From Thermoanaerobacter kivui (GTDB lineage: Bacteria > Bacillota > Thermoanaerobacteria > Thermoanaerobacterales > Thermoanaerobacteraceae), in contig NZ_CP009170.1 of assembly GCF_000763575.1 (NCBI RefSeq), positions 1,801,501 to 1,865,500 of the forward strand: DNA of 64,000 bases. The letters run 5' to 3'. Positions within the stretch are counted from its first letter, which is position 1, and every line of letters starts with the position of its first letter. The notes beneath the pieces are model-generated. The model did no database searches and had not been told where the DNA came from. It saw only the letters and a program-made list of their open reading frames with translations. Both the position numbers and the translations under genes were made by a program. Positions 1-64,000 of this stretch are shown here, one piece after another.

Positions 1-738
1 GGCTCCTTTACAATCGGCTGGATGCTCTACAATGACAAAGAAAATCCCTTGTATGAGCATTTTGACAGACTTCTTGATATTGCCAAAAAATATGACATAA
101 CTTTAAGTTTAGGAGATGGACTGCGTCCCGGTTGTCTCGAAGATGCTACAGATAGCGCACAAATACAAGAGCTCATCATCCTTGGTGAACTTGTCAAAAG
201 GGCTCGCGAAACAGGAGTCCAAGTAATGGTAGAGGGACCTGGGCATGTGCCAATTGACCAAATTGAAGCAAATGTAAAACTTCAAAAACAGCTTTGTCAC
301 AACGCCCCTTTTTACGTACTCGGTCCTATTGTAACCGATATCGCCCCCGGTTACGACCACATAACCGCGGCAATTGGCGGTGCAGTTGCAGCAGCTGCCG
401 GTGCAGATTTCCTTTGCTATGTCACACCTGCAGAACATCTCGGACTTCCCGATATGGAAGATGTCAAAGAAGGAGTTATTGCAGCAAAAATTGCTGCCCA
501 TGCTGCAGATATCGCAAAAGGTGTAAAAGGCGCTAAAGAAAAAGATTTGACTATGGCTAAAGCAAGAAAAGCTTTAGACTGGGATGAGCAAATAAAGCTT
601 TCTATAGACCCTGATAAAGCTTTTAAATATCGCATCAATAAAAACGTATCTACAGCCAAAACTTGCAGCATGTGTGGAAAATTCTGCGCCATGAAAATTG
701 TCAGCGAATACCTTGGAACCCCACCTATGACTTGTTAG
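1..738 (+). CDS. thiC: phosphomethylpyrimidine synthase ThiC, C-terminal part (5' end outside window)
   Basis: ThiC converts aminoimidazole ribotide to the hydroxymethylpyrimidine phosphate precursor of thiamine, by radical SAM chemistry in the cytosol. The frame is open from base 1 and shows 245 residues of the barrel, including [21 protein letters not shown] and [12 protein letters not shown]. The C-terminal cluster motif reads [11 protein letters not shown], i.e. C-x2-C-x3-C. That is one residue shorter than the C-x2-C-x4-C of E. coli-type ThiC. I believe shorter variants occur in anaerobes and archaea, but cannot check it here. The gene runs opposite to the Moco block, so it is a separate transcription unit. 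Identity is near certain. Confidence 0.97.
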
Positions 739-1088
739 TATAACTGACATACTTACATTGTTACGACTGTATTTGTAATAATGGGTATCGGGTGGTCTGT
801 AAGTAGATTTCTCCTTCTTAACGTTGTCTTCAGCATTAGCTTTTTTAGGTTTAATAAAAGGCACAGTTTCGTAAATTACCCCCTTGTATTCGCCCCGAAC
901 TCCTGTTAAACTATCATAATAGTTTACAAGATAACATTATCACAAAATAAACACATGAGTGTTTTTTGAAATTTCTTGAATTTAAATTTTTAACCGTGTA
1001 ATTTTTTCAATCAAAAAAGGAATTGTTCGGAAAGTCACATAAGAAATCACAAATAAATGCAATTATAACAATATCTATTAAAATACAA
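739..1088. other. gene-poor gap with a possible degraded coding relic
   Basis: No intact gene is visible between thiC and the MOSC gene. On the minus strand a frame is open from about 945 down into thiC. Its upstream part has coding-like composition (segments VRGEYKGVIYETVPFIKPKK and STYRPPDTHYYKY), but it has no convincing start or ribosome site and its end overlaps thiC antisense. It may be the remnant of a displaced gene; I do not recognise it. Confidence 0.3.
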
Positions 1089-1121
1089 AACTCCAAAAGA
1101 TAAAAATTATCTTTTGGAGTT
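1089..1121 (-). terminator. rho-independent terminator after the MOSC gene
   Basis: Perfect 14-bp inverted repeat (ACTCCAAAAGATAA / TTATCTTTTGGAGT), followed on the minus strand by a T-rich stretch. It sits 8 bases past the MOSC stop codon and closes the moa/moe operon. Confidence 0.8.
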
Positions 1122-1129
1122 CCACAATT

Positions 1130-1570
1130 TTATTCATTTATAACTATAATCTCATCTCCGGGTTTTATGAACCCACTTTTTAACACCCTCGCAAATATCC
1201 CTTCCATCGGCAGTATACAATCACCCGTAATTTTCCTGATCTCACAAGCTTCGTGACATTTTTTCCCTATTTGAGAGATTTCAAGAATAACCTCTTCTCC
1301 TATTTTAAGTTTTGTCCCTACCGGCAAAGTGTGAAGTTCAATTCCTTCCGTTGTTATATTTTCTGCAAATTTTCCTGCAGCCAAATCCCAAATGCCTTTT
1401 GCTTTCATCTTTTCTATACTCTCCTCTGCAAGAAGACTGACCTGCCTGTGTCCCCTTCCAGCATGAGCATCTCCTTCAAGCCCGTGGTTTTCTCTAAAAT
1501 ATCCCTTTTCTATAGGCTTTTTTACAGTTCCTTTCTTTTTGCTAATATTAACTGACACCACCTTTGCCAT
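1130..1570 (-). CDS. MOSC domain protein
   Basis: A 146-residue stand-alone MOSC (Moco sulfurase C-terminal) domain. The family carries molybdopterin-type cofactors and persulfide sulfur on a conserved cysteine; here IGKKCHEACEI at about residues 101-111 supplies that cysteine. The start has a good site (AGGGAGG) 7 bases upstream. It is the last gene of the moaA-moaC-MOSC string, with 2 bases between the moaC stop and its start, so translation is likely coupled. The small single-domain form is common beside moaC in anaerobes. The exact reaction is unknown; a role in cofactor sulfuration or transfer is inferred from family and context. Confidence 0.9.
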   Translation of the reverse strand: MAKVVSVNISKKKGTVKKPIEKGYFRENHGLEGDAHAGRGHRQVSLLAEESIEKMKAKGIWDLAAGKFAENITTEGIELHTLPVGTKLKIGEEVILEISQIGKKCHEACEIRKITGDCILPMEGIFARVLKSGFIKPGDEIIVINE

Positions 1571-1572
1571 TA

Positions 1573-2049
1573 TTAAACCTCCCTTTCATAAAGGCCTGAT
1601 TTTCCACCACTTTTTTTCACAAGCATTATTTCGCTTATAACCATGTCTCTATCTATTGCTTTACACATATCATAAATCGTAAGAGCTGCAACCGTAACTG
1701 CAGTCAATGCCTCCATCTCAACCCCTGTTTGTCCAACAGTTTTAACTACTGCTTTAATGTCAATCTTTGAATTCTCAAAATCCAAATTAAAACTAATATC
1801 ACATCCGGTTATCATGATAGGATGACACATCGGAATCATATGAGATGTATTTTTCGCAGCCATAATACCTGCAACCTGTGCAACAGCTAGGACATCTCCT
1901 TTTTTAATAGTTCCTTCATGTATTCTTCTTAAAGTTTCATTTTTCATATAAATACTTCCTATTGCAACAGCTTCTCTTTTTGTCTCAGCTTTCTCGCTAA
2001 CATCGACCATTCTTGCTCTACCTTCTTCATTAATGTGTGTTAAATTCAT
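1573..2049 (-). CDS. moaC: cyclic pyranopterin monophosphate synthase MoaC
   Basis: MoaC turns the 3',8-cyclo-GTP made by MoaA into cyclic pyranopterin monophosphate, the first stable intermediate of molybdopterin synthesis. The 158 residues match the usual family length. Recognisable segments are [18 protein letters not shown] at the N-terminus, IPMCHPI around residues 73-79, [20 protein letters not shown] and [17 protein letters not shown] near the end. It lies 3 bases after moaA and 2 before the MOSC gene in one operon. Confidence 0.97.
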
Positions 2050-2052
2050 ATA

Positions 2053-3006
2053 CTATCCCCCTATTTGAAACATCATTTTTTGATTCTGGCTTATTTCCTT
2101 TTCAAGATTATGCCCTGCCGGCTTACTTAAGATTGCATGTTCCAGCATTGCTCTTATCTTGTCTTCATCATTTAAAAAACTTTTAATATCTACTTCATAT
2201 TTTGAATGCAGACAAGGTTTTATAGTTCCAGCTGCAGTAAGTCTAATCCTATTACAACTTGAACAAAATTTACATGACAAAGGTGCAATAAAACCAACCG
2301 TTCCCTTTGCTCCTTTTCTTTTAAAAACCCTTGCAGTGTTACCCGGTTCTGTTTCAACCGGAGTCAGTCCGGGAATGCTACTTATTAAATCATCCGACGA
2401 TATATAGTTATCTTTGAATTTTGCTCCTTCACCTATCGGCATTATTTCAATAAATCTGATATGAAGCGGGTTTTCATCGGCAAGTTTTACAAAATCAAAA
2501 ATTTCATCGTCATTTATACCTTTTATTACAACCGTATTAATTTTTACAGGTTCAAGTCCAATAGATAAACTTTTGTCAATAGCCCTAAATACATCATCAA
2601 TATTCCCAAGCCTTGTAATCATACGGTATCGATCTTTTTTAAGACTATCAAGGCTTATGTTAACTCTTTTAAGTCCTGCTTCTTTTAAAGTATCTGCCAT
2701 TTCATAAAGTTTTGTTCCATTAGTTGTAAGTGCAATGTCTTCAATGCCTTTTATTTTTGATGTTTCATAAATTATGTTCTCAATTCCCTTCCTTACAAGT
2801 GGCTCGCCTCCTGTAAACCTTACCTTTTTAATGCCAAGTTCTGCTGAAATCCTAATTATTTTTAAAATTTCTTCGTTCCTTAGAATCTCATTATGATCTT
2901 TTTTGGGTATTCCCTCCTCCGGCATACAATAAATGCACCTTAAGTTACATCTATCCGTAACAGAAACTCTTAAATAATCAACATTTCTTCCTAACCTATC
3001 TCTCAT
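2053..3006 (-). CDS. moaA: GTP 3',8-cyclase MoaA (radical SAM)
   Basis: MoaA uses radical SAM chemistry to rearrange GTP to 3',8-cyclo-GTP. The 317-residue protein has the N-terminal CNLRCIYC (CxxxCxxC, residues 20-27), the SAM-binding FTGGEPL segment, and the C-terminal second cluster cysteines CKFCSSCNRIRLT plus CLHS further on. It ends in the double glycine typical of MoaA. ATG is preceded by AAAGGAG. It follows the moeA-PBP fusion gene by 12 bases in the same direction. Confidence 0.97.
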   Translation of the reverse strand: MRDRLGRNVDYLRVSVTDRCNLRCIYCMPEEGIPKKDHNEILRNEEILKIIRISAELGIKKVRFTGGEPLVRKGIENIIYETSKIKGIEDIALTTNGTKLYEMADTLKEAGLKRVNISLDSLKKDRYRMITRLGNIDDVFRAIDKSLSIGLEPVKINTVVIKGINDDEIFDFVKLADENPLHIRFIEIMPIGEGAKFKDNYISSDDLISSIPGLTPVETEPGNTARVFKRKGAKGTVGFIAPLSCKFCSSCNRIRLTAAGTIKPCLHSKYEVDIKSFLNDEDKIRAMLEHAILSKPAGHNLEKEISQNQKMMFQIGG

Positions 3007-3018
3007 AAAAACTCTCCT

Positions 3019-4926
3019 TTACTCGATAATGATAATTTCTCCTAAATTGCTATAGTCATACCCTCCAAGCTTATCAAGCTCATTTTTAAATTCTTCTGAA
3101 TTTATAACCTCCAAAAACTGCTTTACCCCTTCAAGTTCTAAGTACTCAACGGGAATTGCAATGTCATACTCTTCATTTGCTATCGGAATAAAATCAAGGT
3201 CCATAATCTTAGCAGCAGAAAATACCCCAAGTCCAGCATCTGCATTTCCTTTAGCTATTTGTGCTGCAACCGAAATATGAGTATATTCTTCCCTATCATA
3301 ACCTATGATGTCTTTGGGATTTATACCCAATCTTTTTAATTCATAATCAAGCAAAATCCTTGTACCAGATCCCTTTTGCCTGTTCACAAACCTTGCACCT
3401 TTTTTTACAATATCCTCCAAAGAATTAATCTCTAGTAGATTACCTTTTTTAACCATAAGCCCCTGAATTCTTTTTACAAATTTTATAAGGGCAATTTTTC
3501 TGTTTGGAATATATCTTTTCACATAAGATTTATTATACTCACCCGTTTCCACATCAAGAAGGTGAATTGTTGCAAAATGTGTTTCCCTATCCTTCAATGA
3601 GAGTATTCCCCCAATGCTTCCGACATGGGCTGAAGATAGCGTGAATTTTCCTCTTTTGGCAAGAAGATCTGCTGCAATATCAAGTATCAAATCGTGGCTT
3701 CCTATACAAAGAATTGTATTTTTAATCTCGTCTTCGCTTTTTAATATGTTTACATTAACCCTTGTCCCTTTTTCATAACCCTCAAGCTCCTCAGGTATTT
3801 CCAAAACCCCATCAGCCCTTACAAGGCTCATTGTAGTACCTGCTCCCCGTTCAATTGGCGCTGCGATGTATTTACCGTCTATAAAACCAAGTTTTACTCT
3901 TACAAACTCAAGATATTTTGAAGATGACATAATTCTTTTTGAAAGAGTTGCTTCTATATATCTCTTATCCTTTATATCATATCCTTGAACAAAGTTGATA
4001 AGCTTCTTAACTATGTTTTCCATTATAAAATAAGCTGAAACAGGAAAACCTGGTATTCCAACAATAGGCTTATTGTTTACCTTTCCTAGTATAACTGGCT
4101 TTCCAGGTTTTATAGCAATTCCATGAATATAGACTTCACCTAAGGTTTCAATAACCTTTTTAGAATAATCCTCACGTCCTGCAGATGAACCAGCATTTAA
4201 TAGGATAATGTCGTATTCCTTTGAAGCTTTATCAACAGCAGCTTTCAATTTCTCAAAATCATCTCTTACAATATCAAATCTTGTTGGAATTCCACCGTAT
4301 TCTTCAACCTGCGCGGCAAAAACTCTCGAGTTAAATTCTATTATATCTCCAACTTTAAGTTCTTCCCCTGGTTCTACTAGCTCTGTTCCTGTTGGAATGA
4401 TTGCAACTTTAGGCTTTTTATAAACTTCAACTTCAAATACTCCTCCTGCAATCAAAGCACCAATATCAACAGGTCTTATTCTATGGCTTTGAGGAAGTAT
4501 AAGTTGTCCTTCTACTATATCCTCACCAATTTGTCGTATATTTTGCCATGGAATAGCAGGCTTTATTATCTCAACCTCATCTTGAGATACCCAAATTAAA
4601 TCTTCAACCATAATTACGCAATCATATTCATCTGGAATAGGATCACCTGTATCAACAACTACATAATCAACTCCTTCTTTAAGCCTTACAGGATTTTTGT
4701 CTGTCGCAGTAAATGTCTTTTTTGCTACTGTTGCAATCCCGTCAACAGCAGAACTGTTGTAAAAGGGCGATGAAATTTTGGCAAATATAGGTTTTGCTGT
4801 AATTCTACCATTTGCTTCATAAGTTTTTACATATTCTGTTTCAACCTTAAAATCTTTTATTTTTTCAAGAAAAATATTTATTGCCTCATTCAAGCTTATA
4901 TTTGAAAGATAGATATTTTGCCTCAT
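3019..4926 (-). CDS. MoeA-like molybdopterin molybdenumtransferase fused to a periplasmic-binding-like domain
   Basis: The 635-residue protein has two parts. Residues 1 to about 400 are MoeA-like: KVAIIPTGTELVEPGE, NAGSSAGREDYS, HGIAIKPGKPVILG and GIPGFPVSAYF cover the Mo/W-insertion site. Residues about 405-635 resemble the PBP-like/ModA substrate-binding fold (SHDLILDIAADLL, RQKGSGTRILLDYEL, GNADAGLGV), with no signal peptide, so it should stay cytosolic. MoeA-family proteins insert molybdate or tungstate into adenylated molybdopterin; the extra domain may sense or deliver the oxyanion (inference). ATG follows AGGAGGGTGCT. It lies between the single-domain moeA and moaA in the operon. Confidence 0.93.
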   Translation of the reverse strand: MRQNIYLSNISLNEAINIFLEKIKDFKVETEYVKTYEANGRITAKPIFAKISSPFYNSSAVDGIATVAKKTFTATDKNPVRLKEGVDYVVVDTGDPIPDEYDCVIMVEDLIWVSQDEVEIIKPAIPWQNIRQIGEDIVEGQLILPQSHRIRPVDIGALIAGGVFEVEVYKKPKVAIIPTGTELVEPGEELKVGDIIEFNSRVFAAQVEEYGGIPTRFDIVRDDFEKLKAAVDKASKEYDIILLNAGSSAGREDYSKKVIETLGEVYIHGIAIKPGKPVILGKVNNKPIVGIPGFPVSAYFIMENIVKKLINFVQGYDIKDKRYIEATLSKRIMSSSKYLEFVRVKLGFIDGKYIAAPIERGAGTTMSLVRADGVLEIPEELEGYEKGTRVNVNILKSEDEIKNTILCIGSHDLILDIAADLLAKRGKFTLSSAHVGSIGGILSLKDRETHFATIHLLDVETGEYNKSYVKRYIPNRKIALIKFVKRIQGLMVKKGNLLEINSLEDIVKKGARFVNRQKGSGTRILLDYELKRLGINPKDIIGYDREEYTHISVAAQIAKGNADAGLGVFSAAKIMDLDFIPIANEEYDIAIPVEYLELEGVKQFLEVINSEEFKNELDKLGGYDYSNLGEIIIIE

Positions 4927-4935
4927 AGCACCCTC

Positions 4936-6159
4936 CTAAAATTTATAAACTTTAACTATTTGTCCTTCAGATATGCCCTCTAATTCTTTTTCAATGTAAA
5001 CATATCCAAAGGATTTTGCAAAACGAGATATAAGCCCTGATTCATAATAAGTGGGATACGCAATTAATTTTCCTTCCGCTTCTTTTATACTAACAGGTAA
5101 AAATTCTGCTCTACCCTCAGCCTTATGATAGTTTACGGCAAACCTGCACTCAACCGGATATTCTTCTCTTTCAAAATTCCTTATCCTGTCCAAATAGTGA
5201 ATAACAAGGGTCTTAAATATTACCGCACACGCCAGTGGGTGCCCCGGAAGTCCAAATATGAATTTATCACCTGCTTTTCCAACAATCGTAGGTTTCCCAG
5301 GTCGTATAGCAACTCCATGAATAAAAATATTCGAATTTTTAAATGAGCTTATAACCTTGAGAGTTTCATCTTTGTTGCCGGCTGAACTGCCACCCGACAT
5401 CAAAACTAAATCGCATTCACTTATTGCCGCTTGCAATTTCTCTCTTAATTTTTCATAATCATCTTTAACAATGCCGTATAGAACAGGCTCTGCTCCTTCT
5501 TCAAGACACAGAGAGTATAACAGATAGCTATTTATGTCCCTGACCTGTCCTTTATTAATTTTCTCCTTAGGGTCCACTATCTCATCGCCTGTGGAAATAA
5601 TTCCAACCTTTACTTTTTTATAAACCTCCACCTCTAATATTCCAAGACTTGATAAAACCCCTATCTCGTAGGGTCTCAATTTTGTGCCTTTTTTTAAAAT
5701 GAGTTCACCTTTTTTTACATCTTCTCCAATTTCAATTATGTTTTGAAAGGGCGCAGCTGGTTTATTGACTAAAATAGTTTCATCATCAAGTTTTTCTGTG
5801 TATTCAATCATAACAACAGTATCGGCACTTTCAGGAAGCATACCCCCTGTTGGAACATACATGCACTCTCCTGGCATTATATCCAGGGTTGGTTCCGTTC
5901 CTATCTTGACTTCTCCAACAAGCTTTAAAATTGCAGGTAAACTCTCACTCGCTCCAAAAACATCACTCGAAATCACAGCATATCCATCAACGGTTGATTT
6001 TCTAAAATCGGGAACATTTTCCGGTGCATATATGTCTTTTGCTAAAATTCTTCCTAACGAATTTAAAATACTTATTTTCTCTATGCCAGGTTTAAAACTA
6101 ATATTTTTTTCTATTATCTCCTTTGCCTCTTTTACTGTAACAAGTTTTAAAAGTTCCAT
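4936..6159 (-). CDS. moeA: molybdopterin molybdenumtransferase MoeA
   Basis: Stand-alone MoeA of 407 residues, the typical length. It carries DFRKSTVDGYAV (domain I), VPTGGMLPESADTVV, GIISTGDEIVDPKE, MSGGSSAGNKDET, HGVAIRPGKPTIVG and GLPGHPLACAV. I place the start at 6159, where ATG follows AGAAAGGACGA; an in-frame start upstream would run back into mogA. The mogA stop codon ends one base before this ATG, so the two are translationally linked. This and the following PBP-fused paralogue form a MoeA pair; such pairs are often suggested to separate Mo from W insertion. Confidence 0.96.
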   Translation of the reverse strand: MELLKLVTVKEAKEIIEKNISFKPGIEKISILNSLGRILAKDIYAPENVPDFRKSTVDGYAVISSDVFGASESLPAILKLVGEVKIGTEPTLDIMPGECMYVPTGGMLPESADTVVMIEYTEKLDDETILVNKPAAPFQNIIEIGEDVKKGELILKKGTKLRPYEIGVLSSLGILEVEVYKKVKVGIISTGDEIVDPKEKINKGQVRDINSYLLYSLCLEEGAEPVLYGIVKDDYEKLREKLQAAISECDLVLMSGGSSAGNKDETLKVISSFKNSNIFIHGVAIRPGKPTIVGKAGDKFIFGLPGHPLACAVIFKTLVIHYLDRIRNFEREEYPVECRFAVNYHKAEGRAEFLPVSIKEAEGKLIAYPTYYESGLISRFAKSFGYVYIEKELEGISEGQIVKVYKF

Positions 6160-6160
6160 T

Positions 6161-6658
6161 TTAATCGTCCTTTCTTGCACATTCTGAAGCTTCACCCTTT
6201 AAAATCTCAATTCCATGCTTAAGAGCAGGTAAAACAACATTTAAGTTTTCAACAGCCCCCTTAGGGCTTCCTGGAAGATTTATGATTAAAGTGCTCTTTC
6301 TAATTCCTGCAACTGCACGAGATAGCATAGCATGTGGAGTTATTTCTAAAGACTTTGCCCTCATTGCTTCTGGAATTCCAGGAACCAATTTCTCAACCAC
6401 AGCCATCGTTGCTTCTGGTGTTACGTCCCTCTTTGAAAATCCAGTTCCTCCATTTGTCAAAACAAGGTCAACTTTTAATTCATCACAAAATCTTATTAGT
6501 TCACGTTTTATATCTTCTATTTCATCTGGAACGATTCTTATTTCTTCAATAGAATATATCGCTGGATCTAAAACTTCTTTTATAGCAGATGATGTTGTGT
6601 CAATTCTCTCTCCTCTAAAACCCTTGTCACTAACAGTCAAAATAGCAACTTTAATCAT
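6161..6658 (-). CDS. mogA: molybdopterin adenylyltransferase MogA/MoaB
   Basis: The family adenylates molybdopterin with ATP before metal insertion by MoeA. The protein shows VAILTVSDKGFRGERIDTTS, LVLTNGGTGFSKRDVTPEAT and INLPGSPKGAVENL, all hallmark segments. I choose the ATG at 6658 (MIKVAILTV, 165 residues) because GGGGATG lies 7-10 bases upstream. A longer reading adds 11 residues of poor quality. It heads the mogA-moeA-moeA/PBP-moaA-moaC-MOSC operon. No moaD, moaE or moeB is in this window. Confidence 0.95.
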   Translation of the reverse strand: MIKVAILTVSDKGFRGERIDTTSSAIKEVLDPAIYSIEEIRIVPDEIEDIKRELIRFCDELKVDLVLTNGGTGFSKRDVTPEATMAVVEKLVPGIPEAMRAKSLEITPHAMLSRAVAGIRKSTLIINLPGSPKGAVENLNVVLPALKHGIEILKGEASECARKDD

Positions 6659-6843
6659 TAATTTATCATCCCCTTTCTTGCTTTCCCCCACTAATTTATT
6701 TTTTTATCCTGCCCTCATTTATAATAAAAGTATAGTAATTAGTATTCCTTCTACTTGAAATAAAAAACTTTTTTCGCAAACTGCTTAAATAAGTATGGTA
6801 TAGAGTAGAGACATATTGAGCAACCTTTGTATCCCGAAAAACT

Positions 6844-7605
6844 TTACTCCGGAAAAATCTCACGCACAAGTGGAGATTGTATGCGCAAAGTTTGGGTTTT
6901 ACCTTGTGCAACAATGTGCCCATCCAAAAGAACCAGCGTGCGCTCAGTAAGATCGAGAAGGTCACGAAAATCATGACTAATAAGAAGCAGTGAAACCTTG
7001 TTTTTTGCCAGAATCTCCCGAAGAAGGGCCTTTAGTGGACTGCGTGAAGTAGCATCCACTGCTGCAAAAGGTTCATCAAGGAACAAAATTTCCGGTTCCA
7101 TAGCAAACGCCCTTGCTAGCTGAAGACGTGCAAGTTCTCCCCCAGAAAGTGTATGTATCCGCTGAAAAGCAAGCTTTTCTAAATCAAAACACTTAAGCCA
7201 ATCATATGCCCGCTTGGTTGCTTCTCGGGCAGAAAGTCCTCGCATGCGCAGGGGAATACTCACGTTTTGCAAAACACTCCCTGTGAGCGTTGTCGGTTGT
7301 TGAAAGACGATAGACATCTTTCGGCGAACGGTCACTGAAGACCGTCCGTCTCCCATAAAGCCAAGAACTGTAAGCCTCCCAGAAGACGGTGGAATTAGTA
7401 AGGATAAGACTTTAAGGAGCGTACTTTTTCCTGAACCATTGGGACCCGCAAGTCCCAAACGTTCCCCTTGATGCAAAACGAGGCTTATGTTTCGCAGGAT
7501 AAAGCGTTCATTGCGCCGTACACTAATATCTTCGGCTATAATAACCGGCGTTTGATTCTCTATACCCCGAAAATCGGTAGCTTTGCGTTCAAACATATAA
7601 TTCAT
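6844..7605 (-). CDS. tupC: tungstate ABC transporter ATP-binding protein
   Basis: The 253-residue ABC ATPase has Walker A GPNGSGKST (about residues 56-64), signature LSGGELARLQLARA, Walker B EILFLDEP and a switch histidine in LLISHDF. It energises the TupB permease at the inner face of the membrane. ATG follows AAAGGAGG at a 9-base spacing. The gene is the last of tupABC. Like its two neighbours it is visibly richer in G+C than the flanking moe genes, which could mean separate acquisition. Confidence 0.92.
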   Translation of the reverse strand: MNYMFERKATDFRGIENQTPVIIAEDISVRRNERFILRNISLVLHQGERLGLAGPNGSGKSTLLKVLSLLIPPSSGRLTVLGFMGDGRSSVTVRRKMSIVFQQPTTLTGSVLQNVSIPLRMRGLSAREATKRAYDWLKCFDLEKLAFQRIHTLSGGELARLQLARAFAMEPEILFLDEPFAAVDATSRSPLKALLREILAKNKVSLLLISHDFRDLLDLTERTLVLLDGHIVAQGKTQTLRIQSPLVREIFPE

Positions 7606-7655
7606 ACTCCTCTACCTCCTTTCTTTAATCTAATTATTTCTTGTTTTTCCCACTT

Positions 7656-8354
7656 CTACTTTAAGTTTTGTTGATACTGAAGGTGGGTAATAAAGGCAGT
7701 AATAGAAAACGATAAGGCAAGAAGTACAAAACTTATCGCTAACGCGCGGTCAAACTCACCCTTAGATACTTCAAGAACAATAGCGGTGGTAAGCGTGCGG
7801 GTTTCCCCAGCGATGTTCCCTCCTACCATCATTGCTGCTCCTACCTCCGAAATTGCACGTCCAAAACCGGCAATGATTGCTGTTAAAACTGAGCTACGAA
7901 TTTCCCGAAGCAAAAGCCACATATATTGAAGAGGGTTCAACCCTAAAGAAAGAAAAAAATCGTGTAATTTAGCTTTTTTATCCGACGCGGCTGCAGCTAC
8001 CAAAGCTACAATAATAGGCACGGTAAGAATTACTTCAGCAATGATGATGGCAGTAGGAGTATAAATCAGCTTTAGTCCTCCTAAAGGGCCGGTACGCCAT
8101 AGCACAATAGCTACCCAAAGTCCCACAACTGTCGGTGGAAGTCCCATGCCGGTATTGGCTAAAGTCAGAAGAAAATCCCTGCCACGAAACGTGCTTACTC
8201 CAAGTGCAATCCCAAGTGGAAGGCCAATGGCTGAACTTATCCCTATAGCCCACGCAGCAATCCTAAGAGAAAGAAGAGTAATTTCTCTGATTTCTGGATC
8301 CCCATGAACAAGAAATTTGAATGCTCCTTTCAGGCCTTCCCAAATAAGCTCCAC
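7656..8354 (-). CDS. tupB: tungstate ABC transporter permease
   Basis: A 232-residue membrane protein with about five or six hydrophobic segments. It carries the permease/ATPase contact loop GFGRAISEVGAAMMVGGNI, typical of TupB/WtpB/ModB permeases. The start is GTG with AGGAG ten bases upstream. It sits between tupA and tupC with the same direction and composition. Specificity for tungstate is inferred from the TupA next door rather than from this protein. Confidence 0.92.
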   Translation of the reverse strand: MELIWEGLKGAFKFLVHGDPEIREITLLSLRIAAWAIGISSAIGLPLGIALGVSTFRGRDFLLTLANTGMGLPPTVVGLWVAIVLWRTGPLGGLKLIYTPTAIIIAEVILTVPIIVALVAAAASDKKAKLHDFFLSLGLNPLQYMWLLLREIRSSVLTAIIAGFGRAISEVGAAMMVGGNIAGETRTLTTAIVLEVSKGEFDRALAISFVLLALSFSITAFITHLQYQQNLK

Positions 8355-8493
8355 TTTTATTCAACTCCTACCTCAATATTTTGTAATTAGCTCAATCAAG
8401 CTTGAAAAATCCCATTTTTTGGCTAAATCTGAGCTTTTCTGCTTTTTTAAACGAAGCCTCTTTAAAACAACGTAACAACTCTCTATCTTAATT

Positions 8494-9372
8494 CTAATTC
8501 CCTTTTTGAGCATCTGGGAAAAAGAGCGGCATTCCGTACTTGTCTACCCCAAATTTGCCAATAAGCTCCTGCGTTCTGGGCGAAATCATAAACTCCACAA
8601 AAGCTTTGGCTCCATCGCTGTTTATGTGTTTCCCAGGATGTTTCTCGGGGTTAACCTGCATCACGTGATAAATATTAAGAAGACCCTTATCTCCTTCTCG
8701 AACAATGGTAAGATCTATTTTATCGCGGTATGCAAGGTATGTTCCCCGATCAGTTAGTGTATATGCCCGTTTTTCGTTAGCAATAAGGAGCGTTTGTCCC
8801 ATTCCTGTGCCGCTTTCTATATACCACGACTTCCCCTTGGGATCAATCCCTGCTGCTTTCCATAAACTCAATTCCTTTTTGTGTGTACCCGAATCATCAC
8901 CCCTCGAAACAAACGGTACACCTTTTTCAGCAATCTCCTGAAAGGCTGCTTCTACTGAAACCGCATTCTTAACTTGCGCTGGATCCTCTGAAGGACCAAC
9001 CACAATGAAATCATTGTGCATTACCAACTGATAGTTTATAACATCCTTGTTGTCCACAAGTTCTTTCTCTGCTGCAGGAGCATGTGTAAGAAGAACATCT
9101 GCTTCCCCCCTTTTTCCCATCTCCAAAGCCTGTCCTGTCCCCACGGCAACCACTTTTACTTTGTATCCTGTTTCTTTCTCAAAGATCGGTAAAAGGTAAT
9201 CCAAAAGCCCACTATCCTGCGTGCTTGTTGTTGTCACCAAAATTACATCTCGATTACCTGGGGAAATCTTCTCTGAAGTTTTAGAACCTGTACAACCGTT
9301 CAGAGAAAACAAACTAAACAACAAAATAGAATATAAAAGGATCATCAAAAACTTCTTTGATATTCTTGCCAT
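8494..9372 (-). CDS. tupA: tungstate-binding lipoprotein TupA
   Basis: A 292-residue solute-binding protein anchored by a lipoprotein signal: basic N-terminus, hydrophobic stretch, lipobox SLNGC. The mature part begins with VTTTSTQDSGLLDYLLPIF, the TTTS region that marks TupA rather than ModA. Later come GKRGEADVLLTHAP, FVSRGDDSGTHKKE and GMGQTLLIANEKRAYTLTD. I start at the second ATG (9372), which has GAAAGAGG 9 bases upstream; the first ATG is too close to that site. A Moco-type riboswitch and terminator lie upstream, so cofactor level probably controls tungstate uptake. Confidence 0.95.
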   Translation of the reverse strand: MARISKKFLMILLYSILLFSLFSLNGCTGSKTSEKISPGNRDVILVTTTSTQDSGLLDYLLPIFEKETGYKVKVVAVGTGQALEMGKRGEADVLLTHAPAAEKELVDNKDVINYQLVMHNDFIVVGPSEDPAQVKNAVSVEAAFQEIAEKGVPFVSRGDDSGTHKKELSLWKAAGIDPKGKSWYIESGTGMGQTLLIANEKRAYTLTDRGTYLAYRDKIDLTIVREGDKGLLNIYHVMQVNPEKHPGKHINSDGAKAFVEFMISPRTQELIGKFGVDKYGMPLFFPDAQKGN

Positions 9373-9484
9373 GGTATTCATCCTCTTTCATCACTATTAG
9401 TTTTTGTTTAAACCTTACCCATTAAAACTGGAAAGATTCCATTCTTTAGCTTTTACCATTGAAATTAGTCCCTAACAAAGGTAC

Positions 9485-9509
9485 AAAAAAATGCCTTCCG
9501 GAGAAGGCA
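9485..9509 (-). terminator. riboswitch-controlled terminator in the tupA leader
   Basis: On the minus strand TGCCTTC-TCCG-GAAGGCA forms a 7-bp stem, followed by seven T. The 5' arm with its loop can instead pair with the 3' strand of the riboswitch P1 helix (GGAGAGGCA, about 9582-9590, against TGCCTTCTCC with one bulge). Ligand-bound aptamer would hold P1 and let the terminator form, giving an OFF switch (inference). A 10-bp perfect inverted repeat (9523-9532 / 9556-9565) lies between aptamer and terminator. Confidence 0.85.
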
Positions 9510-9583
9510 CTGCATCGTTTTCGCAAAGCAAGGACACAATTTTACCTTACGCATTCTTGCTTTGCATAAATGCAAATGCATTG

Positions 9584-9690
9584 CCTCTCCTTTCCAACAC
9601 GGGAGGCATTGATGTTTCCATCAATACCCTATCGGCCTTTATCTCATAGGGCTCTTCGCCCCTTAGACATAAAGGCTCGGAGAGTTATTC
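9584..9690 (-). ncRNA. Moco/Tuco-type riboswitch upstream of tupA
   Basis: On the minus strand P1 is CTCTCC / GGAGAG. Inside it an 8-bp helix GCCTTTAT / ATAAAGGC encloses a small hairpin. Then follow CCGATAGGGT, a hairpin ATTGATG-GAAA-CATCAAT with a GNRA loop, GCCTCCC and GGAAAGGAG. These are the conserved blocks of the molybdenum cofactor riboswitch class as I know it. Sequence alone does not tell me whether it prefers the Mo or the W cofactor. It is followed by a terminator and then tupA. Confidence 0.92.
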
Positions 9691-9707
9691 TCCTTACTTT
9701 AATAATT

Positions 9708-9736
9708 TTTTTATCTCGATTAATTAGCTTCGTCAA
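9708..9736 (-). promoter_or_regulatory. likely sigma-A promoter for the tupA riboswitch transcript
   Basis: On the minus strand a -35 TTGACG (9731-9736) and a -10 TAAAAA (9708-9713) are spaced by 17 bases. They lie about 20 bases upstream of the riboswitch P1 helix. The -10 is weak. Confidence 0.5.
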
Positions 9737-9914
9737 GCGATCTTAGATACATAATTTTTGCCCACCCCAACATTATTTATAGTAAGAACGCCAGCATTGG
9801 TTAAAAAGACTAATAACACTTCACATTACTCTTCCTGTCATAAGATCCTTAAGTCTGTCGTAATTATCCTGAACTAATAATTTCAATTCATCTATGCGTT
9901 TATGGGTGTATTAT

Positions 9915-10601
9915 TCACTTATTTTTTATGATTAGCTCAACCTTCTCAATTTTATGGTTTTCCATGCCAAGTGCATCGATCATACCAAGAACTGTTTTTG
10001 ATATAAATTCCTGTACAAATGGATTCATAGGTACCGGGTGACCATTTATTCTCAGAAGAGCCCTTTTTGGCTGGCTCTTACAGTTTATATCATCGGCAGC
10101 TCCCTGGACCTTTGCCATTGCAAAGTCCCTGCATGATTCAAAACCACACTTTTTACAGTTAAGCCCCTGCAGCAAACAGTAACTTCTGTTCTTTATGACT
10201 TCAATGAGTTCATCCAATTCTTCCTCCTTAAGGGAGAATGGATCCACCTTTCTTATTGTGAATTCATTTTCAGTGGAAGTAGAAATGTTTGCATAAGGCA
10301 TTCCTTTAAAACCCTCGATAACCAGGAAATCGAAATCCCCAAGAAGCTGGATAGTACCTACAAGTTCATCAAGCACCATTTTCCTACCAAGAAGAAAAAA
10401 GGTTTCTTCTCCACTACCGACTACAAGCTCTACCCCTGCTTCTTTGTGTTTACCAGTGTCTTTATCTGCAAAATCAAAGCCTGTATGGGTATGTTTCAGG
10501 GTGGCAACCCTGTACCCCTCATCCACTAATTTTCTAACAATTTTTGTTACAAGAGTGGTTTTACCTGTATCTTTTGTTCCTATAACACCTATTATCTTCA
10601 A
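9915..10601 (-). CDS. mobB: molybdopterin-guanine dinucleotide biosynthesis protein MobB with C-terminal Fe-S type domain
   Basis: MobB is a P-loop GTPase that assists MobA in adding GMP to molybdopterin. The N-terminal part shows GVIGTKDTGKTTLV (Walker A), TLKHTHTGFDFADKDTGKH and DFLVIEGFKG. The protein has 228 residues, longer than the usual 160-175. The extra C-terminal part (about residues 140-215) has cysteines spaced C-x2-C-x4-C-x16-C (CKKCGFESC...C), a pattern of 4Fe-4S domains. The start is TTG with AGGAGG 8 bases before it. Its own Moco-type riboswitch lies upstream. Confidence 0.93.
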   Translation of the reverse strand: MKIIGVIGTKDTGKTTLVTKIVRKLVDEGYRVATLKHTHTGFDFADKDTGKHKEAGVELVVGSGEETFFLLGRKMVLDELVGTIQLLGDFDFLVIEGFKGMPYANISTSTENEFTIRKVDPFSLKEEELDELIEVIKNRSYCLLQGLNCKKCGFESCRDFAMAKVQGAADDINCKSQPKRALLRINGHPVPMNPFVQEFISKTVLGMIDALGMENHKIEKVELIIKNK

Positions 10602-10768
10602 TTTTAATACCTCCTAGGGTATTGGCAGTTTGTCACATATGCCCCCTATTTAAGGGCTATCAAGCCTTACAACATTTGATACCAAAAGATTTGAGAAAAA
10701 AGAAAGATTCCCTCCCCTTAAACATTCAGAAAAAATACCCACCACAACTATTGACAAAGAACCTTCAT

Positions 10769-10803
10769 AAAAAAACTCCTTTCGTTTTAGTATGCGAAAG
10801 GAG
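10769..10803 (-). terminator. riboswitch-controlled terminator in the mobB leader
   Basis: On the minus strand CTCCTTTCG / CGAAAGGAG forms a 9-bp stem, followed by seven T. Just upstream TATTCTCC (10800-10807) overlaps the 5' arm and is a perfect partner for GGAGAATA, the 3' strand of the riboswitch P1 (10818-10825). Aptamer and antiterminator are therefore mutually exclusive, which predicts termination when the ligand is bound. Confidence 0.88.
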
Positions 10804-10817
10804 AATAGCAGCCTTCC

Positions 10818-10916
10818 TATTCTCCTTTCCAGGCGGGAGGCAGAGCCGTTTCCAGCACTACCCTAACGGTCTATAATCCATAGCTTTTTGCCTTAGGATT
10901 AAAGACTCGGAGAATA
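10818..10916 (-). ncRNA. Moco-type riboswitch upstream of mobB
   Basis: On the minus strand P1 is ATTCTCC / GGAGAAT (10909-10915 / 10819-10825). Inside are CCGAGTC, a helix near GTCTTTA / TATAGAC with ATCC / GGAT continuing it, CCGTTAGGGT, a GAAA-capped hairpin, CTGCCTCCC and GGAAAGGAG. The blocks match the copy upstream of tupA in order and sequence, so this is a second, diverged member of the class in the same locus. Confidence 0.92.
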
Positions 10917-10946
10917 ATTAATGAAATATTAAATTTGTCTAAAATT

Positions 10947-10974
10947 ATTTTAACACAACTTTGTCATAAAACAA
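10947..10974 (-). promoter_or_regulatory. possible promoter for mobB leader
   Basis: On the minus strand TTGTTT (10969-10974) and TAAAAT (10947-10952) are spaced by 16 bases, about 30 bases upstream of the riboswitch. Both boxes are imperfect. Confidence 0.35.
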
Positions 10975-11118
10975 TATGTATTTAATAAAAAGTATAGTGT
11001 ATTCCCATTTCCCAATACAGGAATATTATGCATCTTCTCTTCTATCTTCAATTCGTAATTTGAATAGCATGCATTTTGTTATGCTATACTTTAGCTAGGA
11101 TCAAATCTAGGCACTTCC

Positions 11119-11778
11119 TCACTTCTGTGCCGCAGATGCATACAATTGAATAAACTCCAGAAAGCTGAAAATGGCTAAGTACTGCCCCGAATATATAATC
11201 ACCAATTTTGGCTTATTCTCTACATATTTCTTGAGTGCAATAGGCAGGGTTTCCCCTGTATATTTCCTTCCTTCCTCTATATTTTTGTATAATTGGAAGA
11301 ATAAATAGCCTATCAGCACCATAACCCCATGGAACGCAATGAAATTGTATTTTGTACTCTTTGAAATCCTCTATTCGCAAAAATCCTTTATTTGTCGGAA
11401 ATCTTCTTCCATTTCAGGCCTTAATTCATAGATGCTTATAATCTGTTTTGCGGTTTTATCAAGGTCTGTAGTAATAAATACAGAGTATTCGTCTGTCTTT
11501 TTATCATGTACTACACAACCATTGATTTCTACATCATTATCAGGCTCGGTACTTCTACAGTGACAGCCTAATGATTTACAAAGCTGCTCTTGTACGTATC
11601 TGTTGTAAGACTGTATGAATTCTTCGGCTTGTATACTTTTCCATTTTCAGTATTATGGCGTCTATTAAATTCGGAAAGCTTATATCGGCTGCATCAATAT
11701 TTCCTTTCCTGATAGCTTCAAGTACTTTTTCTTTATCTTTTTTGCTTATCTGTATTATACTCTTTTTATCGGCATAAT
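11119..11778 (-). pseudogene. IS4-family transposase relic
   Basis: Translating the minus strand in pieces gives a transposase C-terminal half broken by at least two frameshifts or stops. The pieces are SKKDKEKVLEAIRKGNID, then TTDLDKTAKQIISIYELRP continuing to an in-frame stop after IKDF, then the intact tail MVLIGYLFFQLYKN to YASAAQK. The segment YELRPEMEEDFRQIK fits the Y-(2)-R-(3)-E-(6)-K signature of IS4-type DDE transposases. No ends or target duplication could be recognised. It explains most of the space between the mobB leader and the flavoprotein gene. Confidence 0.82.
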
Positions 11779-11907
11779 ATCCTTATTTCTTAAATTACGA
11801 ATTGAAGAAATATGTATAATTGCCTTGACATAATGAAAAAATAGAATTAGTTTATTACTCTTTACTCGGAAACTGTTAATAAAATAACAATATGAGGAGG
11901 ATTTAAG

Positions 11908-13851
11908 GTGAGTGAATTTAAGTTTGAAAAACTTCTAGAACCAATTCAAATTAGGTCAATGAAACTAAGAAATAGAATTGTCATGCCTCCTATGGTTACA
12001 AATTACGCTGCTGATGATGGTGCAGTTACCGACCGCTTAAAAGTTTATCATCAGACTAGAGCAAAAGGCGGAGTTGGATTAATTATTGTTGAAGCTTCGT
12101 ATGTTCATCCAAGTGGTAAAGGTTTTAAAAATGAAGTTGGTATTTACAAGGATGAATTAATTCCTGGACTAAGAGAATTAACTGAAGCAGTGCATAAATA
12201 TGGAGCAAAAATTGCTATTCAGCTTTATCATGGAGGAAGACAAACCACTTCAAAAGTTACAGGAATGCAGATAGTAGCTCCTTCACCTATTCCTTGTCCA
12301 GTTAAACAAGAAATGCCAAAAGAATTATCAGTAGAAGAAATCAAAGAGTTAATAAAAGCATTTGGACAAGCTGCGAGACGTGCTAAAGAAGCAGGGTTTG
12401 ATGCTGTCGAAATTCATGGTGCTCATGGTTATTTGCTCAATCAATTCTTATCACCTTATAGCAATAAGCGAACCGATGAATATGGCGGAAGTTTTGAAAA
12501 CAGAATGAGATTCCCATTGGAAGTTGTCAGAAGAGTAAGAAAAGAAGTTGGGACGGATTTCCCTATTATATATCGCATGAGTGCTGAAGAATATGTTCCT
12601 GGAGGACTTACGATTGAAGATACTAAGATATTTGCTCAGAAGTTAATAGAAGAAGGAATCAATGCTCTGCATATTTCAGGTGGAGTATATGAATCTTCAG
12701 CAATGATTATCCAGCCTGCAGCTATACCTCAGGGTTGTTTTGTAGAAAACGCAGCTGCTATAAAGAAAGCAATTAATAGCAAAGTACCTGTAATTGTTGT
12801 TGGTCGAATCAAAGATCCTATTATGGCAGAGCAAATCATCCGTGAGGGCAAAGCTGATCTAGTATCAATGGGAAGAGCTTTACTAGCAGACCCAGAGTTG
12901 CCCAGAAAAGTTTCTGAAGGCAAGATTCAAGAAATAAGAAAATGCATTGGGTGTAATCAGGGTTGTATTGATCGTCTGTTCCAGGATATTGATATTGGTT
13001 GCATAGCCAATGCATTAACTGGACATGAAACAGAATTTGACATGGAAAGTTCAGCAAAGACAAGAAAGAAAGTATTTATAATCGGTGGTGGCCCTGGCGG
13101 GTTAGAAGCAGCTAGAGTAGCAGCTTTGCGTGGCCATGAGGTAATTCTTTATGAAAAACAACCAGAATTAGGTGGACAAATGCGAATTGCTGCTGTACCA
13201 CCTCATAAAGGAGAAATAAATGATCTGGCTGATTATCTCATCAATCAAGTAGAAAAATCTGGTATTACGATTGTAAAAGGCAAAGAAGCAGATTTAAACA
13301 CAATTCATGAGATTAAACCCGATGTGGTTATATTAGCAACAGGGTCTGAACCAATAATTCCTGAAATTCCTGGAATCAATCAGAAAAATGTTGTTACGGC
13401 CCATGATGTTTTAAAAGGGACAGTTATTGTTGGTAAAAAAGTAGCTGTCATTGGTGGTGGGTTAGTAGGTTGTGAAACTGCAGAATTCTTGACTGATCAA
13501 GGTAAAGAAGTAACAGTAATAGAGATGTTGGATGATATAGCAATAGATGTTGGAAGCTTGGTAAGAACTCTATTACTAAATCGCATGGCCGAGAAGAAGA
13601 TTAAAGTATTGACAAAGAGCAAAGTTAAAGAAATATCAGGAGATAAAGTAACTATAGAAACAGTAAATGGGAACCAAGAATTAAGTGGTATAGACACTAT
13701 CGTAATAGCAGTTGGTTCTAAACCCAAGAATGATTTATTAAAGTTAATTGAAAAAGAAGGTATACCTGTTTACGCTATTGGGGATTGCGTCAAAGCTAGA
13801 AAGTTTATGGATGCTATTCATGAAGGTTTCCGTTACGCTTACAGTTTATAG
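11908..13851 (+). CDS. NADH:flavin oxidoreductase, old-yellow-enzyme/2,4-dienoyl-CoA reductase type
   Basis: This 647-residue iron-sulfur flavoenzyme has the classic three-part layout. Residues 1 to about 350 are an FMN-binding TIM barrel (EIHGAHGYLLNQFLSP, VGRIKDP, VSMGRALLADP). A 4Fe-4S motif follows, CIGCNQGC...C (C-x2-C-x3-C-x11-C). Then come FAD/NAD(P)H-binding Rossmann parts (VFIIGGGPGGLEAARVAALRG and VAVIGGGLVGCETAEFL). The family reduces C=C bonds of enoates or dienoyl-CoA. The true substrate cannot be read from sequence; 2-enoate reductase and NADH oxidase are alternatives. Start is GTG with GAGGAGG upstream. It stands alone between relics. Confidence 0.93.
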   Translation: MSEFKFEKLLEPIQIRSMKLRNRIVMPPMVTNYAADDGAVTDRLKVYHQTRAKGGVGLIIVEASYVHPSGKGFKNEVGIYKDELIPGLRELTEAVHKYGAKIAIQLYHGGRQTTSKVTGMQIVAPSPIPCPVKQEMPKELSVEEIKELIKAFGQAARRAKEAGFDAVEIHGAHGYLLNQFLSPYSNKRTDEYGGSFENRMRFPLEVVRRVRKEVGTDFPIIYRMSAEEYVPGGLTIEDTKIFAQKLIEEGINALHISGGVYESSAMIIQPAAIPQGCFVENAAAIKKAINSKVPVIVVGRIKDPIMAEQIIREGKADLVSMGRALLADPELPRKVSEGKIQEIRKCIGCNQGCIDRLFQDIDIGCIANALTGHETEFDMESSAKTRKKVFIIGGGPGGLEAARVAALRGHEVILYEKQPELGGQMRIAAVPPHKGEINDLADYLINQVEKSGITIVKGKEADLNTIHEIKPDVVILATGSEPIIPEIPGINQKNVVTAHDVLKGTVIVGKKVAVIGGGLVGCETAEFLTDQGKEVTVIEMLDDIAIDVGSLVRTLLLNRMAEKKIKVLTKSKVKEISGDKVTIETVNGNQELSGIDTIVIAVGSKPKNDLLKLIEKEGIPVYAIGDCVKARKFMDAIHEGFRYAYSL

Positions 13852-13865
13852 TTTAAAATACAAAC

Positions 13866-13913
13866 GAGGAGGCTATCCAAAAAGTATTTTTGGTAGTCCC
13901 CTCTTTTCGCTGT
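13866..13913 (+). terminator. terminator after the flavoprotein gene
   Basis: A long imperfect hairpin (GAGGAGGCTATCCAAAAA against TTTTTGGTAGTCCCCTC) followed by TTTT, starting 14 bases past the stop codon. Confidence 0.75.
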
Positions 13914-14107
13914 ATATAAGCAATAATCAACTTACACACTGTAAATATATTATTTAATTTTAATTATTAGCATATTAATAGTCGGTAACATGAGTACTAC
14001 ACAAGAAACTTAAAGTGCAATAATATAAAAAACAGAAGTACAAAAGACCCCTAAAACAACCCCTATTATTCCCTTACATCTCTATATTTTTACATTTTAT
14101 TTTAAAT

Positions 14108-14701
14108 TTAGTTGTGTTTATAGCCCATTATAATATACACTTCTTCATTGTCAATAGTTATAGTTGGTTCAATGTTAGCCTTTACAAGATAATCTTTCAT
14201 AGTATCAACATCTGGTAAAAAATCAGCTGAAACTGGTGAAGGTAAGTTTTTATGAAGATTATTGATGGTATTTCTGCCTTGAGAATGACAGATAACAAGT
14301 TTTCCATCATTTTTCAATAGGTTTGCTATTTTAGCAATTACAACTCTTTTGTCTTCAAAATGTGGAAATACAGAATAACAAATTGCAATATCAAAATATT
14401 CATAGAGCAATGAAACTTCTATTATATCAGCACATATAAACTTTACGTTTTCATATTTATGCTTTCTGTAAGCTTGTTCAATCATCTTCTCAGAAAAATC
14501 CACTGCTACTACTTCACCTTTATCGCCGATATATGGTAGAATATATGGTATTAAAACACCAGTTCCCGTCCCAACATCAAGAACTTTATCCCCTTTTTGG
14601 GGATTGATTTTTTGCATTATATACTGTAATTTAGCTGGTTCATGATAACAAATCTCATCCCATTTTTCTGCCATCATATTAAAGTAATCTTTTTTGTTCA
14701 T
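14108..14701 (-). CDS. class I SAM-dependent methyltransferase
   Basis: A 197-residue Rossmann-type methyltransferase. It has motif I VLDVGTGTGVLIPYI, the acidic end of strand 2 in VVAVDFSEKMIEQA, and ICYSVFPHF as the motif-IV region. It resembles the UbiE/MenG-like broad group, but nothing shows the acceptor. The ATG at 14701 is chosen because GAGGTGA lies 9 bases upstream; a GTG two codons earlier is too near the ribosome site. It is apparently monocistronic and faces away from the flavoprotein gene. Confidence 0.88.
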   Translation of the reverse strand: MNKKDYFNMMAEKWDEICYHEPAKLQYIMQKINPQKGDKVLDVGTGTGVLIPYILPYIGDKGEVVAVDFSEKMIEQAYRKHKYENVKFICADIIEVSLLYEYFDIAICYSVFPHFEDKRVVIAKIANLLKNDGKLVICHSQGRNTINNLHKNLPSPVSADFLPDVDTMKDYLVKANIEPTITIDNEEVYIIMGYKHN

Positions 14702-14910
14702 ATTCACAAGTCACCTCAGTTAATTTCTCTCTATATGAGTTTATATCTTTCTAACATCATTATCAAGATAGGTATTAATAGCACCTCCAATCTACAAAGT
14801 TAAACTTTTTTTACAAGAATTATACCACACACTCCCTTGAATTTCAAGGAAAACTCTATACACATAAATCTGCAAAACCTCATGAAATAGCAGCAAATAA
14901 CTCTAAATCA

Positions 14911-14937
14911 AAAAAAGCAGGGAATTCAAGCCCCTGC
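14911..14937 (-). terminator. terminator of the sensory hydrogenase gene
   Basis: On the minus strand GCAGGGG...CCCTGC closes over the gene's stop codon and is followed by six or more T. Confidence 0.75.
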
Positions 14938-16860
14938 CCCTAAATTAAGATCTTTGACTACATCATTCACAAATTGTTCAAGTTGCATAATTTCACTACT
15001 TATCTCTTCACCTTTAGCGGTTAACTCTTCTATTATTGCACTTTCGTTAGTTATAGCTGCATTTATATCCTCTATCAAGCGTAAATTTGAATTTATCTCT
15101 TTTGGAATACTCCTCATAAGTTCTACTACGCTGTTAATTTCCTTTTCTAATGTTTTCATATTACTTTTTATAGTTTCAGCTAATTTCCTTATCTCACTTG
15201 CTATAACATTGAAACCTGCAGTAGTATCCGTCTTTGCTGCTTCTATTGATGCATTTAATGCATAAATTGATATATTTTCACCTATATCCTTAATTAATGT
15301 GTAAGCGTTAGTGATAAACTGCACCTTTTCTTCAAGATGAGCACCTAAATCCTTTAAATTGGTCATTTTATCGACTAAACTACCAGCAGCCATTGCAATA
15401 TTCTCTACCTCTTTTGCATTCTCACTATATCCAATAGATACTTCTCCCATACTATGTGATAAAACATTAATAGTATTTTTGACCTCTTTGATTAAAGAGC
15501 TAAGTTTCTCATTGTTTTTATTCAATTGTTGGGTTAGCTGTTCCAACTCGAGTGATTTATTTTCAATCTCTTCCCTTTCCTTTTCTATCAATTTCTTATC
15601 GTAATATATACAATTTGATTCAATGTTTAGTTGATTGTAAATAGCCTTAGCCATTTCAAGGCAGGATGAATATCCACAGGCTGTGCAATCTACACTTCTC
15701 TCTTCTTTTGTGTATTTTAACATTCTATTGAATATTTCTTCCAATTCCTTCTCTGAAGGCTCACGCAATATATCATTATATACAGGGTATTGAACAAAAA
15801 AGTCATCCAATCGCAATATCTTATCAAAGCGGCTATAAAGTTTTTTCAATCTGATTCTATCAGACCACTTTTTGATTGTATTGTTCCGAATATTTTCAAA
15901 CTCACGTTCTATCTCATCAGAGTTTTTAAGATTAAAAGTTGCAGGACCTTTATTGCAACCATGCTGACAGTTTAATATATCGACCACATCGGGTTTAAAC
16001 TCATCCCTTGCCTTATCAAACTCATCTAAGTACTCATAAGCATACTGCCCTTCTACCTGTCTTATTTTAATTTTAGGATTGTAAAACTTTATATTTTCTT
16101 TTAGTCCACCTGGTTTGCTGTATAACTTTCCAAGTCCCGTTTTAAACTCTTTCCCTAATGTATCAAACCCATCATCATCATACGCATCAGATTTTTCTAA
16201 TCCATTATCAAGCCTATCATACACCTTTTTAAACTTTTCATTATCCAATAGTTTACTAAAAGTCACATTGTATTTGATAAACCCAAGCCTTTTTATCTCA
16301 TTTTCCTTGCCTATGCAAGGCGAAATGAAAACTATATCATCTTTTAATCCTAAATATTTCCTTAAAAATATAGCCAGACAAGCCATTGGACTATGAATTG
16401 GAGATAAGTAATCTCTCAATTCCTTTTTAACTTTCAAAATATAATCCACAATAACCGGACAGGGTTGGGTAATCAGCTTTCGATTCTTTGTCTTTTCTAA
16501 ATACTTAAGGTGTGCCCATGAGCATATATCAGCTCCAAAAGATACATCAAAAACCTTCTTTACACCTAAAGTCCGCAAAGTCTTATTCAGCTTAACTATA
16601 TCAAAATTCGCCCTCGCTGCTGGGGCAACAATTGCAATAAAGCTTTTCCCTTGCGCCAAATCGGCAATAAAATCTTCAGTATTATCAAGATAATATCTTG
16701 CGTCATGCTCACATGCACTAATACAATGACCGCAGGAAATACATAAATCATAATTGATATCAACTTTATTACCATCAACAACCCTGTTTGCAAATTTTGC
16801 TGGGCACACTCTTATACACTTAAAGCATCCTATACACTTATCCTTATTAAGCATTATCAT
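14926..16860 (-). CDS. putative sensory [FeFe]-hydrogenase-like protein fused to a methyl-accepting chemotaxis signalling domain
   Basis: The 644-residue protein is modular. Residues 9-50 hold two 4Fe-4S ferredoxin motifs (CIGCFKCIRVC, CISCGHCISAC). Residues about 70-310 resemble the H-cluster domain, with cysteines in all three loops: QPCP (C134), SPCIGKENE (C182) and NCQHGC (C298, C302). The cysteine that normally precedes the QPCP-type ligand and serves proton transfer is replaced by proline. C392, C395, C400 and C417 form a C-x2-C-x4-C-x16-C cluster domain. After a coiled coil, residues about 470-640 are an MCP signalling hairpin (ALNASIEAAKT, GFNVIASEIRKLAE). No membrane segment is seen. 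A cytosolic redox or H2 sensor talking to CheW/CheA is the likely role. Confidence 0.88.
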   Translation of the reverse strand: MIMLNKDKCIGCFKCIRVCPAKFANRVVDGNKVDINYDLCISCGHCISACEHDARYYLDNTEDFIADLAQGKSFIAIVAPAARANFDIVKLNKTLRTLGVKKVFDVSFGADICSWAHLKYLEKTKNRKLITQPCPVIVDYILKVKKELRDYLSPIHSPMACLAIFLRKYLGLKDDIVFISPCIGKENEIKRLGFIKYNVTFSKLLDNEKFKKVYDRLDNGLEKSDAYDDDGFDTLGKEFKTGLGKLYSKPGGLKENIKFYNPKIKIRQVEGQYAYEYLDEFDKARDEFKPDVVDILNCQHGCNKGPATFNLKNSDEIEREFENIRNNTIKKWSDRIRLKKLYSRFDKILRLDDFFVQYPVYNDILREPSEKELEEIFNRMLKYTKEERSVDCTACGYSSCLEMAKAIYNQLNIESNCIYYDKKLIEKEREEIENKSLELEQLTQQLNKNNEKLSSLIKEVKNTINVLSHSMGEVSIGYSENAKEVENIAMAAGSLVDKMTNLKDLGAHLEEKVQFITNAYTLIKDIGENISIYALNASIEAAKTDTTAGFNVIASEIRKLAETIKSNMKTLEKEINSVVELMRSIPKEINSNLRLIEDINAAITNESAIIEELTAKGEEISSEIMQLEQFVNDVVKDLNLGAGA

Positions 16861-17239
16861 ATTTTATCTCTCCCATTTTTTGTTTACTCGTTATTTCATA
16901 ACATCATCAACTTGCTTTTTATTCTATCACCTTTACATCCACATTAACTCTTTGAAAACAACCCCCAGCTTTATGGCAAACATCGCTTATGTTACAACAG
17001 CACAATATTTCATTTCCAACAGACCCATAGCTTTGCGCCCTGCCTTTCGACAGGTTTGCCTTTTTCGACATATGTTGATTTTAATCCTTTTCAATATAAT
17101 TTTATTTGTGTACACAATAGGATGTAGATGCCTGTTAAAAATAATTTTTTGTGCATGACATAATTCAATTTCTTAATAAAATTTACATGTTTATACCGCA
17201 TATATTTGTCTATATTTTATCACAGCTTTAAACTCCATG
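16861..17239. other. gap without recognisable gene
   Basis: About 380 bases between the sensory hydrogenase and the EAL relic. Frames are short and lack ribosome sites, and no strong hairpin is seen. The upstream region of the hydrogenase gene must hold its promoter, but no convincing box pair stands out. Confidence 0.4.
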
Positions 17240-17590
17240 TCAACATATCCTACAATTGGCTACCACTTTGAGTTTAAGATGCTTTGCCATAGCAGTATAG
17301 CCTTTACAATAGCAGCGTTGTTCGGATCATCAATAACATCTTGCACGAAACTTTTGTCAATTTTTAATTCATAAATCAGCAATTGCTTAATATAAGTAAA
17401 CAAAGAATAACCGGTACCAACATCATCAATTAAAAAATACACACCAAGACTTGCAAGGGTATTCATCTTGTTGATTACGCTCTCAACATCTTCGATTAAA
17501 AGCCCTTCAGTTACTTCCAAAATAAGTTTGCTGGCATCAGCTCCTGTCTTTTGTAGTATTGATTTTATACATTCAAAAAAATCCGGTTAT
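17240..17590 (-). pseudogene. EAL-domain (c-di-GMP phosphodiesterase) relic
   Basis: The minus strand encodes a C-terminal piece of an EAL domain: FFECIKSILQKTGADASKL, LEVTEGLLIEDVESV, FLIDDVGTGYS, IYELKIDKSFVQDVIDDPNN and AIVKAI. The frame then shifts by one base, continuing as MAKHLKLKVVA before it is lost. The N-terminal half, including the EAL tripeptide, is missing. The catalytic DD of the DDFGTGYS motif survives but F has become V. It can not be functional as seen. Confidence 0.85.
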
Positions 17591-17601
17591 TGACTTCTCT
17601 C

Positions 17602-17616
17602 CGTCGCAAAGCGACG
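17602..17616. repeat. short perfect hairpin, possibly an IS200/IS605-type end
   Basis: CGTCGC-AAA-GCGACG just downstream of the EAL relic, directly after TTGAC. A small stem beside a pentanucleotide of this kind is seen at ends of IS200/IS605-group elements. No transposase is near, so this is only a suggestion that an insertion once broke the EAL gene. Confidence 0.3.
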
Positions 17617-17633
17617 AGGAATCTTCAAACTGT

Positions 17634-17658
17634 GAAGGAGCAATTGCTCCTTCTTTTT
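17634..17658 (+). terminator. palindrome with T-tract upstream of the kdpD-like gene
   Basis: GAAGGAGCAATTGCTCCTTC is a perfect 20-bp palindrome followed by five T. It looks like a plus-strand terminator, yet no plus-strand gene precedes it. It could be an attenuator in the leader of the following gene or the end of a lost gene. Confidence 0.55.
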
Positions 17659-17743
17659 ATTGATTTTTGTAAAATTTAATATTATTATAGTTTCATGAAT
17701 CCATTATAATTGATAATTATGCCATGGAGGGCGTGCAAATTTA

Positions 17744-18883
17744 ATGAGCGAGGGTTTTAGAAGATTAACTCCGGAAGAAGCTTTGGAAATCATAAAAAAA
17801 CAACAGCGAGGAAAGTTAAAAATATTTTTAGGTTATGCTCCGGGTGTTGGCAAAACTTATGCAATGCTCAATGAGGGAAACAGGCGCCTCAAAAGAGGCC
17901 AAGACGTAGTCATAGGATACGTAGAAACCCATGGAAGAAAGGAAACAGAGGCGCAAATAGGCAACTTAGAAATAATTCCGCGGAAAAAAATCGAATATCA
18001 CGGTATGATATTGGAAGAAATGGATACAGATGCTATAATTGCTCGTAAGCCAGAAGTTGTCCTAATAGATGAACTGGCTCACACAAATGCTCCCGGTTCA
18101 AAGCACAAAAAAAGATACGAAGATGTAGAAGAAATTTTAAACCACGGAATTAACGTCATAACGACGCTTAACATTCAGCATTTAGAAAGTTTAAACGACA
18201 TAATCCAGCAAATAACGGGAGTTGCAGTAAGAGAAACAATACCTGACAGCATAGTTGACAACGCTGATGAAATAGTTGCTGTAGATTTGACTCCTGATGC
18301 GCTATTAAACAGATTAAAAAGAGGAGATATCTATAAACTTGATAAAGTGGATGAGTGTTTGTTAAATTTTTTCAGAAAAGGTAATTTAAGTGCCCTAAGA
18401 GAACTCATGCTGAGGCTTACCGCAGAGGAAGTGGATATAGAATTAGAAGAATACATGAAAGAGCATGAAATAACCGACACGTGGGAAACAAATGAAAAGA
18501 TAATGGTGTGCATAACTCCCAATCCTTTATCCAAAAAACTTATTAGAAGAGGTGCAAGACGAGCACGAAGATTCAAATGCGATTGGGTAGTAGTATACGT
18601 GAATTGCACAAACATCTTTGCACCTAAACTTACAGAAAAGGATAAAGAAGTTTTAGAAAGCCACTTTATGCTGGCAAAACAATTAGGGGCAAAAGTCTAT
18701 ACATTGACAGGAAAAAGTGTCTCTGATGAACTGCTAAAATTTGCAAAGCAAATGCATATTACGCAAATAATAATGGGTCATTCTTCGAGGTCAAGATTGC
18801 AAACTTTGCTTAGAGGTTCTACTGTTATAAAACTGATTAAAAAAGCAAAAAACATCGAAATTCACGTAATACCCTACAGATGA
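17744..18883 (+). CDS. KdpD-like osmosensor N-terminal and USP domains without histidine kinase
   Basis: The 379-residue protein matches the cytoplasmic N-terminal part of KdpD. It has Walker A GYAPGVGKTYAM (residues about 30-41), Walker B VVLIDELAHTNAPGS, and a universal-stress-like domain from about residue 250 (IMVCITPNPLSKKLIRRGARRARR to GHSSRSRLQTLLRGS). The four-helix membrane region and the kinase of full-length KdpD (about 900 residues) are absent, and the gene ends cleanly with a stop. Stand-alone versions of this kind are known in Firmicutes; they may sense nucleotides for K+ transport. No kdp transporter or response regulator is in this window. GGAGGG lies 12 bases before ATG, a little far. 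Confidence 0.88.
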   Translation: MSEGFRRLTPEEALEIIKKQQRGKLKIFLGYAPGVGKTYAMLNEGNRRLKRGQDVVIGYVETHGRKETEAQIGNLEIIPRKKIEYHGMILEEMDTDAIIARKPEVVLIDELAHTNAPGSKHKKRYEDVEEILNHGINVITTLNIQHLESLNDIIQQITGVAVRETIPDSIVDNADEIVAVDLTPDALLNRLKRGDIYKLDKVDECLLNFFRKGNLSALRELMLRLTAEEVDIELEEYMKEHEITDTWETNEKIMVCITPNPLSKKLIRRGARRARRFKCDWVVVYVNCTNIFAPKLTEKDKEVLESHFMLAKQLGAKVYTLTGKSVSDELLKFAKQMHITQIIMGHSSRSRLQTLLRGSTVIKLIKKAKNIEIHVIPYR

Positions 18884-19007
18884 TTTTTGCTTTTTACACA
18901 TTTTAAGAGTGAGGAGCAATGGCTGCGAAAAACAAATTTGCAATCTAACGATTTTTTTGTTATTTTATTACTGACCATAACAATGGTATTCAAAAAAGAA
19001 TCTAATT

Positions 19008-19049
19008 AAAACTTTAAAAGCAGGCATGTGTTCCTGCTTTTAAAGTTTT
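19008..19049 (-). terminator. bidirectional terminator at the end of pfp
   Basis: A 17-bp perfect inverted repeat (AAAACTTTAAAAGCAGG / CCTGCTTTTAAAGTTTT) with T-rich sides on both strands. It overlaps the pfp stop codon. Confidence 0.88.
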
Positions 19050-20281
19050 TATATCGCATATTTCAAATTAGTGTAATAGGGCAACCCTTCTGTAATAGGA
19101 AGTTTTACTTCACCCTGTATCAGAGGTTTTGCATAATTAAAAAATTCCCCAGTAACATAATTTCCTTCACTGTTTATCCAGCTTAATGGCATCTTCTTCT
19201 CCTTATTGCACACTTTGTCAACATCTACAAGTTCAGTCTTAACAGTGTATGGAGAATCCTTCTCTCTTATAAGACCAATCATTTTACCAGTTTCTCCATC
19301 TAATGCGTATTTTACAGCCTCTCTTCCTAACATCTCTGCTTCTTCAAAATCCACTTTAGATGCCAAATGCATTGCACATCTTTGCGTCACACCCAGCCTT
19401 GTCATCTTAACTCGCTTATACACCTTTTCTTTTATGATTTTCTCAATGTAATCTCCTACTCCTCCCAGTTGAGGATGTCCAAAAGCATCTTTTTCATATG
19501 CGTTATCTCTTTTTGCAATATAATTGCCTTTTTCATCTACTATTCCTTCTGATATCGTAATAAATACGTTGCCGTATTCTTTATACGCCTTATTTACATC
19601 TTCTAAAAATTTTTCTTCATTGAAAGGTACTTCAGGAAGGTATATTAGTTGTTTAAGGTGAGGGAATCTTTCTTTAGCCAACACCGATGAAGCAGTAAGC
19701 CAACCAGCATTTCTGCCCATCACTTCAAGTACGTTAATGGTCTTAGCTTCATAAACTTCTGCGTCCAACGCAAGTTCTAAAGTGATCGTCGCTATATATT
19801 TTGCAGCACTTCCAAAACCGGGAGAATGGTCAGTAAACATTAGGTCATTATCAACTGTCTTGGGAATTCCAATTACATTTACATCAAAACCTATCTCTTT
19901 TGTATATTTATGTATTTTGTCAACTGCATCCATAGAATCGTTGCCGCCTATATAGAAAAAGTATTTGATGTTGTATTTTTTAAAAATTTCTATTAGCTTT
20001 TTATAATCACTATCATCCTCTTTGTAATCCTTTAGTTTATAACTGCATGACCCCAATGCTGCTGCAGGACTAAATCTCATCTGCCTTATTCTTTCATAAG
20101 GAATGTCAAGTATATCAATAATTTTTCCCTTTATTATTCCTTCTATACCATTTATCCCCCCGTAAATCCTATCGATTGCCGTTGACTTTGAAGCTTCCAT
20201 AATAACGCCATACAAGCTTGAGTTGATTACTGCTGTAGGACCACCTGACTGTGCCACAAGACAATTACTTTTAGTATACAT
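19049..20281 (-). CDS. pfp: pyrophosphate-dependent 6-phosphofructokinase
   Basis: PFP phosphorylates fructose 6-phosphate with pyrophosphate, reversibly, in the cytosol. In the 410-residue protein the nucleotide loop reads GGNDS rather than GGDGS. The catalytic loop reads IPKTVDND with lysine where ATP-dependent enzymes have glycine; both changes are marks of PPi specificity. Other segments are SGGPTAVINSS, VMGRNAGWLTA and LGVTQRCAMHLASKVD. Start ATG has an AGGTTTATT leader. An extended -10 promoter lies about 55 bases upstream. It is monocistronic. Confidence 0.93.
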   Translation of the reverse strand: MYTKSNCLVAQSGGPTAVINSSLYGVIMEASKSTAIDRIYGGINGIEGIIKGKIIDILDIPYERIRQMRFSPAAALGSCSYKLKDYKEDDSDYKKLIEIFKKYNIKYFFYIGGNDSMDAVDKIHKYTKEIGFDVNVIGIPKTVDNDLMFTDHSPGFGSAAKYIATITLELALDAEVYEAKTINVLEVMGRNAGWLTASSVLAKERFPHLKQLIYLPEVPFNEEKFLEDVNKAYKEYGNVFITISEGIVDEKGNYIAKRDNAYEKDAFGHPQLGGVGDYIEKIIKEKVYKRVKMTRLGVTQRCAMHLASKVDFEEAEMLGREAVKYALDGETGKMIGLIREKDSPYTVKTELVDVDKVCNKEKKMPLSWINSEGNYVTGEFFNYAKPLIQGEVKLPITEGLPYYTNLKYAI

Positions 20282-20335
20282 AATAAACCTCCATTATGTT
20301 ATTCTATTTATTAACTAATAGAGTGATTTGGTTAT

Positions 20336-20344
20336 ATTATACCA
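20336..20344 (-). promoter_or_regulatory. extended -10 promoter element for pfp
   Basis: On the minus strand TGGTATAAT (TATAAT at 20336-20341), an extended -10. The -35 region 17 bases upstream is weak, as is usual for extended -10 promoters. Confidence 0.55.
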
Positions 20345-20484
20345 TAAAAAAGGATATAATAGTAGCTTTGTGATAAAATTTTATCAAATCTTCTTGCGAA
20401 AAACGAAAAAATGTAGCACAATTATAATATAAGCTTATTTTTAAAGAACAAATCGGTAAAATTTTAACAAGGGAGGAAACTTAA

Positions 20485-21000
20485 ATGGATGTAATCGAAT
20501 TAGCTGCACAACTTATGGCATTATCGGCAAGAACTGCTCCTAAAGCAACTGGAAAAGACTTTATAGAGACAAAAGTTATTACAGGAGAAGACCTTATAAG
20601 GTTAAAAGATGATATGATGAAATACGGAGAAGAATCCGGAAAGAAAAATTTTGACAGGGATGCAAAAAACGTCGCTAACTCCAGTGCAGTACTTTTAATT
20701 TCATTAAATAAACCAGAAAAAGTTGGACTAAATTGCGGCGCCTGCGGTTATAATCTTTGCACTAGTCTAAGGGATTTTAGAGAAGGTACAGAATTTGCAG
20801 GTCCCATATGCGCATGGAGATTGATTGATTTAGGAATAGCGGTAGGGTCTGCAGTTAAAACCGCTAGCATATTAAACGTGGACAACAGAATCATGTACAG
20901 AATAGGAGTAAGTGCAAGAAGGTTGAAACTAATTGAAGGAGAAATTGTTATAGGCATTCCTCTCTCTGCTACAGGCAAAAATATATATTTTGATAGATAA
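20485..21000 (+). CDS. DUF2148 ferredoxin-domain protein
   Basis: A 171-residue protein of the DUF2148 family. The central motif is LNCGACGYNLC (cysteines at about residues 84, 87 and 92), followed by FAGPICAWR. This cysteine pattern would hold an iron-sulfur cluster. The family is found in anaerobes and has no assigned reaction. It starts with ATG after GGGAGGAAA, is flanked by the divergent pfp gene and ends in a shared terminator with the transketolase genes. Confidence 0.85.
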   Translation: MDVIELAAQLMALSARTAPKATGKDFIETKVITGEDLIRLKDDMMKYGEESGKKNFDRDAKNVANSSAVLLISLNKPEKVGLNCGACGYNLCTSLRDFREGTEFAGPICAWRLIDLGIAVGSAVKTASILNVDNRIMYRIGVSARRLKLIEGEIVIGIPLSATGKNIYFDR

Positions 21001-21028
21001 AGATGCCAGGATTAACCTAGCATCTTTT
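20999..21028. terminator. shared terminator between DUF2148 gene and transketolase
   Basis: AAAGATGC / GCATCTTT with an additional inner pairing, followed by TTTT on the plus strand. It separates two convergent genes. Confidence 0.65.
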
Positions 21029-21947
21029 AAAATGACTTAGCCGCTTTTACAATATCCTCCGCCGTCAAACCATAATGTTTTAAAAGCTCTTTAGGAGAAC
21101 CTGATTGACCAAACTCATCTCTTATGCCTATTCTCTTCACTTTCACTGGATATTCCTCTGAAAGCACTTCACACACTGCCGAACCAAGTCCTCCTATTAT
21201 GTTGTGCTCTTCTGCTGTTATAACTTTGCCCGTCTTTTTAGCTACTTCTACTATTAAATCTTTGTCTATCGGCTTTATGGTGTGTATGTTGACTACCGTC
21301 GCTTCTATTCCTTCTTCTTTTAGTCTGTCTGCTGCCTCAATCGCTATGGCTACCATTATCCCTGTCGCTATTATCGCTACGTCTTTCCCTTCTCTTATTA
21401 CTTCACCTTTTCCTAATTCAAATTTGTAGTTTTGGTCGTGGATCTCCGGTACTGCCATCCTCCCCAATCTTATGTATACTGGTCCATAGTGTTCTGCAGC
21501 CGCAAATATGGCTTGTCTCGTCTCTTCTGCATCGGCTGGGTTTATTACCACCATCCCAGGTATTCCTCTCATAAGGGATATATCCTCTATTGATTGGTGT
21601 GTCGCTCCGTCTTCTCCTACTGTTATGCCAGCATGGGTAGCTGCTATTTTTACGTTTAAGTGTGGATAACCTATGGAGTTTCTCACTTGCTCATAAGCTC
21701 TTCCTGTTGCAAATATGGCAAAAGTGCTGGCAAAAGGAATTTTCCCACAGGTAGCGAGTCCTGCTGCTGTTACCATCATATCTTGCTCTGATATTCCCAT
21801 GTTAAAAAATCTATCTGGATATACTTTTTGAAAATCTGCCGTCTTTGTAGATTTTGATAAGTCTGCGTCTAATACCACTACATTTTTATTTTTTGCGCCT
21901 AATTCTACTAAGGCTTTCCCATAGGCTTCTCTTGTCGCCATAGCCAT
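21027..21947 (-). CDS. transketolase, C-terminal subunit
   Basis: The split form of transketolase, common in Firmicutes and archaea. This 306-residue half carries the pyrimidine-binding part (VVLDADLSKSTKT, NMGISEQDMMVTAAGLA, ATHAGITVGEDGATHQS) and the C-terminal domain (IATGIMVAIAIEAA, AEEHNIIGGLGSAVCE). It moves two-carbon units between sugar phosphates with its partner subunit and thiamine diphosphate. ATG follows GGAGT and the gene starts directly after the stop of the N-terminal subunit. Confidence 0.95.
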   Translation of the reverse strand: MAMATREAYGKALVELGAKNKNVVVLDADLSKSTKTADFQKVYPDRFFNMGISEQDMMVTAAGLATCGKIPFASTFAIFATGRAYEQVRNSIGYPHLNVKIAATHAGITVGEDGATHQSIEDISLMRGIPGMVVINPADAEETRQAIFAAAEHYGPVYIRLGRMAVPEIHDQNYKFELGKGEVIREGKDVAIIATGIMVAIAIEAADRLKEEGIEATVVNIHTIKPIDKDLIVEVAKKTGKVITAEEHNIIGGLGSAVCEVLSEEYPVKVKRIGIRDEFGQSGSPKELLKHYGLTAEDIVKAAKSF

Positions 21948-22769
21948 TTATACTCCACTCCCTTCAAGTTCTTGTATAGCTTTTTGTCTTTGTTCTTCAT
22001 TAGGCGCACTGCCATGCCATCCTAATTGATTTTCCATAAAGGATACGCCTTTCCCTTTTATTGTATGAGCTATTATCAATATAGGTTTTCCTTTTGTAGC
22101 TTTTGCTTCTTCTATGGCTTTGTCTATTTGGTCAAAGTCGTGGCCGTCTATTTCTATTACGTGCCATCCAAAAGCTTTGAATTTTTCATTTACTGGTTCT
22201 ATGTTTTTTACTTCTCTGTTTGGACCATCTATTTGTAAGCCGTTAAAGTCAAGTATTGCAGTCAAGTTGTCGAGTTTGTAATGGGCTGCTGTCATAGCTG
22301 CTTCCCATATTTGCCCTTCTTGTAATTCTCCATCTCCTAATATTACATAGACTCTATAGCCCTTTTTATCTAATTTACCTGCTAATGCCATTCCATTTGC
22401 AGCAGAAAGCCCTTGCCCCAATGACCCTGTGGTCATATCAAGTCCCGGTGTTGATTTCATGTCGGGATGCCCTTGAAGTATAGAACCGAGTTTTCTTAAA
22501 GTCTTTAATTCTTCTTTTGGGAAGAATCCTTTTTCAGCCAATACAGCATAAAGAGCAGGTGCCGCATGACCTTTTGAAAGTACAAGTCTATCTCTGTCTT
22601 CCCATTTAGGATTGTCTGGTTTTACATTCATTTTATCAAAATACAGTACTGTCAAAATATCTGCGCAAGAAAGAGAACCCCCCGGATGACCAGAACCTGC
22701 TTCTGCCAACATGTTTATGATATCTATTCTTATCTCTTTTGCCTTTTGCTTTAAAAATTCTTTGTCCAT
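21948..22769 (-). CDS. transketolase, N-terminal subunit
   Basis: The 273-residue ThDP-pyrophosphate-binding half. It has MLAEAGSGHPGGSLSCADIL, LSKGHAAPALYAVLAEKG, the motif GDGELQEGQIWEAAMTA with its partner asparagine in ILDFNG, and IIAHTIKGKGVSFMEN near the end. It is translated just before the C-terminal subunit, and both are needed for activity. Confidence 0.95.
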   Translation of the reverse strand: MDKEFLKQKAKEIRIDIINMLAEAGSGHPGGSLSCADILTVLYFDKMNVKPDNPKWEDRDRLVLSKGHAAPALYAVLAEKGFFPKEELKTLRKLGSILQGHPDMKSTPGLDMTTGSLGQGLSAANGMALAGKLDKKGYRVYVILGDGELQEGQIWEAAMTAAHYKLDNLTAILDFNGLQIDGPNREVKNIEPVNEKFKAFGWHVIEIDGHDFDQIDKAIEEAKATKGKPILIIAHTIKGKGVSFMENQLGWHGSAPNEEQRQKAIQELEGSGV

Positions 22770-22784
22770 ACTAATACCTCCATT

Positions 22785-23630
22785 TCACATGTTTTTAAAT
22801 CCTTCTCCTAAAACTTCATGAGCTGTTGACAATATAACAAAGGCATTGGGGTCTATTCTTTTGACAAGGTTTCTTAGGGTTGTAACCTCTCTTCTTGTTA
22901 CAACACACAATAAAACATTTTTATCCTTCTTTGAATAAGCTCCTCTTCCCCTAAGTTCTGTTACCCCCCTTTCCATTTCTTCCAGTATTGATTTGCTAAT
23001 TTCCTCATAGCTATCAGAAATAATTATGGCGATTCTCTCATCGCCACTGCCTTCCTGTATGAGGTCGATGACTTTAATAGTGATAAACTCAGTAGCTAAA
23101 GCGTAAAGAGCAAGTTCTGGGCTGAAAACTATCCCTGCAAGAGTTATTATTATAAAATCTATTATAAGAAGTATTCTACCCACACTTAAGAAAGGTATGT
23201 ACTTATGCAAAGTCATAGCAGCCATGTCAGTGCCGCCAGTTGTTGCACCATATTTTATTACAATGCCAAGACCTGCCCCCATTATTATGCCACCATACAC
23301 TGCTGCCAATATAGTATCGTGGGTAAGAGGCTTCAAAAAAGCCAGCGCATCAATAGAAACACCTAATAAAATTGTTGAATAAAGTGTTTTTGCTCCAAAA
23401 CCTGTACCCAATACTTTAGTTGAAATAAGAAAAAGTGGTATATTTATTGCTAAAGTAACAGCACCTATTGGCCAGCCAAAGACATGTTGCAAAACCACAG
23501 CAAGTCCACTTACTCCTCCAGGAGCAATTCTGTTAGGTGCCAAAAATAAATCAAGAGACAAAGTAACAAGCAATGTACCTATTGTAACCCAGAAAAAGTC
23601 CATTATTATTTTCCTAAGTGAAACTTTCAT
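22785..23630 (-). CDS. YitT family membrane protein
   Basis: A 281-residue integral membrane protein of the YitT/DUF161 type with five to six hydrophobic segments (for example LFLAPNRIAPGGVSGLAVVL and YGATTGGTDMAAMTLHKYI). The cytosolic C-terminal DUF2179 domain reads ERGVTELRGRGAYSKKDKNV. The family is widespread in Firmicutes and its transported compound is unknown. ATG follows AAGGGGATG. It lies between the transketolase genes and wecG in the same direction. Confidence 0.9.
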   Translation of the reverse strand: MKVSLRKIIMDFFWVTIGTLLVTLSLDLFLAPNRIAPGGVSGLAVVLQHVFGWPIGAVTLAINIPLFLISTKVLGTGFGAKTLYSTILLGVSIDALAFLKPLTHDTILAAVYGGIIMGAGLGIVIKYGATTGGTDMAAMTLHKYIPFLSVGRILLIIDFIIITLAGIVFSPELALYALATEFITIKVIDLIQEGSGDERIAIIISDSYEEISKSILEEMERGVTELRGRGAYSKKDKNVLLCVVTRREVTTLRNLVKRIDPNAFVILSTAHEVLGEGFKNM

Positions 23631-23641
23631 AATACATCCCC

Positions 23642-24379
23642 TTATCTTATGTCAACTTTTCTTTTGTGTAGCAAAACTTTGAGAGCAAATTTAGGAAGCG
23701 CCATCATCCTTTTATATCTCCAAGGCTCTTTAATAAGCCTGTATAACCACTCTAAGCCCAATTTTCTATATATGTAAGGCGCTCTCTTAACTTTTCCAGC
23801 TATTACATCAAAACTTCCTCCTACCCCCATTGCTATTTTTACTTTCAATTTATCTCTGTTTCTGTATATCCATTTCTCTTGTTTAGGAGCACCTAAAGCT
23901 ACGAAGAGAACTTCTGCACCACTATTATTTATCTCTTCTAAGATTTCGCTTTCTTCCTCTTGCGTAAAATAACCATGATGGGTCCCCACTATTTTAACAC
24001 TCGGATATAGCTTTTCTAAATTAACACGAGCTTGTTCGGCAATTTGAGGAGCAGCCCCCAATAGATAAATCTTCACATTTTTAGAAGATATATCTTTTAT
24101 AAATTCCATCATAAGGTCAAAACCTGCTACTCTTTCAGACAACGGCTTTTTAAAAACTTTTGAAGCAAAAACAATTCCACTTCCATCTGGAACGTTTAAA
24201 TCAGTATTATTTAATATTTCCATATATTCTTTATCCTTTTGCGCCATCATCACAATTTCCGCATTAGGAGTAGCAACAATGTGCAACTTGTCTTCTTTCA
24301 AAAAGTCATCTAAAACCTCTACTGCATGTCTCATCGTCACTCGATCTATTGGCACTCCAAATATATCTAATCTTTCCAT
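23642..24379 (-). CDS. WecG/TagA/CpsF family glycosyltransferase
   Basis: A 245-residue GT26-type glycosyltransferase, as used for teichoic acid or other cell-wall polymers (N-acetylmannosaminyl transfer in TagA). It has ATPNAEIVMMAQ, NVPDGSGIVFAS, FVALGAPKQEKWI and GVGGSFDVIAGKVKRAP. Residues up to PWRYKRM form the usual C-terminus. I take the ATG at 24379, 5 bases after GAGGTG and overlapping the csaB stop region; a GTG two codons upstream is less likely. With csaB it suggests secondary cell wall polymer synthesis. Confidence 0.92.
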   Translation of the reverse strand: MERLDIFGVPIDRVTMRHAVEVLDDFLKEDKLHIVATPNAEIVMMAQKDKEYMEILNNTDLNVPDGSGIVFASKVFKKPLSERVAGFDLMMEFIKDISSKNVKIYLLGAAPQIAEQARVNLEKLYPSVKIVGTHHGYFTQEEESEILEEINNSGAEVLFVALGAPKQEKWIYRNRDKLKVKIAMGVGGSFDVIAGKVKRAPYIYRKLGLEWLYRLIKEPWRYKRMMALPKFALKVLLHKRKVDIR

Positions 24380-24381
24380 CT

Positions 24382-25473
24382 TCACACCTCAAATTTATTA
24401 TGTTCAAATAATATGTCAAAATTCTTTTTTGCTCTTTCTTTTAACTCATCTAAATACTTAGACATCTCATTTATATACTCTTTTTTTCGCTGTAAAATTG
24501 AACTTACTTTATTTAGAATGTCTTCAGCAGTAAAAGAATTAATGTCTCCTGCGCTGCTTTCACCAATGGATTTTAGAAAACCCTCCACCTTGGGGTCATA
24601 AGATATCCCGACAAATGGAATCAAAGATATAAACGCAAAAATCAAAGAATGCAGCCTTACACCTATTAATAAACTACTGCTTCTAATAATACTCAATATC
24701 TCCTCTACTTCGTATTTTTCGGTTAAAATTTCACAAGGCATTTTCATATAAGTAGCAACCCTATCGCTCTCTTCTATATCCTCATGATAAAAAGGAAGAA
24801 AAACAATCTTATATCCATAATCCTGCGCAATAAAATCTGCAGCCCTTGCCAATTCAACCCTTGATAATTCAGAATTTCCCCATTCTCTCGTGCAAATTAA
24901 AGCATATTCTGAGAAATTTAAATCAATTCCTTCTTTTTCGAGGATTTTGCCAAAAATTTCTCTATTATTACCACCAGAAAAATTTAATACAAGGTCTGCC
25001 GCTACTACCACGTCTTTTTTGACATTTAGCTGTTTCAAATACTCTTTGGATAATTCGTCTCTTACAGCTATTCCGTCAACTTTATTTAAAATTCTTGCAG
25101 TAAGCCATCTGTTAAACTTTTTATCAACTGGACCAATACCTTGTCCCATAACATACACTTTTTTCCTAAGCAATTTTCCCATAAACATTATTCCAAGATA
25201 ATACCACAAACTCTTGCTACTGGTCTTATCTTGTATAAGACTTCCTCCACCACTCAACAGCACATCTGCTTGTTTTAGCGCTTTGTATATCTCTTTGAAA
25301 GAAGCCCTGTCTACTGCTTTTACGTTGTACTTTTTAGAAGTTTCATCAGGCTTATTAGAAAGAACTGTTATATCAGTTATACCTCTTTCTTTTAAACCTT
25401 CTACCAGACATTTTAGAACAGCTTCATCCCCAATATTATCAAATCCGTAATAGCCGGATATGACTGTCTTCAT
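24382..25473 (-). CDS. csaB: polysaccharide pyruvyl transferase CsaB
   Basis: CsaB adds ketal pyruvate to secondary cell wall polymers, creating the ligand for SLH domains of S-layer proteins. The 363-residue protein shows YYGFDNIGDEAVLKCLVEGL at the N-terminus, LLSGGGSLIQDKTSS, VMGQGIGP and GVRLHSLIFAF. Start ATG follows AAAGGAG. The order DUF5693-csaB-wecG fits an S-layer anchoring and wall-polymer cluster. Confidence 0.93.
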   Translation of the reverse strand: MKTVISGYYGFDNIGDEAVLKCLVEGLKERGITDITVLSNKPDETSKKYNVKAVDRASFKEIYKALKQADVLLSGGGSLIQDKTSSKSLWYYLGIMFMGKLLRKKVYVMGQGIGPVDKKFNRWLTARILNKVDGIAVRDELSKEYLKQLNVKKDVVVAADLVLNFSGGNNREIFGKILEKEGIDLNFSEYALICTREWGNSELSRVELARAADFIAQDYGYKIVFLPFYHEDIEESDRVATYMKMPCEILTEKYEVEEILSIIRSSSLLIGVRLHSLIFAFISLIPFVGISYDPKVEGFLKSIGESSAGDINSFTAEDILNKVSSILQRKKEYINEMSKYLDELKERAKKNFDILFEHNKFEV

Positions 25474-25474
25474 A

Positions 25475-27487
25475 TCAATACTCCTTTTTTATATTTTTTA
25501 AAACCTTGTCCACTATAACTACAGAAATCAAGCTAATTAAAGCCCCCAATACCCACGCAATTACAGTACGCTCTATCGCAATCATCAGTACGCTTTCAAC
25601 ATGGCTAAAAGTATTGGCAATCGACAATATGCCTATCGAAGCAAATATTCCCATGATAAATGTCCAAGCTTTCGAGCCTCTAAAAGCAGCATAAATTCCC
25701 AATATAATCGCAGGGTCACCTATCAAAAATTCTTTTGTTCGAGGCCTTGCCACAAGAGTATGCTCAAGGAAATCCCTGAATTTAAGCTCTAACTCCGTCG
25801 GCTTAACAATAGGTTCATTGCCCGTCCTTGAAATGTATATAATTCCCAAAATCCCTGCTACAGCAATAGCCAACAAATGCCATACTTTTATGTCAATGTT
25901 TAAAAACTCCTTTATTTTCTCCATAAAAGTCTTCCAGTTATTAGCATTGTACATCTTTATAATGTAATACAATACATAAAAGACTAAAGGCAGTAAGAAG
26001 GAAAATTTTACACCCCTAAAATAGTCAATTTTTAACATATACTTGCTGTCAGCCATTATAGCTGCTATATAAAGAGCTCCTATGAAAGAAATCAATAATG
26101 AATTGATAAATATTTTTATTGCAGTATATGTGAAGTTTATGCTTTGCTTTTTGTCCATTATTTCTTTTGTTTTGTCTACAAAATATCCTATGCCAAGAGA
26201 AGGAAAAACTATAGAAGAAGCTAATGCTACTACTTTGACGCCTAAATCGTTAAATCTGCTGACTAGCACTAAAGAAGTCAGTACAGCCCCCAACAATCCT
26301 AATAAAATTAACACATATTCTCCAATTCCTAACATCTGTAAAAGCAACAATCCACCAGCAATAACTCCCAAACTTATGAGTATTTCCGTAAGCTTTGACT
26401 GATGGAGCTCAAAAAGAGGCTTAGCAACACCAACATTTAATCCAGCTTTTTTTATGTATTTTGTCATATCTTCAATCATAGATTGATTTTGTTGTATGTT
26501 GTAAACTGCACTTTTGGAATTATCTATTTTTGCTCTCATATAAATAATTCTCACATTTCGCTCTATTATTCCTCTGTACCATCTATTTACTATTTCAGAA
26601 GCATCGTATTTTTGAGTTTCTGCTTCTGAAACTCCAAAGACTTTTATCCCCCTATAATCATCGAACTTAGCAAATTTATTCATTCCATCTTGAAGTTTTT
26701 TCCCCATAGGCACATCTATAATACCTACATTTATGCCATTTTTCTTAAACAAAAAAGCTGCATATGATATTTTTTCTGGGTTTCCTAAGACATCAGTACC
26801 ATTAAAAATTACAGTTTTTACATCAAATTTCTTCAATATATCAACATAGTCTTTTATATCTTTATCCTTTATCCCAGTAAAATTCTCAATTCGCGGTATC
26901 ACATCAAAACCTAAAGACTTTACCAGTTCTAAATCGCTTTCATCAAATCCCAACCCCTTTGTTATAAAAGCATCTTTGGGTTTATTGATAACAAAGGCAT
27001 AGCTACCTCTCTTTTCAAGCACTTTTAATTCGTCTTCAGGTACTCTTCTTGTTAAAGCCTCTTTAAGAAAATTGAATATCTTTACATCTTTTGTTGTAAC
27101 AACTATGTAGTTTCCATACTGTTCCCTTTCCTTATCTGTAAGACTCTTTAAGTAGTCTTCCAATGCTAGATTCCCTAAGTTTGAAGACAACAAATAAAGA
27201 TTTCCCACCTCTTTTAAAAGGCTTAAAGAAATTTTACCAGACTGTTGAAGGCTTTCAAGAGTAACCTCATTTACAGCAACACCTATAAGACCAGCTGATT
27301 TCATATCAGAAAGTATAGAAGTCAAGTCTCTACCTGTTGCAGAAGCAAGGTCTTTGAAGCTTTTTAAATCTCCTACAATTTCTACTGTATCATAGTTGTT
27401 TTCTACTCTTATTCTGTTTATGTCTACGAAAATAGATACTACTAAAGAAATAGCAATAAATATTACAAGTATTTTTCTTAGCTTCAA
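25475..27487 (-). CDS. DUF5693 family membrane protein
   Basis: A 670-residue protein with an N-terminal membrane anchor, an external domain of about 330 residues (NRVRVENNYDTVE-like start, GDLKSFKDLA) and a C-terminal half of about ten hydrophobic segments. I recognise the DUF5693 layout next to csaB, where it often sits. Its function is unknown; a part in wall-polymer export or modification is only suggested by position. The start is TTG at 27487, six bases after GGAGAG. The longer upstream reading frame has no ribosome site. Confidence 0.8.
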   Translation of the reverse strand: MKLRKILVIFIAISLVVSIFVDINRIRVENNYDTVEIVGDLKSFKDLASATGRDLTSILSDMKSAGLIGVAVNEVTLESLQQSGKISLSLLKEVGNLYLLSSNLGNLALEDYLKSLTDKEREQYGNYIVVTTKDVKIFNFLKEALTRRVPEDELKVLEKRGSYAFVINKPKDAFITKGLGFDESDLELVKSLGFDVIPRIENFTGIKDKDIKDYVDILKKFDVKTVIFNGTDVLGNPEKISYAAFLFKKNGINVGIIDVPMGKKLQDGMNKFAKFDDYRGIKVFGVSEAETQKYDASEIVNRWYRGIIERNVRIIYMRAKIDNSKSAVYNIQQNQSMIEDMTKYIKKAGLNVGVAKPLFELHQSKLTEILISLGVIAGGLLLLQMLGIGEYVLILLGLLGAVLTSLVLVSRFNDLGVKVVALASSIVFPSLGIGYFVDKTKEIMDKKQSINFTYTAIKIFINSLLISFIGALYIAAIMADSKYMLKIDYFRGVKFSFLLPLVFYVLYYIIKMYNANNWKTFMEKIKEFLNIDIKVWHLLAIAVAGILGIIYISRTGNEPIVKPTELELKFRDFLEHTLVARPRTKEFLIGDPAIILGIYAAFRGSKAWTFIMGIFASIGILSIANTFSHVESVLMIAIERTVIAWVLGALISLISVVIVDKVLKNIKKEY

Positions 27488-27579
27488 ATTAATCTCTCCT
27501 TTGTATTCGCTTTTGTAACACATCGACATTTAAGGTGGGTAACTACTCATATTATATCACAAAAATTTCTTTAGAGCAT

Positions 27580-27604
27580 AAAAAAACAGCGCAAAGCGCT
27601 GTTA
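27580..27604 (-). terminator. terminator of the 27.6-kb exported-protein gene
   Basis: On the minus strand AACAGCGC-TTT-GCGCTGTT forms a compact hairpin followed by seven T. It overlaps the stop codon of the gene. Confidence 0.88.
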
Positions 27605-28054
27605 ATTTTTTGTATATTTCCCCATCACAACTATGTATGTGTGTTTTGTCGCTTTTATGCCTCTGCCATCAGAGCGTGGAAAAAGCAAAAGGTGATTAGC
27701 AGGTATAAGGTCATTATCTTTCAAATTTGTACCTGCAGTAAGGTCCGCTACTCCATCAGTTTTTGTAACAATTACTGCTGAATTTGCAATTCTAACTATC
27801 GCTTGGGTACCGCCCTCCATTGTCAAAACCTCTCCTGCATTTAGTTCAACTACTTCATAGCTTGCCCCTGTCTTTGCCTCTTTTAGCTTATCATCAACAT
27901 AAGCTTTTACCTGATTATATTGCGAATCAACATAGCTTTTGCTGACAAGGGGGTCTTGCTGACTTCCTGGTTCAGGATTTTGATCAGCATAACCAATACT
28001 CAAAGCCACTAAAATCACAACAAAAACCAATATAAGCGCATAAACTTTTTTCAT
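27602..28054 (-). CDS. small exported protein of unknown function
   Basis: The 150-residue product has a clear Sec signal peptide (KKVYALILVFVVILVALSIG, probably cut after YA-D). A short proline/glutamine-rich stretch and a helical part SYVDSQYNQVKAYVDDKLKE follow. The beta-rich C-terminal part contains SYEVVELNAGEVLTMEGGTQ and NHLLLFPRSDGRG. I do not recognise the family; it resembles small secreted or wall-associated proteins of Clostridia. ATG follows TAGGAGGAA. It is monocistronic with its own terminator. Confidence 0.75.
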   Translation of the reverse strand: MKKVYALILVFVVILVALSIGYADQNPEPGSQQDPLVSKSYVDSQYNQVKAYVDDKLKEAKTGASYEVVELNAGEVLTMEGGTQAIVRIANSAVIVTKTDGVADLTAGTNLKDNDLIPANHLLLFPRSDGRGIKATKHTYIVVMGKYTKN

Positions 28055-28151
28055 TTGTTCTTCCTCCTATAATTCCCCTCTTCCACCTCTATTTTATAAA
28101 AAAATAAATGACATTTCAACAAAAAATAAGAACTTATCTTAAAATAAGTCC

Positions 28152-28502
28152 TTAAAAATCAATCAACCCTAAACTTATTTGCAAAGCTTCATTGACTTTC
28201 TCCATCATTTCCTGGTCAAAATGGCCAATTTTTTCTCTTAAACGTTTTTTGTCGATAGTCCTGATTTGTTCTAACAATACTACAGAATCTTTGTTAAGTC
28301 CATATTCTGCCCCATTTATTTCAACATGAGTGGGCAATTTGGCTTTGTTGATCTGAGATGTAATTGCCGCTACTATTACTGTTGGACTATATTTATTACC
28401 AATATCATTTTGAATTATAAGTACAGGCCGAATTCCACCCTGTTCAGAGCCTATTACAGGGCTTAAATCGGCATAAAAGATATCTCCTCTCTTTATCACC
28501 AT
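28152..28502 (-). CDS. MazF/EndoA-type mRNA interferase toxin
   Basis: A 116-residue PemK/MazF toxin, close in sequence to Bacillus EndoA (NdoA). It has [56 protein letters not shown] and [12 protein letters not shown]. These endoribonucleases cut single-stranded mRNA at short motifs (UACAU for EndoA). ATG 28502 gives the usual N-terminus; the antitoxin stop codon overlaps just upstream, so translation is coupled. It precedes neither a sigB operon nor phage genes and lies after alr, as in Bacillus. Confidence 0.95.
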
Positions 28503-28504
28503 AG

Positions 28505-28780
28505 TCAATCACACTTTTTCAATTTCATTTCATATCCTGTAAAACATTCATTTTCTGCGGTTAGGCCCATTTCCGCAAGTTCACTATTAATTGCTGCCAT
28601 CTCGAGATATCCTTTTTTCATGCTCTCGCGTATTTGAACTTTTTTCCTCTCGCGTATATATAATTTCATCGCTTCTCTTATAAATTCACTGCGATTTCTG
28701 TTTTCCATAGCGGCAAGAACATCGACCTCTTCTAATAAACTCTGAGGTAAGCTTACAAGTATTCGCTTTGTTTCGCCCAC
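28505..28780 (-). CDS. EndoAI-type ribbon-helix-helix antitoxin
   Basis: A 91-residue antitoxin with an N-terminal ribbon-helix-helix ([34 protein letters not shown]) for DNA binding and toxin-binding C-terminal residues. The start is GTG at 28780, 7 bases after AAGGAGGT; an upstream in-frame GTG lies before that ribosome site. It overlaps or abuts the toxin gene. The order alr, antitoxin, toxin matches the Bacillus subtilis arrangement. Confidence 0.92.
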
Positions 28781-28869
28781 ACTTAGGACCTCCTTACGCA
28801 CTTATATAATTTATTATATATTACTATATATAATGATGTCAATCATCTGTAAATTTTATACTATAAAAG

Positions 28870-30039
28870 TTAAATTTTTAAATAATTTTTTACCTCTAGT
28901 ACTTCCCCTTTGTAAATATATATTCGAGGTACCCTCCTCGATATTCCACAATATACTTCATAAGGTATAGTATTTAGTTTTTTAGCTATTTCATCAACAG
29001 TTATCTTTTTATCCTGCTGCATGCCAAAAATTACTACTTCATCTCCCACCTCAACATTATCTACATCAGTAACATCAATCATACACTGGTCCATACAAAT
29101 TCTGCCAACTACTGGTGCATATTTGCCTTTTATTAACACATGATGATTGTTTGACAGCAATCTGTTGAAACCATCTGCATATCCAACAGGTAGGGTTGCT
29201 ATTTTGCTTTTTCTTTTCGTCACAAATGTTCTGCCATAACTTATATATGACCCTTCTGGCACTTCTTTTACGTATACTACTTTTGTTTTAAATGACATTG
29301 TTTGCTTTAAATTCGCTCTTTTTTGCACTTCTTCTGAAGGATAACTGCCATACAAAATTATCCCCGGTCTTACCATGTCTAAATAACTGTACTCAATGTC
29401 AAGAATAGCTCCACTATTTGCAATATGCTTTAATGGAATATCTATTTTCCTTTCTTTAAGTTTTTCCAACAATTTTTTAAACATGTCAAATTGCATTTCA
29501 GAATAAGTTTTGTCTTTTTCATCCGAAGTAGAAAAATGGCTGAATATACCTTCCAATTCTATTCCCTTCATATTTGCCATTTCTTCAATTTCTCTCTGAG
29601 CTATCTCCAAATCCGTATACCCGATTCGTCCCATTCCCGTGTCAATTTTGACATGGACCTTTGCTTTTTTACCTTTATTTAAAGCCATTTTTCCCAGTTC
29701 CCTTACATACTTTATATCAAAAACCGTTTGAGTTATATGGTACTCTATTAGGTCTTTAGCCTGTGTCAGTGGAGTATAGTCAAAGATAAGGATAGGAGAT
29801 TTAATTCCGCAATCTCTTAGTTCCAAAGCTTCATCTACAGTTGCCACTGCCAAGTATGAAACCCCATTTTCTATTAAAACCTTTGCCACTTGACAAGCTC
29901 CATGTCCGTAAGCATTCGCCTTTACAACCCCCATTATCTTCACTTTATTTCCTATTAACCTTTTGACTTCGTTTAAATTGTTCACTATATTGTCAAGGTA
30001 TATCTCCGCCCTCGTGGGCCTAATTTCATCAAACACCAT
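28870..30039 (-). CDS. alr: alanine racemase
   Basis: A PLP enzyme making D-alanine for peptidoglycan. In the 389-residue protein the PLP lysine is in GVVKANAYGHGA (K40), the catalytic tyrosine region is GRTFVTKRKSKIATLPVGYADG, and RICMDQCMIDVT is present. ATG follows GGGAGGATTTT. It is flanked by a lipoprotein gene upstream and the toxin-antitoxin pair downstream, all in one direction. Confidence 0.96.
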   Translation of the reverse strand: MVFDEIRPTRAEIYLDNIVNNLNEVKRLIGNKVKIMGVVKANAYGHGACQVAKVLIENGVSYLAVATVDEALELRDCGIKSPILIFDYTPLTQAKDLIEYHITQTVFDIKYVRELGKMALNKGKKAKVHVKIDTGMGRIGYTDLEIAQREIEEMANMKGIELEGIFSHFSTSDEKDKTYSEMQFDMFKKLLEKLKERKIDIPLKHIANSGAILDIEYSYLDMVRPGIILYGSYPSEEVQKRANLKQTMSFKTKVVYVKEVPEGSYISYGRTFVTKRKSKIATLPVGYADGFNRLLSNNHHVLIKGKYAPVVGRICMDQCMIDVTDVDNVEVGDEVVIFGMQQDKKITVDEIAKKLNTIPYEVYCGISRRVPRIYIYKGEVLEVKNYLKI

Positions 30040-30055
30040 AAAATCCTCCCTTAGT

Positions 30056-31060
30056 TTATCTCAATGACTTAATTATCTTCAGCACTTCTTTTTCACTGAA
30101 AGCATCGTTTATAATTATTTTTATTTGAATACCATTCACTAAGGCAACATACGCTTTTTCTCCTTTATCTCCTTTTACATAGTAGACACCATCTGAAAGT
30201 GTTTGCTTTTCACCTTCTTGTGTAAAATTCGAATTTACAGTCTCTACTATTTTAATCATGTTTTCACCTGAAGTATAAATAAGAGTTACTCCATTGTTTT
30301 CTCTTTGGTCCACTAAAATATTTAAAAGTTTATAGCCACTTGGCATATAAACAGGAATTAAGGGATTTATTCCACAATATTCATAAACTTCTTTTGCATC
30401 TATTGACATTTCATGAGATTGCAAAATATTTATAGCCAAAGTAGTTATGCTATCTTTTGTAAACAGCTTATCATCTATCTCAGGGTTATACTCAAAATCC
30501 CGATAAGTAACTTTAGCAAAAACTTCACTGTTAATATCGTATATTGTTAAGACCTGAGGCTTTAAATCTTTTTTTGAAAATCCCATCTCCTCTTTATACA
30601 TAAATATATTTCTTTCCAAAATAGGAACCGCAATTACATAAAAGTCGTTTGTCTCTTTTTTATCGATTTCTCCACCAGCATTTATATAGTTTTTTATAAA
30701 AGAAGTAACAAGAGAATACAACGGCACTTCTTGTGTATTTTCTGCTACGAAGATTTGATTCACTTTTGAAAAATAAACATAGCTTCTATTTCCATTATAG
30801 ACGATAATTTTATCTGGATTTTTATTTTCATCTAAAACTTCTAATCGATATTTCCCTTTTTTGTAAAATTGCATAACAGTGAATTTGCTGTATATTTTGT
30901 TATTATAAAGCTCTATAGAAGCTGTAGCAATATAGCTTTCTAAATTATTCAATTGCTCTTTAATGGAGGAAAAAGGGTCTTTTCCTTTTTTTACTTTTTG
31001 GCTGCAGCCAGAAAGTAAAAGTATAAAAATTAACAAAACTCCTACAAAGCGAAATTTCAA
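30056..31060 (-). CDS. outer-surface lipoprotein, LolA/DUF4367-like
   Basis: A 334-residue lipoprotein: N-terminal hydrophobic signal ending in the lipobox LLLSGC, then a LolA-like beta-rich domain (SKFTVMQFYKKGKYRLEVLD, VYNGNRSYVYFSK). It ends in a DUF4367-like domain (INPLIPVYMPSGYKL, IVETVNSNFTQEGEKQ). Similar proteins sit between nnrD/acpS and alr in Bacilli and Clostridia and have been called sporulation proteins (GerS-like); that role is inferred. The start is TTG at 31060 after AAGGTGGTG; the ATG at 31087 lies inside nnrD and lacks a ribosome site. Confidence 0.8.
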   Translation of the reverse strand: MKFRFVGVLLIFILLLSGCSQKVKKGKDPFSSIKEQLNNLESYIATASIELYNNKIYSKFTVMQFYKKGKYRLEVLDENKNPDKIIVYNGNRSYVYFSKVNQIFVAENTQEVPLYSLVTSFIKNYINAGGEIDKKETNDFYVIAVPILERNIFMYKEEMGFSKKDLKPQVLTIYDINSEVFAKVTYRDFEYNPEIDDKLFTKDSITTLAINILQSHEMSIDAKEVYEYCGINPLIPVYMPSGYKLLNILVDQRENNGVTLIYTSGENMIKIVETVNSNFTQEGEKQTLSDGVYYVKGDKGEKAYVALVNGIQIKIIINDAFSEKEVLKIIKSLR

Positions 31061-31074
31061 TACCCACCACCTTC

Positions 31075-32607
31075 TCACATCCCACATTTAAAAGCTTCAG
31101 AAATAAATTCAATAATATTTGTAGCTGTCATACTGTATTCTCCAAAGTGCTCTTTAGCTATATCTCCCGCTTTGCCATGATAAAAAACTCCGTAAACTGC
31201 AGCATTTATAGCATCAAATCCCTGAGCCAAAAAAGCTGTAATCATACCGGTTAAAACATCACCACTGCCAGCCGTTGCCATTCCCGGATTACCTGTGTTA
31301 TTTATATATATGCGGCCATCCTTGCTTCCTATTATAGTTTTAGACCCTTTAAGAACAAGTGTAACTTTATATTTTTCGCAAAAATCTTTTACCACTTCAA
31401 ATATATTATCCTTTATTTCACTGATTTTTAACCCTGTAAGCCTTGCCATTTCACCATAATGGGGTGTAAGTATGACATTTTTATTCTTTATGACATCAAG
31501 ACTTCCTACCAAAGCGTTAAGAGCATCAGCATCTAAGACCATAGGTTTGTCAACATTTTTTACAATTTCACACACAAGCCTTGAAATGTCTTCATTATGG
31601 GTCATACCCGGCCCTATAGCAATCACCTCACTTTCATCTATCAATTTTAACAATTGATCCAATGCTTTATAAGAGAAAATTCCATTTTCATCTTCTACCC
31701 CATAAGTTATAACCTCATAAAGGTCACTTTGTAAAACCTGCTGTATCGTCTGCGGTACTGCCAATTTTACCAAACCGCATCCCGTTTTAATTGCACTTTT
31801 GGCACACATATGAGCTGCCCCAGTCATATTTTTTGAACCAGCCATAATTAAAGCTTTTCCGTAGTCTCCTTTGTGAGTGTCTCCATATCTTTTTTGAAGT
31901 TTCACATCTTCTAAACCAACTAAACTGTAATTATATCCAACTTCCTCCGCGAGTTTATGGGATATTCCAATATCCGCAACCGAAACCTCACCCGCATAAT
32001 CAACTCCCGGATATAGTAAAAGACCTGGCTTTAAAAATTGCATAGTCACAGTTTTATGAGCCTTTACAGCACAACCTTCAACACGACCTGTATCTGCATT
32101 TAAACCTGAAGGAATATCTATAGATACAACCACTTTATTAGACTGATTTATCATCTCAATGACTTCTCTGTAAATGCCAGTTATTTCTCCCCTAAGCCCT
32201 ATTCCATAAATTGCATCAACTATGAGGTCACTGTCTTTAATGATTTTTTCTAAGAATTTCAGATGCTTCCTTTGAGTAATTTCTGCCACATAAATTCCCA
32301 TATTTAATATTGCATCCAAATTTCTCTTGGCATCTCCAGTTATTAAAGCCGGATTAGCAGTTAAAAAGACTTTTACGTCTATCCCCCAGTTGTAAAGGTT
32401 TCTTGCTAAGACATAGCCATCCCCACCATTATTGCCTTTGCCAGCTATAATTACTACAGACTTTAAATCATGCTCCTCTAAAAGTTTTTTAACCTCTATA
32501 GCAACTTCTCTTCCCGCATTTTCCATCAAGCAAATAGAAGGAATTCCTATTTTTTCTATAGCTTTTTGCTCAACTTCTCTCATTTGTTTTGACGTCAACA
32601 CTATCAT
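31075..32607 (-). CDS. nnr: bifunctional NAD(P)H-hydrate epimerase / ADP-dependent NAD(P)H-hydrate dehydratase
   Basis: The 510-residue repair enzyme restores damaged NAD(P)H. The N-terminal YjeF_N epimerase domain (about 1-215) shows IAGKGNNGGDGYVLARNL and SIDIPSGLNADTG. The C-terminal carbohydrate-kinase-like dehydratase domain has ILTPHYGEMARLTG and GNPGMATAGSGDVLTGMI. ATG 32607 is chosen since GGAGGTGAG lies 4 bases upstream; it starts inside the 3' end of acpS (overlap 38 bases). Confidence 0.95.
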   Translation of the reverse strand: MIVLTSKQMREVEQKAIEKIGIPSICLMENAGREVAIEVKKLLEEHDLKSVVIIAGKGNNGGDGYVLARNLYNWGIDVKVFLTANPALITGDAKRNLDAILNMGIYVAEITQRKHLKFLEKIIKDSDLIVDAIYGIGLRGEITGIYREVIEMINQSNKVVVSIDIPSGLNADTGRVEGCAVKAHKTVTMQFLKPGLLLYPGVDYAGEVSVADIGISHKLAEEVGYNYSLVGLEDVKLQKRYGDTHKGDYGKALIMAGSKNMTGAAHMCAKSAIKTGCGLVKLAVPQTIQQVLQSDLYEVITYGVEDENGIFSYKALDQLLKLIDESEVIAIGPGMTHNEDISRLVCEIVKNVDKPMVLDADALNALVGSLDVIKNKNVILTPHYGEMARLTGLKISEIKDNIFEVVKDFCEKYKVTLVLKGSKTIIGSKDGRIYINNTGNPGMATAGSGDVLTGMITAFLAQGFDAINAAVYGVFYHGKAGDIAKEHFGEYSMTATNIIEFISEAFKCGM

Positions 32608-32986
32608 TTTTCTCACCTCCAATGCCAACTGCAAAGCTCACTGCATAATCTTTTGTGTGGGAAATAGAAAGTTTAATAGTCTTTATCCCTTTATGTCCAG
32701 CAGCCTCTTTTGCTTTACCCTTTAAAATTACAACAGGTGCTCCTTTTTCATCATGTGCTATCTCTATATCTTTCCATCTAAAACCACTGATTCCTGTACC
32801 CAAAACTTTCGAAACGCTCTCTTTTGCAGAAAAAAAGCCTGCAACACTTTGAAATTTTGACTTTTTGCTATTGAAATATTCCACCTCTTTCGCTGTAAAT
32901 AGCTTTTCTAAAAACTTTGGGTTTTTTTCATATGCTCTCTGTATCCTTTTGACTTCCACAATATCAGTACCCACAAATAATTCCAT
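32570..32986 (-). CDS. acpS: holo-[acyl-carrier-protein] synthase
   Basis: AcpS transfers 4'-phosphopantetheine from CoA to the acyl carrier protein. The 138-residue protein has VGTDIVEVKRIQ with the Mg-binding aspartate, FTAKEVEYF and AGFFSAKESVSKVLGTG. Start ATG 32986 follows AAAGGAG. It leads the acpS-nnr-lipoprotein-alr string, a common Firmicutes arrangement. The last 12 or so residues overlap the start of nnr. Confidence 0.95.
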   Translation of the reverse strand: MELFVGTDIVEVKRIQRAYEKNPKFLEKLFTAKEVEYFNSKKSKFQSVAGFFSAKESVSKVLGTGISGFRWKDIEIAHDEKGAPVVILKGKAKEAAGHKGIKTIKLSISHTKDYAVSFAVGIGGEKNDSVDVKTNERS

Positions 32987-33065
32987 TTTTCCAAACTCCT
33001 TTACCAATCAAGCTACATAATATATTATTTTCTATACTAAATAGCAAAATCCTTCAAAAAAATAA

Positions 33066-33086
33066 AAGAAGGCGTTACACCTTCTT
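33066..33086 (-). terminator. terminator after the DUF6514-like gene
   Basis: AAGAAGG / CCTTCTT hairpin overlapping the stop codon; on the minus strand it is followed by TTTTATTTTTTT. Confidence 0.75.
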
Positions 33087-33450
33087 AAATCGCTATCTTA
33101 CACAGTTTAACCAGCTTATCATAATCGCTTATGTAATGTTCACACATGTCATCAATCACTTCATAAAGGTGAATTGGCGATAAAGACATTTCCTTGAATA
33201 ATTCTGCCAGCTTGTCTACTTTTTCAAAATAAGGACTTATATTCACCACCCTTTCCTCCCATTTTTCTACCACATCTTTTTCGTCATCAAAAACTTGTTG
33301 GACAATTTCGATTCCATACGACGGCAATTTTACTTCTTCTTTCCCATTAAAAATGCTGATTTCTGACATGACAATCGAATAACGCGTTGTAACTGTTCCC
33401 CTTACCTCCTCTGTTGTCGATACATACTCTGCAACTTTCTTGTAATACAT
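33085..33450 (-). CDS. DUF6514-like protein
   Basis: A 121-residue soluble protein starting YKKVAEYVSTTEEVRGTVTT, with a central YGIEIVQQVFDDE segment and a helical C-terminus ending in YDKLVKLCKIAI. I think it belongs to the small DUF6514 group of Clostridia, for which no function is known. ATG has GGAGGGG about 8 bases upstream. It is monocistronic. Confidence 0.65.
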   Translation of the reverse strand: MYYKKVAEYVSTTEEVRGTVTTRYSIVMSEISIFNGKEEVKLPSYGIEIVQQVFDDEKDVVEKWEERVVNISPYFEKVDKLAELFKEMSLSPIHLYEVIDDMCEHYISDYDKLVKLCKIAI

Positions 33451-33781
33451 TTTACTATCCCCTCCACTTTATTTTTTACTTAAGGTTTTTTAATAAGATT
33501 AATTATTAACTTGCAACTTATATTAATATATTCTATTTTTTTCTAAAAAATCCTTTATTTTTTTGAAAATTTTTTATCGACAGAAAAGACTATTTTTCAC
33601 CTTCAACAAACAATTAACAATGTTCATACCTTTATGAATGGCCTTTTAATAATAAGAAAAATGTTGAATTATATCATTTCAAGCAAGAAAGAAAGCAACA
33701 AATGTCGAAAAGTTCCTTCAAAAATTTTTTAACCCCAATAATTTTACAAAATAGCAAAAAATCCTTTAAAATTTGTCGCTT
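33451..33781. other. AT-rich intergenic region
   Basis: 331 bases with no gene. It must hold the promoter of the DUF6514-like gene; TTGCAA and TTAAAA with a 17-base spacer on the minus strand (about 33490-33520) is a weak candidate. Nothing else stands out. Confidence 0.4.
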
Positions 33782-33967
33782 CTACAGCCTTAATATTTTT
33801 ATTATCTTCTCTTTATACTTCTTGCCAGACCTTTCACCATGTAAAATCATGCTTAAATATGGCTCACTGGTACCTATCAATCGCGACAATTCTTTTTGTG
33901 TCATATTCAGTTCCGCCAATCTGTCATTCACTAATTTCCCAAAATCTGTCAACTTTCTTTTCTTCAT
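33782..33967 (-). CDS. small XRE-family helix-turn-helix protein
   Basis: A 61-residue protein that is nearly all one helix-turn-helix: FGKLVNDRLAELNMTQKELS, then LIGTSEPYLSMILHGER. The start ATG 33967 has GGGGGTG upstream. It lacks any extra ligand domain. It is transcribed away from a second XRE gene at 34145, and the shared 180-base region holds inverted repeats, so the two may cross-regulate. Confidence 0.85.
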   Translation of the reverse strand: MKKRKLTDFGKLVNDRLAELNMTQKELSRLIGTSEPYLSMILHGERSGKKYKEKIIKILRL

Positions 33968-34041
33968 CAAAGCACCCCCTTGTTTTTTCTTACAAACAAA
34001 AGTTAGCATTTTTATTCAGTAGGAATAATAAAATATTTGTG

Positions 34042-34077
34042 TTAAAATAGATAATGATTAAAAATTAACTATTTTAA
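34042..34077. promoter_or_regulatory. inverted repeat in the divergent XRE control region
   Basis: TTAAAATAG (34042-34050) and CTATTTTAA (34069-34077) are a perfect 9-bp inverted repeat with an 18-base spacer. It is a candidate operator or promoter-overlapping site for one of the two XRE regulators. Confidence 0.5.
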
Positions 34078-34085
34078 ATATATAT

Positions 34086-34124
34086 CTGAATTACGAAAAT
34101 GTCAATACTAATATCGTAATTCAG
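34086..34124. promoter_or_regulatory. candidate operator of the 34.1-kb XRE regulator
   Basis: CTGAATTACGA (34086-34096) and TCGTAATTCAG (34114-34124) form a perfect 11-bp inverted repeat with a 17-base spacer, ending about 20 bases before the start codon. Position suggests autoregulation. Confidence 0.6.
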
Positions 34125-34144
34125 AAAAACAAAGGAGGAGTGTT

Positions 34145-34543
34145 ATGGATACAGTTGGCGAACGCATAAAATATGCTCGTAAAAAAAATAATTTGACTAT
34201 AACAGCTTTGAGCAAACTCACAGGATTATCTGTTGGAAATTTAAGTGACCTTGAAAACAACAAATCAATGCCTTCTTCCAATGCTTTGATAAAGTTAAAA
34301 AACGCCCTTAATGTTTCAATAGATTGGCTTCTTACTGGCCAACAAATAGAATATGTAAAAGAAGAAGAGGAAAAATACTTATCGAGAGAAGAGTTTGAAA
34401 GCATCAGTGAAAAGGATAAAATAATTTTTAAAGCCTTTGAAACATTGCCTGAGGAAAGAAAGAGAGATATAGAAGGATACATAAAAGTGAGTTTGAATAC
34501 TACTGATTTAGAAGAGTTCATTAAAAAAGAAAAGAAAGTATAA
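34145..34543 (+). CDS. XRE-family transcriptional regulator
   Basis: A 132-residue regulator with an N-terminal helix-turn-helix (ERIKYARKKNNLTITALSKL, TGLSVGNLSDLENNKSMPSS). A C-terminal helical part (EKDKIIFKAFETLPEERKRD) probably serves dimerisation. This architecture is similar to SinR-like or phage-type repressors of Firmicutes. AAAGGAGGAG precedes ATG. A perfect inverted repeat lies directly upstream. Target genes cannot be read beyond the adjacent divergent gene. Confidence 0.88.
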   Translation: MDTVGERIKYARKKNNLTITALSKLTGLSVGNLSDLENNKSMPSSNALIKLKNALNVSIDWLLTGQQIEYVKEEEEKYLSREEFESISEKDKIIFKAFETLPEERKRDIEGYIKVSLNTTDLEEFIKKEKKV

Positions 34544-34550
34544 TTTTAAC

Positions 34551-34577
34551 CATTATGATTAATTATTAATCATAATG
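34551..34577. repeat. 27-base palindrome after the XRE gene
   Basis: CATTATGATTAA-TTA-TTAATCATAATG, perfect 12-bp arms, eight bases past the stop codon and just before a strong terminator. It might be a weak terminator or a protein site; no T-tract follows. Confidence 0.5.
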
Positions 34578-34580
34578 ACA

Positions 34581-34615
34581 AAAGATTACGGCTGCATTTT
34601 GCAGCCGTAATCTTT
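34581..34615. terminator. strong bidirectional terminator
   Basis: AAAGATTACGGCTGC / GCAGCCGTAATCTTT, a 15-bp perfect stem with a five-base loop. It lies between the XRE gene and the 3' end of the hcp relic. Confidence 0.85.
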
Positions 34616-35238
34616 ACTCACCCATGAACATTTTCATGTCATCTTCTACGTTTGTGATACCACCAATGCCAAATTTGTCAACTAATACTTTTGTGACATT
34701 TGGTGATAAGAAAGCGGGAAGCGTAGGTCCTAAATGAATATTTTTTACTCCGAGGTATAAAAGTGCCAAAAGCACTATAACAGCCTTCTGTTCATACCAC
34801 GCAATGTTGTAAGAAATAGGAAGCTTGTTTATGTCATTTAAACCAAAGACTTCTTTAAGCTTCATGGCTATCACAGCTAATGAGTAAGAGTCATTGCACT
34901 GCCCTGCGTCTAAAACTCTTGGAATGCCGTTTATGTCTCCAAGGTTTAACTTGTTGTACCTGTATTTTGCACAGCCTGCAGTTAAAATGACTGTATCTTT
35001 AGGAAGAGCTTTAGCAAATTCGGTATAATAGGTTCTGTTCTTCATTCTGCCGTCACAGCCTGCCATTACGAAAAATCTCTTTATAGCTCCTGTCAAAATT
35101 TAAAAAGGATATGCCTTTTAATGTAAAAATCAACAAATCTTGCAGATTTGCAACGTCGTATGTCTTACCGCATACACCTCTCACTGTACACCCTATGCCC
35201 TGAGAGGCTTCTTGACATTGATAGCAAAACATACTCAT
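34614..35238 (-). pseudogene. hcp: hybrid cluster protein (hydroxylamine reductase) with large internal deletion
   Basis: The N-terminal piece (35238 to about 35105) reads [38 protein letters not shown] and TLKGISF, which is the start of Hcp with its first cluster cysteines. The next sequence jumps, out of frame, to the C-terminal [46 protein letters not shown] and [11 protein letters not shown]. About 300 or more residues in the middle are gone. The two ends still look well conserved, so the deletion is probably recent. The encoded fragments lack most hybrid-cluster ligands and should be inactive. Confidence 0.92.
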
Positions 35239-35328
35239 TTTACTTCCTCCTTTTTCTAAGTTCTTGTCCACAAATTATGATAAGCTAAAAACTCAAAAGA
35301 ATCTGTGATAAAAATCACAAAATAAAAG

Positions 35329-35355
35329 CTCCAAATGAACATAATTCATTTGGAG
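35329..35355 (-). terminator. terminator of the DUF503 gene
   Basis: CTCCAAATGAA / TTCATTTGGAG hairpin followed on the minus strand by TTTTATTTT, at the stop codon of the DUF503 gene. Confidence 0.8.
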
Positions 35356-35643
35356 TCAGACATTTATTGTATCCATTTCTATATTTTCTATATAAGCATC
35401 TGTATTTTCTTCAATATAGTCTACAACCTCTTGAACTATTTTATTTGTTAAAACAGCATCACTGCCACACACCGAAAAACCTATGACAATTGATTTGTGT
35501 AAATTTTGGTTTTCTATTTCGGATATAGAAACATTATAGTGACTTTTTACTTTACCTACAATACTTCTTACAATCATTCTTTTTTCTTTTAAAGAATGAA
35601 CCCAATTTGCACGTAGATATATTTTACAATAAGATACAATCAT
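35356..35643 (-). CDS. DUF503 (YlxP-like) protein
   Basis: A 95-residue protein of the DUF503 family: YLRANWVHSLKEKRMIVRSI at the N-terminus and a C-terminal VVDYIEENTDAYIENIEMD. In Bacillus the homologue YlxP sits in the nusA-infB-rbfA operon and resembles ribosome-associated factors. Here it is a lone gene with its own terminator. No catalytic residues are evident. Confidence 0.9.
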   Translation of the reverse strand: MIVSYCKIYLRANWVHSLKEKRMIVRSIVGKVKSHYNVSISEIENQNLHKSIVIGFSVCGSDAVLTNKIVQEVVDYIEENTDAYIENIEMDTINV

Positions 35644-35784
35644 ATATATCCCCTTACCTAATTTCCTCCAGAAAATTTTTACAATATAATTATACCTTAC
35701 ATAATAAACTGTTTCAATAAAATCACACCTTCTCTATCTAACGCGTATTATAAATAGAGTCTGGATAGAGAGGAGTGTGAACAT

Positions 35785-36414
35785 ATGAAATGGCTAATTA
35801 TTCTTGGTTTCGCAATATCATCAAGCATAGATAATTTTGGAGTAGGCATTTCCTATGGTATACGAAATATACGAATAAGCCTTTTTTGTAATACAATTAT
35901 CGCAGTAATCGCTTTTTTGTTTAGCATATCTGGAATTGTCTTTGGCAAATGGTTAAATTCAATACTTCCAGGGTCACTCCCTATTTTTGTAGGAGCTTTT
36001 TTGCTGTTTATAATCGGACTTAGAATTATTTTACTGGCTGTCCCTCGTAAATCTTCTTCACAAAACACACAACAAGTATCATCAAAAACTACTTCTATAA
36101 AGGGAATTTTAGAAAATCCTGAAATTGTAGATTTAGATAAATCAGGAGAAATAAGTCTATTGGAAGCAATTCTTTTAGGAATTGCCCTTTCGGCAAATGC
36201 CCTGACAAACGGATTAGGAGCAGGGCTTTTGGGCTTTTCTCCCTTTGCTATATCTTTCACTACAGCAATTGGAAGCCTTGTTTCTGTATGGGCAGGAGTA
36301 CAATTGGGGACAAAAGTTGCTAATATACGAATAGGCTCTTTTACTATCGGACAATTTGGCACAATTATAAGCGGGGTTATTTTACTTATAATAGCTTATA
36401 AAGCTTTGTTCTAA
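35785..36414 (+). CDS. ytaF: sporulation membrane protein YtaF
   Basis: A 209-residue membrane protein of the YtaF/MntP-like group with six hydrophobic segments. It starts WLIILGFAISSSIDNFGVGI and has a second half SLLEAILLGIALSANALTNG that repeats the first. Between them is a hydrophilic loop (residues about 88-118). YtaF is sporulation-linked in Bacillus; the substrate, perhaps a metal ion, is not known. ATG follows GAGGAGTGTG. Confidence 0.92.
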   Translation: MKWLIILGFAISSSIDNFGVGISYGIRNIRISLFCNTIIAVIAFLFSISGIVFGKWLNSILPGSLPIFVGAFLLFIIGLRIILLAVPRKSSSQNTQQVSSKTTSIKGILENPEIVDLDKSGEISLLEAILLGIALSANALTNGLGAGLLGFSPFAISFTTAIGSLVSVWAGVQLGTKVANIRIGSFTIGQFGTIISGVILLIIAYKALF

Positions 36415-36427
36415 GCTTTAATGTACT

Positions 36428-36463
36428 AAAAGTTTAAGCCGGAAAACCCGGCTTAAACTTTTT
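36428..36463. terminator. bidirectional terminator between ytaF and the beta-lactamase-like gene
   Basis: AAAGTTTAAGCCGG / CCGGCTTAAACTTT stem with flanking T/A tracts serves both convergent genes. Confidence 0.88.
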
Positions 36464-37715
36464 ATCTATTTTGAAAGTCATACACCATTTTTGATATCTG
36501 CCTTATTACAGTATAAGCATAAGAGTCGTCAGAACCATCTACATCATTTGCAAGTACAGTTAATATATAAGGCCTTGTAGGATGGAAAACTATCGCTGTA
36601 TCATTCACTACATTGGACAAATTACCTATTTTGTGTGCTACTTCTATTTCATCTGGTATAGGATAAGATATTCTGTCATTATATATAGTATTTTTAAGAT
36701 AATACATCAATTCTCCTGCAGTATCCGGATGAGCATTTACATAATCTAAAAGTTTTTTCATATACATACTCATATCTCTTGGAGAAGTAATATTGCTGCT
36801 GTAGGGTATTACATAGGCCCCTAACTCTTCCATAAATTTTATATAATTATCCCTTCCTACAACTCTCATAATCATATTTGATGCAATATTGTCACTTTCT
36901 TCAATGGAGCGTCTTGAAAGCTCTCTTATGGTATAATAACTTCCAACAGGGTCTGCCTGTATAGAACCGGCGCCCCCTTCATAGTCAGCTTGAGTGTATT
37001 GCACTTTCATATTAGGGTCTATTTTTCCATCCGTTATAAGAGTATAAAGGTAAAAGTTAAGAGGTACTTTATAAGTGCTTGCCGCAATAAACAAATCATA
37101 ACCGTTTATTTCAAAAGTTTGCCCTGTATTTAAGTCAATAAAGTAAACTCCGTATTTGCCAGGATATTGAGATATTAATGCTTGAATGTTATTTTTAAGT
37201 TCTTGATAATTTGTAGCATTGTTCAATTGTTGCGGCACTTCAACAGGCGGATGAGGAATTAAAATCTTTTGCCCAACATATAAACTATCCCCATCACTTA
37301 ATCCATTTGCATCTATTATATTTTGGACATTCGTTCCATGACGCTTTGCTATAAAGTATAAGTTGTCCCCTGGCTTGACTGAGTAAACTATCGGGTCAGC
37401 CCAGGTAACAGTTTCAAGAGCAGCATATGTCTTAGGACCTACAATTCCATCGGGCACAAGATTTTTAGACCTTTGAAAGTCTAAAACCCCATTTAATGTC
37501 ATTTTTCCAAATATGCCGTCAATAGTACCTGTATCAAATCCTGCATTATTTAATATGGTCTGCAAGTTTTCTACATCAGTCCCATACGTCCCGCTATACA
37601 AAAGCCTTGACCCAAAGGTGAATTTTGGAAGATTTCTTGCATACGAAAATATAAGTATCAATACAACAATAGCAATAATAAGAATCCATGAAAATATCTT
37701 TTTTATATTCTTCAA
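36462..37715 (-). CDS. secreted serine beta-lactamase-like hydrolase with peptidoglycan-binding and LysM domains
   Basis: The 417-residue protein has a membrane anchor near the N-terminus (IFSWILIIAIVVLILIF). A peptidoglycan_binding_1 domain follows (GTDVENLQTILNNAGFDTG, GIFGKMTLNGVLDFQ), then LysM (YSVKPGDNLYFIAKRHGTN). The class A beta-lactamase fold has AASTYKVPL (SxxK), ESDNIAS (SDN) and AHKIGNLSN where KTG is expected. The K-I-G change and wall-binding domains suggest a peptidoglycan-acting or sporulation role rather than drug resistance, though that is inference. The start is TTG 37715 after GGGGTG. Confidence 0.88.
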   Translation of the reverse strand: MKNIKKIFSWILIIAIVVLILIFSYARNLPKFTFGSRLLYSGTYGTDVENLQTILNNAGFDTGTIDGIFGKMTLNGVLDFQRSKNLVPDGIVGPKTYAALETVTWADPIVYSVKPGDNLYFIAKRHGTNVQNIIDANGLSDGDSLYVGQKILIPHPPVEVPQQLNNATNYQELKNNIQALISQYPGKYGVYFIDLNTGQTFEINGYDLFIAASTYKVPLNFYLYTLITDGKIDPNMKVQYTQADYEGGAGSIQADPVGSYYTIRELSRRSIEESDNIASNMIMRVVGRDNYIKFMEELGAYVIPYSSNITSPRDMSMYMKKLLDYVNAHPDTAGELMYYLKNTIYNDRISYPIPDEIEVAHKIGNLSNVVNDTAIVFHPTRPYILTVLANDVDGSDDSYAYTVIRQISKMVYDFQNR

Positions 37716-37860
37716 TTTTATCACCCCATTCAATTCCAATTATACTGTATATAACATCATATTTCAACAAACATATATATCCATATATAACAGCTTATAT
37801 ATATATTTTTATAATAAAAAATTTTCATAATGGAAATATTAAATATGAGGTGATTTAAAT

Positions 37861-38673
37861 ATGCGCTCGATGTGGAAAGGAGCAATAAGTTTTGGTCTTG
37901 TAAGTATCCCCATAAAACTGTATACCGCTACAGAAGACCATGCCATACATTTTAGGCAACTTCACAAAGAATGTAAATCCCCCATAAAATATGAAAAAAT
38001 ATGCCCTGTATGTAATAGACCCGTTTCAGATGAGGAAATAGTTCGAGGGTATGAATACGAACCAGGTAAATTTGTCATTATAGATGACGAAGATTTGGAA
38101 AGGATACCCATGCCAACTGTTAAAACCATTGATATAGTAGATTTTACCGATATAGGACAAATAGACCCCATATATTATGACAAAACATATTTCATTGTAC
38201 CTGAAGATATTGGAACAAAACCTTATGTGCTTTTAAGAGATTCTATGAAAGAAACAAAACGAGTTGCAATAGCGAAAGTGGTAATCAGGTCCAAGCAAAG
38301 CCTCGCATGCATACGAGTGTACGATGAAAAATATTTAGTCATGGAAACAATGCATTTTCCCGATGAAATAAAAAGCACAAACCAGCTTCCTCCCTTAAGA
38401 GAAGTCAGCTTACATGAAAATGAAATAAAAATGGCCAAACAACTTATTGATACTTTGACCTCAGATTTCAAACCCGAAAAATATGATGATAACTACAGAA
38501 AGACATTAATTGAAATGATTGAGTCAAAGATACAAGACAAAGAAATAGAAATTCCCCAAAAAGCACCTGAAGCCGATAATGTTCTTGATTTAGTAAGTGC
38601 ACTAAAAGCAAGCATTGAATCTGTAAAAAAAGAAGAAAAAGCAAAAAAAGGACGCAAAAGAAAAGGCGCATAA
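37861..38673 (+). CDS. ku: non-homologous end-joining protein Ku
   Basis: The 270-residue bacterial Ku starts with the hallmark MWKGAISFGLVSIPIKLYTA, followed by FRQLHKECKSPIKYEKICPV and VRGYEYEPGKFVIIDDEDLE. It ends in a lysine-rich tail (KKEEKAKKGRKRKGA). It binds double-strand ends and recruits LigD. ATG follows GAGGTGATTTAA. It is followed 13 bases later by a LigD-type ligase gene, forming a two-gene NHEJ operon. Confidence 0.95.
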   Translation: MRSMWKGAISFGLVSIPIKLYTATEDHAIHFRQLHKECKSPIKYEKICPVCNRPVSDEEIVRGYEYEPGKFVIIDDEDLERIPMPTVKTIDIVDFTDIGQIDPIYYDKTYFIVPEDIGTKPYVLLRDSMKETKRVAIAKVVIRSKQSLACIRVYDEKYLVMETMHFPDEIKSTNQLPPLREVSLHENEIKMAKQLIDTLTSDFKPEKYDDNYRKTLIEMIESKIQDKEIEIPQKAPEADNVLDLVSALKASIESVKKEEKAKKGRKRKGA

Positions 38674-38686
38674 AGGAAGATCAAAT

Positions 38687-39610
38687 ATGTCTATGATAGA
38701 AGAAAAAATATCACCTATGCTGGCATCCAGCAGTGACCCTTTTGATAGCCCCGAATGGATATATGAAATCAAATGGGATGGTTCAAGGACTATTGCCTTT
38801 CTTTCAAATAAAACAAGACTTCAAGATAGAAAGCTTGTTGATATAACCCACCAGTTTCCAGATTTAGCATTACTTCATAAGCAAATAAAAGCAAAAGAAG
38901 CAATACTTGACGGTGAACTTGTAGTTTTAAAAAACGGCAAGCCCAGTTACAAAAGCATTATGTCGAGAAAGCATCAACAAAATTTAGTAAAAATAAATCT
39001 TTTAAGCAAGATAATGCCCGTAATTTTCATAACATGGGATATATTGTACTTAGACGGTAAACCTCTTGTTGAATTGCCACTTATAGAGAGAAAAGATATA
39101 CTTAGAAAAACAGTTAAAGAAAGCGAGGTCATAAAAATATCAGATTTTATATTTGAACATGGAAAAATGCTTTTTGAAGAGACAGGCAAAAGAGGACTTG
39201 AAGGAATTGTTGCCAAAAAAGCAGATTCAAAATATTTAATAGGAAAAAGGAGTAAACTCTGGCTTAAGTCAAAACATTTTATTGTAATAAATGCCGTTAT
39301 TATAGGGTACAGAACTGACAAAACAGCCCTCATACTGGGGCTTTACGATGAGGAGAATAATTTAATAAACATAGGAAGTTGTGAATCAGGCCTATCCCAG
39401 AAGGAATTAAAAGCATTCTATGAAGTTGCCAAGGGGATAAAAGCCCCAGATAATTATTATAACTTTAAAGAAAAAAATGTGCAGTGGTTAAAACCTCTGC
39501 TAACATGTAAAGTGAGATTTATGGAATGGTCTGAAAACATGAAAATGAGAGCACCTTCTTTTATTCAATTTGAGTATAACGTAAAACCAGAAGAGTGCAG
39601 GTTTGAATAA
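38687..39610 (+). CDS. ligD: ATP-dependent DNA ligase, LigD ligase domain type
   Basis: A 307-residue ATP-dependent ligase with catalytic lysine in YEIKWDGSR (K29), LDGELVVL, GLEGIVAKKADSKY and WLKSKH of the nucleotidyltransferase motifs, then an OB-fold C-terminal part. It covers only the ligase module; the polymerase and phosphoesterase modules of long LigD are absent and not seen nearby. With Ku it should give a minimal NHEJ system, as in spore formers where it protects germinating spores. Confidence 0.93.
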   Translation: MSMIEEKISPMLASSSDPFDSPEWIYEIKWDGSRTIAFLSNKTRLQDRKLVDITHQFPDLALLHKQIKAKEAILDGELVVLKNGKPSYKSIMSRKHQQNLVKINLLSKIMPVIFITWDILYLDGKPLVELPLIERKDILRKTVKESEVIKISDFIFEHGKMLFEETGKRGLEGIVAKKADSKYLIGKRSKLWLKSKHFIVINAVIIGYRTDKTALILGLYDEENNLINIGSCESGLSQKELKAFYEVAKGIKAPDNYYNFKEKNVQWLKPLLTCKVRFMEWSENMKMRAPSFIQFEYNVKPEECRFE

Positions 39611-39612
39611 AC

Positions 39613-40002
39613 TCACTTCAAAAACTTAATATACACTCTTCTTCTCCTTGGACCATCAAACTCACAAAAATAAATACCCTGCCAAGTTCCCAAAAGGGGT
39701 TTTCCATTTTCAATAATTAAAGTTACTGAACTTCCCATAAGAGACGCTTTTATATGGGCATCAGAATTGCCTTCCATGTGTTTAAAACGCATATTAGGAA
39801 TTATTTTTTCTAAAGCCGCCATTATATCTTCTCTTACAGTGGGATCCGCATTTTCGTTTATTGTAATTCCCGCTGTTGTATGAGGCACAAAGATAACACA
39901 AAAGCCATCAACAACGCCAGATTTTTTAATTTCTTGCATCACCATATCAGTAATATCCACCATAACTTCCCTTGTCGGTGTATTTATCTCCAGAACAACC
40001 AT
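39613..40002 (-). CDS. YjbQ/UPF0047 family protein
   Basis: A 129-residue YjbQ-family protein with FVPHTTAGITINENADP, MEGNSDAHIKASLMGSS and GKPLLGTWQGIYFCEFDGPR. Members show weak thiamine-phosphate synthase activity, but the real role is unsettled. ATG 40002 is preceded by GGAGGAG; a longer reading frame runs back into the IS target repeat. It converges with ligD, the stops being two bases apart. Confidence 0.93.
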   Translation of the reverse strand: MVVLEINTPTREVMVDITDMVMQEIKKSGVVDGFCVIFVPHTTAGITINENADPTVREDIMAALEKIIPNMRFKHMEGNSDAHIKASLMGSSVTLIIENGKPLLGTWQGIYFCEFDGPRRRRVYIKFLK

Positions 40003-40057
40003 AACGACTCCTCCATTTTTTGTTTTCTGGATTTGCTTTTTATAATAGCAAATTGTA

Positions 40058-40080
40058 TGATGGCATGTCAACATGCCTTT
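40058..40080. repeat. left target duplication of the IS1182-type element (palindromic target)
   Basis: This 23-base segment recurs at 41647-41669 with one mismatch. Its core GGCATGT-CA-ACATGCC is an inverted repeat followed by TTT, so the element inserted into a hairpin site and duplicated the whole of it. Confidence 0.85.
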
Positions 40081-41646
40081 CAGACTGTTGACAAAATATC
40101 GGGAACCCGTTATGATGAGAAGGGTTCCTTGTTTTTTTAACGGTACAAAGCAAAAGAGGAGAGGAGAAGAAAGATGTTATCAAAGAAACAGGATGCCAGA
40201 CATCAAATAGAATTTGTAAGCATAGATCAGTTAGTTCCAAAAGATCACCTTTTAAGGAAGATAGAAAGAGTTATAGATTTTAGTTTCATATATGATTTAG
40301 TAAAAGAGAAATATTCCGAAGATCACGGCAGACCAAGCATAGACCCAGTAGTACTCATAAAAATACTTTTCATTCAATATCTTTTTGGTATACCATCGAT
40401 GAGGAGGACAATAGCAGAAATAAAAACAAATGTAGCGTATAGATGGTTTTTAGGGTATGGGCTGACAGAAGAAATACCTCATTTTTCAACATTTAGTCAG
40501 AACTACATAAGAAGATTCAAGGGGACGGATATATTTGAAAAAATATTTACGAAAATTTTAGAAGAAGCAATAAAACATGGGCTAGTAAATGCAGAGGAAG
40601 TATTCATAGATTCAACCCATGTAAAAGCAAGTGCCAACAAGAAGAAATACACCAAAGAAATAGTAGAAAAAGAAGCCAGGACTTATCAAGAAAAACTAGA
40701 AGAAGAAATAAACAAGGATAGAGAGGCTCATGGCAAAAAGCCATTAAAGAAAATCAAGAAGATAAAGACGAAAGAAGTGAAAGTAAGCAAAACAGACCCG
40801 GATAGCGGAATGTTAAACAAAAACGGAAAAGAAAAAATCTTTGCATATTCTTTTCACACAGCCTGCGATAAAAACGGATTTGTATTAGGAGTAAAAGTTG
40901 AAGCTGCAAATGTACACGACAGTGTGATGTTTCAAGAAGTATTAGAAGAAGTTGAAAAGAGGGTAAGAAAACCGAAAGCAATAGCAGTAGATGCAGGCTA
41001 TAAAAATCCGTACATATTAAAGACAATATTTGATAGACAAATAATACCAGCAGTACCATACACAAGGCCAAAAACAAAAGATGGTTTCATGAAAAAACAT
41101 GAATTTGTTTATGATGAATACTATGACTGTTACATATGCCCGCAGAATGAAATATTAACATATGTTACAACCAACAGAGAAGGATATAGAGAATACAAAT
41201 CAAACCCAGAAAAATGTAAAAACTGTCCTCTAAGAGAAAAGTGTACCCAAAGTAAAGACTACACAAAGAGGATATTCAGGCACATATGGGAAGGATATGT
41301 AGAAGAAGCAGAACACCTAAGGCATACACCTTACTGTAAAGAAGTATATGAGAGAAGGAAAGAGACAATAGAGAGAGTATTTGCAGATTTAAAGGAGAAG
41401 CATGGTTTGCGATGGACGACGTTAAGAGGGAAGGAAAAATTGTCCATGCAAGCGATGCTTGTTTTTGCTGCCATGAATTTAAAGAAAATGGCCTTATGGT
41501 TATGGAGGAAGGGCAAAGGGCCCTTTGACATTTCAAAACTTTATCCATTATTTGGAGTTTTAAAGAAAATTTTATCCAGATATATACAGCCCCTGCTTTC
41601 GGTACTAAGAAAACAGGGGCTAAAATTTTGCTTTGTCAACAAACTG
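40081..41646 (+). mobile_element. IS1182-type insertion sequence, apparently intact
   Basis: The 1,566-bp element begins CAGACTGTTGACAAA and ends in the complement of CAGTTTGTTGACAAA; the ends match at 13 of 15 positions. It encodes one full-length transposase and is flanked by 23-base target duplications of a palindrome. Near the left end a hairpin GGAACCC / GGGTTCC followed by seven T (40102-40138) should block outside transcription. A second stem AGCCCCTG / CAGGGGCT (41588-41621) lies inside the right end. Clean ends and an unbroken frame suggest a recent insertion. Confidence 0.93.
40102..40138 (+). terminator. insulating terminator inside the IS left end
   Basis: GGAACCC (40102-40108) and GGGTTCC (40122-40128) pair, followed by TTGTTTTTTT. 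It lies upstream of the transposase start and would stop read-in from the flank. Confidence 0.75.
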
Positions 41647-41649
41647 TAA
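40174..41649 (+). CDS. IS1182-family transposase
   Basis: A 491-residue DDE transposase. It has an N-terminal DUF772 domain (SIDQLVPKDHLLRKIERVID to GYGLTEEIPHFSTFSQNYI). The acidic residues lie in VFIDSTHVKAS, AIAVDAGYKNP and ETIERVFADLKEKHG, with a cysteine cluster CxxCPLREKC before the last. ATG follows GAGGAGAGGAG. The last five residues (FVNKL) are coded by the right terminal repeat. The stop codon TAA (41647-41649) lies in the target duplication, so the stop depends on the insertion site. Confidence 0.96.
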   Translation: MLSKKQDARHQIEFVSIDQLVPKDHLLRKIERVIDFSFIYDLVKEKYSEDHGRPSIDPVVLIKILFIQYLFGIPSMRRTIAEIKTNVAYRWFLGYGLTEEIPHFSTFSQNYIRRFKGTDIFEKIFTKILEEAIKHGLVNAEEVFIDSTHVKASANKKKYTKEIVEKEARTYQEKLEEEINKDREAHGKKPLKKIKKIKTKEVKVSKTDPDSGMLNKNGKEKIFAYSFHTACDKNGFVLGVKVEAANVHDSVMFQEVLEEVEKRVRKPKAIAVDAGYKNPYILKTIFDRQIIPAVPYTRPKTKDGFMKKHEFVYDEYYDCYICPQNEILTYVTTNREGYREYKSNPEKCKNCPLREKCTQSKDYTKRIFRHIWEGYVEEAEHLRHTPYCKEVYERRKETIERVFADLKEKHGLRWTTLRGKEKLSMQAMLVFAAMNLKKMALWLWRKGKGPFDISKLYPLFGVLKKILSRYIQPLLSVLRKQGLKFCFVNKL

Positions 41650-41669
41650 TGGCATGTCAACATGCCTTT
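41647..41669. repeat. right target duplication of the IS1182-type element
   Basis: Matches 40058-40080 in 22 of 23 positions, including the palindromic core. It supplies the transposase stop codon. Confidence 0.85.
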
Positions 41670-41748
41670 AATATTATTAGTTCATAAACTCACAATTATT
41701 TTTTAACTTATTAAAATTCCCTTTCCTTATAAAATATTAGAGATGTGA

Positions 41749-41829
41749 TGTTAATTTAAAAAACCTTTCCCTTTCCCTCCCCTCCACCCCGCATAAAATC
41801 TACATGAGATTTTGGAGGTAATAAAGTTT
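41749..41829 (+). repeat. non-coding dispersed repeat, copy 1 (partial)
   Basis: About 80 bases that match the first third of copies at 46501 and 47938. Shared blocks are TGTTAATTT, a pyrimidine-rich stretch, CCCGCATAAAATCTACATG and AATAAAGTTT. It ends at the acr3 stop codon. Confidence 0.75.
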
Positions 41830-42615
41830 AATCCCCGCTAATACGCTTTGGTAAACCCTCTTTATTATAATATTTTTTCTTCAGGGCTAAAGCCGCATTT
41901 ACAAGTGCAAGCATTACTGGAACCTCAATTAATGGCCCAACAACAGCAGCCATTGCCTGTCCAGAACCTACGCCAAAGACTGCCACAGCAACTGCTATGG
42001 CAAGCTCAAAATTGTTACTGGCTGCAGTAAAGGATAAAGTAACAGTCTGCTCATAATTGAACCCAGCAAGGTATGAGATAAAGAAACTTGCAAAAAACAT
42101 TATAACAAAGTATAACAACAGTGGAATTGCAATCCTTACAACATCACCTGGGAGTGTAACTATATATTTCCCTTTTAAAATAAACATTATAACAATTGTA
42201 TATAAAAGGAATATCAAAGCTAGGGGCGAAATTTTAGGAATAAATACTTTTTTGTACCATATCTTGCCTTTTGACCGAATCAAAATAAATCTCGTAATAA
42301 AACCTGCAGCAAACGGTATACCAAGATAGATTAGAACACTTTTCGCAACTTCCCAGATAGAAATCTCAACTACCATACCACCCCAAGACAGCCCCAAAAT
42401 TTTCGGTAGTAATGTAACAAAGATATATATATATAGAATGAATAAAATATTATTTGAAATATTGAGTTTAAAGCTACTAACGCTGCTGCATATTCATTAT
42501 CACCTTTTGCAAGGGTATTCCATACGATAACCATAGCAATACATCTTGCAAGCCCAATAATAATCAAACCAGTAGCATATTCATGCTTAGAGAGAGCTTT
42601 TCTTTTTGTAGTTGT
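41828..42615 (-). pseudogene. acr3: arsenite efflux permease Acr3, N-terminally truncated and frameshifted
   Basis: Two overlapping frames together encode the C-terminal two thirds of Acr3. The first begins near 42590 ([39 protein letters not shown]) and the second runs from about 42420 to 41828 ([33 protein letters not shown]). The frame changes inside a TA-dinucleotide run at 42421-42436. Reading [15 protein letters not shown] in the other frame restores the family sequence. About 90 N-terminal residues are missing and the upstream sequence is unrelated. The pump is probably dead unless slippage in the TA run rescues the frame, and even then it is truncated. Confidence 0.9.
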
Positions 42616-42826
42616 TCGCAAGTAATCCCCTTATTCTTATATAATGATAATTTCTTTTTGTCTTCTTCGCATTGCTTTATTTCGCTTAGCTCTTTTTTTA
42701 TGGTAGCTGCAGCCGAACAAAAATGGCTATTGATGATCGTATGGTAAAATTTGTAATTTAAGATGAATTTTCTGTATAAAGTTATGCCAATGGCCAGACA
42801 GTATAAAAACTGCCTAGCCAAATAAA

Positions 42827-42870
42827 GTGAGCAAAATTTGCGGCCACTTAATGTGAGCTAAATTCGGTAA
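42827..42870. repeat. possible IS21-type end remnant
   Basis: Two similar motifs, GTGAGCAAAATTTGCGG (42827) and GTGAGCTAAATTCGG (42853), lie 26 bases apart. Repeated short terminal motifs of this look occur at ends of IS21-group elements. No transposase remains here. It lies at the junction where acr3 lost its N-terminus. Confidence 0.4.
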
Positions 42871-42873
42871 CAA

Positions 42874-43353
42874 TTAGCAGTTTCCGCAGCAACATCCTCC
42901 ACCGCTTTTTCCTTGTGATTCTAATTCTTCCATAGCTTCCTTTGTTAAAATATCGCTAATAATTTTATCTATTTTTTTACAAATCTCATTTGCAACTTTA
43001 TCAACTATTTCTTCATAATCCTGAGGCATTTCTTTTAATGAAACTAATTCAGAAAGTGCTTTTTCCTCTCCAAGTATTTCTGCTACATTAACAACGGCAT
43101 TTACTTTTCCACTATATTTTTCAGTTGCCCTCATTGCACAAAGTTTTGAACAACCATCAACAGCAATTGTTGGAAATACCTTAGCAAAAAGCCTTTCTTC
43201 TTCTCCTCCTGCAATAAATAAAGGAAGGCATATTGTAACGGTCTCTCCCATTCTAAGCTTTTCTAAAACCTTTCTTGTTGCAAGTCTTGATATTGTTCCT
43301 CCAAGACATTCTTCGCCACTACATGATACTATGCCAATCTTGGTTTCTTTCAT
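42874..43353 (-). CDS. DGC-motif cysteine protein with C-terminal CCCGNC tail
   Basis: A 159-residue protein of the DGC/putative zinc-binding type. It shows IVSCSGEECLGGTISRLATR (first cysteines), a central TICLP cysteine and VDGCSKLCAMRATEK (DGC-x3-C, about residues 67-72). The C-terminus has a unique GGGCCCGNC cluster that looks like a metal or arsenite handle. It is the last intact gene of the ArsR-led operon, starting directly after its paralogue's stop. Biochemical function is not known to me; thiol-based binding of a metal or metalloid is the inference. The stop lies beside an IS-end-like remnant. Confidence 0.8.
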   Translation of the reverse strand: MKETKIGIVSCSGEECLGGTISRLATRKVLEKLRMGETVTICLPLFIAGGEEERLFAKVFPTIAVDGCSKLCAMRATEKYSGKVNAVVNVAEILGEEKALSELVSLKEMPQDYEEIVDKVANEICKKIDKIISDILTKEAMEELESQGKSGGGCCCGNC

Positions 43354-43749
43354 TTATTTCACCTCCAAGTTATCAATTATCTCAACTATTTTATCAGCAA
43401 TATAATCTACAACTTCCCATCCTTCTTCATTTAAATTCGTAGCTGTTCCCGGTTTCATTGCTCTTTTTTCCTTTGCAAACTCTATGGATTTTAATTCTTC
43501 AATCACTTCAGCTCCTGCTTCTTTTGCATTTTTGGCAGCACACATCTTAGGGCAGCCATCAATTGTGATACACTTTTTTCCTTGCATATAATTTTTTATT
43601 TCCTCATCTCCTGTAACAAGGTAAGCTAAACATTTAGTTTCTGCTTCATTCTTTTTAAGTTCCCTTACAACCTTTAAAGCTGCTTCTCTAGCTATTAAGC
43701 CATAAACCTTTCCCATCCCACTACAAGGTATTACAACAACTTTAGACAT
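43354..43749 (-). CDS. DGC-motif cysteine protein
   Basis: A 131-residue paralogue: VVVIPCSGMGKVYGLIAREA, TKCLAYLVTG, ITIDGCPKMCAAKNAKEAG, and a C-terminal helix VVDYIADKIVEIIDNLE. The four cysteines line up with those of the three other DGC proteins in the operon. I choose ATG 43749, nine bases after GGAAGGTGG; the gene overlaps the end of the GcvH-fusion gene by eight bases. It may form a complex with its paralogues (inference). Confidence 0.8.
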   Translation of the reverse strand: MSKVVVIPCSGMGKVYGLIAREAALKVVRELKKNEAETKCLAYLVTGDEEIKNYMQGKKCITIDGCPKMCAAKNAKEAGAEVIEELKSIEFAKEKRAMKPGTATNLNEEGWEVVDYIADKIVEIIDNLEVK

Positions 43750-44596
43750 GAAACTCATCCACCTTCCTTTTCATTTTTTCAAAGTATTCATCAAACGATA
43801 ATAAAAACATTTTATCTGAATCAAAATTACTAAGCTCTATATCGGCAATCCATCCCTTTTCATAAGGATTTTCGTTTATATATTCAGGACTTTCTAAAAG
43901 TTTCTCGTTTATCCTAACTATCCTTCCGCTAACTGGTGATATAATCTCAAAAACAGCTTTTCCAGATTCAATAGATCCTACTTCATCAAATTGACTTATT
44001 TCATTTCCTACAGATGGTGGATTAAAGAACATTATATCGGAAAGACTTTGCTGAACATAATCCGTAACACCAATTCTTGCTAAATTTCCATCAGCATAAA
44101 CCCAACAGTCATTTTCATTGAAATAAAAGCCAGTTTTAGGCAATCTAAATATAAACTTATCCTTTTTATATATTTCATAATCTATAACTTCTGGAAATTT
44201 CAATTCTAAATTTGACAATGTTTTTTGACTGTCTTCCTCTACTAGTTGTTTAATTATTATTTCAACAATCTTTTTTTCATTTTCTCCTATTTTAAGGTCC
44301 TTTGAAAGAGTAATGTTATTTTGCTGTGATATTTCAGTTACATTTACCTTTTTATAAACTTTAAGATTCTTTTCAGAGGCAAGCTTTGTTGCACACCTTG
44401 TGTTGCATCCATCAATTATTATCAATTGATTTTCATTTGCTAATTTATTATATCTTGCATCGGCAACTCTATAGAATACTGGACAAATTATTTCACAAGA
44501 AATTTTTTCTTTTAAAGTTAGTGCTGCTTCCCTTGATACGCAACCTGCACATTTATCTAATCCATTACAAGGCAAAACAACATACTTTTTATCCAT
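43742..44596 (-). CDS. DGC-motif domain fused to a GcvH-like lipoyl-carrier domain
   Basis: The 284-residue protein has an N-terminal DGC domain (residues 1-115: VVLPCNGLDKCAGCVSREAA, CEIICPVFYRVADA, IIDGCNTRCATKLASEK). From about 150 to 275 follows a GcvH-like domain (WVYADGNLARIGVTDYVQQ, FGSVES-like EVGSIESGKAVFEI, ISPVSGRIVRINEKLL, ENPYEKGWIADIE). The lysine of IESGKAV sits where GcvH is lipoylated, so a lipoyl-lysine arm is predicted. No glycine-cleavage P or T protein is nearby. ATG follows GGAGATGGAG and overlaps the ferredoxin gene by eight bases. I know of no described function for this fusion. Confidence 0.85.
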   Translation of the reverse strand: MDKKYVVLPCNGLDKCAGCVSREAALTLKEKISCEIICPVFYRVADARYNKLANENQLIIIDGCNTRCATKLASEKNLKVYKKVNVTEISQQNNITLSKDLKIGENEKKIVEIIIKQLVEEDSQKTLSNLELKFPEVIDYEIYKKDKFIFRLPKTGFYFNENDCWVYADGNLARIGVTDYVQQSLSDIMFFNPPSVGNEISQFDEVGSIESGKAVFEIISPVSGRIVRINEKLLESPEYINENPYEKGWIADIELSNFDSDKMFLLSFDEYFEKMKRKVDEFHV

Positions 44597-44882
44597 TTTG
44601 CTCCATCTCCATTCTTAATTGTTTAATCTTCTTAGTCACTTCTGATTTATCTGGAAATGAAAGAGCATCAACTCCACAGGTTTTCCCACAAGCCCTACAA
44701 AAGACAACGCAATTATAAGGATTTTTTACTATGACCTTTTTTTCTTCATTTTCTCTAACTTCATATACATCGTGTGGACAAAACTTAACGCATTCAAGGC
44801 AATTGTTACATTTATCATAATCAATTATAGGGAACCAATCTATTTTTTCCCTTGGAACTCCCATAAAAGTATTCTCACTCAT
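44589..44882 (-). CDS. two-cluster ferredoxin-like protein
   Basis: A 97-residue protein with cysteine motifs CNNCLECVKFC followed by PHDVYE, and CVVFCRACGKTCGVDAL (C-x3-C-x2-C-x3-C). The second spacing differs from classical ferredoxins. It could carry two 4Fe-4S clusters and pass electrons to the HdrA-like or DGC-GcvH partner encoded on either side. Start overlaps the HdrA-like gene's stop by four bases (ATGA). Confidence 0.88.
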   Translation of the reverse strand: MSENTFMGVPREKIDWFPIIDYDKCNNCLECVKFCPHDVYEVRENEEKKVIVKNPYNCVVFCRACGKTCGVDALSFPDKSEVTKKIKQLRMEMEQNG

Positions 44883-45262
44883 AACAACTCCTCCTCAAGC
44901 CCCAACTCTTTTAATGCATTTTTAACTACCTCTAGTGCTTTTTCATTTGTCATATCCCTTATATCAAGCATAACTGCATCTTTTTCAATGTCAAGTCCCG
45001 CTTCTTTAAAGGCATCTTTGAACATTTTTCTTTGCATATTTGGCGCACAGGCGCCAATTATTAATTTTCTATGAGCCTTTAAAAAGTCTGCAAGAAACCT
45101 ATCTCCATCTTCTTCACAAAGCTGTGGATGAATAAAAGCATATTCCACTGGAAGTTCAACTCTAACTTGATTTATAAAGTCCCAAATATCCATCTTTGAA
45201 AATCCTGAACACTTTCCTGTGCAAACACACATAATAAAACCTGGTAAATTCCTTTCACTCAT
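44879..45262 (-). CDS. HdrA N-terminal-domain-like protein
   Basis: A 127-residue stand-alone protein that resembles the first 140 residues of heterodisulfide reductase HdrA. It has GFIMCVCTGKCSGFSKMDIW, YAFIHPQLCEEDG, LIIGACAPNMQRKMF and EAGLDIEKDAVMLDIRD. The FAD-binding and ferredoxin parts of HdrA are absent, so it is probably a small cluster-binding adaptor. ATG is preceded by GAAGGAGGG. It is followed by the ferredoxin gene with a four-base overlap. Confidence 0.82.
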   Translation of the reverse strand: MSERNLPGFIMCVCTGKCSGFSKMDIWDFINQVRVELPVEYAFIHPQLCEEDGDRFLADFLKAHRKLIIGACAPNMQRKMFKDAFKEAGLDIEKDAVMLDIRDMTNEKALEVVKNALKELGLEEELL

Positions 45263-45276
45263 GATAACCCTCCTTC

Positions 45277-45420
45277 ATAGTTTATGAACTGATAAACCTA
45301 ATGCACCATTTATCGCTTCAAAGACAGCCTCTGATGTTGAAATACAGCCTTCATTTAAACAAACTCCGCCTAGATTCTTTTGTTCTATCAACGTAACTTT
45401 TGCCCCTAATTTTGCACCAG
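45277..45420 (-). pseudogene. lipoamide dehydrogenase-like N-terminal relic
   Basis: In a frame shifted from the DUF169 fragment, the minus strand reads [20 protein letters not shown] followed by NEGCIST. This matches the region around the redox-active disulfide of dihydrolipoamide dehydrogenases and related flavoenzymes. It then continues [14 protein letters not shown] to a stop. Both the FAD-binding start and everything after the disulfide loop are missing. The junction with the DUF169 gene is at about 45430. It suggests a flavin disulfide reductase once belonged to this operon. Confidence 0.7.
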
Positions 45421-45704
45421 TTATTGCTTGGTTTAAGCCCAAAAGCAGCAGCAGAAGCAGGACATGAAATATTCTCGCTGGTAACCATTACTTTTTCTCC
45501 ATTTCCTACCCTCATAAGCGCCTTGCAGTACCGCGTTTTTGTCACATCATCATAATTATCTTTTAGGTTTTGTTTTTCTTTTTCCTTTAAAAATTTAACC
45601 CCAACAGGTTCTCTTTCAAGCCCAAGAATCTCTTTCAATTTGGTGCACATTCCAATAAATTGTTCATTAAGCTCAGCACCTCTCCTTCTAATCCTTTCTT
45701 TCAC
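45351..45704 (-). pseudogene. DUF169 family protein, C-terminally truncated
   Basis: The first 95 or so residues fit DUF169: [37 protein letters not shown] and [16 protein letters not shown] with its conserved cysteine. After that the sequence becomes foreign ([14 protein letters not shown]...) because a deletion joined it out of frame to a lipoamide-dehydrogenase-like relic. Full DUF169 proteins have about 230 residues. The start is GTG, overlapping the arsR stop by 17 bases, so it would be translationally coupled. The remaining 117-residue product is probably non-functional. Confidence 0.75.
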
Positions 45705-46026
45705 ACCATTTCGTTTTTGAGTGAAGTCTTTGAATATCTTTCTGAATAACAGAATACCTTTCTTTATTGCTAACTATAGTTTCGATAATATGTCTCATAA
45801 CGATATCATCCAAATTCAAGTAATAAAAAATCCATTGTCCTTGTCTTTCGTCTCTCACAAATCCAACATCCCGAAGTTTTGCAAGGTGCCTGGATATTTT
45901 AGGCTGTGTTTCCTCCATAATTTCGCACATCTCACATACGCAAAGTTCTTTATGAAACAATAAAACCAAAATCCGCAGCCTTGTTTCATCGGACAAAACC
46001 TTAAAAAATTCTACCAATTTATCCAT
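45688..46026 (-). CDS. arsR: ArsR-family metalloregulator
   Basis: A 112-residue winged-helix repressor: FFKVLSDETRLRILVLLFHK, ELCVCEMCEIMEE and QPKISRHLAKLRDVGFV. The ELCVCEMC motif is the arsenite/antimonite-binding pattern of classical ArsR, with an extra cysteine (three in the run). ATG follows AAGGGTGGAG. Its gene is second in the operon after a small DGC gene. A perfect inverted repeat in the promoter of that gene is the likely operator. Confidence 0.94.
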   Translation of the reverse strand: MDKLVEFFKVLSDETRLRILVLLFHKELCVCEMCEIMEETQPKISRHLAKLRDVGFVRDERQGQWIFYYLNLDDIVMRHIIETIVSNKERYSVIQKDIQRLHSKTKWCERKD

Positions 46027-46044
46027 CGCTCCACCCTTTCTTCA

Positions 46045-46117
46045 TCATTTTTGGTTATGGAAAAAACTTTTTATAATCTCTTCAACCTTTTGTTCCACTT
46101 TGTCCATATTACTCACA
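46045..46117 (-). other. out-of-frame continuation of the first DGC gene
   Basis: Past the stop at 46118 a second frame continues DVSNMDKVEQKVEEIIKSFF to a TGA at 46045. This looks like the C-terminal helix of the other DGC proteins and brings the gene end to 18 bases before arsR. A run of eight A at 46133-46140 (minus strand) separates the frames; dropping one A joins them. Confidence 0.7.
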
Positions 46118-46411
46118 TCATTGAAGTTTTTGTTTTTTTTCAATGCCGAAATCACTGGTCAGCACTATTTCTTCATATCCTGTTATTCCTACTTTATCCA
46201 ATGCTTTTGATGAACACTTCATTGGACAGCCGTTTAGTGCAATAAACTTATCATTTTGCTTCGCCATGTCAATAATCTTTTCAATTCCTAAAGGGAGTCC
46301 TAATGCGCAAACCATGTTAATTTTTTCATTGTCTACATACTTCAATGCTACCTTACTTGTCATATTCCCTACATTACATGCCCCTTGGCAAGGCAAAATA
46401 CCTAACTTCAT
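46118..46411 (-). CDS. DGC-motif cysteine protein, first gene of the ArsR operon (ends early at a poly-A frameshift)
   Basis: As read, a 97-residue protein: LGILPCQGACNVGNMTSKVA, NMVCALGLPLG and IALNGCPMKCSSKALDKVG. It has NGC where the paralogues have DGC. The stop follows directly on an eight-A run, after which the proper C-terminal helix continues in another frame (to 46045). Either slippage gives two products, or the gene is newly broken, or the run is a sequencing error. ATG follows TAGGAGTG. A strong promoter and operator lie upstream. Confidence 0.8.
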   Translation of the reverse strand: MKLGILPCQGACNVGNMTSKVALKYVDNEKINMVCALGLPLGIEKIIDMAKQNDKFIALNGCPMKCSSKALDKVGITGYEEIVLTSDFGIEKKQKLQ

Positions 46412-46430
46412 AAAGATCACTCCTATAATT

Positions 46431-46462
46431 ATATTTATATACAAATGTGCGTATATAAATAT
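46431..46462. promoter_or_regulatory. candidate ArsR operator
   Basis: ATATTTATATAC (46431-46442) and GTATATAAATAT (46451-46462) are a perfect 12-bp inverted repeat with an eight-base spacer. It overlaps the -10 box and start site of the operon promoter, as expected for an ArsR repressor. Confidence 0.75.
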
Positions 46463-46486
46463 ATCATACTGAATTGTATTTGTCAA
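46458..46486 (-). promoter_or_regulatory. promoter of the DGC/arsR operon
   Basis: On the minus strand TTGACA (46481-46486) and TATATT (46458-46463) are separated by 17 bases, a near-consensus sigma-A promoter. The -10 box is covered by the candidate ArsR operator. Confidence 0.85.
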
Positions 46487-46500
46487 GAAGTTGAAGAGAC

Positions 46501-46738
46501 TGTTAATTTTAAAAAAAACTCTTTCCCTTCTCCTCTCCTCCAACCCGCATAAAATCTACATGGAATTTTATGGGATGGAATAAAGTTTTTCTGTGAATCA
46601 GTATTATTTTTCCTATTATTTTCCAAATACTGCTCTAATTTGTGTGAAAAAAGTTGGTCCGAAAGGGGCAGGATCATGGTTCAAGGAAAAAAGGGATAAG
46701 TGGCGTAAGCCCTATATTTTTCAAGGCTTTACCACTTC
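46501..46738 (+). repeat. non-coding dispersed repeat, copy 2
   Basis: About 240 bases aligned nearly end to end with 47938-48178. Shared blocks include CCCGCATAAAATCT, AATAAAGTTTTTC, ACTGCTCTA, GTGAAAAAAGT, GGGGCAGG and AAGGGATAAGTGGCGTAA. It lies just upstream of the DGC/arsR promoter; copy 1 lies beyond acr3 in the same orientation, so the two flank the block. No frame of convincing length is conserved between copies. Confidence 0.85.
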
Positions 46739-46746
46739 AAATATCT

Positions 46747-46929
46747 TTATAAGATTTTACTCAAAAGTGCAAATATTACAAAATAAACTGAAGTAAATAG
46801 CGAAAACTCTATTATGATGCTTTTATACTGTTTGTTTTTAAATTTTTCTTTTGTATTTTTATCTAAAAGTAGCATAAAAACTATATAAATTACACCTGTA
46901 ATTAGGCTTTGTATAAGTTTATCTAACAC
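46747..46929 (-). CDS. small hydrophobic protein of unknown function
   Basis: A possible 60-residue protein with two membrane segments (LIQSLITGVIYIVFMLLL and FSLFTSVYFVIFALLSKIL) around a basic loop. The start is GTG with AGAGGTG eight bases upstream, which supports it. I do not recognise a family. It lies between a repeat copy and a transposase relic, so it might belong to accessory cargo. Confidence 0.45.
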   Translation of the reverse strand: MLDKLIQSLITGVIYIVFMLLLDKNTKEKFKNKQYKSIIIEFSLFTSVYFVIFALLSKIL

Positions 46930-46974
46930 TTATGTTGCACCTCTCTTTATAAGTCTTTTAAAATTTACATAGCT

Positions 46975-47300
46975 TTATTTAAAGTCATAAAAACTACAAA
47001 ATAAACCAACATGTTTTACTTTAAGGCCCTGTATTTCTGTTTCATTTTTGCTAGAGTAAAAACCTCTATCTGCGGCAACTTCTTTAGGTGCTTTATTTAA
47101 AATCTTTATAGACTTCTTCACCATTGGTACGGCCAGGGTTTTGTCGGCAGGATTACCTTCTTCAACATGACTGCAAGCTATCAAACCTTCTTCTGATTTT
47201 ACCAATACTTCTTTTCTGCCAAATTCTATCTCGGCCTTTGCTTTACCTCTTTTTATAGGCCTTGCTTCCTGAGCGAAGATGCTGACTATCCTGTTGGGAA
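46975..47300 (-). pseudogene. DDE transposase relic (IS5/ISNCY-like)
   Basis: The frame reads RIVSIFAQEARPIKRGKAKA, then EIEFGRKEVLVKSEEGLIAC and ILNKAPKEVAADRGFYSSKN, ending shortly after. This is the middle of a DDE transposase with its second aspartate region (AADRGF). Both the N-terminal part and the C-terminal part are lost. Its 5' side overlaps the C-terminus of the next gene, apparently truncating that gene. Confidence 0.78.
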
Positions 47301-47770
47301 TGGAAATAGTAGTTTTTAAAGGCTAAAACATCATCATAAAATCCTGTTTTAAATATCAAAATATTAACTCCTATTATAATTATTGCTAAGATAACTAAAT
47401 ATAAAGCACCCCCAAAAGCATCTAAAATATTTAACACTCGCAGTAATTCCCAAACCAAATAAACAGGCACTAAACCAAAGATCAAAATATAAACCATTGA
47501 TAATAAAAACATAGTTACTTTAAACGCTATTTTATTCCCTTTATAATACAAAAATATATTGAACAAAATCAGTCCATTAATGATGATTTTTTCTGCTAAT
47601 CCCTTAATACCATTAGATATTAAATTAACAGTAAAATCTCCGAACAAAATAAGAATTAAAATAATTATACCAGTATTTACAATTTTTCTGCCTCTGTTAA
47701 CCTGTTCATTATTAAAAAGCAAAACTATCTCCCTCTCCAGTTTTAGTATCTTCTTGTTCCACAATCTCAA
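47243..47770 (-). CDS. membrane protein of unknown function, probably truncated by the transposase relic
   Basis: A product of up to 175 residues with four hydrophobic segments (IVNTGIIILILILFGDFTV, IIINGLILFNIFLYY, FLLSMVYILIFGLVPVYLVW, YLVILAIIIIGVNILIF). The last 15 or so residues are coded by sequence that, in another frame, is transposase, so the natural C-terminus is lost. The TTG at 47770 lacks a ribosome site. A TTG near 47722, after GGAGAGGGAG, is the better start. No family is recognised. Confidence 0.5.
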   Translation of the reverse strand: MRLWNKKILKLEREIVLLFNNEQVNRGRKIVNTGIIILILILFGDFTVNLISNGIKGLAEKIIINGLILFNIFLYYKGNKIAFKVTMFLLSMVYILIFGLVPVYLVWELLRVLNILDAFGGALYLVILAIIIIGVNILIFKTGFYDDVLAFKNYYFHSQQDSQHLRSGSKAYKKR

Positions 47771-47937
47771 TCTAATTATAACAAATTTTCTCTTGAAAAA
47801 ATTTGTTAAGAACTATATCATTCTTAATGGAAAAACTTTTTTCCCTTTTTGGAACGACATTTTTACTCACGGAAAAACTTCCGCCAAAAACAATTTCCAA
47901 ACTTGATCCTTATCTCCTTTTTCCTTGCCCCTAACTA

Positions 47938-48178
47938 TGTTAATTTGTAAAAAACCCTTTCCATTTCCAATCCCTCAAACCCGCATAAAATCTGCATGGC
48001 ATTTTCTGGGAGGCAATAAAGTTTTTCCTTAGTGCAGTAATATTTCTCCTATAATTTCCCAAACACTGCTCTACTTTGTGCGAAAAAAGTCTTTCCAAAT
48101 GGGGCAGGGTCAAGGATAAAAGGAAAAAGGGATAAGTGGCGTAAATTCCGCATTTTTTGAGGCCTTATCACTTATCCC
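47938..48178 (+). repeat. non-coding dispersed repeat, copy 3
   Basis: Matches copy 2 along its length. The end carries an inverted repeat GGGATAAGTG / CACTTATCCC (about 48129-48178) that could fold into a hairpin. The adjoining bases up to 48315 hold no gene and further pyrimidine-rich motifs. Confidence 0.85.
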
Positions 48179-48315
48179 TTCTCTTATTCCTTTACCCTTT
48201 ATCCTTATCCCTTCATCTATCCTTTTCCCTTTTTTACCCCTCAACGGAACCACTTTTTTCACATGGGGAAAAAATTTTTTTGAAATATACATACACTTCA
48301 GCCTTTTGACCTCCA

Positions 48316-50142
48316 TTACTCTACAGTTACTGATTTTGCAAGGTTGCGTGGTTTATCTACATCGCAGCCTTTTTCAACTGCCATATAATATGCTAAAAGT
48401 TGCAAAGGCACAACTGTCAATACTGGAGTAAGCTCTTTAAGCGTTTCAGGTATATATATTACTTTATCTACAACGCCCTCCAGCTGCAAATTACCTTGCT
48501 TTGCAAAGGCGACTAAAAAACCACCTCTTGCTTTTACTTCTTTTATATTGCTGAGCATCTTTTCAAAAAGGTCATCTTGTGTTGCAAGAGCTATCACAAG
48601 TGTTCCATCTTCTACAAGGGCTAAAGTTCCGTGTTTTAACTCACCAGCCGGATAAGCTTCTGAGTGAATATAGGATATTTCTTTAAGTTTTAAGGAACCT
48701 TCCATAGCAACAGCATAGTCCAATCCTCTTCCAATGTAAAAAACGTCTTTTGCGTTGTAATGTTCATAAGCAAATTTTTGAATTGTCTCTTTGTTGTCAA
48801 GAAGGTACTGAACTTTTTCTGGGAGCTTCTTTAATTCTGTACAAAGTTCCATAACCTTTGTTTTAGTTATTGTTCCTCTTTTTATTGCAAGGTCCATAGC
48901 TATAAGATAGAGGGCTACAAGTTGCGTAGTATAAGCTTTGGTAGAAGCTACAGCAATCTCTGGTCCCGCCCATGTGTATAGTACATCATCTGCTTCTCTG
49001 GAGACAGAACTTCCAACGACGTTTGTAATGGCTATAACTCTTGACCCTTTTTTCCTAGCTTCTTTTAATGCAGCAATGGTATCTGCTGTTTCCCCCGACT
49101 GGCTTATTACAATTGTAAGAGTTCTTTCATTTACTAAGGGGTTTCTATATCTAAATTCTGAAGCGACATCTACTTCAACGGGTATTCGCGCAAGATTTTC
49201 TATGACGTATTTGCCAACTACACCTGCATGATAAGCTGTTCCACAGGCCACAATAAAAATTTTATCTATCTTTTCAAGGTCTTCTTTAGTAATTTTCACA
49301 TCATCTAAAACTATTTCTGAATCATCAATTATTCTGCCTCTTAACGTATCTTTTATAGCGCTTGGCTGCTCGTGAATTTCTTTTATCATGAAATGTTCAT
49401 AACCGCCCTTTTCAGCCGCCTCTACATCCCATTTTACTTCAAAAAGCGATTTTTCTACTTGCCTTCCAAACATGTCTATAAACTCTACGCTGTCTTTTTT
49501 AATTATGGCAATCTCATGATCATCAAGAAAATATACACTTCTTGTATGTTTTAATATAGCTGGGATATCAGATGCAATAAAGTTTTCACCATTGCCTATT
49601 CCAACTATAAGAGGTGCTTCTTTTCTTGCAGCTACAATCATATCGGGATTGTTTTTGCACAAAACACCTAAAGCATAAGAGCCTTCAATTCTGTCTAATA
49701 CTTTTTTCACAGCCTCTACTATATCGCCATTGTAATAATATTCCAACAAATTTGCTACAACTTCTGTATCAGTCTCAGACTTAAAGGTATAACCTTCCTC
49801 TAACAGCCACTTTTTCAGTGGAAGATAGTTTTCAATTATGCCATTGTGAACTACTGCAATTAGCCCTGATTGGGACAAATGAGGATGAGAGTTTGTATCA
49901 GACGGTTCGCCATGCGTAGCCCACCTTGTGTGTCCTATGCCTATTGTCCCTACCATATTATCTTTTTCAACAAGCTCTTTTAGGACGTTTAACCTTCCCT
50001 TTGCTTTCTTTATATTTATATTGCCATCATTTAAAATGGCAATTCCTGCCGAATCATAGCCTCGATACTCCAATTTTGTCAAACCTTCTAAAAGTATTGG
50101 CGTCGCCTGTTTATCGCCAATATATCCTACAATTCCACACAT
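48316..50142 (-). CDS. glmS: glutamine-fructose-6-phosphate aminotransferase (isomerizing)
   Basis: GlmS makes glucosamine 6-phosphate from fructose 6-phosphate and glutamine, the entry to amino-sugar and cell-wall synthesis. The 608-residue enzyme begins with the catalytic cysteine (MCGIVGYIGD), shows IGHTRWATHGEPSD of the glutaminase domain and two SIS domains (ISQSGETADTIAALKEA, SEAYPAGELKHG), and ends with KPRNLAKSVTVE. A glmS ribozyme directly upstream gives feedback control by the product. glmM precedes it in the same direction. Confidence 0.98.
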   Translation of the reverse strand: MCGIVGYIGDKQATPILLEGLTKLEYRGYDSAGIAILNDGNINIKKAKGRLNVLKELVEKDNMVGTIGIGHTRWATHGEPSDTNSHPHLSQSGLIAVVHNGIIENYLPLKKWLLEEGYTFKSETDTEVVANLLEYYYNGDIVEAVKKVLDRIEGSYALGVLCKNNPDMIVAARKEAPLIVGIGNGENFIASDIPAILKHTRSVYFLDDHEIAIIKKDSVEFIDMFGRQVEKSLFEVKWDVEAAEKGGYEHFMIKEIHEQPSAIKDTLRGRIIDDSEIVLDDVKITKEDLEKIDKIFIVACGTAYHAGVVGKYVIENLARIPVEVDVASEFRYRNPLVNERTLTIVISQSGETADTIAALKEARKKGSRVIAITNVVGSSVSREADDVLYTWAGPEIAVASTKAYTTQLVALYLIAMDLAIKRGTITKTKVMELCTELKKLPEKVQYLLDNKETIQKFAYEHYNAKDVFYIGRGLDYAVAMEGSLKLKEISYIHSEAYPAGELKHGTLALVEDGTLVIALATQDDLFEKMLSNIKEVKARGGFLVAFAKQGNLQLEGVVDKVIYIPETLKELTPVLTVVPLQLLAYYMAVEKGCDVDKPRNLAKSVTVE

Positions 50143-50171
50143 ACTCGGTCTCCTCTCACTTTTGTAATAAA

Positions 50172-50345
50172 GATTCCTCCCTGCCCGGACTGCTTTATGC
50201 CACAGTCGCCTGTGGTTTTACCAGTCCTTTATCGGTCGCAGGGAAACCGCAGGGCACCCGCCGATAACTCGATAAACCCTGTCCTCGTCAGCTTAAAGTG
50301 TATACTTTAAGCCCAGGCGCTTTTTAAAGTTTTAGCTTTTGCCTA
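50172..50345 (-). ncRNA. glmS ribozyme-riboswitch
   Basis: On the minus strand the conserved blocks appear in order: AGCGCC at the cleavage site (cut between 50321 and 50320), GGGCTTAAAG...TTAAGC (P2.1/P2 region), TGACGAGGACAGGGTTTATC, GAGTTATCGGCGGGTGCCCT, GCGGTTTCCCTGCGACCG and a 3' P3/P4 hairpin region ending in GGGAGG. Glucosamine 6-phosphate acts as cofactor for self-cleavage, which destabilises the glmS message. It ends about 30 bases before the glmS start. Confidence 0.96.
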
Positions 50346-50401
50346 TCTGCTCTTTTTCAATAAGCATCCCCCCTTTCAAATAATACCTTTCGCACTTTTA
50401 T

Positions 50402-51745
50402 TTAATTTAATTTTCTTTCTATTAATTCGGCAAGTTCTTTTGCCATTTGACTAATTTTATTATAATCTTTTCCTTCTACCATAACTCTCACAAGAGGCTC
50501 AGTACCCGAGGGTCTTATAAGTACTCGTCCTTCTCCTCTCATTTCCCTTTCTAAGTTTTCAATTTCCCTTTTTATTTCTTCATCCTCTAAATAAGCATGT
50601 TTTAACTCATTTTTTACTTTTGCATTTATAAGGACTTGTGGGTAAGTAACCATGCAGGCAGCTAACTCTGACAATTTTTTGCCACTTTCTTTTAAAATAG
50701 AACAAAGTTTTAAAGCAGTAATTTCCCCATCTCCAGTAGTATTGTCATTAAGGAAAATAATATGGCCTGATTGTTCGCCACCAATAGAATATCCGCCTTT
50801 TATCATTTCTTCTAAAACATATCTGTCTCCTACTTTTGTCCTTATGAGATTAATCCCTTGCTCTTTAAGTGCAATTTCAAAACCGATATTGCTCATAACC
50901 GTTGCCACAACTGTGTTATTTTTTAACCTACCTTTTTTCTTTAAATCTATAGCACATATTGCCATTATGTGGTCTCCATCAACAACGTTTCCTTTTTCAT
51001 CAACTGCAATAAGCCTATCAGCATCTCCGTCAAAGGCTAAACCTATGTCGGCCCCATTTTCTATGACGAGTTGTTGCAATTTTTCAGGATGAGTAGACCC
51101 ACAATTGACATTTATCTTTTCCCCTATAGGCTCTGCTCCATGTAATATGACTTCCGCCCCTAGTTCTTTAAATAGAATTGGCGCTACTGTGCTACTAGCT
51201 CCATAAGCACAATCAATTACAATTTTCATTCCCTTTAAATCCCCATCAATAGTAGACTTTAAGAACTCTATGTAATCTCTATGAGAATTTGTGTATTCTT
51301 TCCTGGTACCTATTCCCGTCCCAATAGGAGAAGGCAACTCAATTTTTTCTTTTATTATATTTTCTATTCTATCTTCTACTTCATCTGGCAATTTATACCC
51401 ATTTTTATCAAAAAATTTTATCCCATTGTACTCTACGGGATTATGAGATGCCGATATCATAACTCCAGCATCTGCTTGATATAATCGGGTAAGGTAAGCT
51501 ATCGCTGGTGTAGGAATTATCCCCACACTTATGACCTCCGCCCCTACAGAGGTAAGGCCAGCAGCTAATGCGCATTCTAGCATGTCGCTAGAAATACGGC
51601 TGTCTTTTCCCACTACAATTTTGGGCCTATGACTTCCTTCCGTCAAAGCATATGCTCCTGCTCTTCCTAGTTCAAAAGCAAGTTGTGGAGTCAAGTCATA
51701 ATTAGCTATACCTCTAACACCATCTGTACCAAACAACCTTGCCAT
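50402..51745 (-). CDS. glmM: phosphoglucosamine mutase
   Basis: GlmM converts glucosamine 6-phosphate to glucosamine 1-phosphate. The 447-residue protein has [12 protein letters not shown] at the N-terminus, the phosphoserine loop [18 protein letters not shown], metal-binding [18 protein letters not shown] and the phosphate-binding [14 protein letters not shown]. It precedes glmS with a gap of about 260 bases that holds the ribozyme. A short frame MLIEKEQIGKS with a GGGGGG site lies between them (about 50370-50335). Confidence 0.97.
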
Positions 51746-51813
51746 TTTCTATCTCCTCTCAATAAATCATACGATAATATTTTATCACAGTGAAAACCAT
51801 ATTTCAATTTACA

Positions 51814-52413
51814 CTATTCCTCCAACATTGTTAATATATTTTGCATAACTTTGTCTCTCAATTCAATAATTTCCATCTTTATATCAATATTCAGATTTGG
51901 GTAAATTGGTTCCCCTATTTTTAGTTCAATTTTTCCCCTAAATTTAGGAAAATATTTGCCAAAAGGTAGTATTTCTCTTGTGCCTTTTATAGCCACTGGC
52001 ACAATGGGCTTTCCCGATTTATATGCTATATACATAGCCCCTTCATACATTTTTTCTACTTTGCCAGTTGGTGATATTCCTCCTTCTGGAAATAATCCTA
52101 TAGAGTTTCCCTCCTTTAGTCTAAATAACGCCTGTTTTATGCCATTTAAATCAGGCGAATTTTTCTTTATGGGAATTGCTTTATCAATTTTTAAAAAATA
52201 TTTTAAAAAACGTCTTTTATAAAGTTCAGAACTTGCTAAAAATATAACGGGTCTTTTTACAGAACAGGCTACCACAACTGGGTCTAGCAAACTTTGATGG
52301 TTTGCAACAAAAATACAAGCTCCCTCAGGCAAATTTTTCTCACATTTTACTTCAAAGGAATAGAATATCTTAAGAATCAATTTAGCAATAAACCGTAAAA
52401 TTCTATATAACAA
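51814..52413 (-). CDS. plsC: 1-acyl-sn-glycerol-3-phosphate acyltransferase
   Basis: PlsC acylates lysophosphatidic acid in phospholipid synthesis at the membrane. The 199-residue protein begins with a hydrophobic anchor, then FVANHQSLLDP (HX4D), FPEGGISPTG and KPIVPVAIKGTREILPFG. The start appears to be TTG about 11 bases after GGAGG. It lies between glmM and the ior genes, all in the same direction. Confidence 0.93.
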   Translation of the reverse strand: MLYRILRFIAKLILKIFYSFEVKCEKNLPEGACIFVANHQSLLDPVVVACSVKRPVIFLASSELYKRRFLKYFLKIDKAIPIKKNSPDLNGIKQALFRLKEGNSIGLFPEGGISPTGKVEKMYEGAMYIAYKSGKPIVPVAIKGTREILPFGKYFPKFRGKIELKIGEPIYPNLNIDIKMEIIELRDKVMQNILTMLEE

Positions 52414-52528
52414 AAAAATAATACCTCCCTTCCTTCATGACAAGTTCATAAAACAGTGCTATAAAATATATTCGTCATAATATTTGACAATCCTTCTTTT
52501 AATAAAAAGGAGGAAGATAATCTCTTCC

Positions 52529-53104
52529 TCAGTTTATCTCAAGTCCTTTTTTAAATGCATTTATATTTAATTCAACAAATTTTTGTGGCACGTTATTTTT
52601 TATTACCTCTTCCCAATCAATGCCTTGTAGTCCTAAATATTTAACAAGTACTCCTAAAAGAACTATATTTTGAGCCTTTATATTTCCAAGGCTCTCTGCT
52701 ATTTTATCTGCATCTACTGCAATTGTCTTTACGCTTTTTGATATTTCCTCAATTAAGTTCTTGGGATACTCTTCTTTGCTTATGAGCACAGAAAGTGGAG
52801 GTATTTCTACCGTATTTACAATAACAACGCCGTCTTTTTTAAGATAATTTAACCATCGCACAGCTTCCATTTTTTCAAAGGCTACGATAACATCAGCAGC
52901 CCCAACTTCAATGACTGGAGAATAAACTTTTTCTCCAAACCTTATTTGAGTATTGACACTTCCTCCTCTTTGAGACATGCCGTGGACTTCTGACATTTTT
53001 ACATCATAACCACTTTTTAATAGTCCTTCCGCCAAAACATTACTGGCTAGAATAGTGCCTTGCCCTCCTACCCCTACCATTAATATGCTTTTCACTTCTT
53101 GCAC
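52529..53104 (-). CDS. iorB: indolepyruvate ferredoxin oxidoreductase, beta subunit
   Basis: The 191-residue gamma-type catalytic subunit: MVGVGGQGTILASNVLAEGL, MSEVHGMSQRGGSVNTQIRF and AADVIVAFEKMEAVRWL. With IorA it oxidises aryl pyruvates (from aromatic amino acids) to aryl acyl-CoA with ferredoxin as acceptor. GTG start after AGGTGA, six bases past iorA's stop. Confidence 0.95.
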   Translation of the reverse strand: MQEVKSILMVGVGGQGTILASNVLAEGLLKSGYDVKMSEVHGMSQRGGSVNTQIRFGEKVYSPVIEVGAADVIVAFEKMEAVRWLNYLKKDGVVIVNTVEIPPLSVLISKEEYPKNLIEEISKSVKTIAVDADKIAESLGNIKAQNIVLLGVLVKYLGLQGIDWEEVIKNNVPQKFVELNINAFKKGLEIN

Positions 53105-53110
53105 TTTATT

Positions 53111-54844
53111 TCACCTCACCTTTTCTATAGCATCGAAAGGACATACCTGCATACAAACTGTACATCCGGTACACTGGTCAGGGTCTATGCTAAATATTCC
53201 ATCTTTTTTGCTTATAGCAGGACAACCTATCCTTAGACACAAACCGCATTTTTTGCATTTATCTTGGTCTATTCTACACTCTCCCTGAGGTCTCGGAGGA
53301 ATCAAAGCACAAGGTCCCTTTGCTACAATTACCATTGTATCGTCAGTATTCATAGCTTCATCAACAGCATTTTCAACTTCTTTTAAGTTAAAAGGATCAA
53401 CCACTCTTACTCTTTTTACTCCTATTGCTTCACTTAATTTCGCTATATCTATTTCTGGAGCCTCTTCTCCCATCAAAGTTTTCCCAGTTCCAGGATTGTG
53501 CTGATGCCCCGTCATAGCTGTTATGCGGTTGTCAAGAATTATAGGTACAGCATTTCCTTTATTGTATACTATATCAATCAAACCTGTTATTCCTGAATGG
53601 AAGAAAGTTGAGTCACCTATTACACTAAAAATCTTTTGTTTCCTTCCTTTGTGTTCATTGGCCTTTTGGAATCCGTGAGATCCAGAAATACTTGCTCCCA
53701 TGCAAACACATGTATCTATAGCTTCCAGTGGAGGAGCTGCCCCTAAAGTATAACATCCAATGTCGCCTAAGACTGGAACTCTCTTTTTTTTCAATACGTA
53801 GAAAACTCCCCTGTGAGGACATCCTGCACAAAGCATAGGAGGTCTACCTGGCACTTTTGTATCAACTGATATATGCTCTAATTCTTCACCCTTTATAGCT
53901 TTTCGTATTATACCAGGATTTAATTCCCCTACTATCGGCAATATCTCTTTGCCTATGACTTTTATTCCTAAGCTTTTTACATGTTCTTCGATGTAAGGTT
54001 CCAATTCCTCTACAACGTATAGTTTTTTAACTCCTTCTGCGAATTTTTTTATAAGCTCTGATGGCAAAGGATAAGTCATTCCTAATTTTAAGATTGAAAC
54101 TTCATCTCCAAAAACTTCTTTTACATAAAGATAGCTTATACCACTGGTAATTATGCCAATTTCTCTATCATTCCATTCTATTCTGTTAATAGAAATTTCT
54201 TCTGACAATTGTCTTAAAGCCTTTAATCTTTCTTCTACAACTACATGCCTTTTTTGTGCATTAGCAGGCACCATTACATATTTAGGAATATCTTTTTTAT
54301 AAGGTTTCATCTCTACATTTTGTCTTTCACCTAATTCTACTACTCCTTTGCCATGACTTACCCTTGTTGTAAGCCTTAACAAAACAGGAGTATCGTACTT
54401 TTCACTTATGTCCAATGCGTCTCCTACAAAATCTTTACATTCTTGACTGTCTGAAGGTTCTAACATGGGTATTTTAGCAAATTTTGCATAATACCTATTG
54501 TCCTGTTCATTTTGTGATGAGTGCATTCCAGGGTCATCTGCCGTTACAATTACACAACCCCCATTAACACCTGTATATGCAAAAGTGAAAAGTGGGTCTG
54601 CTGCCACATTAAGGCCAACATGTTTCATAGCAGCAAGACTTCTTGCGCCTGCGATAGAAGCACCAATTGCTGCTTCAACAGCAACTTTTTCATTTGGCGC
54701 CCATTCAGAATATATTTCTTTGTACTTAGCTATATTCTCTATTATCTCTGTGCTTGGTGTACCAGGGTATGCAGCAGCAAAAGTGATGCCGTACTCATAA
54801 GCACCTCTTGCTACTGCTTCATCTCCCATCATTATTTTTTTCAT
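53111..54844 (-). CDS. iorA: indolepyruvate ferredoxin oxidoreductase, alpha subunit
   Basis: The 577-residue large subunit: GDEAVARGAYEYGITFAAAY, FAYTGVNGGCVIVTADDPGM, the ThDP motif GDSTFFHSGITGLIDIVYN, and a C-terminal 2x4Fe-4S ferredoxin part (CRIDQDKCKKCGLCLRIGC and CTGCTVCMQVCPFDAI). It binds ThDP and the aryl pyruvate. It heads an iorA-iorB pair. Confidence 0.96.
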   Translation of the reverse strand: MKKIMMGDEAVARGAYEYGITFAAAYPGTPSTEIIENIAKYKEIYSEWAPNEKVAVEAAIGASIAGARSLAAMKHVGLNVAADPLFTFAYTGVNGGCVIVTADDPGMHSSQNEQDNRYYAKFAKIPMLEPSDSQECKDFVGDALDISEKYDTPVLLRLTTRVSHGKGVVELGERQNVEMKPYKKDIPKYVMVPANAQKRHVVVEERLKALRQLSEEISINRIEWNDREIGIITSGISYLYVKEVFGDEVSILKLGMTYPLPSELIKKFAEGVKKLYVVEELEPYIEEHVKSLGIKVIGKEILPIVGELNPGIIRKAIKGEELEHISVDTKVPGRPPMLCAGCPHRGVFYVLKKKRVPVLGDIGCYTLGAAPPLEAIDTCVCMGASISGSHGFQKANEHKGRKQKIFSVIGDSTFFHSGITGLIDIVYNKGNAVPIILDNRITAMTGHQHNPGTGKTLMGEEAPEIDIAKLSEAIGVKRVRVVDPFNLKEVENAVDEAMNTDDTMVIVAKGPCALIPPRPQGECRIDQDKCKKCGLCLRIGCPAISKKDGIFSIDPDQCTGCTVCMQVCPFDAIEKVR

Positions 54845-54874
54845 TCATTTTCCCCCCCATTTAATTTATCGTTA

Positions 54875-55765
54875 TCAAAAAGATACTGCACAGGCAAAAG
54901 CTATAGAATTAAACTTATCTTCGTGGGAATCAGCTCTTGAAACTAGAACAATTGGCGCTTTTGCTCCTACCACAATTCCCGCACTTCTTGCCTTTGCAAA
55001 ATAAGTAAAGCTTTTACCTAAAGCATTTCCTACCTCTATAAATGGCACCAACAAAATATCGGCATCTCCTGCAACCTCACTTTTTACTCCTTTGTGAATT
55101 GCCGCCTCTTTGCTTATGGCAAGGTCAAAAGCTAAAGGACCATCTACTATTCCTTCTATCTCACCTCTTTGGTTCATTTCCTTTAATTTAGCGGCTTCAA
55201 CAGTGGAAGGCATTTTAGGGTTTACCACTTCTACCGCCGACAAACACGCTACTTTAGGATTTTCTATTTCTATAGCTTTTGCCACTTTAATAGCATTTTT
55301 TAAAATTTGCACTTTCTCTTCTAAAGTGGGACTTATATTCATTCCTCCATCAGTCAAAAGCAATAACTTGTGATAGTTGGGAATTTCATAAACCATTACA
55401 TGACTGAGTAGTCCTTCTCCTCTAATTCCGTATTCGCCGTCAAGTACAGCTTTTAAAAGAGTAGCCGTAGGAACAAGGCCTTTCATGACAAAAGAAGCCC
55501 TACCTTCTCTAACTTCTAAAACTGCCCTTTTGCATTTTTCCGACTCTTCTTTTTCATCAATTATTTCATATTGCTTAATATCAATGCCTATATCTTTTGC
55601 AATAGTTTCTATTTTTTCTTTAATACCTACCAATATAGGATTTCCTATCCCTTCTTTTCTTGCAGATTCGCATGCTAACAATACTTCACAGTCTTCTGCC
55701 CCTGCCACAGTAAATATTTTATTGAATCCTTTTGCTTTCTTTACAATTTCACTTAATTTTTTCAA
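54875..55765 (-). CDS. ptb: phosphate butyryltransferase, copy 1
   Basis: Ptb exchanges CoA for phosphate on short, including branched, acyl-CoA. The 296-residue protein shows VAGAEDCEVLLACESARKEG, FVMKGLVPTATLLKAVLD, LLLLTDGGMNISPTLEEK and GPLAFDLAISKEAA. Start TTG 55765 has GGAGGTG in front; the frame stays open further upstream into the mobile element but without a ribosome site. A second copy lies at 61.7 kb. It is read after the vor operon's terminator that carries the 265-bp element. Confidence 0.93.
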   Translation of the reverse strand: MKKLSEIVKKAKGFNKIFTVAGAEDCEVLLACESARKEGIGNPILVGIKEKIETIAKDIGIDIKQYEIIDEKEESEKCKRAVLEVREGRASFVMKGLVPTATLLKAVLDGEYGIRGEGLLSHVMVYEIPNYHKLLLLTDGGMNISPTLEEKVQILKNAIKVAKAIEIENPKVACLSAVEVVNPKMPSTVEAAKLKEMNQRGEIEGIVDGPLAFDLAISKEAAIHKGVKSEVAGDADILLVPFIEVGNALGKSFTYFAKARSAGIVVGAKAPIVLVSRADSHEDKFNSIAFACAVSF

Positions 55766-55785
55766 GTTTACACCTCCTACAGAAA

Positions 55786-55809
55786 AAATAACCTCCGAAG
55801 AGGTTATTT
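55786..55809. repeat. target duplication (terminator hairpin), distal copy
   Basis: A 24-base palindrome with core AACCTCCGAAGAGGTT, identical to 56075-56098. On the minus strand it folds with a TTCG loop and is followed by TTTTTT, so it is the original vor-operon terminator. Confidence 0.88.
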
Positions 55810-56074
55810 CAGACTGTAGACAAACTTTCGTAAAGGAGATATTTTGCATAAGGAGCGACTTGTTACAAAGCGGTAACAAAACTTAGCAAGACCGAGGGTG
55901 GAGGCAGGGCCGAAGCCATGGATGTCGAAGGCGGGCACCTGAGGCAAGGAGGCCGATTGTGCCCGGTACCCTGCCGGAGCCCGAAGGTCGAGCTTTAGTT
56001 TTGTCGCTTTGGAACATCGGAGCGACGATGCAAAATATCTCCTTTGAATATTCTTTAACTTTGTCAACAAACTG
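55810..56074. mobile_element. 265-bp non-autonomous (MITE-like) element of the IS1182-type family
   Basis: The ends CAGACTGTAGACAAA and CAGTTTGTTGACAAA match those of the IS at 40081. No transposase frame is inside. It has an inner perfect 18-bp inverted repeat (55832-55849 / 56028-56045). The G+C-rich core can form nested helices: GACC/GGTC (55890/55986), GGCAGGG/CCCTGCC (55903/55969), GGGCAC/GTGCCC (55933/55959). It lies inside a duplicated 24-base terminator hairpin. It is most likely moved by the IS1182-type transposase. The structured core is not one I can assign to a known RNA class. Confidence 0.9.
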
Positions 56075-56098
56075 AAATAACCTCCGAAGAGGTTATTT
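56075..56098 (-). terminator. duplicated terminator hairpin adjoining the vor operon
   Basis: Same 24-base palindrome as 55786-55809. It includes the stop codon of the gamma-subunit gene. Next to the gene the T-tract is reduced to three T because the element starts there, so termination here may be weaker than at the distal copy. Confidence 0.8.
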
Positions 56099-56650
56099 TT
56101 TAGTTGTAATGAGACTTTTTACTAATTCTGCTCCCCTATTTAACGCTTTTTCATTTATAGGCATCAAATGCTCTTTACCTTTGCCAAAGACCTCAGGCAG
56201 AGCTTTTAGTACTGTTTCCATTTTTACAACTTTAGTGGCTTCTATGAAAGCTCCTATCATCACCATGTTAGCAATTTTTAAATTACCCAATTCATTAGCA
56301 ATATCATTGGCAGGTATCTCATACACTTCTATATCTTTTCTCTCTGCTTTTCTATCTACTAATGAAGTATTTATGAATAATTTTCCACCTGGTATCACAT
56401 AAGATTCATATTTGTCTAAAGAAGGCCTATTCATTACAACTACAGAGGTAGCCTCTGTAATAATTGGAGAGCCTACTTCCTCATCTGATACAGTGACATT
56501 ACAATAGGCAGTTCCTCCTCTCATTTCAGGACCATAAGAAGGAGTCCAAGACACATTTTTCCCTTCAAACATTCCCGCATAGGTAATTATAAGCCCCATT
56601 GATAAAACTCCTTGACCACCAAAGCCTGCAAAAATTATTCTTTCTTCCAT
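56093..56650 (-). CDS. vorC: 2-oxoacid:ferredoxin oxidoreductase, gamma subunit
   Basis: A 185-residue gamma subunit: FAGFGGQGVLSMGLIITYAG, SYGPEMRGGTAYCNVTVSDE and VVVMNRPSLDKYESYV. It forms, with the alpha and beta subunits and the small ferredoxin of this operon, an enzyme oxidising branched-chain 2-oxoacids to acyl-CoA (VOR type; a KOR-like specificity cannot be excluded). It is the last gene of the operon. Confidence 0.92.
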   Translation of the reverse strand: MEERIIFAGFGGQGVLSMGLIITYAGMFEGKNVSWTPSYGPEMRGGTAYCNVTVSDEEVGSPIITEATSVVVMNRPSLDKYESYVIPGGKLFINTSLVDRKAERKDIEVYEIPANDIANELGNLKIANMVMIGAFIEATKVVKMETVLKALPEVFGKGKEHLMPINEKALNRGAELVKSLITTKK

Positions 56651-56652
56651 AA

Positions 56653-57402
56653 TTACTTAACCTCCTCTAAGGTGTTTTTATACACACCCAAAGGGTAATA
56701 CGGTTCCATGTGCTCTTTTATCCAATTTAATGCCTCTACCGGTGTCATACCCCAGTTAGTAGGACAACTAGAGAGCACTTCTATCATAGAAAACCCCTTT
56801 TTTTGTATTTGAGCTAAAAATGCATTTTTTATGGCTTTTTTAGCCTGCATTACATGTTTTACATCGTAAACAGATACTCTTTCGATATATGCTGTACCCT
56901 CAAGGGTCGCTAGCATTTCACTCACTCTAATGGGATAACCATTTATTTCTGGCTTTCTTCCGTAAGGAGTAGTAGTTGTTTCCTGACCAATTAATGTAGT
57001 AGGAGCCATTTGTCCTCCTGTCATTCCATAGTTAGCATTGTTGACAAAAATAACTGTTATATTTTCTCCCCTTGCAGCCGCATGAACAATCTCTGCTGTT
57101 CCAATAGCTGCTAAGTCTCCATCTCCTTGATAAGTAAACACAATTTTATCAGGATGAACTCTCTTAATACCTGTAGCAACTGCTGGAGCCCTCCCATGAG
57201 CTGCCTCTTGCATATCACAATTAAAATAGTCATATGCAAATACAGCACATCCTACAGGAGCAACACCTATTGCCTTATCTAAAACATCTAACTCTTCCAT
57301 AATTTCAGCTACTAACCTGTGGATTATACCATGAGTACAGCCTGGACAATAATGAAAAGGCGTATCTGTCAATCCCTTTGTTTTTTGAAATACAACAGCC
57401 AT
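56653..57402 (-). CDS. vorA: 2-oxoacid:ferredoxin oxidoreductase, beta (ThDP-binding) subunit
   Basis: A 249-residue beta subunit with [20 protein letters not shown], the ThDP motif [20 protein letters not shown] and [18 protein letters not shown]. It starts right at the alpha subunit's stop codon. Together with vorB it forms the catalytic core. The gene letter is assigned by convention and is less certain than the family. Confidence 0.93.
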
Positions 57403-58469
57403 TATTTCGCACCTCCTGCTATTTTCTTAATTTGTTCTAGCATCACAGCTGGCTCTGGTATCATACCACCCGGCCTTCCGTAGAAATAGACCGGCTTTTT
57501 GAATTGTACTGCAAGTTTTACATCTTCTACCATTTGTCCCATGCTCATTTCTACAGTCAAATAAGCTTTTGCGGTATCAACTGTCTTTTCAAAAGGCTCT
57601 TTCGGGAAAGGCCACAAGGAGATAGGTCTTATTAATCCTACTTTATACCCTTCTCTTCTCGCAATATTCATCACATTCTTTGCTACGCGGGCAATAGTAC
57701 CATAGGCAACTAAAATAACCTCCGCATCTTCGCAATTTATCATTTCATATCTAACTTCATTCTTTTCAGCTTTTGCATATTTTTCAAATAATTGATAATT
57801 ATATTTCTCTAATACAGGTGGATCGATATATAAAGAATTGATTATGTTTCTATGCTCTCTATTTCCTCTTCCTGTAGTAGCCCATGTTTTTTCTGGAATA
57901 TCTCTCTTTCTTTTTTGAATATTTTCAAAATCTACAGGTTCCATCATCTGACCTAACATCCCGTCTCCCAATATAACAACAGGGTTCCTATATTCATCTG
58001 CAATATCAAAAGCTTCTTGGACTAAATCTGCCATTTCTTGGATTGTAGAAGGAGCAAGGACAATCAATCTATAATCTCCATGGCCTCCTCCTTTTGTAGA
58101 TTGAAAGTAATCTCCTTGAGCTCCTTGAATATCTCCTAATCCTGGGCCACCCCTCATTATATTCACAATTACACAAGGTACTTGAGCACCTGCAAGATAT
58201 GAGATACCTTCTTGCATAAGACTCAAACCAGGGCTGCTGGTGGAAGTCATAACACGAGCTCCTGCTCCACCTGCTCCATATACCATATTTATAGCAGAAA
58301 CTTCACTTTCTGCTTGTAAAAATACGCCACCTACCTCTGGCATTCTCTTTGCCATGTAAGCTGTAACCTCATTTTGAGGTGTTATAGGATAACCAAAGTA
58401 ATGTCTACACCCAGCTTGAATAGCTGCTTCCGCTAACGCCTCATTACCTTTCATTAATACCTTAGCCAT
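57402..58469 (-). CDS. vorB: 2-oxoacid:ferredoxin oxidoreductase, alpha subunit (VorB type)
   Basis: The 355-residue alpha subunit: [58 protein letters not shown] and [12 protein letters not shown]. The sequence resembles 3-methyl-2-oxobutanoate oxidoreductase VorB. ATG 58469 follows GGAGGGGAG; an earlier in-frame start is inferior. Beside leucine dehydrogenase, ptb and buk it points to valine, leucine and isoleucine oxidation. Confidence 0.94.
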
Positions 58470-58484
58470 CTTACTCCCCTCCAT

Positions 58485-58697
58485 TTATTTTATAACTGTT
58501 ATAACAGTATCAGGACACATCATAGCGCAAAATGCACAACCTATACATTTGTTCATATTTTCCGGTTTAACAGTGGCAGGATGATATCCCTTCACATTTA
58601 TTTTGCTCATGTCCATTTCAATAATTTTCTTGGGACAAGCATTTACACACAATTCACAACCTTTACATAAATCTTCATTAAAAATAACTTTTGCCAC
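58485..58697 (-). CDS. vorD: 2-oxoacid oxidoreductase ferredoxin subunit
   Basis: A 70-residue 2x4Fe-4S protein: CKGCELCVNACPKKIIEMD and CIGCAFCAMMCPDTVITV. It is the delta subunit relaying electrons to soluble ferredoxin. GTG start 58697 lies six to eight bases after GAGGAGG. It is between the P-loop protein and vorB. Confidence 0.93.
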   Translation of the reverse strand: MAKVIFNEDLCKGCELCVNACPKKIIEMDMSKINVKGYHPATVKPENMNKCIGCAFCAMMCPDTVITVIK

Positions 58698-58711
58698 ATA
58701 AATTCCTCCTC

Positions 58712-59386
58712 TCACATTTTATCCCATGGAGTTTTCATATAAAGGTCAATTGGAAATATCGGATATCCTAAGTCAGGAACTTTGTTGAGCAATTCTCTTT
58801 TTACAGTCACCATCTTAATAGGTATCCCTGTAATTTTTGAGACTTCCTCCACCACTTTTTGACCTTTTAAAATATCCTCTACTGTTGTTTCATAAGATAA
58901 ATGAGTATTGTTTACCAAATGAGTTACTTTAATTTTAGCTGCTTCTTCAATCGATTTAAGATATTCAATGACCGATTCTACATCTTTTGTAAGTGGCCTG
59001 TTTACATTAACTACAAATAATACTTCTGCACCTTGATCCTTTATTATATGCCGATACTGACCTAATGGAGTTGCTCCTACATCGTCTCCCCCAACATCGA
59101 AGACTGCATATTTATCCTTGCTGTATAATGCCCCATAGATATTGCGGGAAATAGCAGGCACATCTGCATTCATATATTTCTCTTCTACTCCTGCTACTCG
59201 TATTCCCCACTTATCAAAAAGTTCTTTTCTCACTTCCCTCAACCTAAAATATGGATTTACAATATCTAAATCGACTATTTCTACCTCTTTTCCTGATTCT
59301 CTTATAAACTTAGCATAATTTATTGCAACCTCGGTCTTACCTGTACCGTAATGCCCTACTACAATTGTCAACCTTTTAAAATCCAT
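58712..59386 (-). CDS. P-loop ATP/GTP-binding protein of the vor operon
   Basis: A 224-residue SIMIBI-type P-loop protein with Walker A VVGHYGTGKTEVAINYA, VDLDIVNPYFRLREVR and a VFDVGGDDVGATPLGQ switch-like region. It resembles nucleotide-binding proteins of the MinD/CooC/MobB type. Homologues near vor/buk operons have no assigned function that I know. Roles as a maturation or assembly factor, or in electron-transfer control, are guesses. It starts 15 bases after buk and ends 15 before vorD. Confidence 0.8.
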   Translation of the reverse strand: MDFKRLTIVVGHYGTGKTEVAINYAKFIRESGKEVEIVDLDIVNPYFRLREVRKELFDKWGIRVAGVEEKYMNADVPAISRNIYGALYSKDKYAVFDVGGDDVGATPLGQYRHIIKDQGAEVLFVVNVNRPLTKDVESVIEYLKSIEEAAKIKVTHLVNNTHLSYETTVEDILKGQKVVEEVSKITGIPIKMVTVKRELLNKVPDLGYPIFPIDLYMKTPWDKM

Positions 59387-59400
59387 TATCCATCATCCTT

Positions 59401-60468
59401 TTAACTATACATTTTAGCTTTTTCTTCACCGCTAAGTACCCGATATGCCCCCTGCGCCAAAGCTAACATTTCATCCTCACCTGGATATACATAAACAGGA
59501 GCTATAAATTTTACCCTTTCACTTATCCTTTTTACAAAATCCTCGTTATACGCAATTCCACCTGTAATTCCTACTGCATCTACATGGCCTTTTAAAACCA
59601 CTGCCATCGCTCCAATTTCCTTAGCTGTCTGATAGGCCATAGCTTCTAAGACCAATTCTGCTTTTTTATCTCCTTCTTCAATTTTTTTATAAACTTCTCT
59701 TACATCGTTAGTGCCTAAATGTGCCACTATTCCCCCTTGTCCTATTAACTTCTTTTTCATCTCCTGATAGGTGTATTTACCACTATAACATAATTTTACT
59801 AAGTCAAGTACAGGAAGGCCTCCCGCTCTTTCTGGAGAAAAAGGCCCTTCCCCATTTAAAGCATCATTTACATCTACTACCCTGCCGTGTTTATGAGCCC
59901 CAATAGATATACCGCCACCTAAATGAGCAATAATTAAATTTACTTCTTCGTATTTTTTGTTTAAATCAGCAGCTAAACGGCGAGCAATTGCTTTTTGATT
60001 TAAAGCATGGAATATACTAGATTTTTCAATCTCAGGCATTCCTGTTATTCTTGCTATATCCTCTAATTCATCTACTACTACAGGGTCTACTATATAGGCT
60101 GGAATATTGTGTTCTTTAGCTAAAGTATAAGCAATTATACCCCCTAAATTGGAAGCATGTTCTCCTCTTTCAGCCTTCTTTAAATCCTCTAACATTTTTT
60201 CATTTACAATATAAGTTCCACTTTCTATTGGCTTTAAAAGTCCGCCTCTCCCTACTATTGCATCAATTTCTGAAAGAGAAATGCCTTTTTCTTTTAACAT
60301 ATTTAAAATCGCCTGAGTTCTAAATTCAAACTGGTCAATAATACTTTTGTATTTGCTAAGTTCTTCAGTGCTGTGTCTCAAAGTCTCAGTAAAAACCGAC
60401 TCTTTGTCTCTAAACACGGCAACTTTTGTAGATGTAGAACCGGGATTTATTACGAGAATCAAAAACAA
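59401..60468 (-). CDS. buk: butyrate kinase, copy 1
   Basis: Butyrate kinase makes ATP from acyl-phosphate and ADP, releasing the acid. The 355-residue protein shows [49 protein letters not shown] and [15 protein letters not shown]. The start is TTG, six bases after GAGGGG. A second copy with a similar sequence lies at 62.6 kb. It heads the vor operon and follows leucine dehydrogenase after a gap of about 125 bases. Confidence 0.95.
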
Positions 60469-60594
60469 AACAATCCCCTCCGTCTACTTCCTCAATTTAT
60501 ATTATATTACACTTCATTTTTACATTAAAGTTTTTTCAAAAATTTATTAATGTTATTTCAAAATTTTAAGGAATGAGCAGGAAGATCCTGCTCA

Positions 60595-61662
60595 TTATTT
60601 AACAATATAATTGTCTTTTACGGCAGCAATAGTTTTTATCCTCTCTTCCGCAACTCTGTCAGCTGCAACATATGTCGGTATGTTCTCTTCTTTGGACTTC
60701 TGTATCACCTTTTTCACTGTATCAAATATCATTGAAACCTTTCTCATAGCCCTTTCTCTGTTGTAGCCAGAAGGATTAAGCTCATCAGCTACATTTATCA
60801 CTCCACCAGCATTTATGATATAATCCGGAACATAGAGTATACCTTTCTCCTGCAGTATGTCTCCATGCCTTTCTTCTTTTAACTGGTTATTAGCTGAACC
60901 TGCTACTATCTTGCACTTAAGCTGTGGAATTGTCTCATCGTTTATTATCGCTCCTAAAGCACAAGGCGCAAATATATCACATTCTACCCCGTATATCTCA
61001 TCCGGCTTTACATATTCGGCTTTAAATTCTTCCACCGCTCTTTTTACATTGTCCTCAAATATGTCTGTTACAATTAGCTTTGCTCCTGCTTCATATAGGT
61101 GCTTTGCTAAATTGTATCCTACATTTCCTACTCCTTGTATTGCAATTCTCATGCCTTTAAGATCTGAAGTACCAAAAACTTCTTCGCTTGCTGCTTGTAT
61201 TCCTCTAAATACCCCATATGCTGTAAAAGGAGATGGGTCACCACTGGTTTCAGCCAGCCCTGCAACGTATTTTGTCTCATAATGTATATATTCCATATCT
61301 TTTAAGTTTGTTCCCACGTCCTCAGCAGTTATATATCTTCCTTTAAGGGACTCTATATACCTTCCAAGACTTCTAAACAATGCTTCTGATTTGTCTTTTC
61401 TTGGATTTCCAATTACAACTGTTTTACCACCACCTAAGTTTAAACCAGCAGCAGCATTTTTGTAAGTCATCCCTCTTGCAAGCCTTAAAGCGTCGTTTAT
61501 TGCATCCTCTTCTGAGTCATAAGTCCACATCCTACATCCGCCTAAAGCAGGACCTAAAGTTGTGTCATGAATTGCAATTATCGCCTTAAGACCCGAAGTC
61601 TTGTCATGGCATAAAATCACATTTTCATAATCTTTAGTTTCCATTATGTCAAATATTTTCAT
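60595..61662 (-). CDS. ldh: leucine dehydrogenase
   Basis: A 355-residue Glu/Leu/Phe/Val dehydrogenase that oxidatively deaminates branched-chain amino acids with NAD+. Hallmarks are [20 protein letters not shown], the catalytic-lysine segment [27 protein letters not shown], and the Rossmann [13 protein letters not shown]. Start ATG has GGGGGGAAGA in front. It lies between buk copy 1 and ptb copy 2. Valine dehydrogenase is an alternative name for the same activity range. Confidence 0.95.
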
Positions 61663-61687
61663 AAATATCTTCCCCCCTATTTAATAA

Positions 61688-62584
61688 TCAAACATTAGAA
61701 GCAAGAGATGCCAACATTATAGAGTTAAATTTAGCTTCACTGGAGTCTGCCCTTGAAGTCAAGACAATCGGCCTTTTTGCCCCCATTATTATTCCTGCTA
61801 TCCTTCTTTCTGCTATATAGGTTATAGCTTTATACAGCATATTACCAGCTTCTATATCAGGAACCAGAAGAATATCGGCATTCCCCGCAACAGGGCTTAT
61901 TATACCTTTATGCCGCGCCGCTTCTACCGATAAAGCATTATCAAGAGCCAACGGTCCATCTATTATAGCCCCTTTGATTTGACCTCTTTCACTCATTTTT
62001 GAAAGTATTGCTGCATCTAATGTAGCTTGCATATCAGGATTAACTGTTTCGACAGCTCCTAAAACTGCAACCCTTGGAGCATCAATTCCAATTTGCCTTG
62101 CAACGTCTACTGCATTTAAAATTATGTCTATTTTCACTTTCAAATCAGGGGCAATGTTCATTGCCGCATCTGTCAAAAGTATAAGCCTGTTATAAGGAGA
62201 CTCAAAAACAGCTACATGGCTTAACGTTCTACCAGTTCGAAGACCAATTTCCTTATCTAAAACAACCCTTAATATCTCCGCCGTCTGTACAAGGCCTTTC
62301 ATCAATATGTCCGCTTTGCCTTCACTCACAATCTTTACAGCTTCGCGACAAGCTTCTAAGTTATTTTTTGTATCTATTATTTCGTGCTCTTTTAAAGGCA
62401 TTAATATTGAAGATGCTATCCTTTCTATTTTTTCTTTATCACCAACTAATATGGCTTTTACTATGCCTCTTTCATGAGCTTCTTTAATCGCTTCTAATAC
62501 ATCTTCATCCGCCGCTTGAGCTACTGCTATAGTTTTGGGAGGCAAGTCTTTTACGTAATTATACATTTCTTCAAATGTTCTCAT
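61688..62584 (-). CDS. ptb: phosphate butyryltransferase, copy 2
   Basis: A 298-residue Ptb: AVAQAADEDVLEAIKEAHER, LMKGLVQTAEILRVVLDKE, LILLTDAAMNIAPDLKVK and GPLALDNALSVEAARHKG. It shares the family core with copy 1 but the two are clearly diverged, so they may differ in acyl chain preference. It is followed by leucine dehydrogenase and preceded by buk copy 2, forming a buk-ptb-ldh string. Confidence 0.95.
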   Translation of the reverse strand: MRTFEEMYNYVKDLPPKTIAVAQAADEDVLEAIKEAHERGIVKAILVGDKEKIERIASSILMPLKEHEIIDTKNNLEACREAVKIVSEGKADILMKGLVQTAEILRVVLDKEIGLRTGRTLSHVAVFESPYNRLILLTDAAMNIAPDLKVKIDIILNAVDVARQIGIDAPRVAVLGAVETVNPDMQATLDAAILSKMSERGQIKGAIIDGPLALDNALSVEAARHKGIISPVAGNADILLVPDIEAGNMLYKAITYIAERRIAGIIMGAKRPIVLTSRADSSEAKFNSIMLASLASNV

Positions 62585-62597
62585 ATCCTACACCTCA

Positions 62598-63659
62598 TCA
62601 GTTATAAATCTTGGGCTTTTCAATATTTCTTAAAACCCTCAATGCACCATCTCTTAAAGCTTCCATTTCATCTCCCCCTGGATATAGGGTTATTGGTGCA
62701 ATAAAGCTGGTCATATCAATGATTATCTCTATTAGTCGTTTAGAATAAGCAAGTCCACCAGTTAAAATTATTGATTTCACATCCCCCTTTAATACTGCCG
62801 CCATTCTGCCAATTTCCTTTGCAATTTGATAAGCCATAGCTTCAAAAACTAATTTAGCTTTTTTATCACCATTTTGTATGCGTCTCTCTACTTCTCTCGC
62901 ATCATTTGTCCCAAGATGGGCTACCATTCCGCCCATACCTACAACTTTTTTCTTCATCTCATCAAAACTGTATTTACCAGAATAACAAAGGTCAACAGCT
63001 TTCATCGATGGCAGGCTGCCTGTCCTCTCAGGTGAAAAGGGCCCCATTTGATTTGCATTGTTTACATCTACAATTTTTCCTCCCGTTATCGCCGCTACCG
63101 AAATACCTCCCCCCATATGAGCCACAACAAGATTCAATTTCTCTTCTTTAATACCATTTTCCCTTGCATATCGATGAACACACGCTTTTATGTTTAAAGC
63201 ATGAGATTGGCTTTTTCTTGGAAGTTCAGGGAGGCCAGAAATTCTTGCAACATCTTCCATTTCATCAACAGCTACAGGATCTAATGTATAAACAGGAATA
63301 TTATACTTATCTCCTATAGCTCTTCCAATTAGTCCACCGAGATTTGAAGCATGTTCACCTCCAACTCCCTTTCTCAAATCCTCAAGCATAATATCGTTTA
63401 CAAGATAAGTACCACTTTGGACCGGCTTTATAAGTCCACCTCTTACCACAATTGCAGATATTTCTTTCAACTTTATGTTATTTTGCTCTATCCAATAATT
63501 TATAGCATTTAACCTTAAATCAAATTGCTCAATGATACTCTTATATTTTTTAAGCGCTTCAATGTCGTGGGCAATCTCTGTTTTTACAATTTCTCTTTCC
63601 TCTTCATACAACGCCACTTTAGTAGAAGTAGAACCCGGATTGATAACTAAAACTTTCAA
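62598..63659 (-). CDS. buk: butyrate kinase, copy 2
   Basis: A 353-residue butyrate kinase: [51 protein letters not shown] and ILTGGLAYSKRLIEI. I take TTG 63659, about seven bases after AGGTG; a GTG three codons upstream is also possible. It is the first gene of the second acyl-phosphate set and lies downstream of the ybbR gene. Confidence 0.94.
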   Translation of the reverse strand: MKVLVINPGSTSTKVALYEEEREIVKTEIAHDIEALKKYKSIIEQFDLRLNAINYWIEQNNIKLKEISAIVVRGGLIKPVQSGTYLVNDIMLEDLRKGVGGEHASNLGGLIGRAIGDKYNIPVYTLDPVAVDEMEDVARISGLPELPRKSQSHALNIKACVHRYARENGIKEEKLNLVVAHMGGGISVAAITGGKIVDVNNANQMGPFSPERTGSLPSMKAVDLCYSGKYSFDEMKKKVVGMGGMVAHLGTNDAREVERRIQNGDKKAKLVFEAMAYQIAKEIGRMAAVLKGDVKSIILTGGLAYSKRLIEIIIDMTSFIAPITLYPGGDEMEALRDGALRVLRNIEKPKIYN

Positions 63660-63846
63660 CAGGTTCACCTGCCCCTTCTTAATACATAATATGATGTTCT
63701 ATTACAATTTTTGAGTGTTATTAAAAATTTTTTAACCTTACAATATTTTAATTCTACATATTTGTCAAAAATCCTTCTTTTAAATTAAAATTTTTTTATA
63801 ATAGGTTTATATTTTGTGGAATTGATAGAGTTTTAAGTAAATTAAT

Positions 63847-63865
63847 AAGCGGGTATCCCCCGCTT
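63847..63865 (-). terminator. hairpin after the ybbR-like gene
   Basis: AAGCGGG / CCCGCTT stem directly past the stop codon. On the minus strand only ATTAATTTACTT follows, so termination may be partial. Confidence 0.6.
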
Positions 63866-64000
63866 TTATTGGATATTTACAGTTACTTTATCAGGCTTTA
63901 TTTTTATTATTTGTAAGTTTAGATTAGTCGTTACATTTACAGCCAAAGAATGCGTACCAGGTGATAAATTAGTTACATCTATATATGCATTGAAATCTGC
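63866..64000 (-). CDS. YbbR-like (CdaR) protein, C-terminal end
   Basis: The visible 44 residues read DFNAYIDVTNLSPGTHSLAV, then a link to IIKIKPDKVTVNIQ and a stop. This is the typical end of a YbbR domain. YbbR/CdaR regulates the diadenylate cyclase CdaA, and the gene normally lies between cdaA and glmM. Here the fermentation cluster seems to be inserted between it and glmM. The rest of the gene lies beyond the window. Confidence 0.8.
   Translation of the reverse strand, partial: ADFNAYIDVTNLSPGTHSLAVNVTTNLNLQIIKIKPDKVTVNIQ

Follow-up and report, generated by a model that had tools for sequence, protein, structure and literature searches.

Lipoic acid has, to our knowledge, only a few roles. 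These lie in the 2-oxoacid dehydrogenases, in glycine cleavage and in sulfur oxidation by the sHdr system. The classical toxicity of As(III) stems from its binding to lipoyl dithiols. In the sHdr-LbpA system, a GcvH-like lipoyl carrier is accompanied by Fe-S proteins related to Hdr and by a lipoate ligase of its own (Cao et al. 2018, PMC6067878; Tanabe et al. 2023, PMC10332631). The five-gene cassette of Thermoanaerobacter kivui described here shares with that system a lipoyl carrier outside glycine cleavage, Hdr-related Fe-S proteins, a dedicated ligase, linkage to dihydrolipoamide dehydrogenase (Lpd; in archaea in the case of sHdr-LbpA) and an ArsR-type regulator. In contrast to it, the carrier of the cassette is fused to a DGC domain, HdrA is represented by its N-terminal domain only, no full HdrA, HdrB or HdrC was recognised near the cassettes, the LplA ligases nearby are of the canonical TIGR00545 type, the neighbours are arsenic genes, and the hosts are anaerobic fermenters, acetogens and Asgard archaea. 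With ars operons (arsR, acr3, arsP, arsA/D, arsC, arsM, arsEFG) the cassette has the neighbourhood and the regulator family in common, but neither Pfam nor NCBIfam lists any of its five core proteins as the product of a named ars gene. The open-access literature searched yielded no description of either fusion or cassette, which is weak evidence of absence, and a paper on ArrAB-independent arsenate in Fusibacter (PMC9751042) does not mention the cassette proteins.

The window, that is, the whole stretch of 64,000 nucleotides analysed, spans positions 1,801,501-1,865,500 of contig C1 (NZ_CP009170.1). The core of the cassette consists of an HdrA-N-like Fe-S protein, a two-cluster ferredoxin, a DGC-GcvH fusion and two DGC proteins, and the order on the minus strand is ArsR, a damaged segment, the 127-aa protein, the 97-aa ferredoxin, the fusion and the two DGC proteins:

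45688..46026, minus strand: ArsR-family regulator with the motif ELCVCEMC (NF033788; motif read)
45351..45704, minus strand: deletion chimera of the N-terminal 74 positions of DUF169 and residues 21-51 of the cassette lipoamide dehydrogenase
45275..45340, minus strand: remnant with the last 21 residues and the stop of the same lipoamide dehydrogenase (tblastn of residues 440-461 of the Lpd of locus L051, 82% identity)
44879..45262, minus strand: stand-alone homologue of the HdrA N-terminal domain, 127 aa, invariant Cys12/14/18/49/72, core gene (profile, model, alignment A2)
44589..44882, minus strand: ferredoxin-like protein, 97 aa, two 4Fe-4S motifs, core gene (Pfam Fer4_10; conserved in the cassettes)
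43742..44596, minus strand: DGC-GcvH fusion, 284 aa (Pfam, alignment, structure model)
43354..43758, minus strand: DGC protein a, 134 aa, four invariant cysteines, core gene (PF08859; alignment of 25)
42874..43353, minus strand: DGC protein b, 159 aa, four invariant cysteines and a Cys-rich tail (GGGCCCGNC), core gene (PF08859; alignment of 22)
41828..42621, minus strand: ACR3 gene for arsenite efflux, broken into two frames and without about 100 N-terminal residues (TIGR00832 pieces 101-157 and 165-326)

The original prediction had recognised the open reading frame of the fusion, which is real, but not its location on the minus strand. It had also assigned residues 1-115 to a DGC domain and 150-275 to a GcvH-like carrier in one chain, and Pfam agrees, with both domains well above cut-off: PF08859 matches residues 6-99 (63.3 bits, cut-off 27) and PF01597 (GCV_H) residues 158-277 (116.1 bits, cut-off 22.2), joined by a linker at about 120-150. 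The DGC match together with the DGC...C cysteines makes the protein a member of PF08859. The motifs IESGKAV, TDYVQQ and SPVSGRIV are all present, and Lys213 within the first of them lines up with the lysine in the ESVKA of solved H-proteins, as expected for the lipoylation position. An AlphaFold model built from 26 natural homologues (pLDDT 89.6; pTM 0.57, with a linker of low confidence at 122-128) superposes with its residues 150-282 on residues 1-131 of the pea H-protein 1htp (Z 23.0, rmsd 0.9, 131 residues). Given the offset of about 150, Lys213 falls on pea Lys63, the lipoyl site; a lysine placed elsewhere in the model would have counted against the original prediction, which thus withstands this check. 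The fusion has the GcvH fold together with the lipoyl lysine.

Conservation was counted in an alignment of 53 fusions, in which the lysine position is readable in 51 and occupied by lysine in all of these. Cys64 and Cys68 of the DGC domain occur in 53/53 and Cys10 in 50/50 non-gap rows, so that three DGC cysteines are invariant among the complete sequences, and Cys38 is found in 42/53. Asp163 and Trp165 are likewise present in every fusion. Residue 164, the neighbour of the invariant Trp and counterpart of pea Glu14, is cysteine in 40/53 and Phe, Val or Ala in 13/53. The His-Glu-Trp found in most ordinary GcvHs is retained in no fusion and is replaced by NDCW or NDFW. By description, LbpA has a pair of additional conserved cysteines, one towards each terminus of the carrier. 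The fusion has the often present Cys164, and a conserved C-terminal cysteine was not found in its alignment (A1).

These data bear on whether the fusion is a moonlighting H-protein of glycine cleavage or a lipoyl-relay donor for other complexes. It has the GcvH fold and just passes NF002270 (117.8 vs. a cut-off of 117), but misses the gcvH equivalog model TIGR00527 (104.1 vs. 115.85 bits). The Glu of His-Glu-Trp contributes to the methylamine pocket of the H-protein, and its loss speaks against a role in glycine cleavage. In a tree of GcvH domains, all 35 fusions tested form one clade (support 98/99) apart from all 53 ordinary GcvHs. The DGC domain and other linked genes also set the fusion apart from GcvH. 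As the original prediction had stated, no glycine cleavage genes lie nearby; the locus of this pathway in T. kivui is located at C1:245,000-247,600, well away from the window. Moreover, GcvP glycine decarboxylase was not found over cut-off in eight genomes carrying the fusion (G025, G236, G420-G422, G430, G431, G435). A glycine-cleavage role was rejected because some hosts lack GcvP or E2, the HEW motif is lost and the clade is separate, and we consider this reading very improbable in either form.

The gene content of four host genomes argues for lipoylation of the carrier. Genome content was tested family by family, and the lipoyl acceptors sought were PF01597 and PF00198 only. In G236 and in Caloramator fervidus (G420), Clostridium tepidiprofundi (G421) and C. 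frigoris (G422), the fusion is the sole GcvH-family protein, bar weak biotin-carrier-like matches; neither a 2-oxoacid dehydrogenase E2 acyltransferase nor LipA lipoyl synthase (over cut-off) was found in any of them. G236 is a single contig of 99% completeness, and the other three are drafts. In all four, the LplA genes that score over cut-off are found at a distance of 1-8 kb from the fusion. Since the fusion is the only GcvH in these genomes, without GcvP, E2 or LipA and with LplA alongside, Lys213 is very probably lipoylated. An intact Lpd with CxxxxC (TIGR01350 type) is located directly upstream of the cassette in 7/27 scan loci, including those of C. fervidus, C. tepidiprofundi and C. 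frigoris, and nearby in others. Many clostridial cassettes include Lpd and some lipoate ligase. Ligase, carrier and Lpd appear to be the whole lipoate economy of such a genome, which would be hard to explain if the fusion were not lipoylated.

A search for the same fusion in other organisms had been suggested with the original prediction, and one collection scan recovered it in 27 loci of other genomes, which rules out a chance fusion or a frame error. When the neighbourhoods were clustered, the fusion was again surrounded by the core genes. Among the hosts are Caloramator, Clostridium, Eubacterium, Acetobacterium, Formimonas, Bacteroidales, Dehalococcoidales, Geothermincola and Asgard archaea, so that genetically tractable acetogens are represented as well as Asgard archaea. 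The original prediction was right about the architecture of the protein, but missed the operon, the Lpd and LplA partners, the arsenic context and this wide distribution. Stand-alone HdrA-N relatives above 130 bits occur in about 10/398 genomes of the phylum of the window, about 31/227 of the Asgard phylum and 1/395 of the Bacteroidetes phylum, and the fusion is present in 16 of the 17 Asgard HdrA-N loci opened. A plasmid search returned GcvH-domain matches only and not the fusion. Divergent Asgard cassettes (L202-L210, L212) mostly have NDFW instead of NDCW and lack Cys38, but keep the lipoyl lysine. In other Asgard cassettes (L196, L197, L200, L074, L075, L077), a family of 95-100 aa (c28), without a match in Pfam or NCBIfam, is conserved next to ArsR and a further DGC gene.

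The 127-aa core protein has no Pfam family. Its profile matches about residues 7-93 of the 671-aa chain of HdrA (7bkb_A; E 6e-4), and its model matches the HdrA N-terminus by fold (E 5e-6). It thus resembles the N-terminal domain of methanogen HdrA of heterodisulfide reductase, but lacks the rest of that protein and is not a complete HdrA that includes the flavin domain. Stand-alone HdrA N-domains of a sister family (L117-L119, L121, L122, L124, L125, L127), scoring about 110-118 bits to A2, occur without DGC-GcvH in genomes related to that of the window, frequently close to ArsR, ferredoxin, ACR3, SLAC1 or Nitro_FeMo-Co genes. As for the DGC proteins, PDB sequence searches with one of them found no relative, and the fold look-alikes of the domain (best 3pu6, Z 9.4; others, including ArsH, up to 8.0) were too weak to derive a function.

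The neighbourhood of the cassettes points to arsenic. In the fetched flanks of 37 cassettes, genes for ACR3, ArsA, ArsD, ArsP, ArsC, ArsM or ArsF were found near 24, a linkage as in ars operons, compared to 1/19 control regions (p 1.2e-5), which were taken from the same genomes, mostly around gcv or biotin-carrier genes, and are not random. ArsR was found near 29/37 cassettes and 0/19 controls. Family scans confirmed ArsM, ArsC, ArsA, ArsD, ArsP, ArsE and ArsF near cassettes. Within the Asgard archaea, only L071 among the loci of the first collection scan has an arsenic gene in its flanks, and an ACR3-type gene lies within about 5 kb in 8 of 17 further loci. The ELCVCEMC of the window ArsR resembles the As(III) site ELCVCDLC of the classical, E. 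coli-type ArsR; the ArsRs adjacent to cassettes vary in the cysteine site. An arsenic or metalloid function of the cassette appears likely from this gene context. Matches to the TsoR/TsoB and SaoE models scored far under the cut-offs. At L051, the ORF at 6845-7330 and the next one (about 160 and 178 aa), taken together, resemble an ArsP-type permease split in two, the first matching PF03773 weakly, and similar pairs occur in L052, L055, L056, L076 and L111-L113.

The enrichment of arsenic genes and the cysteine motif of the window ArsR favour a lipoyl dithiol arm acting on an arsenical. We are inclined to regard the fusion as a dedicated lipoyl carrier that acts apart from glycine cleavage, in a five-protein cassette of anaerobes for arsenic or another thiol-seeking metalloid. 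LplA, whose gene lies next to the fusion in several genomes, would lipoylate Lys213, and the lipoyl disulfide would be reduced to the dithiol by NADH via the Lpd of the cassette where present, or alternatively by the ferredoxin and the HdrA-N-like Fe-S protein. Reduction by NADH cannot be universal, because the Bacteroidales and Asgard cassettes seen are without Lpd. As a vicinal dithiol, the dihydrolipoyl arm would then reduce or bind the arsenical and hand it over to the cysteine-rich, putatively metal- or thiol-binding DGC domains of the fusion itself and its two partners, from where it might reach exporters or modifying enzymes (ACR3, ArsP, ArsM).

Vicinal dithiols bind As(III) strongly, and the dihydrolipoyl and DGC cysteines might therefore only sequester As(III) and deliver it to efflux pumps, with the redox partners merely keeping the thiols reduced. 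While the ACR3 and ArsP neighbours fit such a buffer and chaperone, and Cys164 could supply a third thiol ligand, the residue is Phe, Val or Ala in 13/53 fusions, and two conserved Fe-S proteins plus Lpd seem excessive for the purpose; we hold both the sequestration and this limited part for the redox proteins to be rather improbable. A three-thiol As(III) site of dihydrolipoyl and Cys164 was also considered, but Cys164 is not universal.

Sulfur chemistry of the kind proposed for LbpA is the main rival to the arsenic relay, although an unlikely one. The lipoyl arm would carry sulfane sulfur, or serve selenium handling, between the DGC and HdrA-like Fe-S partners, and arsenic genes would be neighbours because sulfidic anaerobes meet both. 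The closest functional precedent is of this kind: LbpA, which comes with Hdr-like proteins, its own ligase and, in archaea, a linked Lpd (PMC6067878). Cysteine desulfurase near 6/37 cassettes, rhodanese near 3/37 and FeS genes near some also fit, but desulfurase is not significantly enriched over the controls (p 0.23), arsenic genes are far commoner neighbours, and sHdrB/C-like genes were not recognised in the clustered neighbourhoods. The desulfurases are of the TIGR01977 type (L054, L067, L109, L111, L113, L114) and often accompanied by a 180-aa PF04060 FeS protein; L111 and L114 also encode a Cys/Gly-rich protein of 110 aa.

Returning to the arsenic reading, the toxicity of As(III) via lipoyl dithiols makes a lipoyl carrier among arsenic genes a clear and testable hypothesis; if true, the target of arsenic poisoning would have been turned into a detoxifying tool. 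Whether the cassette is a dedicated lipoyl-arm system for arsenic or metalloid redox or relay, common to anaerobic bacteria and Asgard archaea, is in our judgement evenly balanced. Being apparently the sole reason for a lipoate ligase in some genomes, it would add a further role of lipoic acid. It also places DGC proteins, listed in Pfam as of unknown function, and stand-alone HdrA N-domains in a functional setting for the first time.

The window copy was probably brought in from outside. Over 2,463 bp, its cassette DNA shares 88% identity with that of Caloramator fervidus, which is also the nearest neighbour of the fusion in the tree, and together this points to lateral acquisition. Within its genus, the fusion occurs in this genome only (1/10), and one genome of another genus in the family carries it as well. 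Judged by comparison with the C. fervidus cassette, Lpd is deleted in the window copy; ACR3 is truncated, DUF169 is cut and a transposase-like ORF lies alongside, as would be expected of a decaying, non-functional island. However, the five core ORFs are all full length with dN/dS of 0.005-0.13 versus C. fervidus, and they therefore appear to be still in use and under purifying selection. The genome further contains three other Lpd genes, two lipA and three LplA-type matches, which could serve the cassette in trans, and we regard decay as highly unlikely. The transposase-like ORF (491 aa, 40174-41649, plus strand) adjoins the truncated ACR3. Upstream of ArsR, a fourth DGC protein of another type (MKLGILPCQGACNVGN...) is encoded at 46118-46411 on the minus strand; the ORF as listed begins with TTG at 46543, and a start at the ATG near 46411 is likelier.
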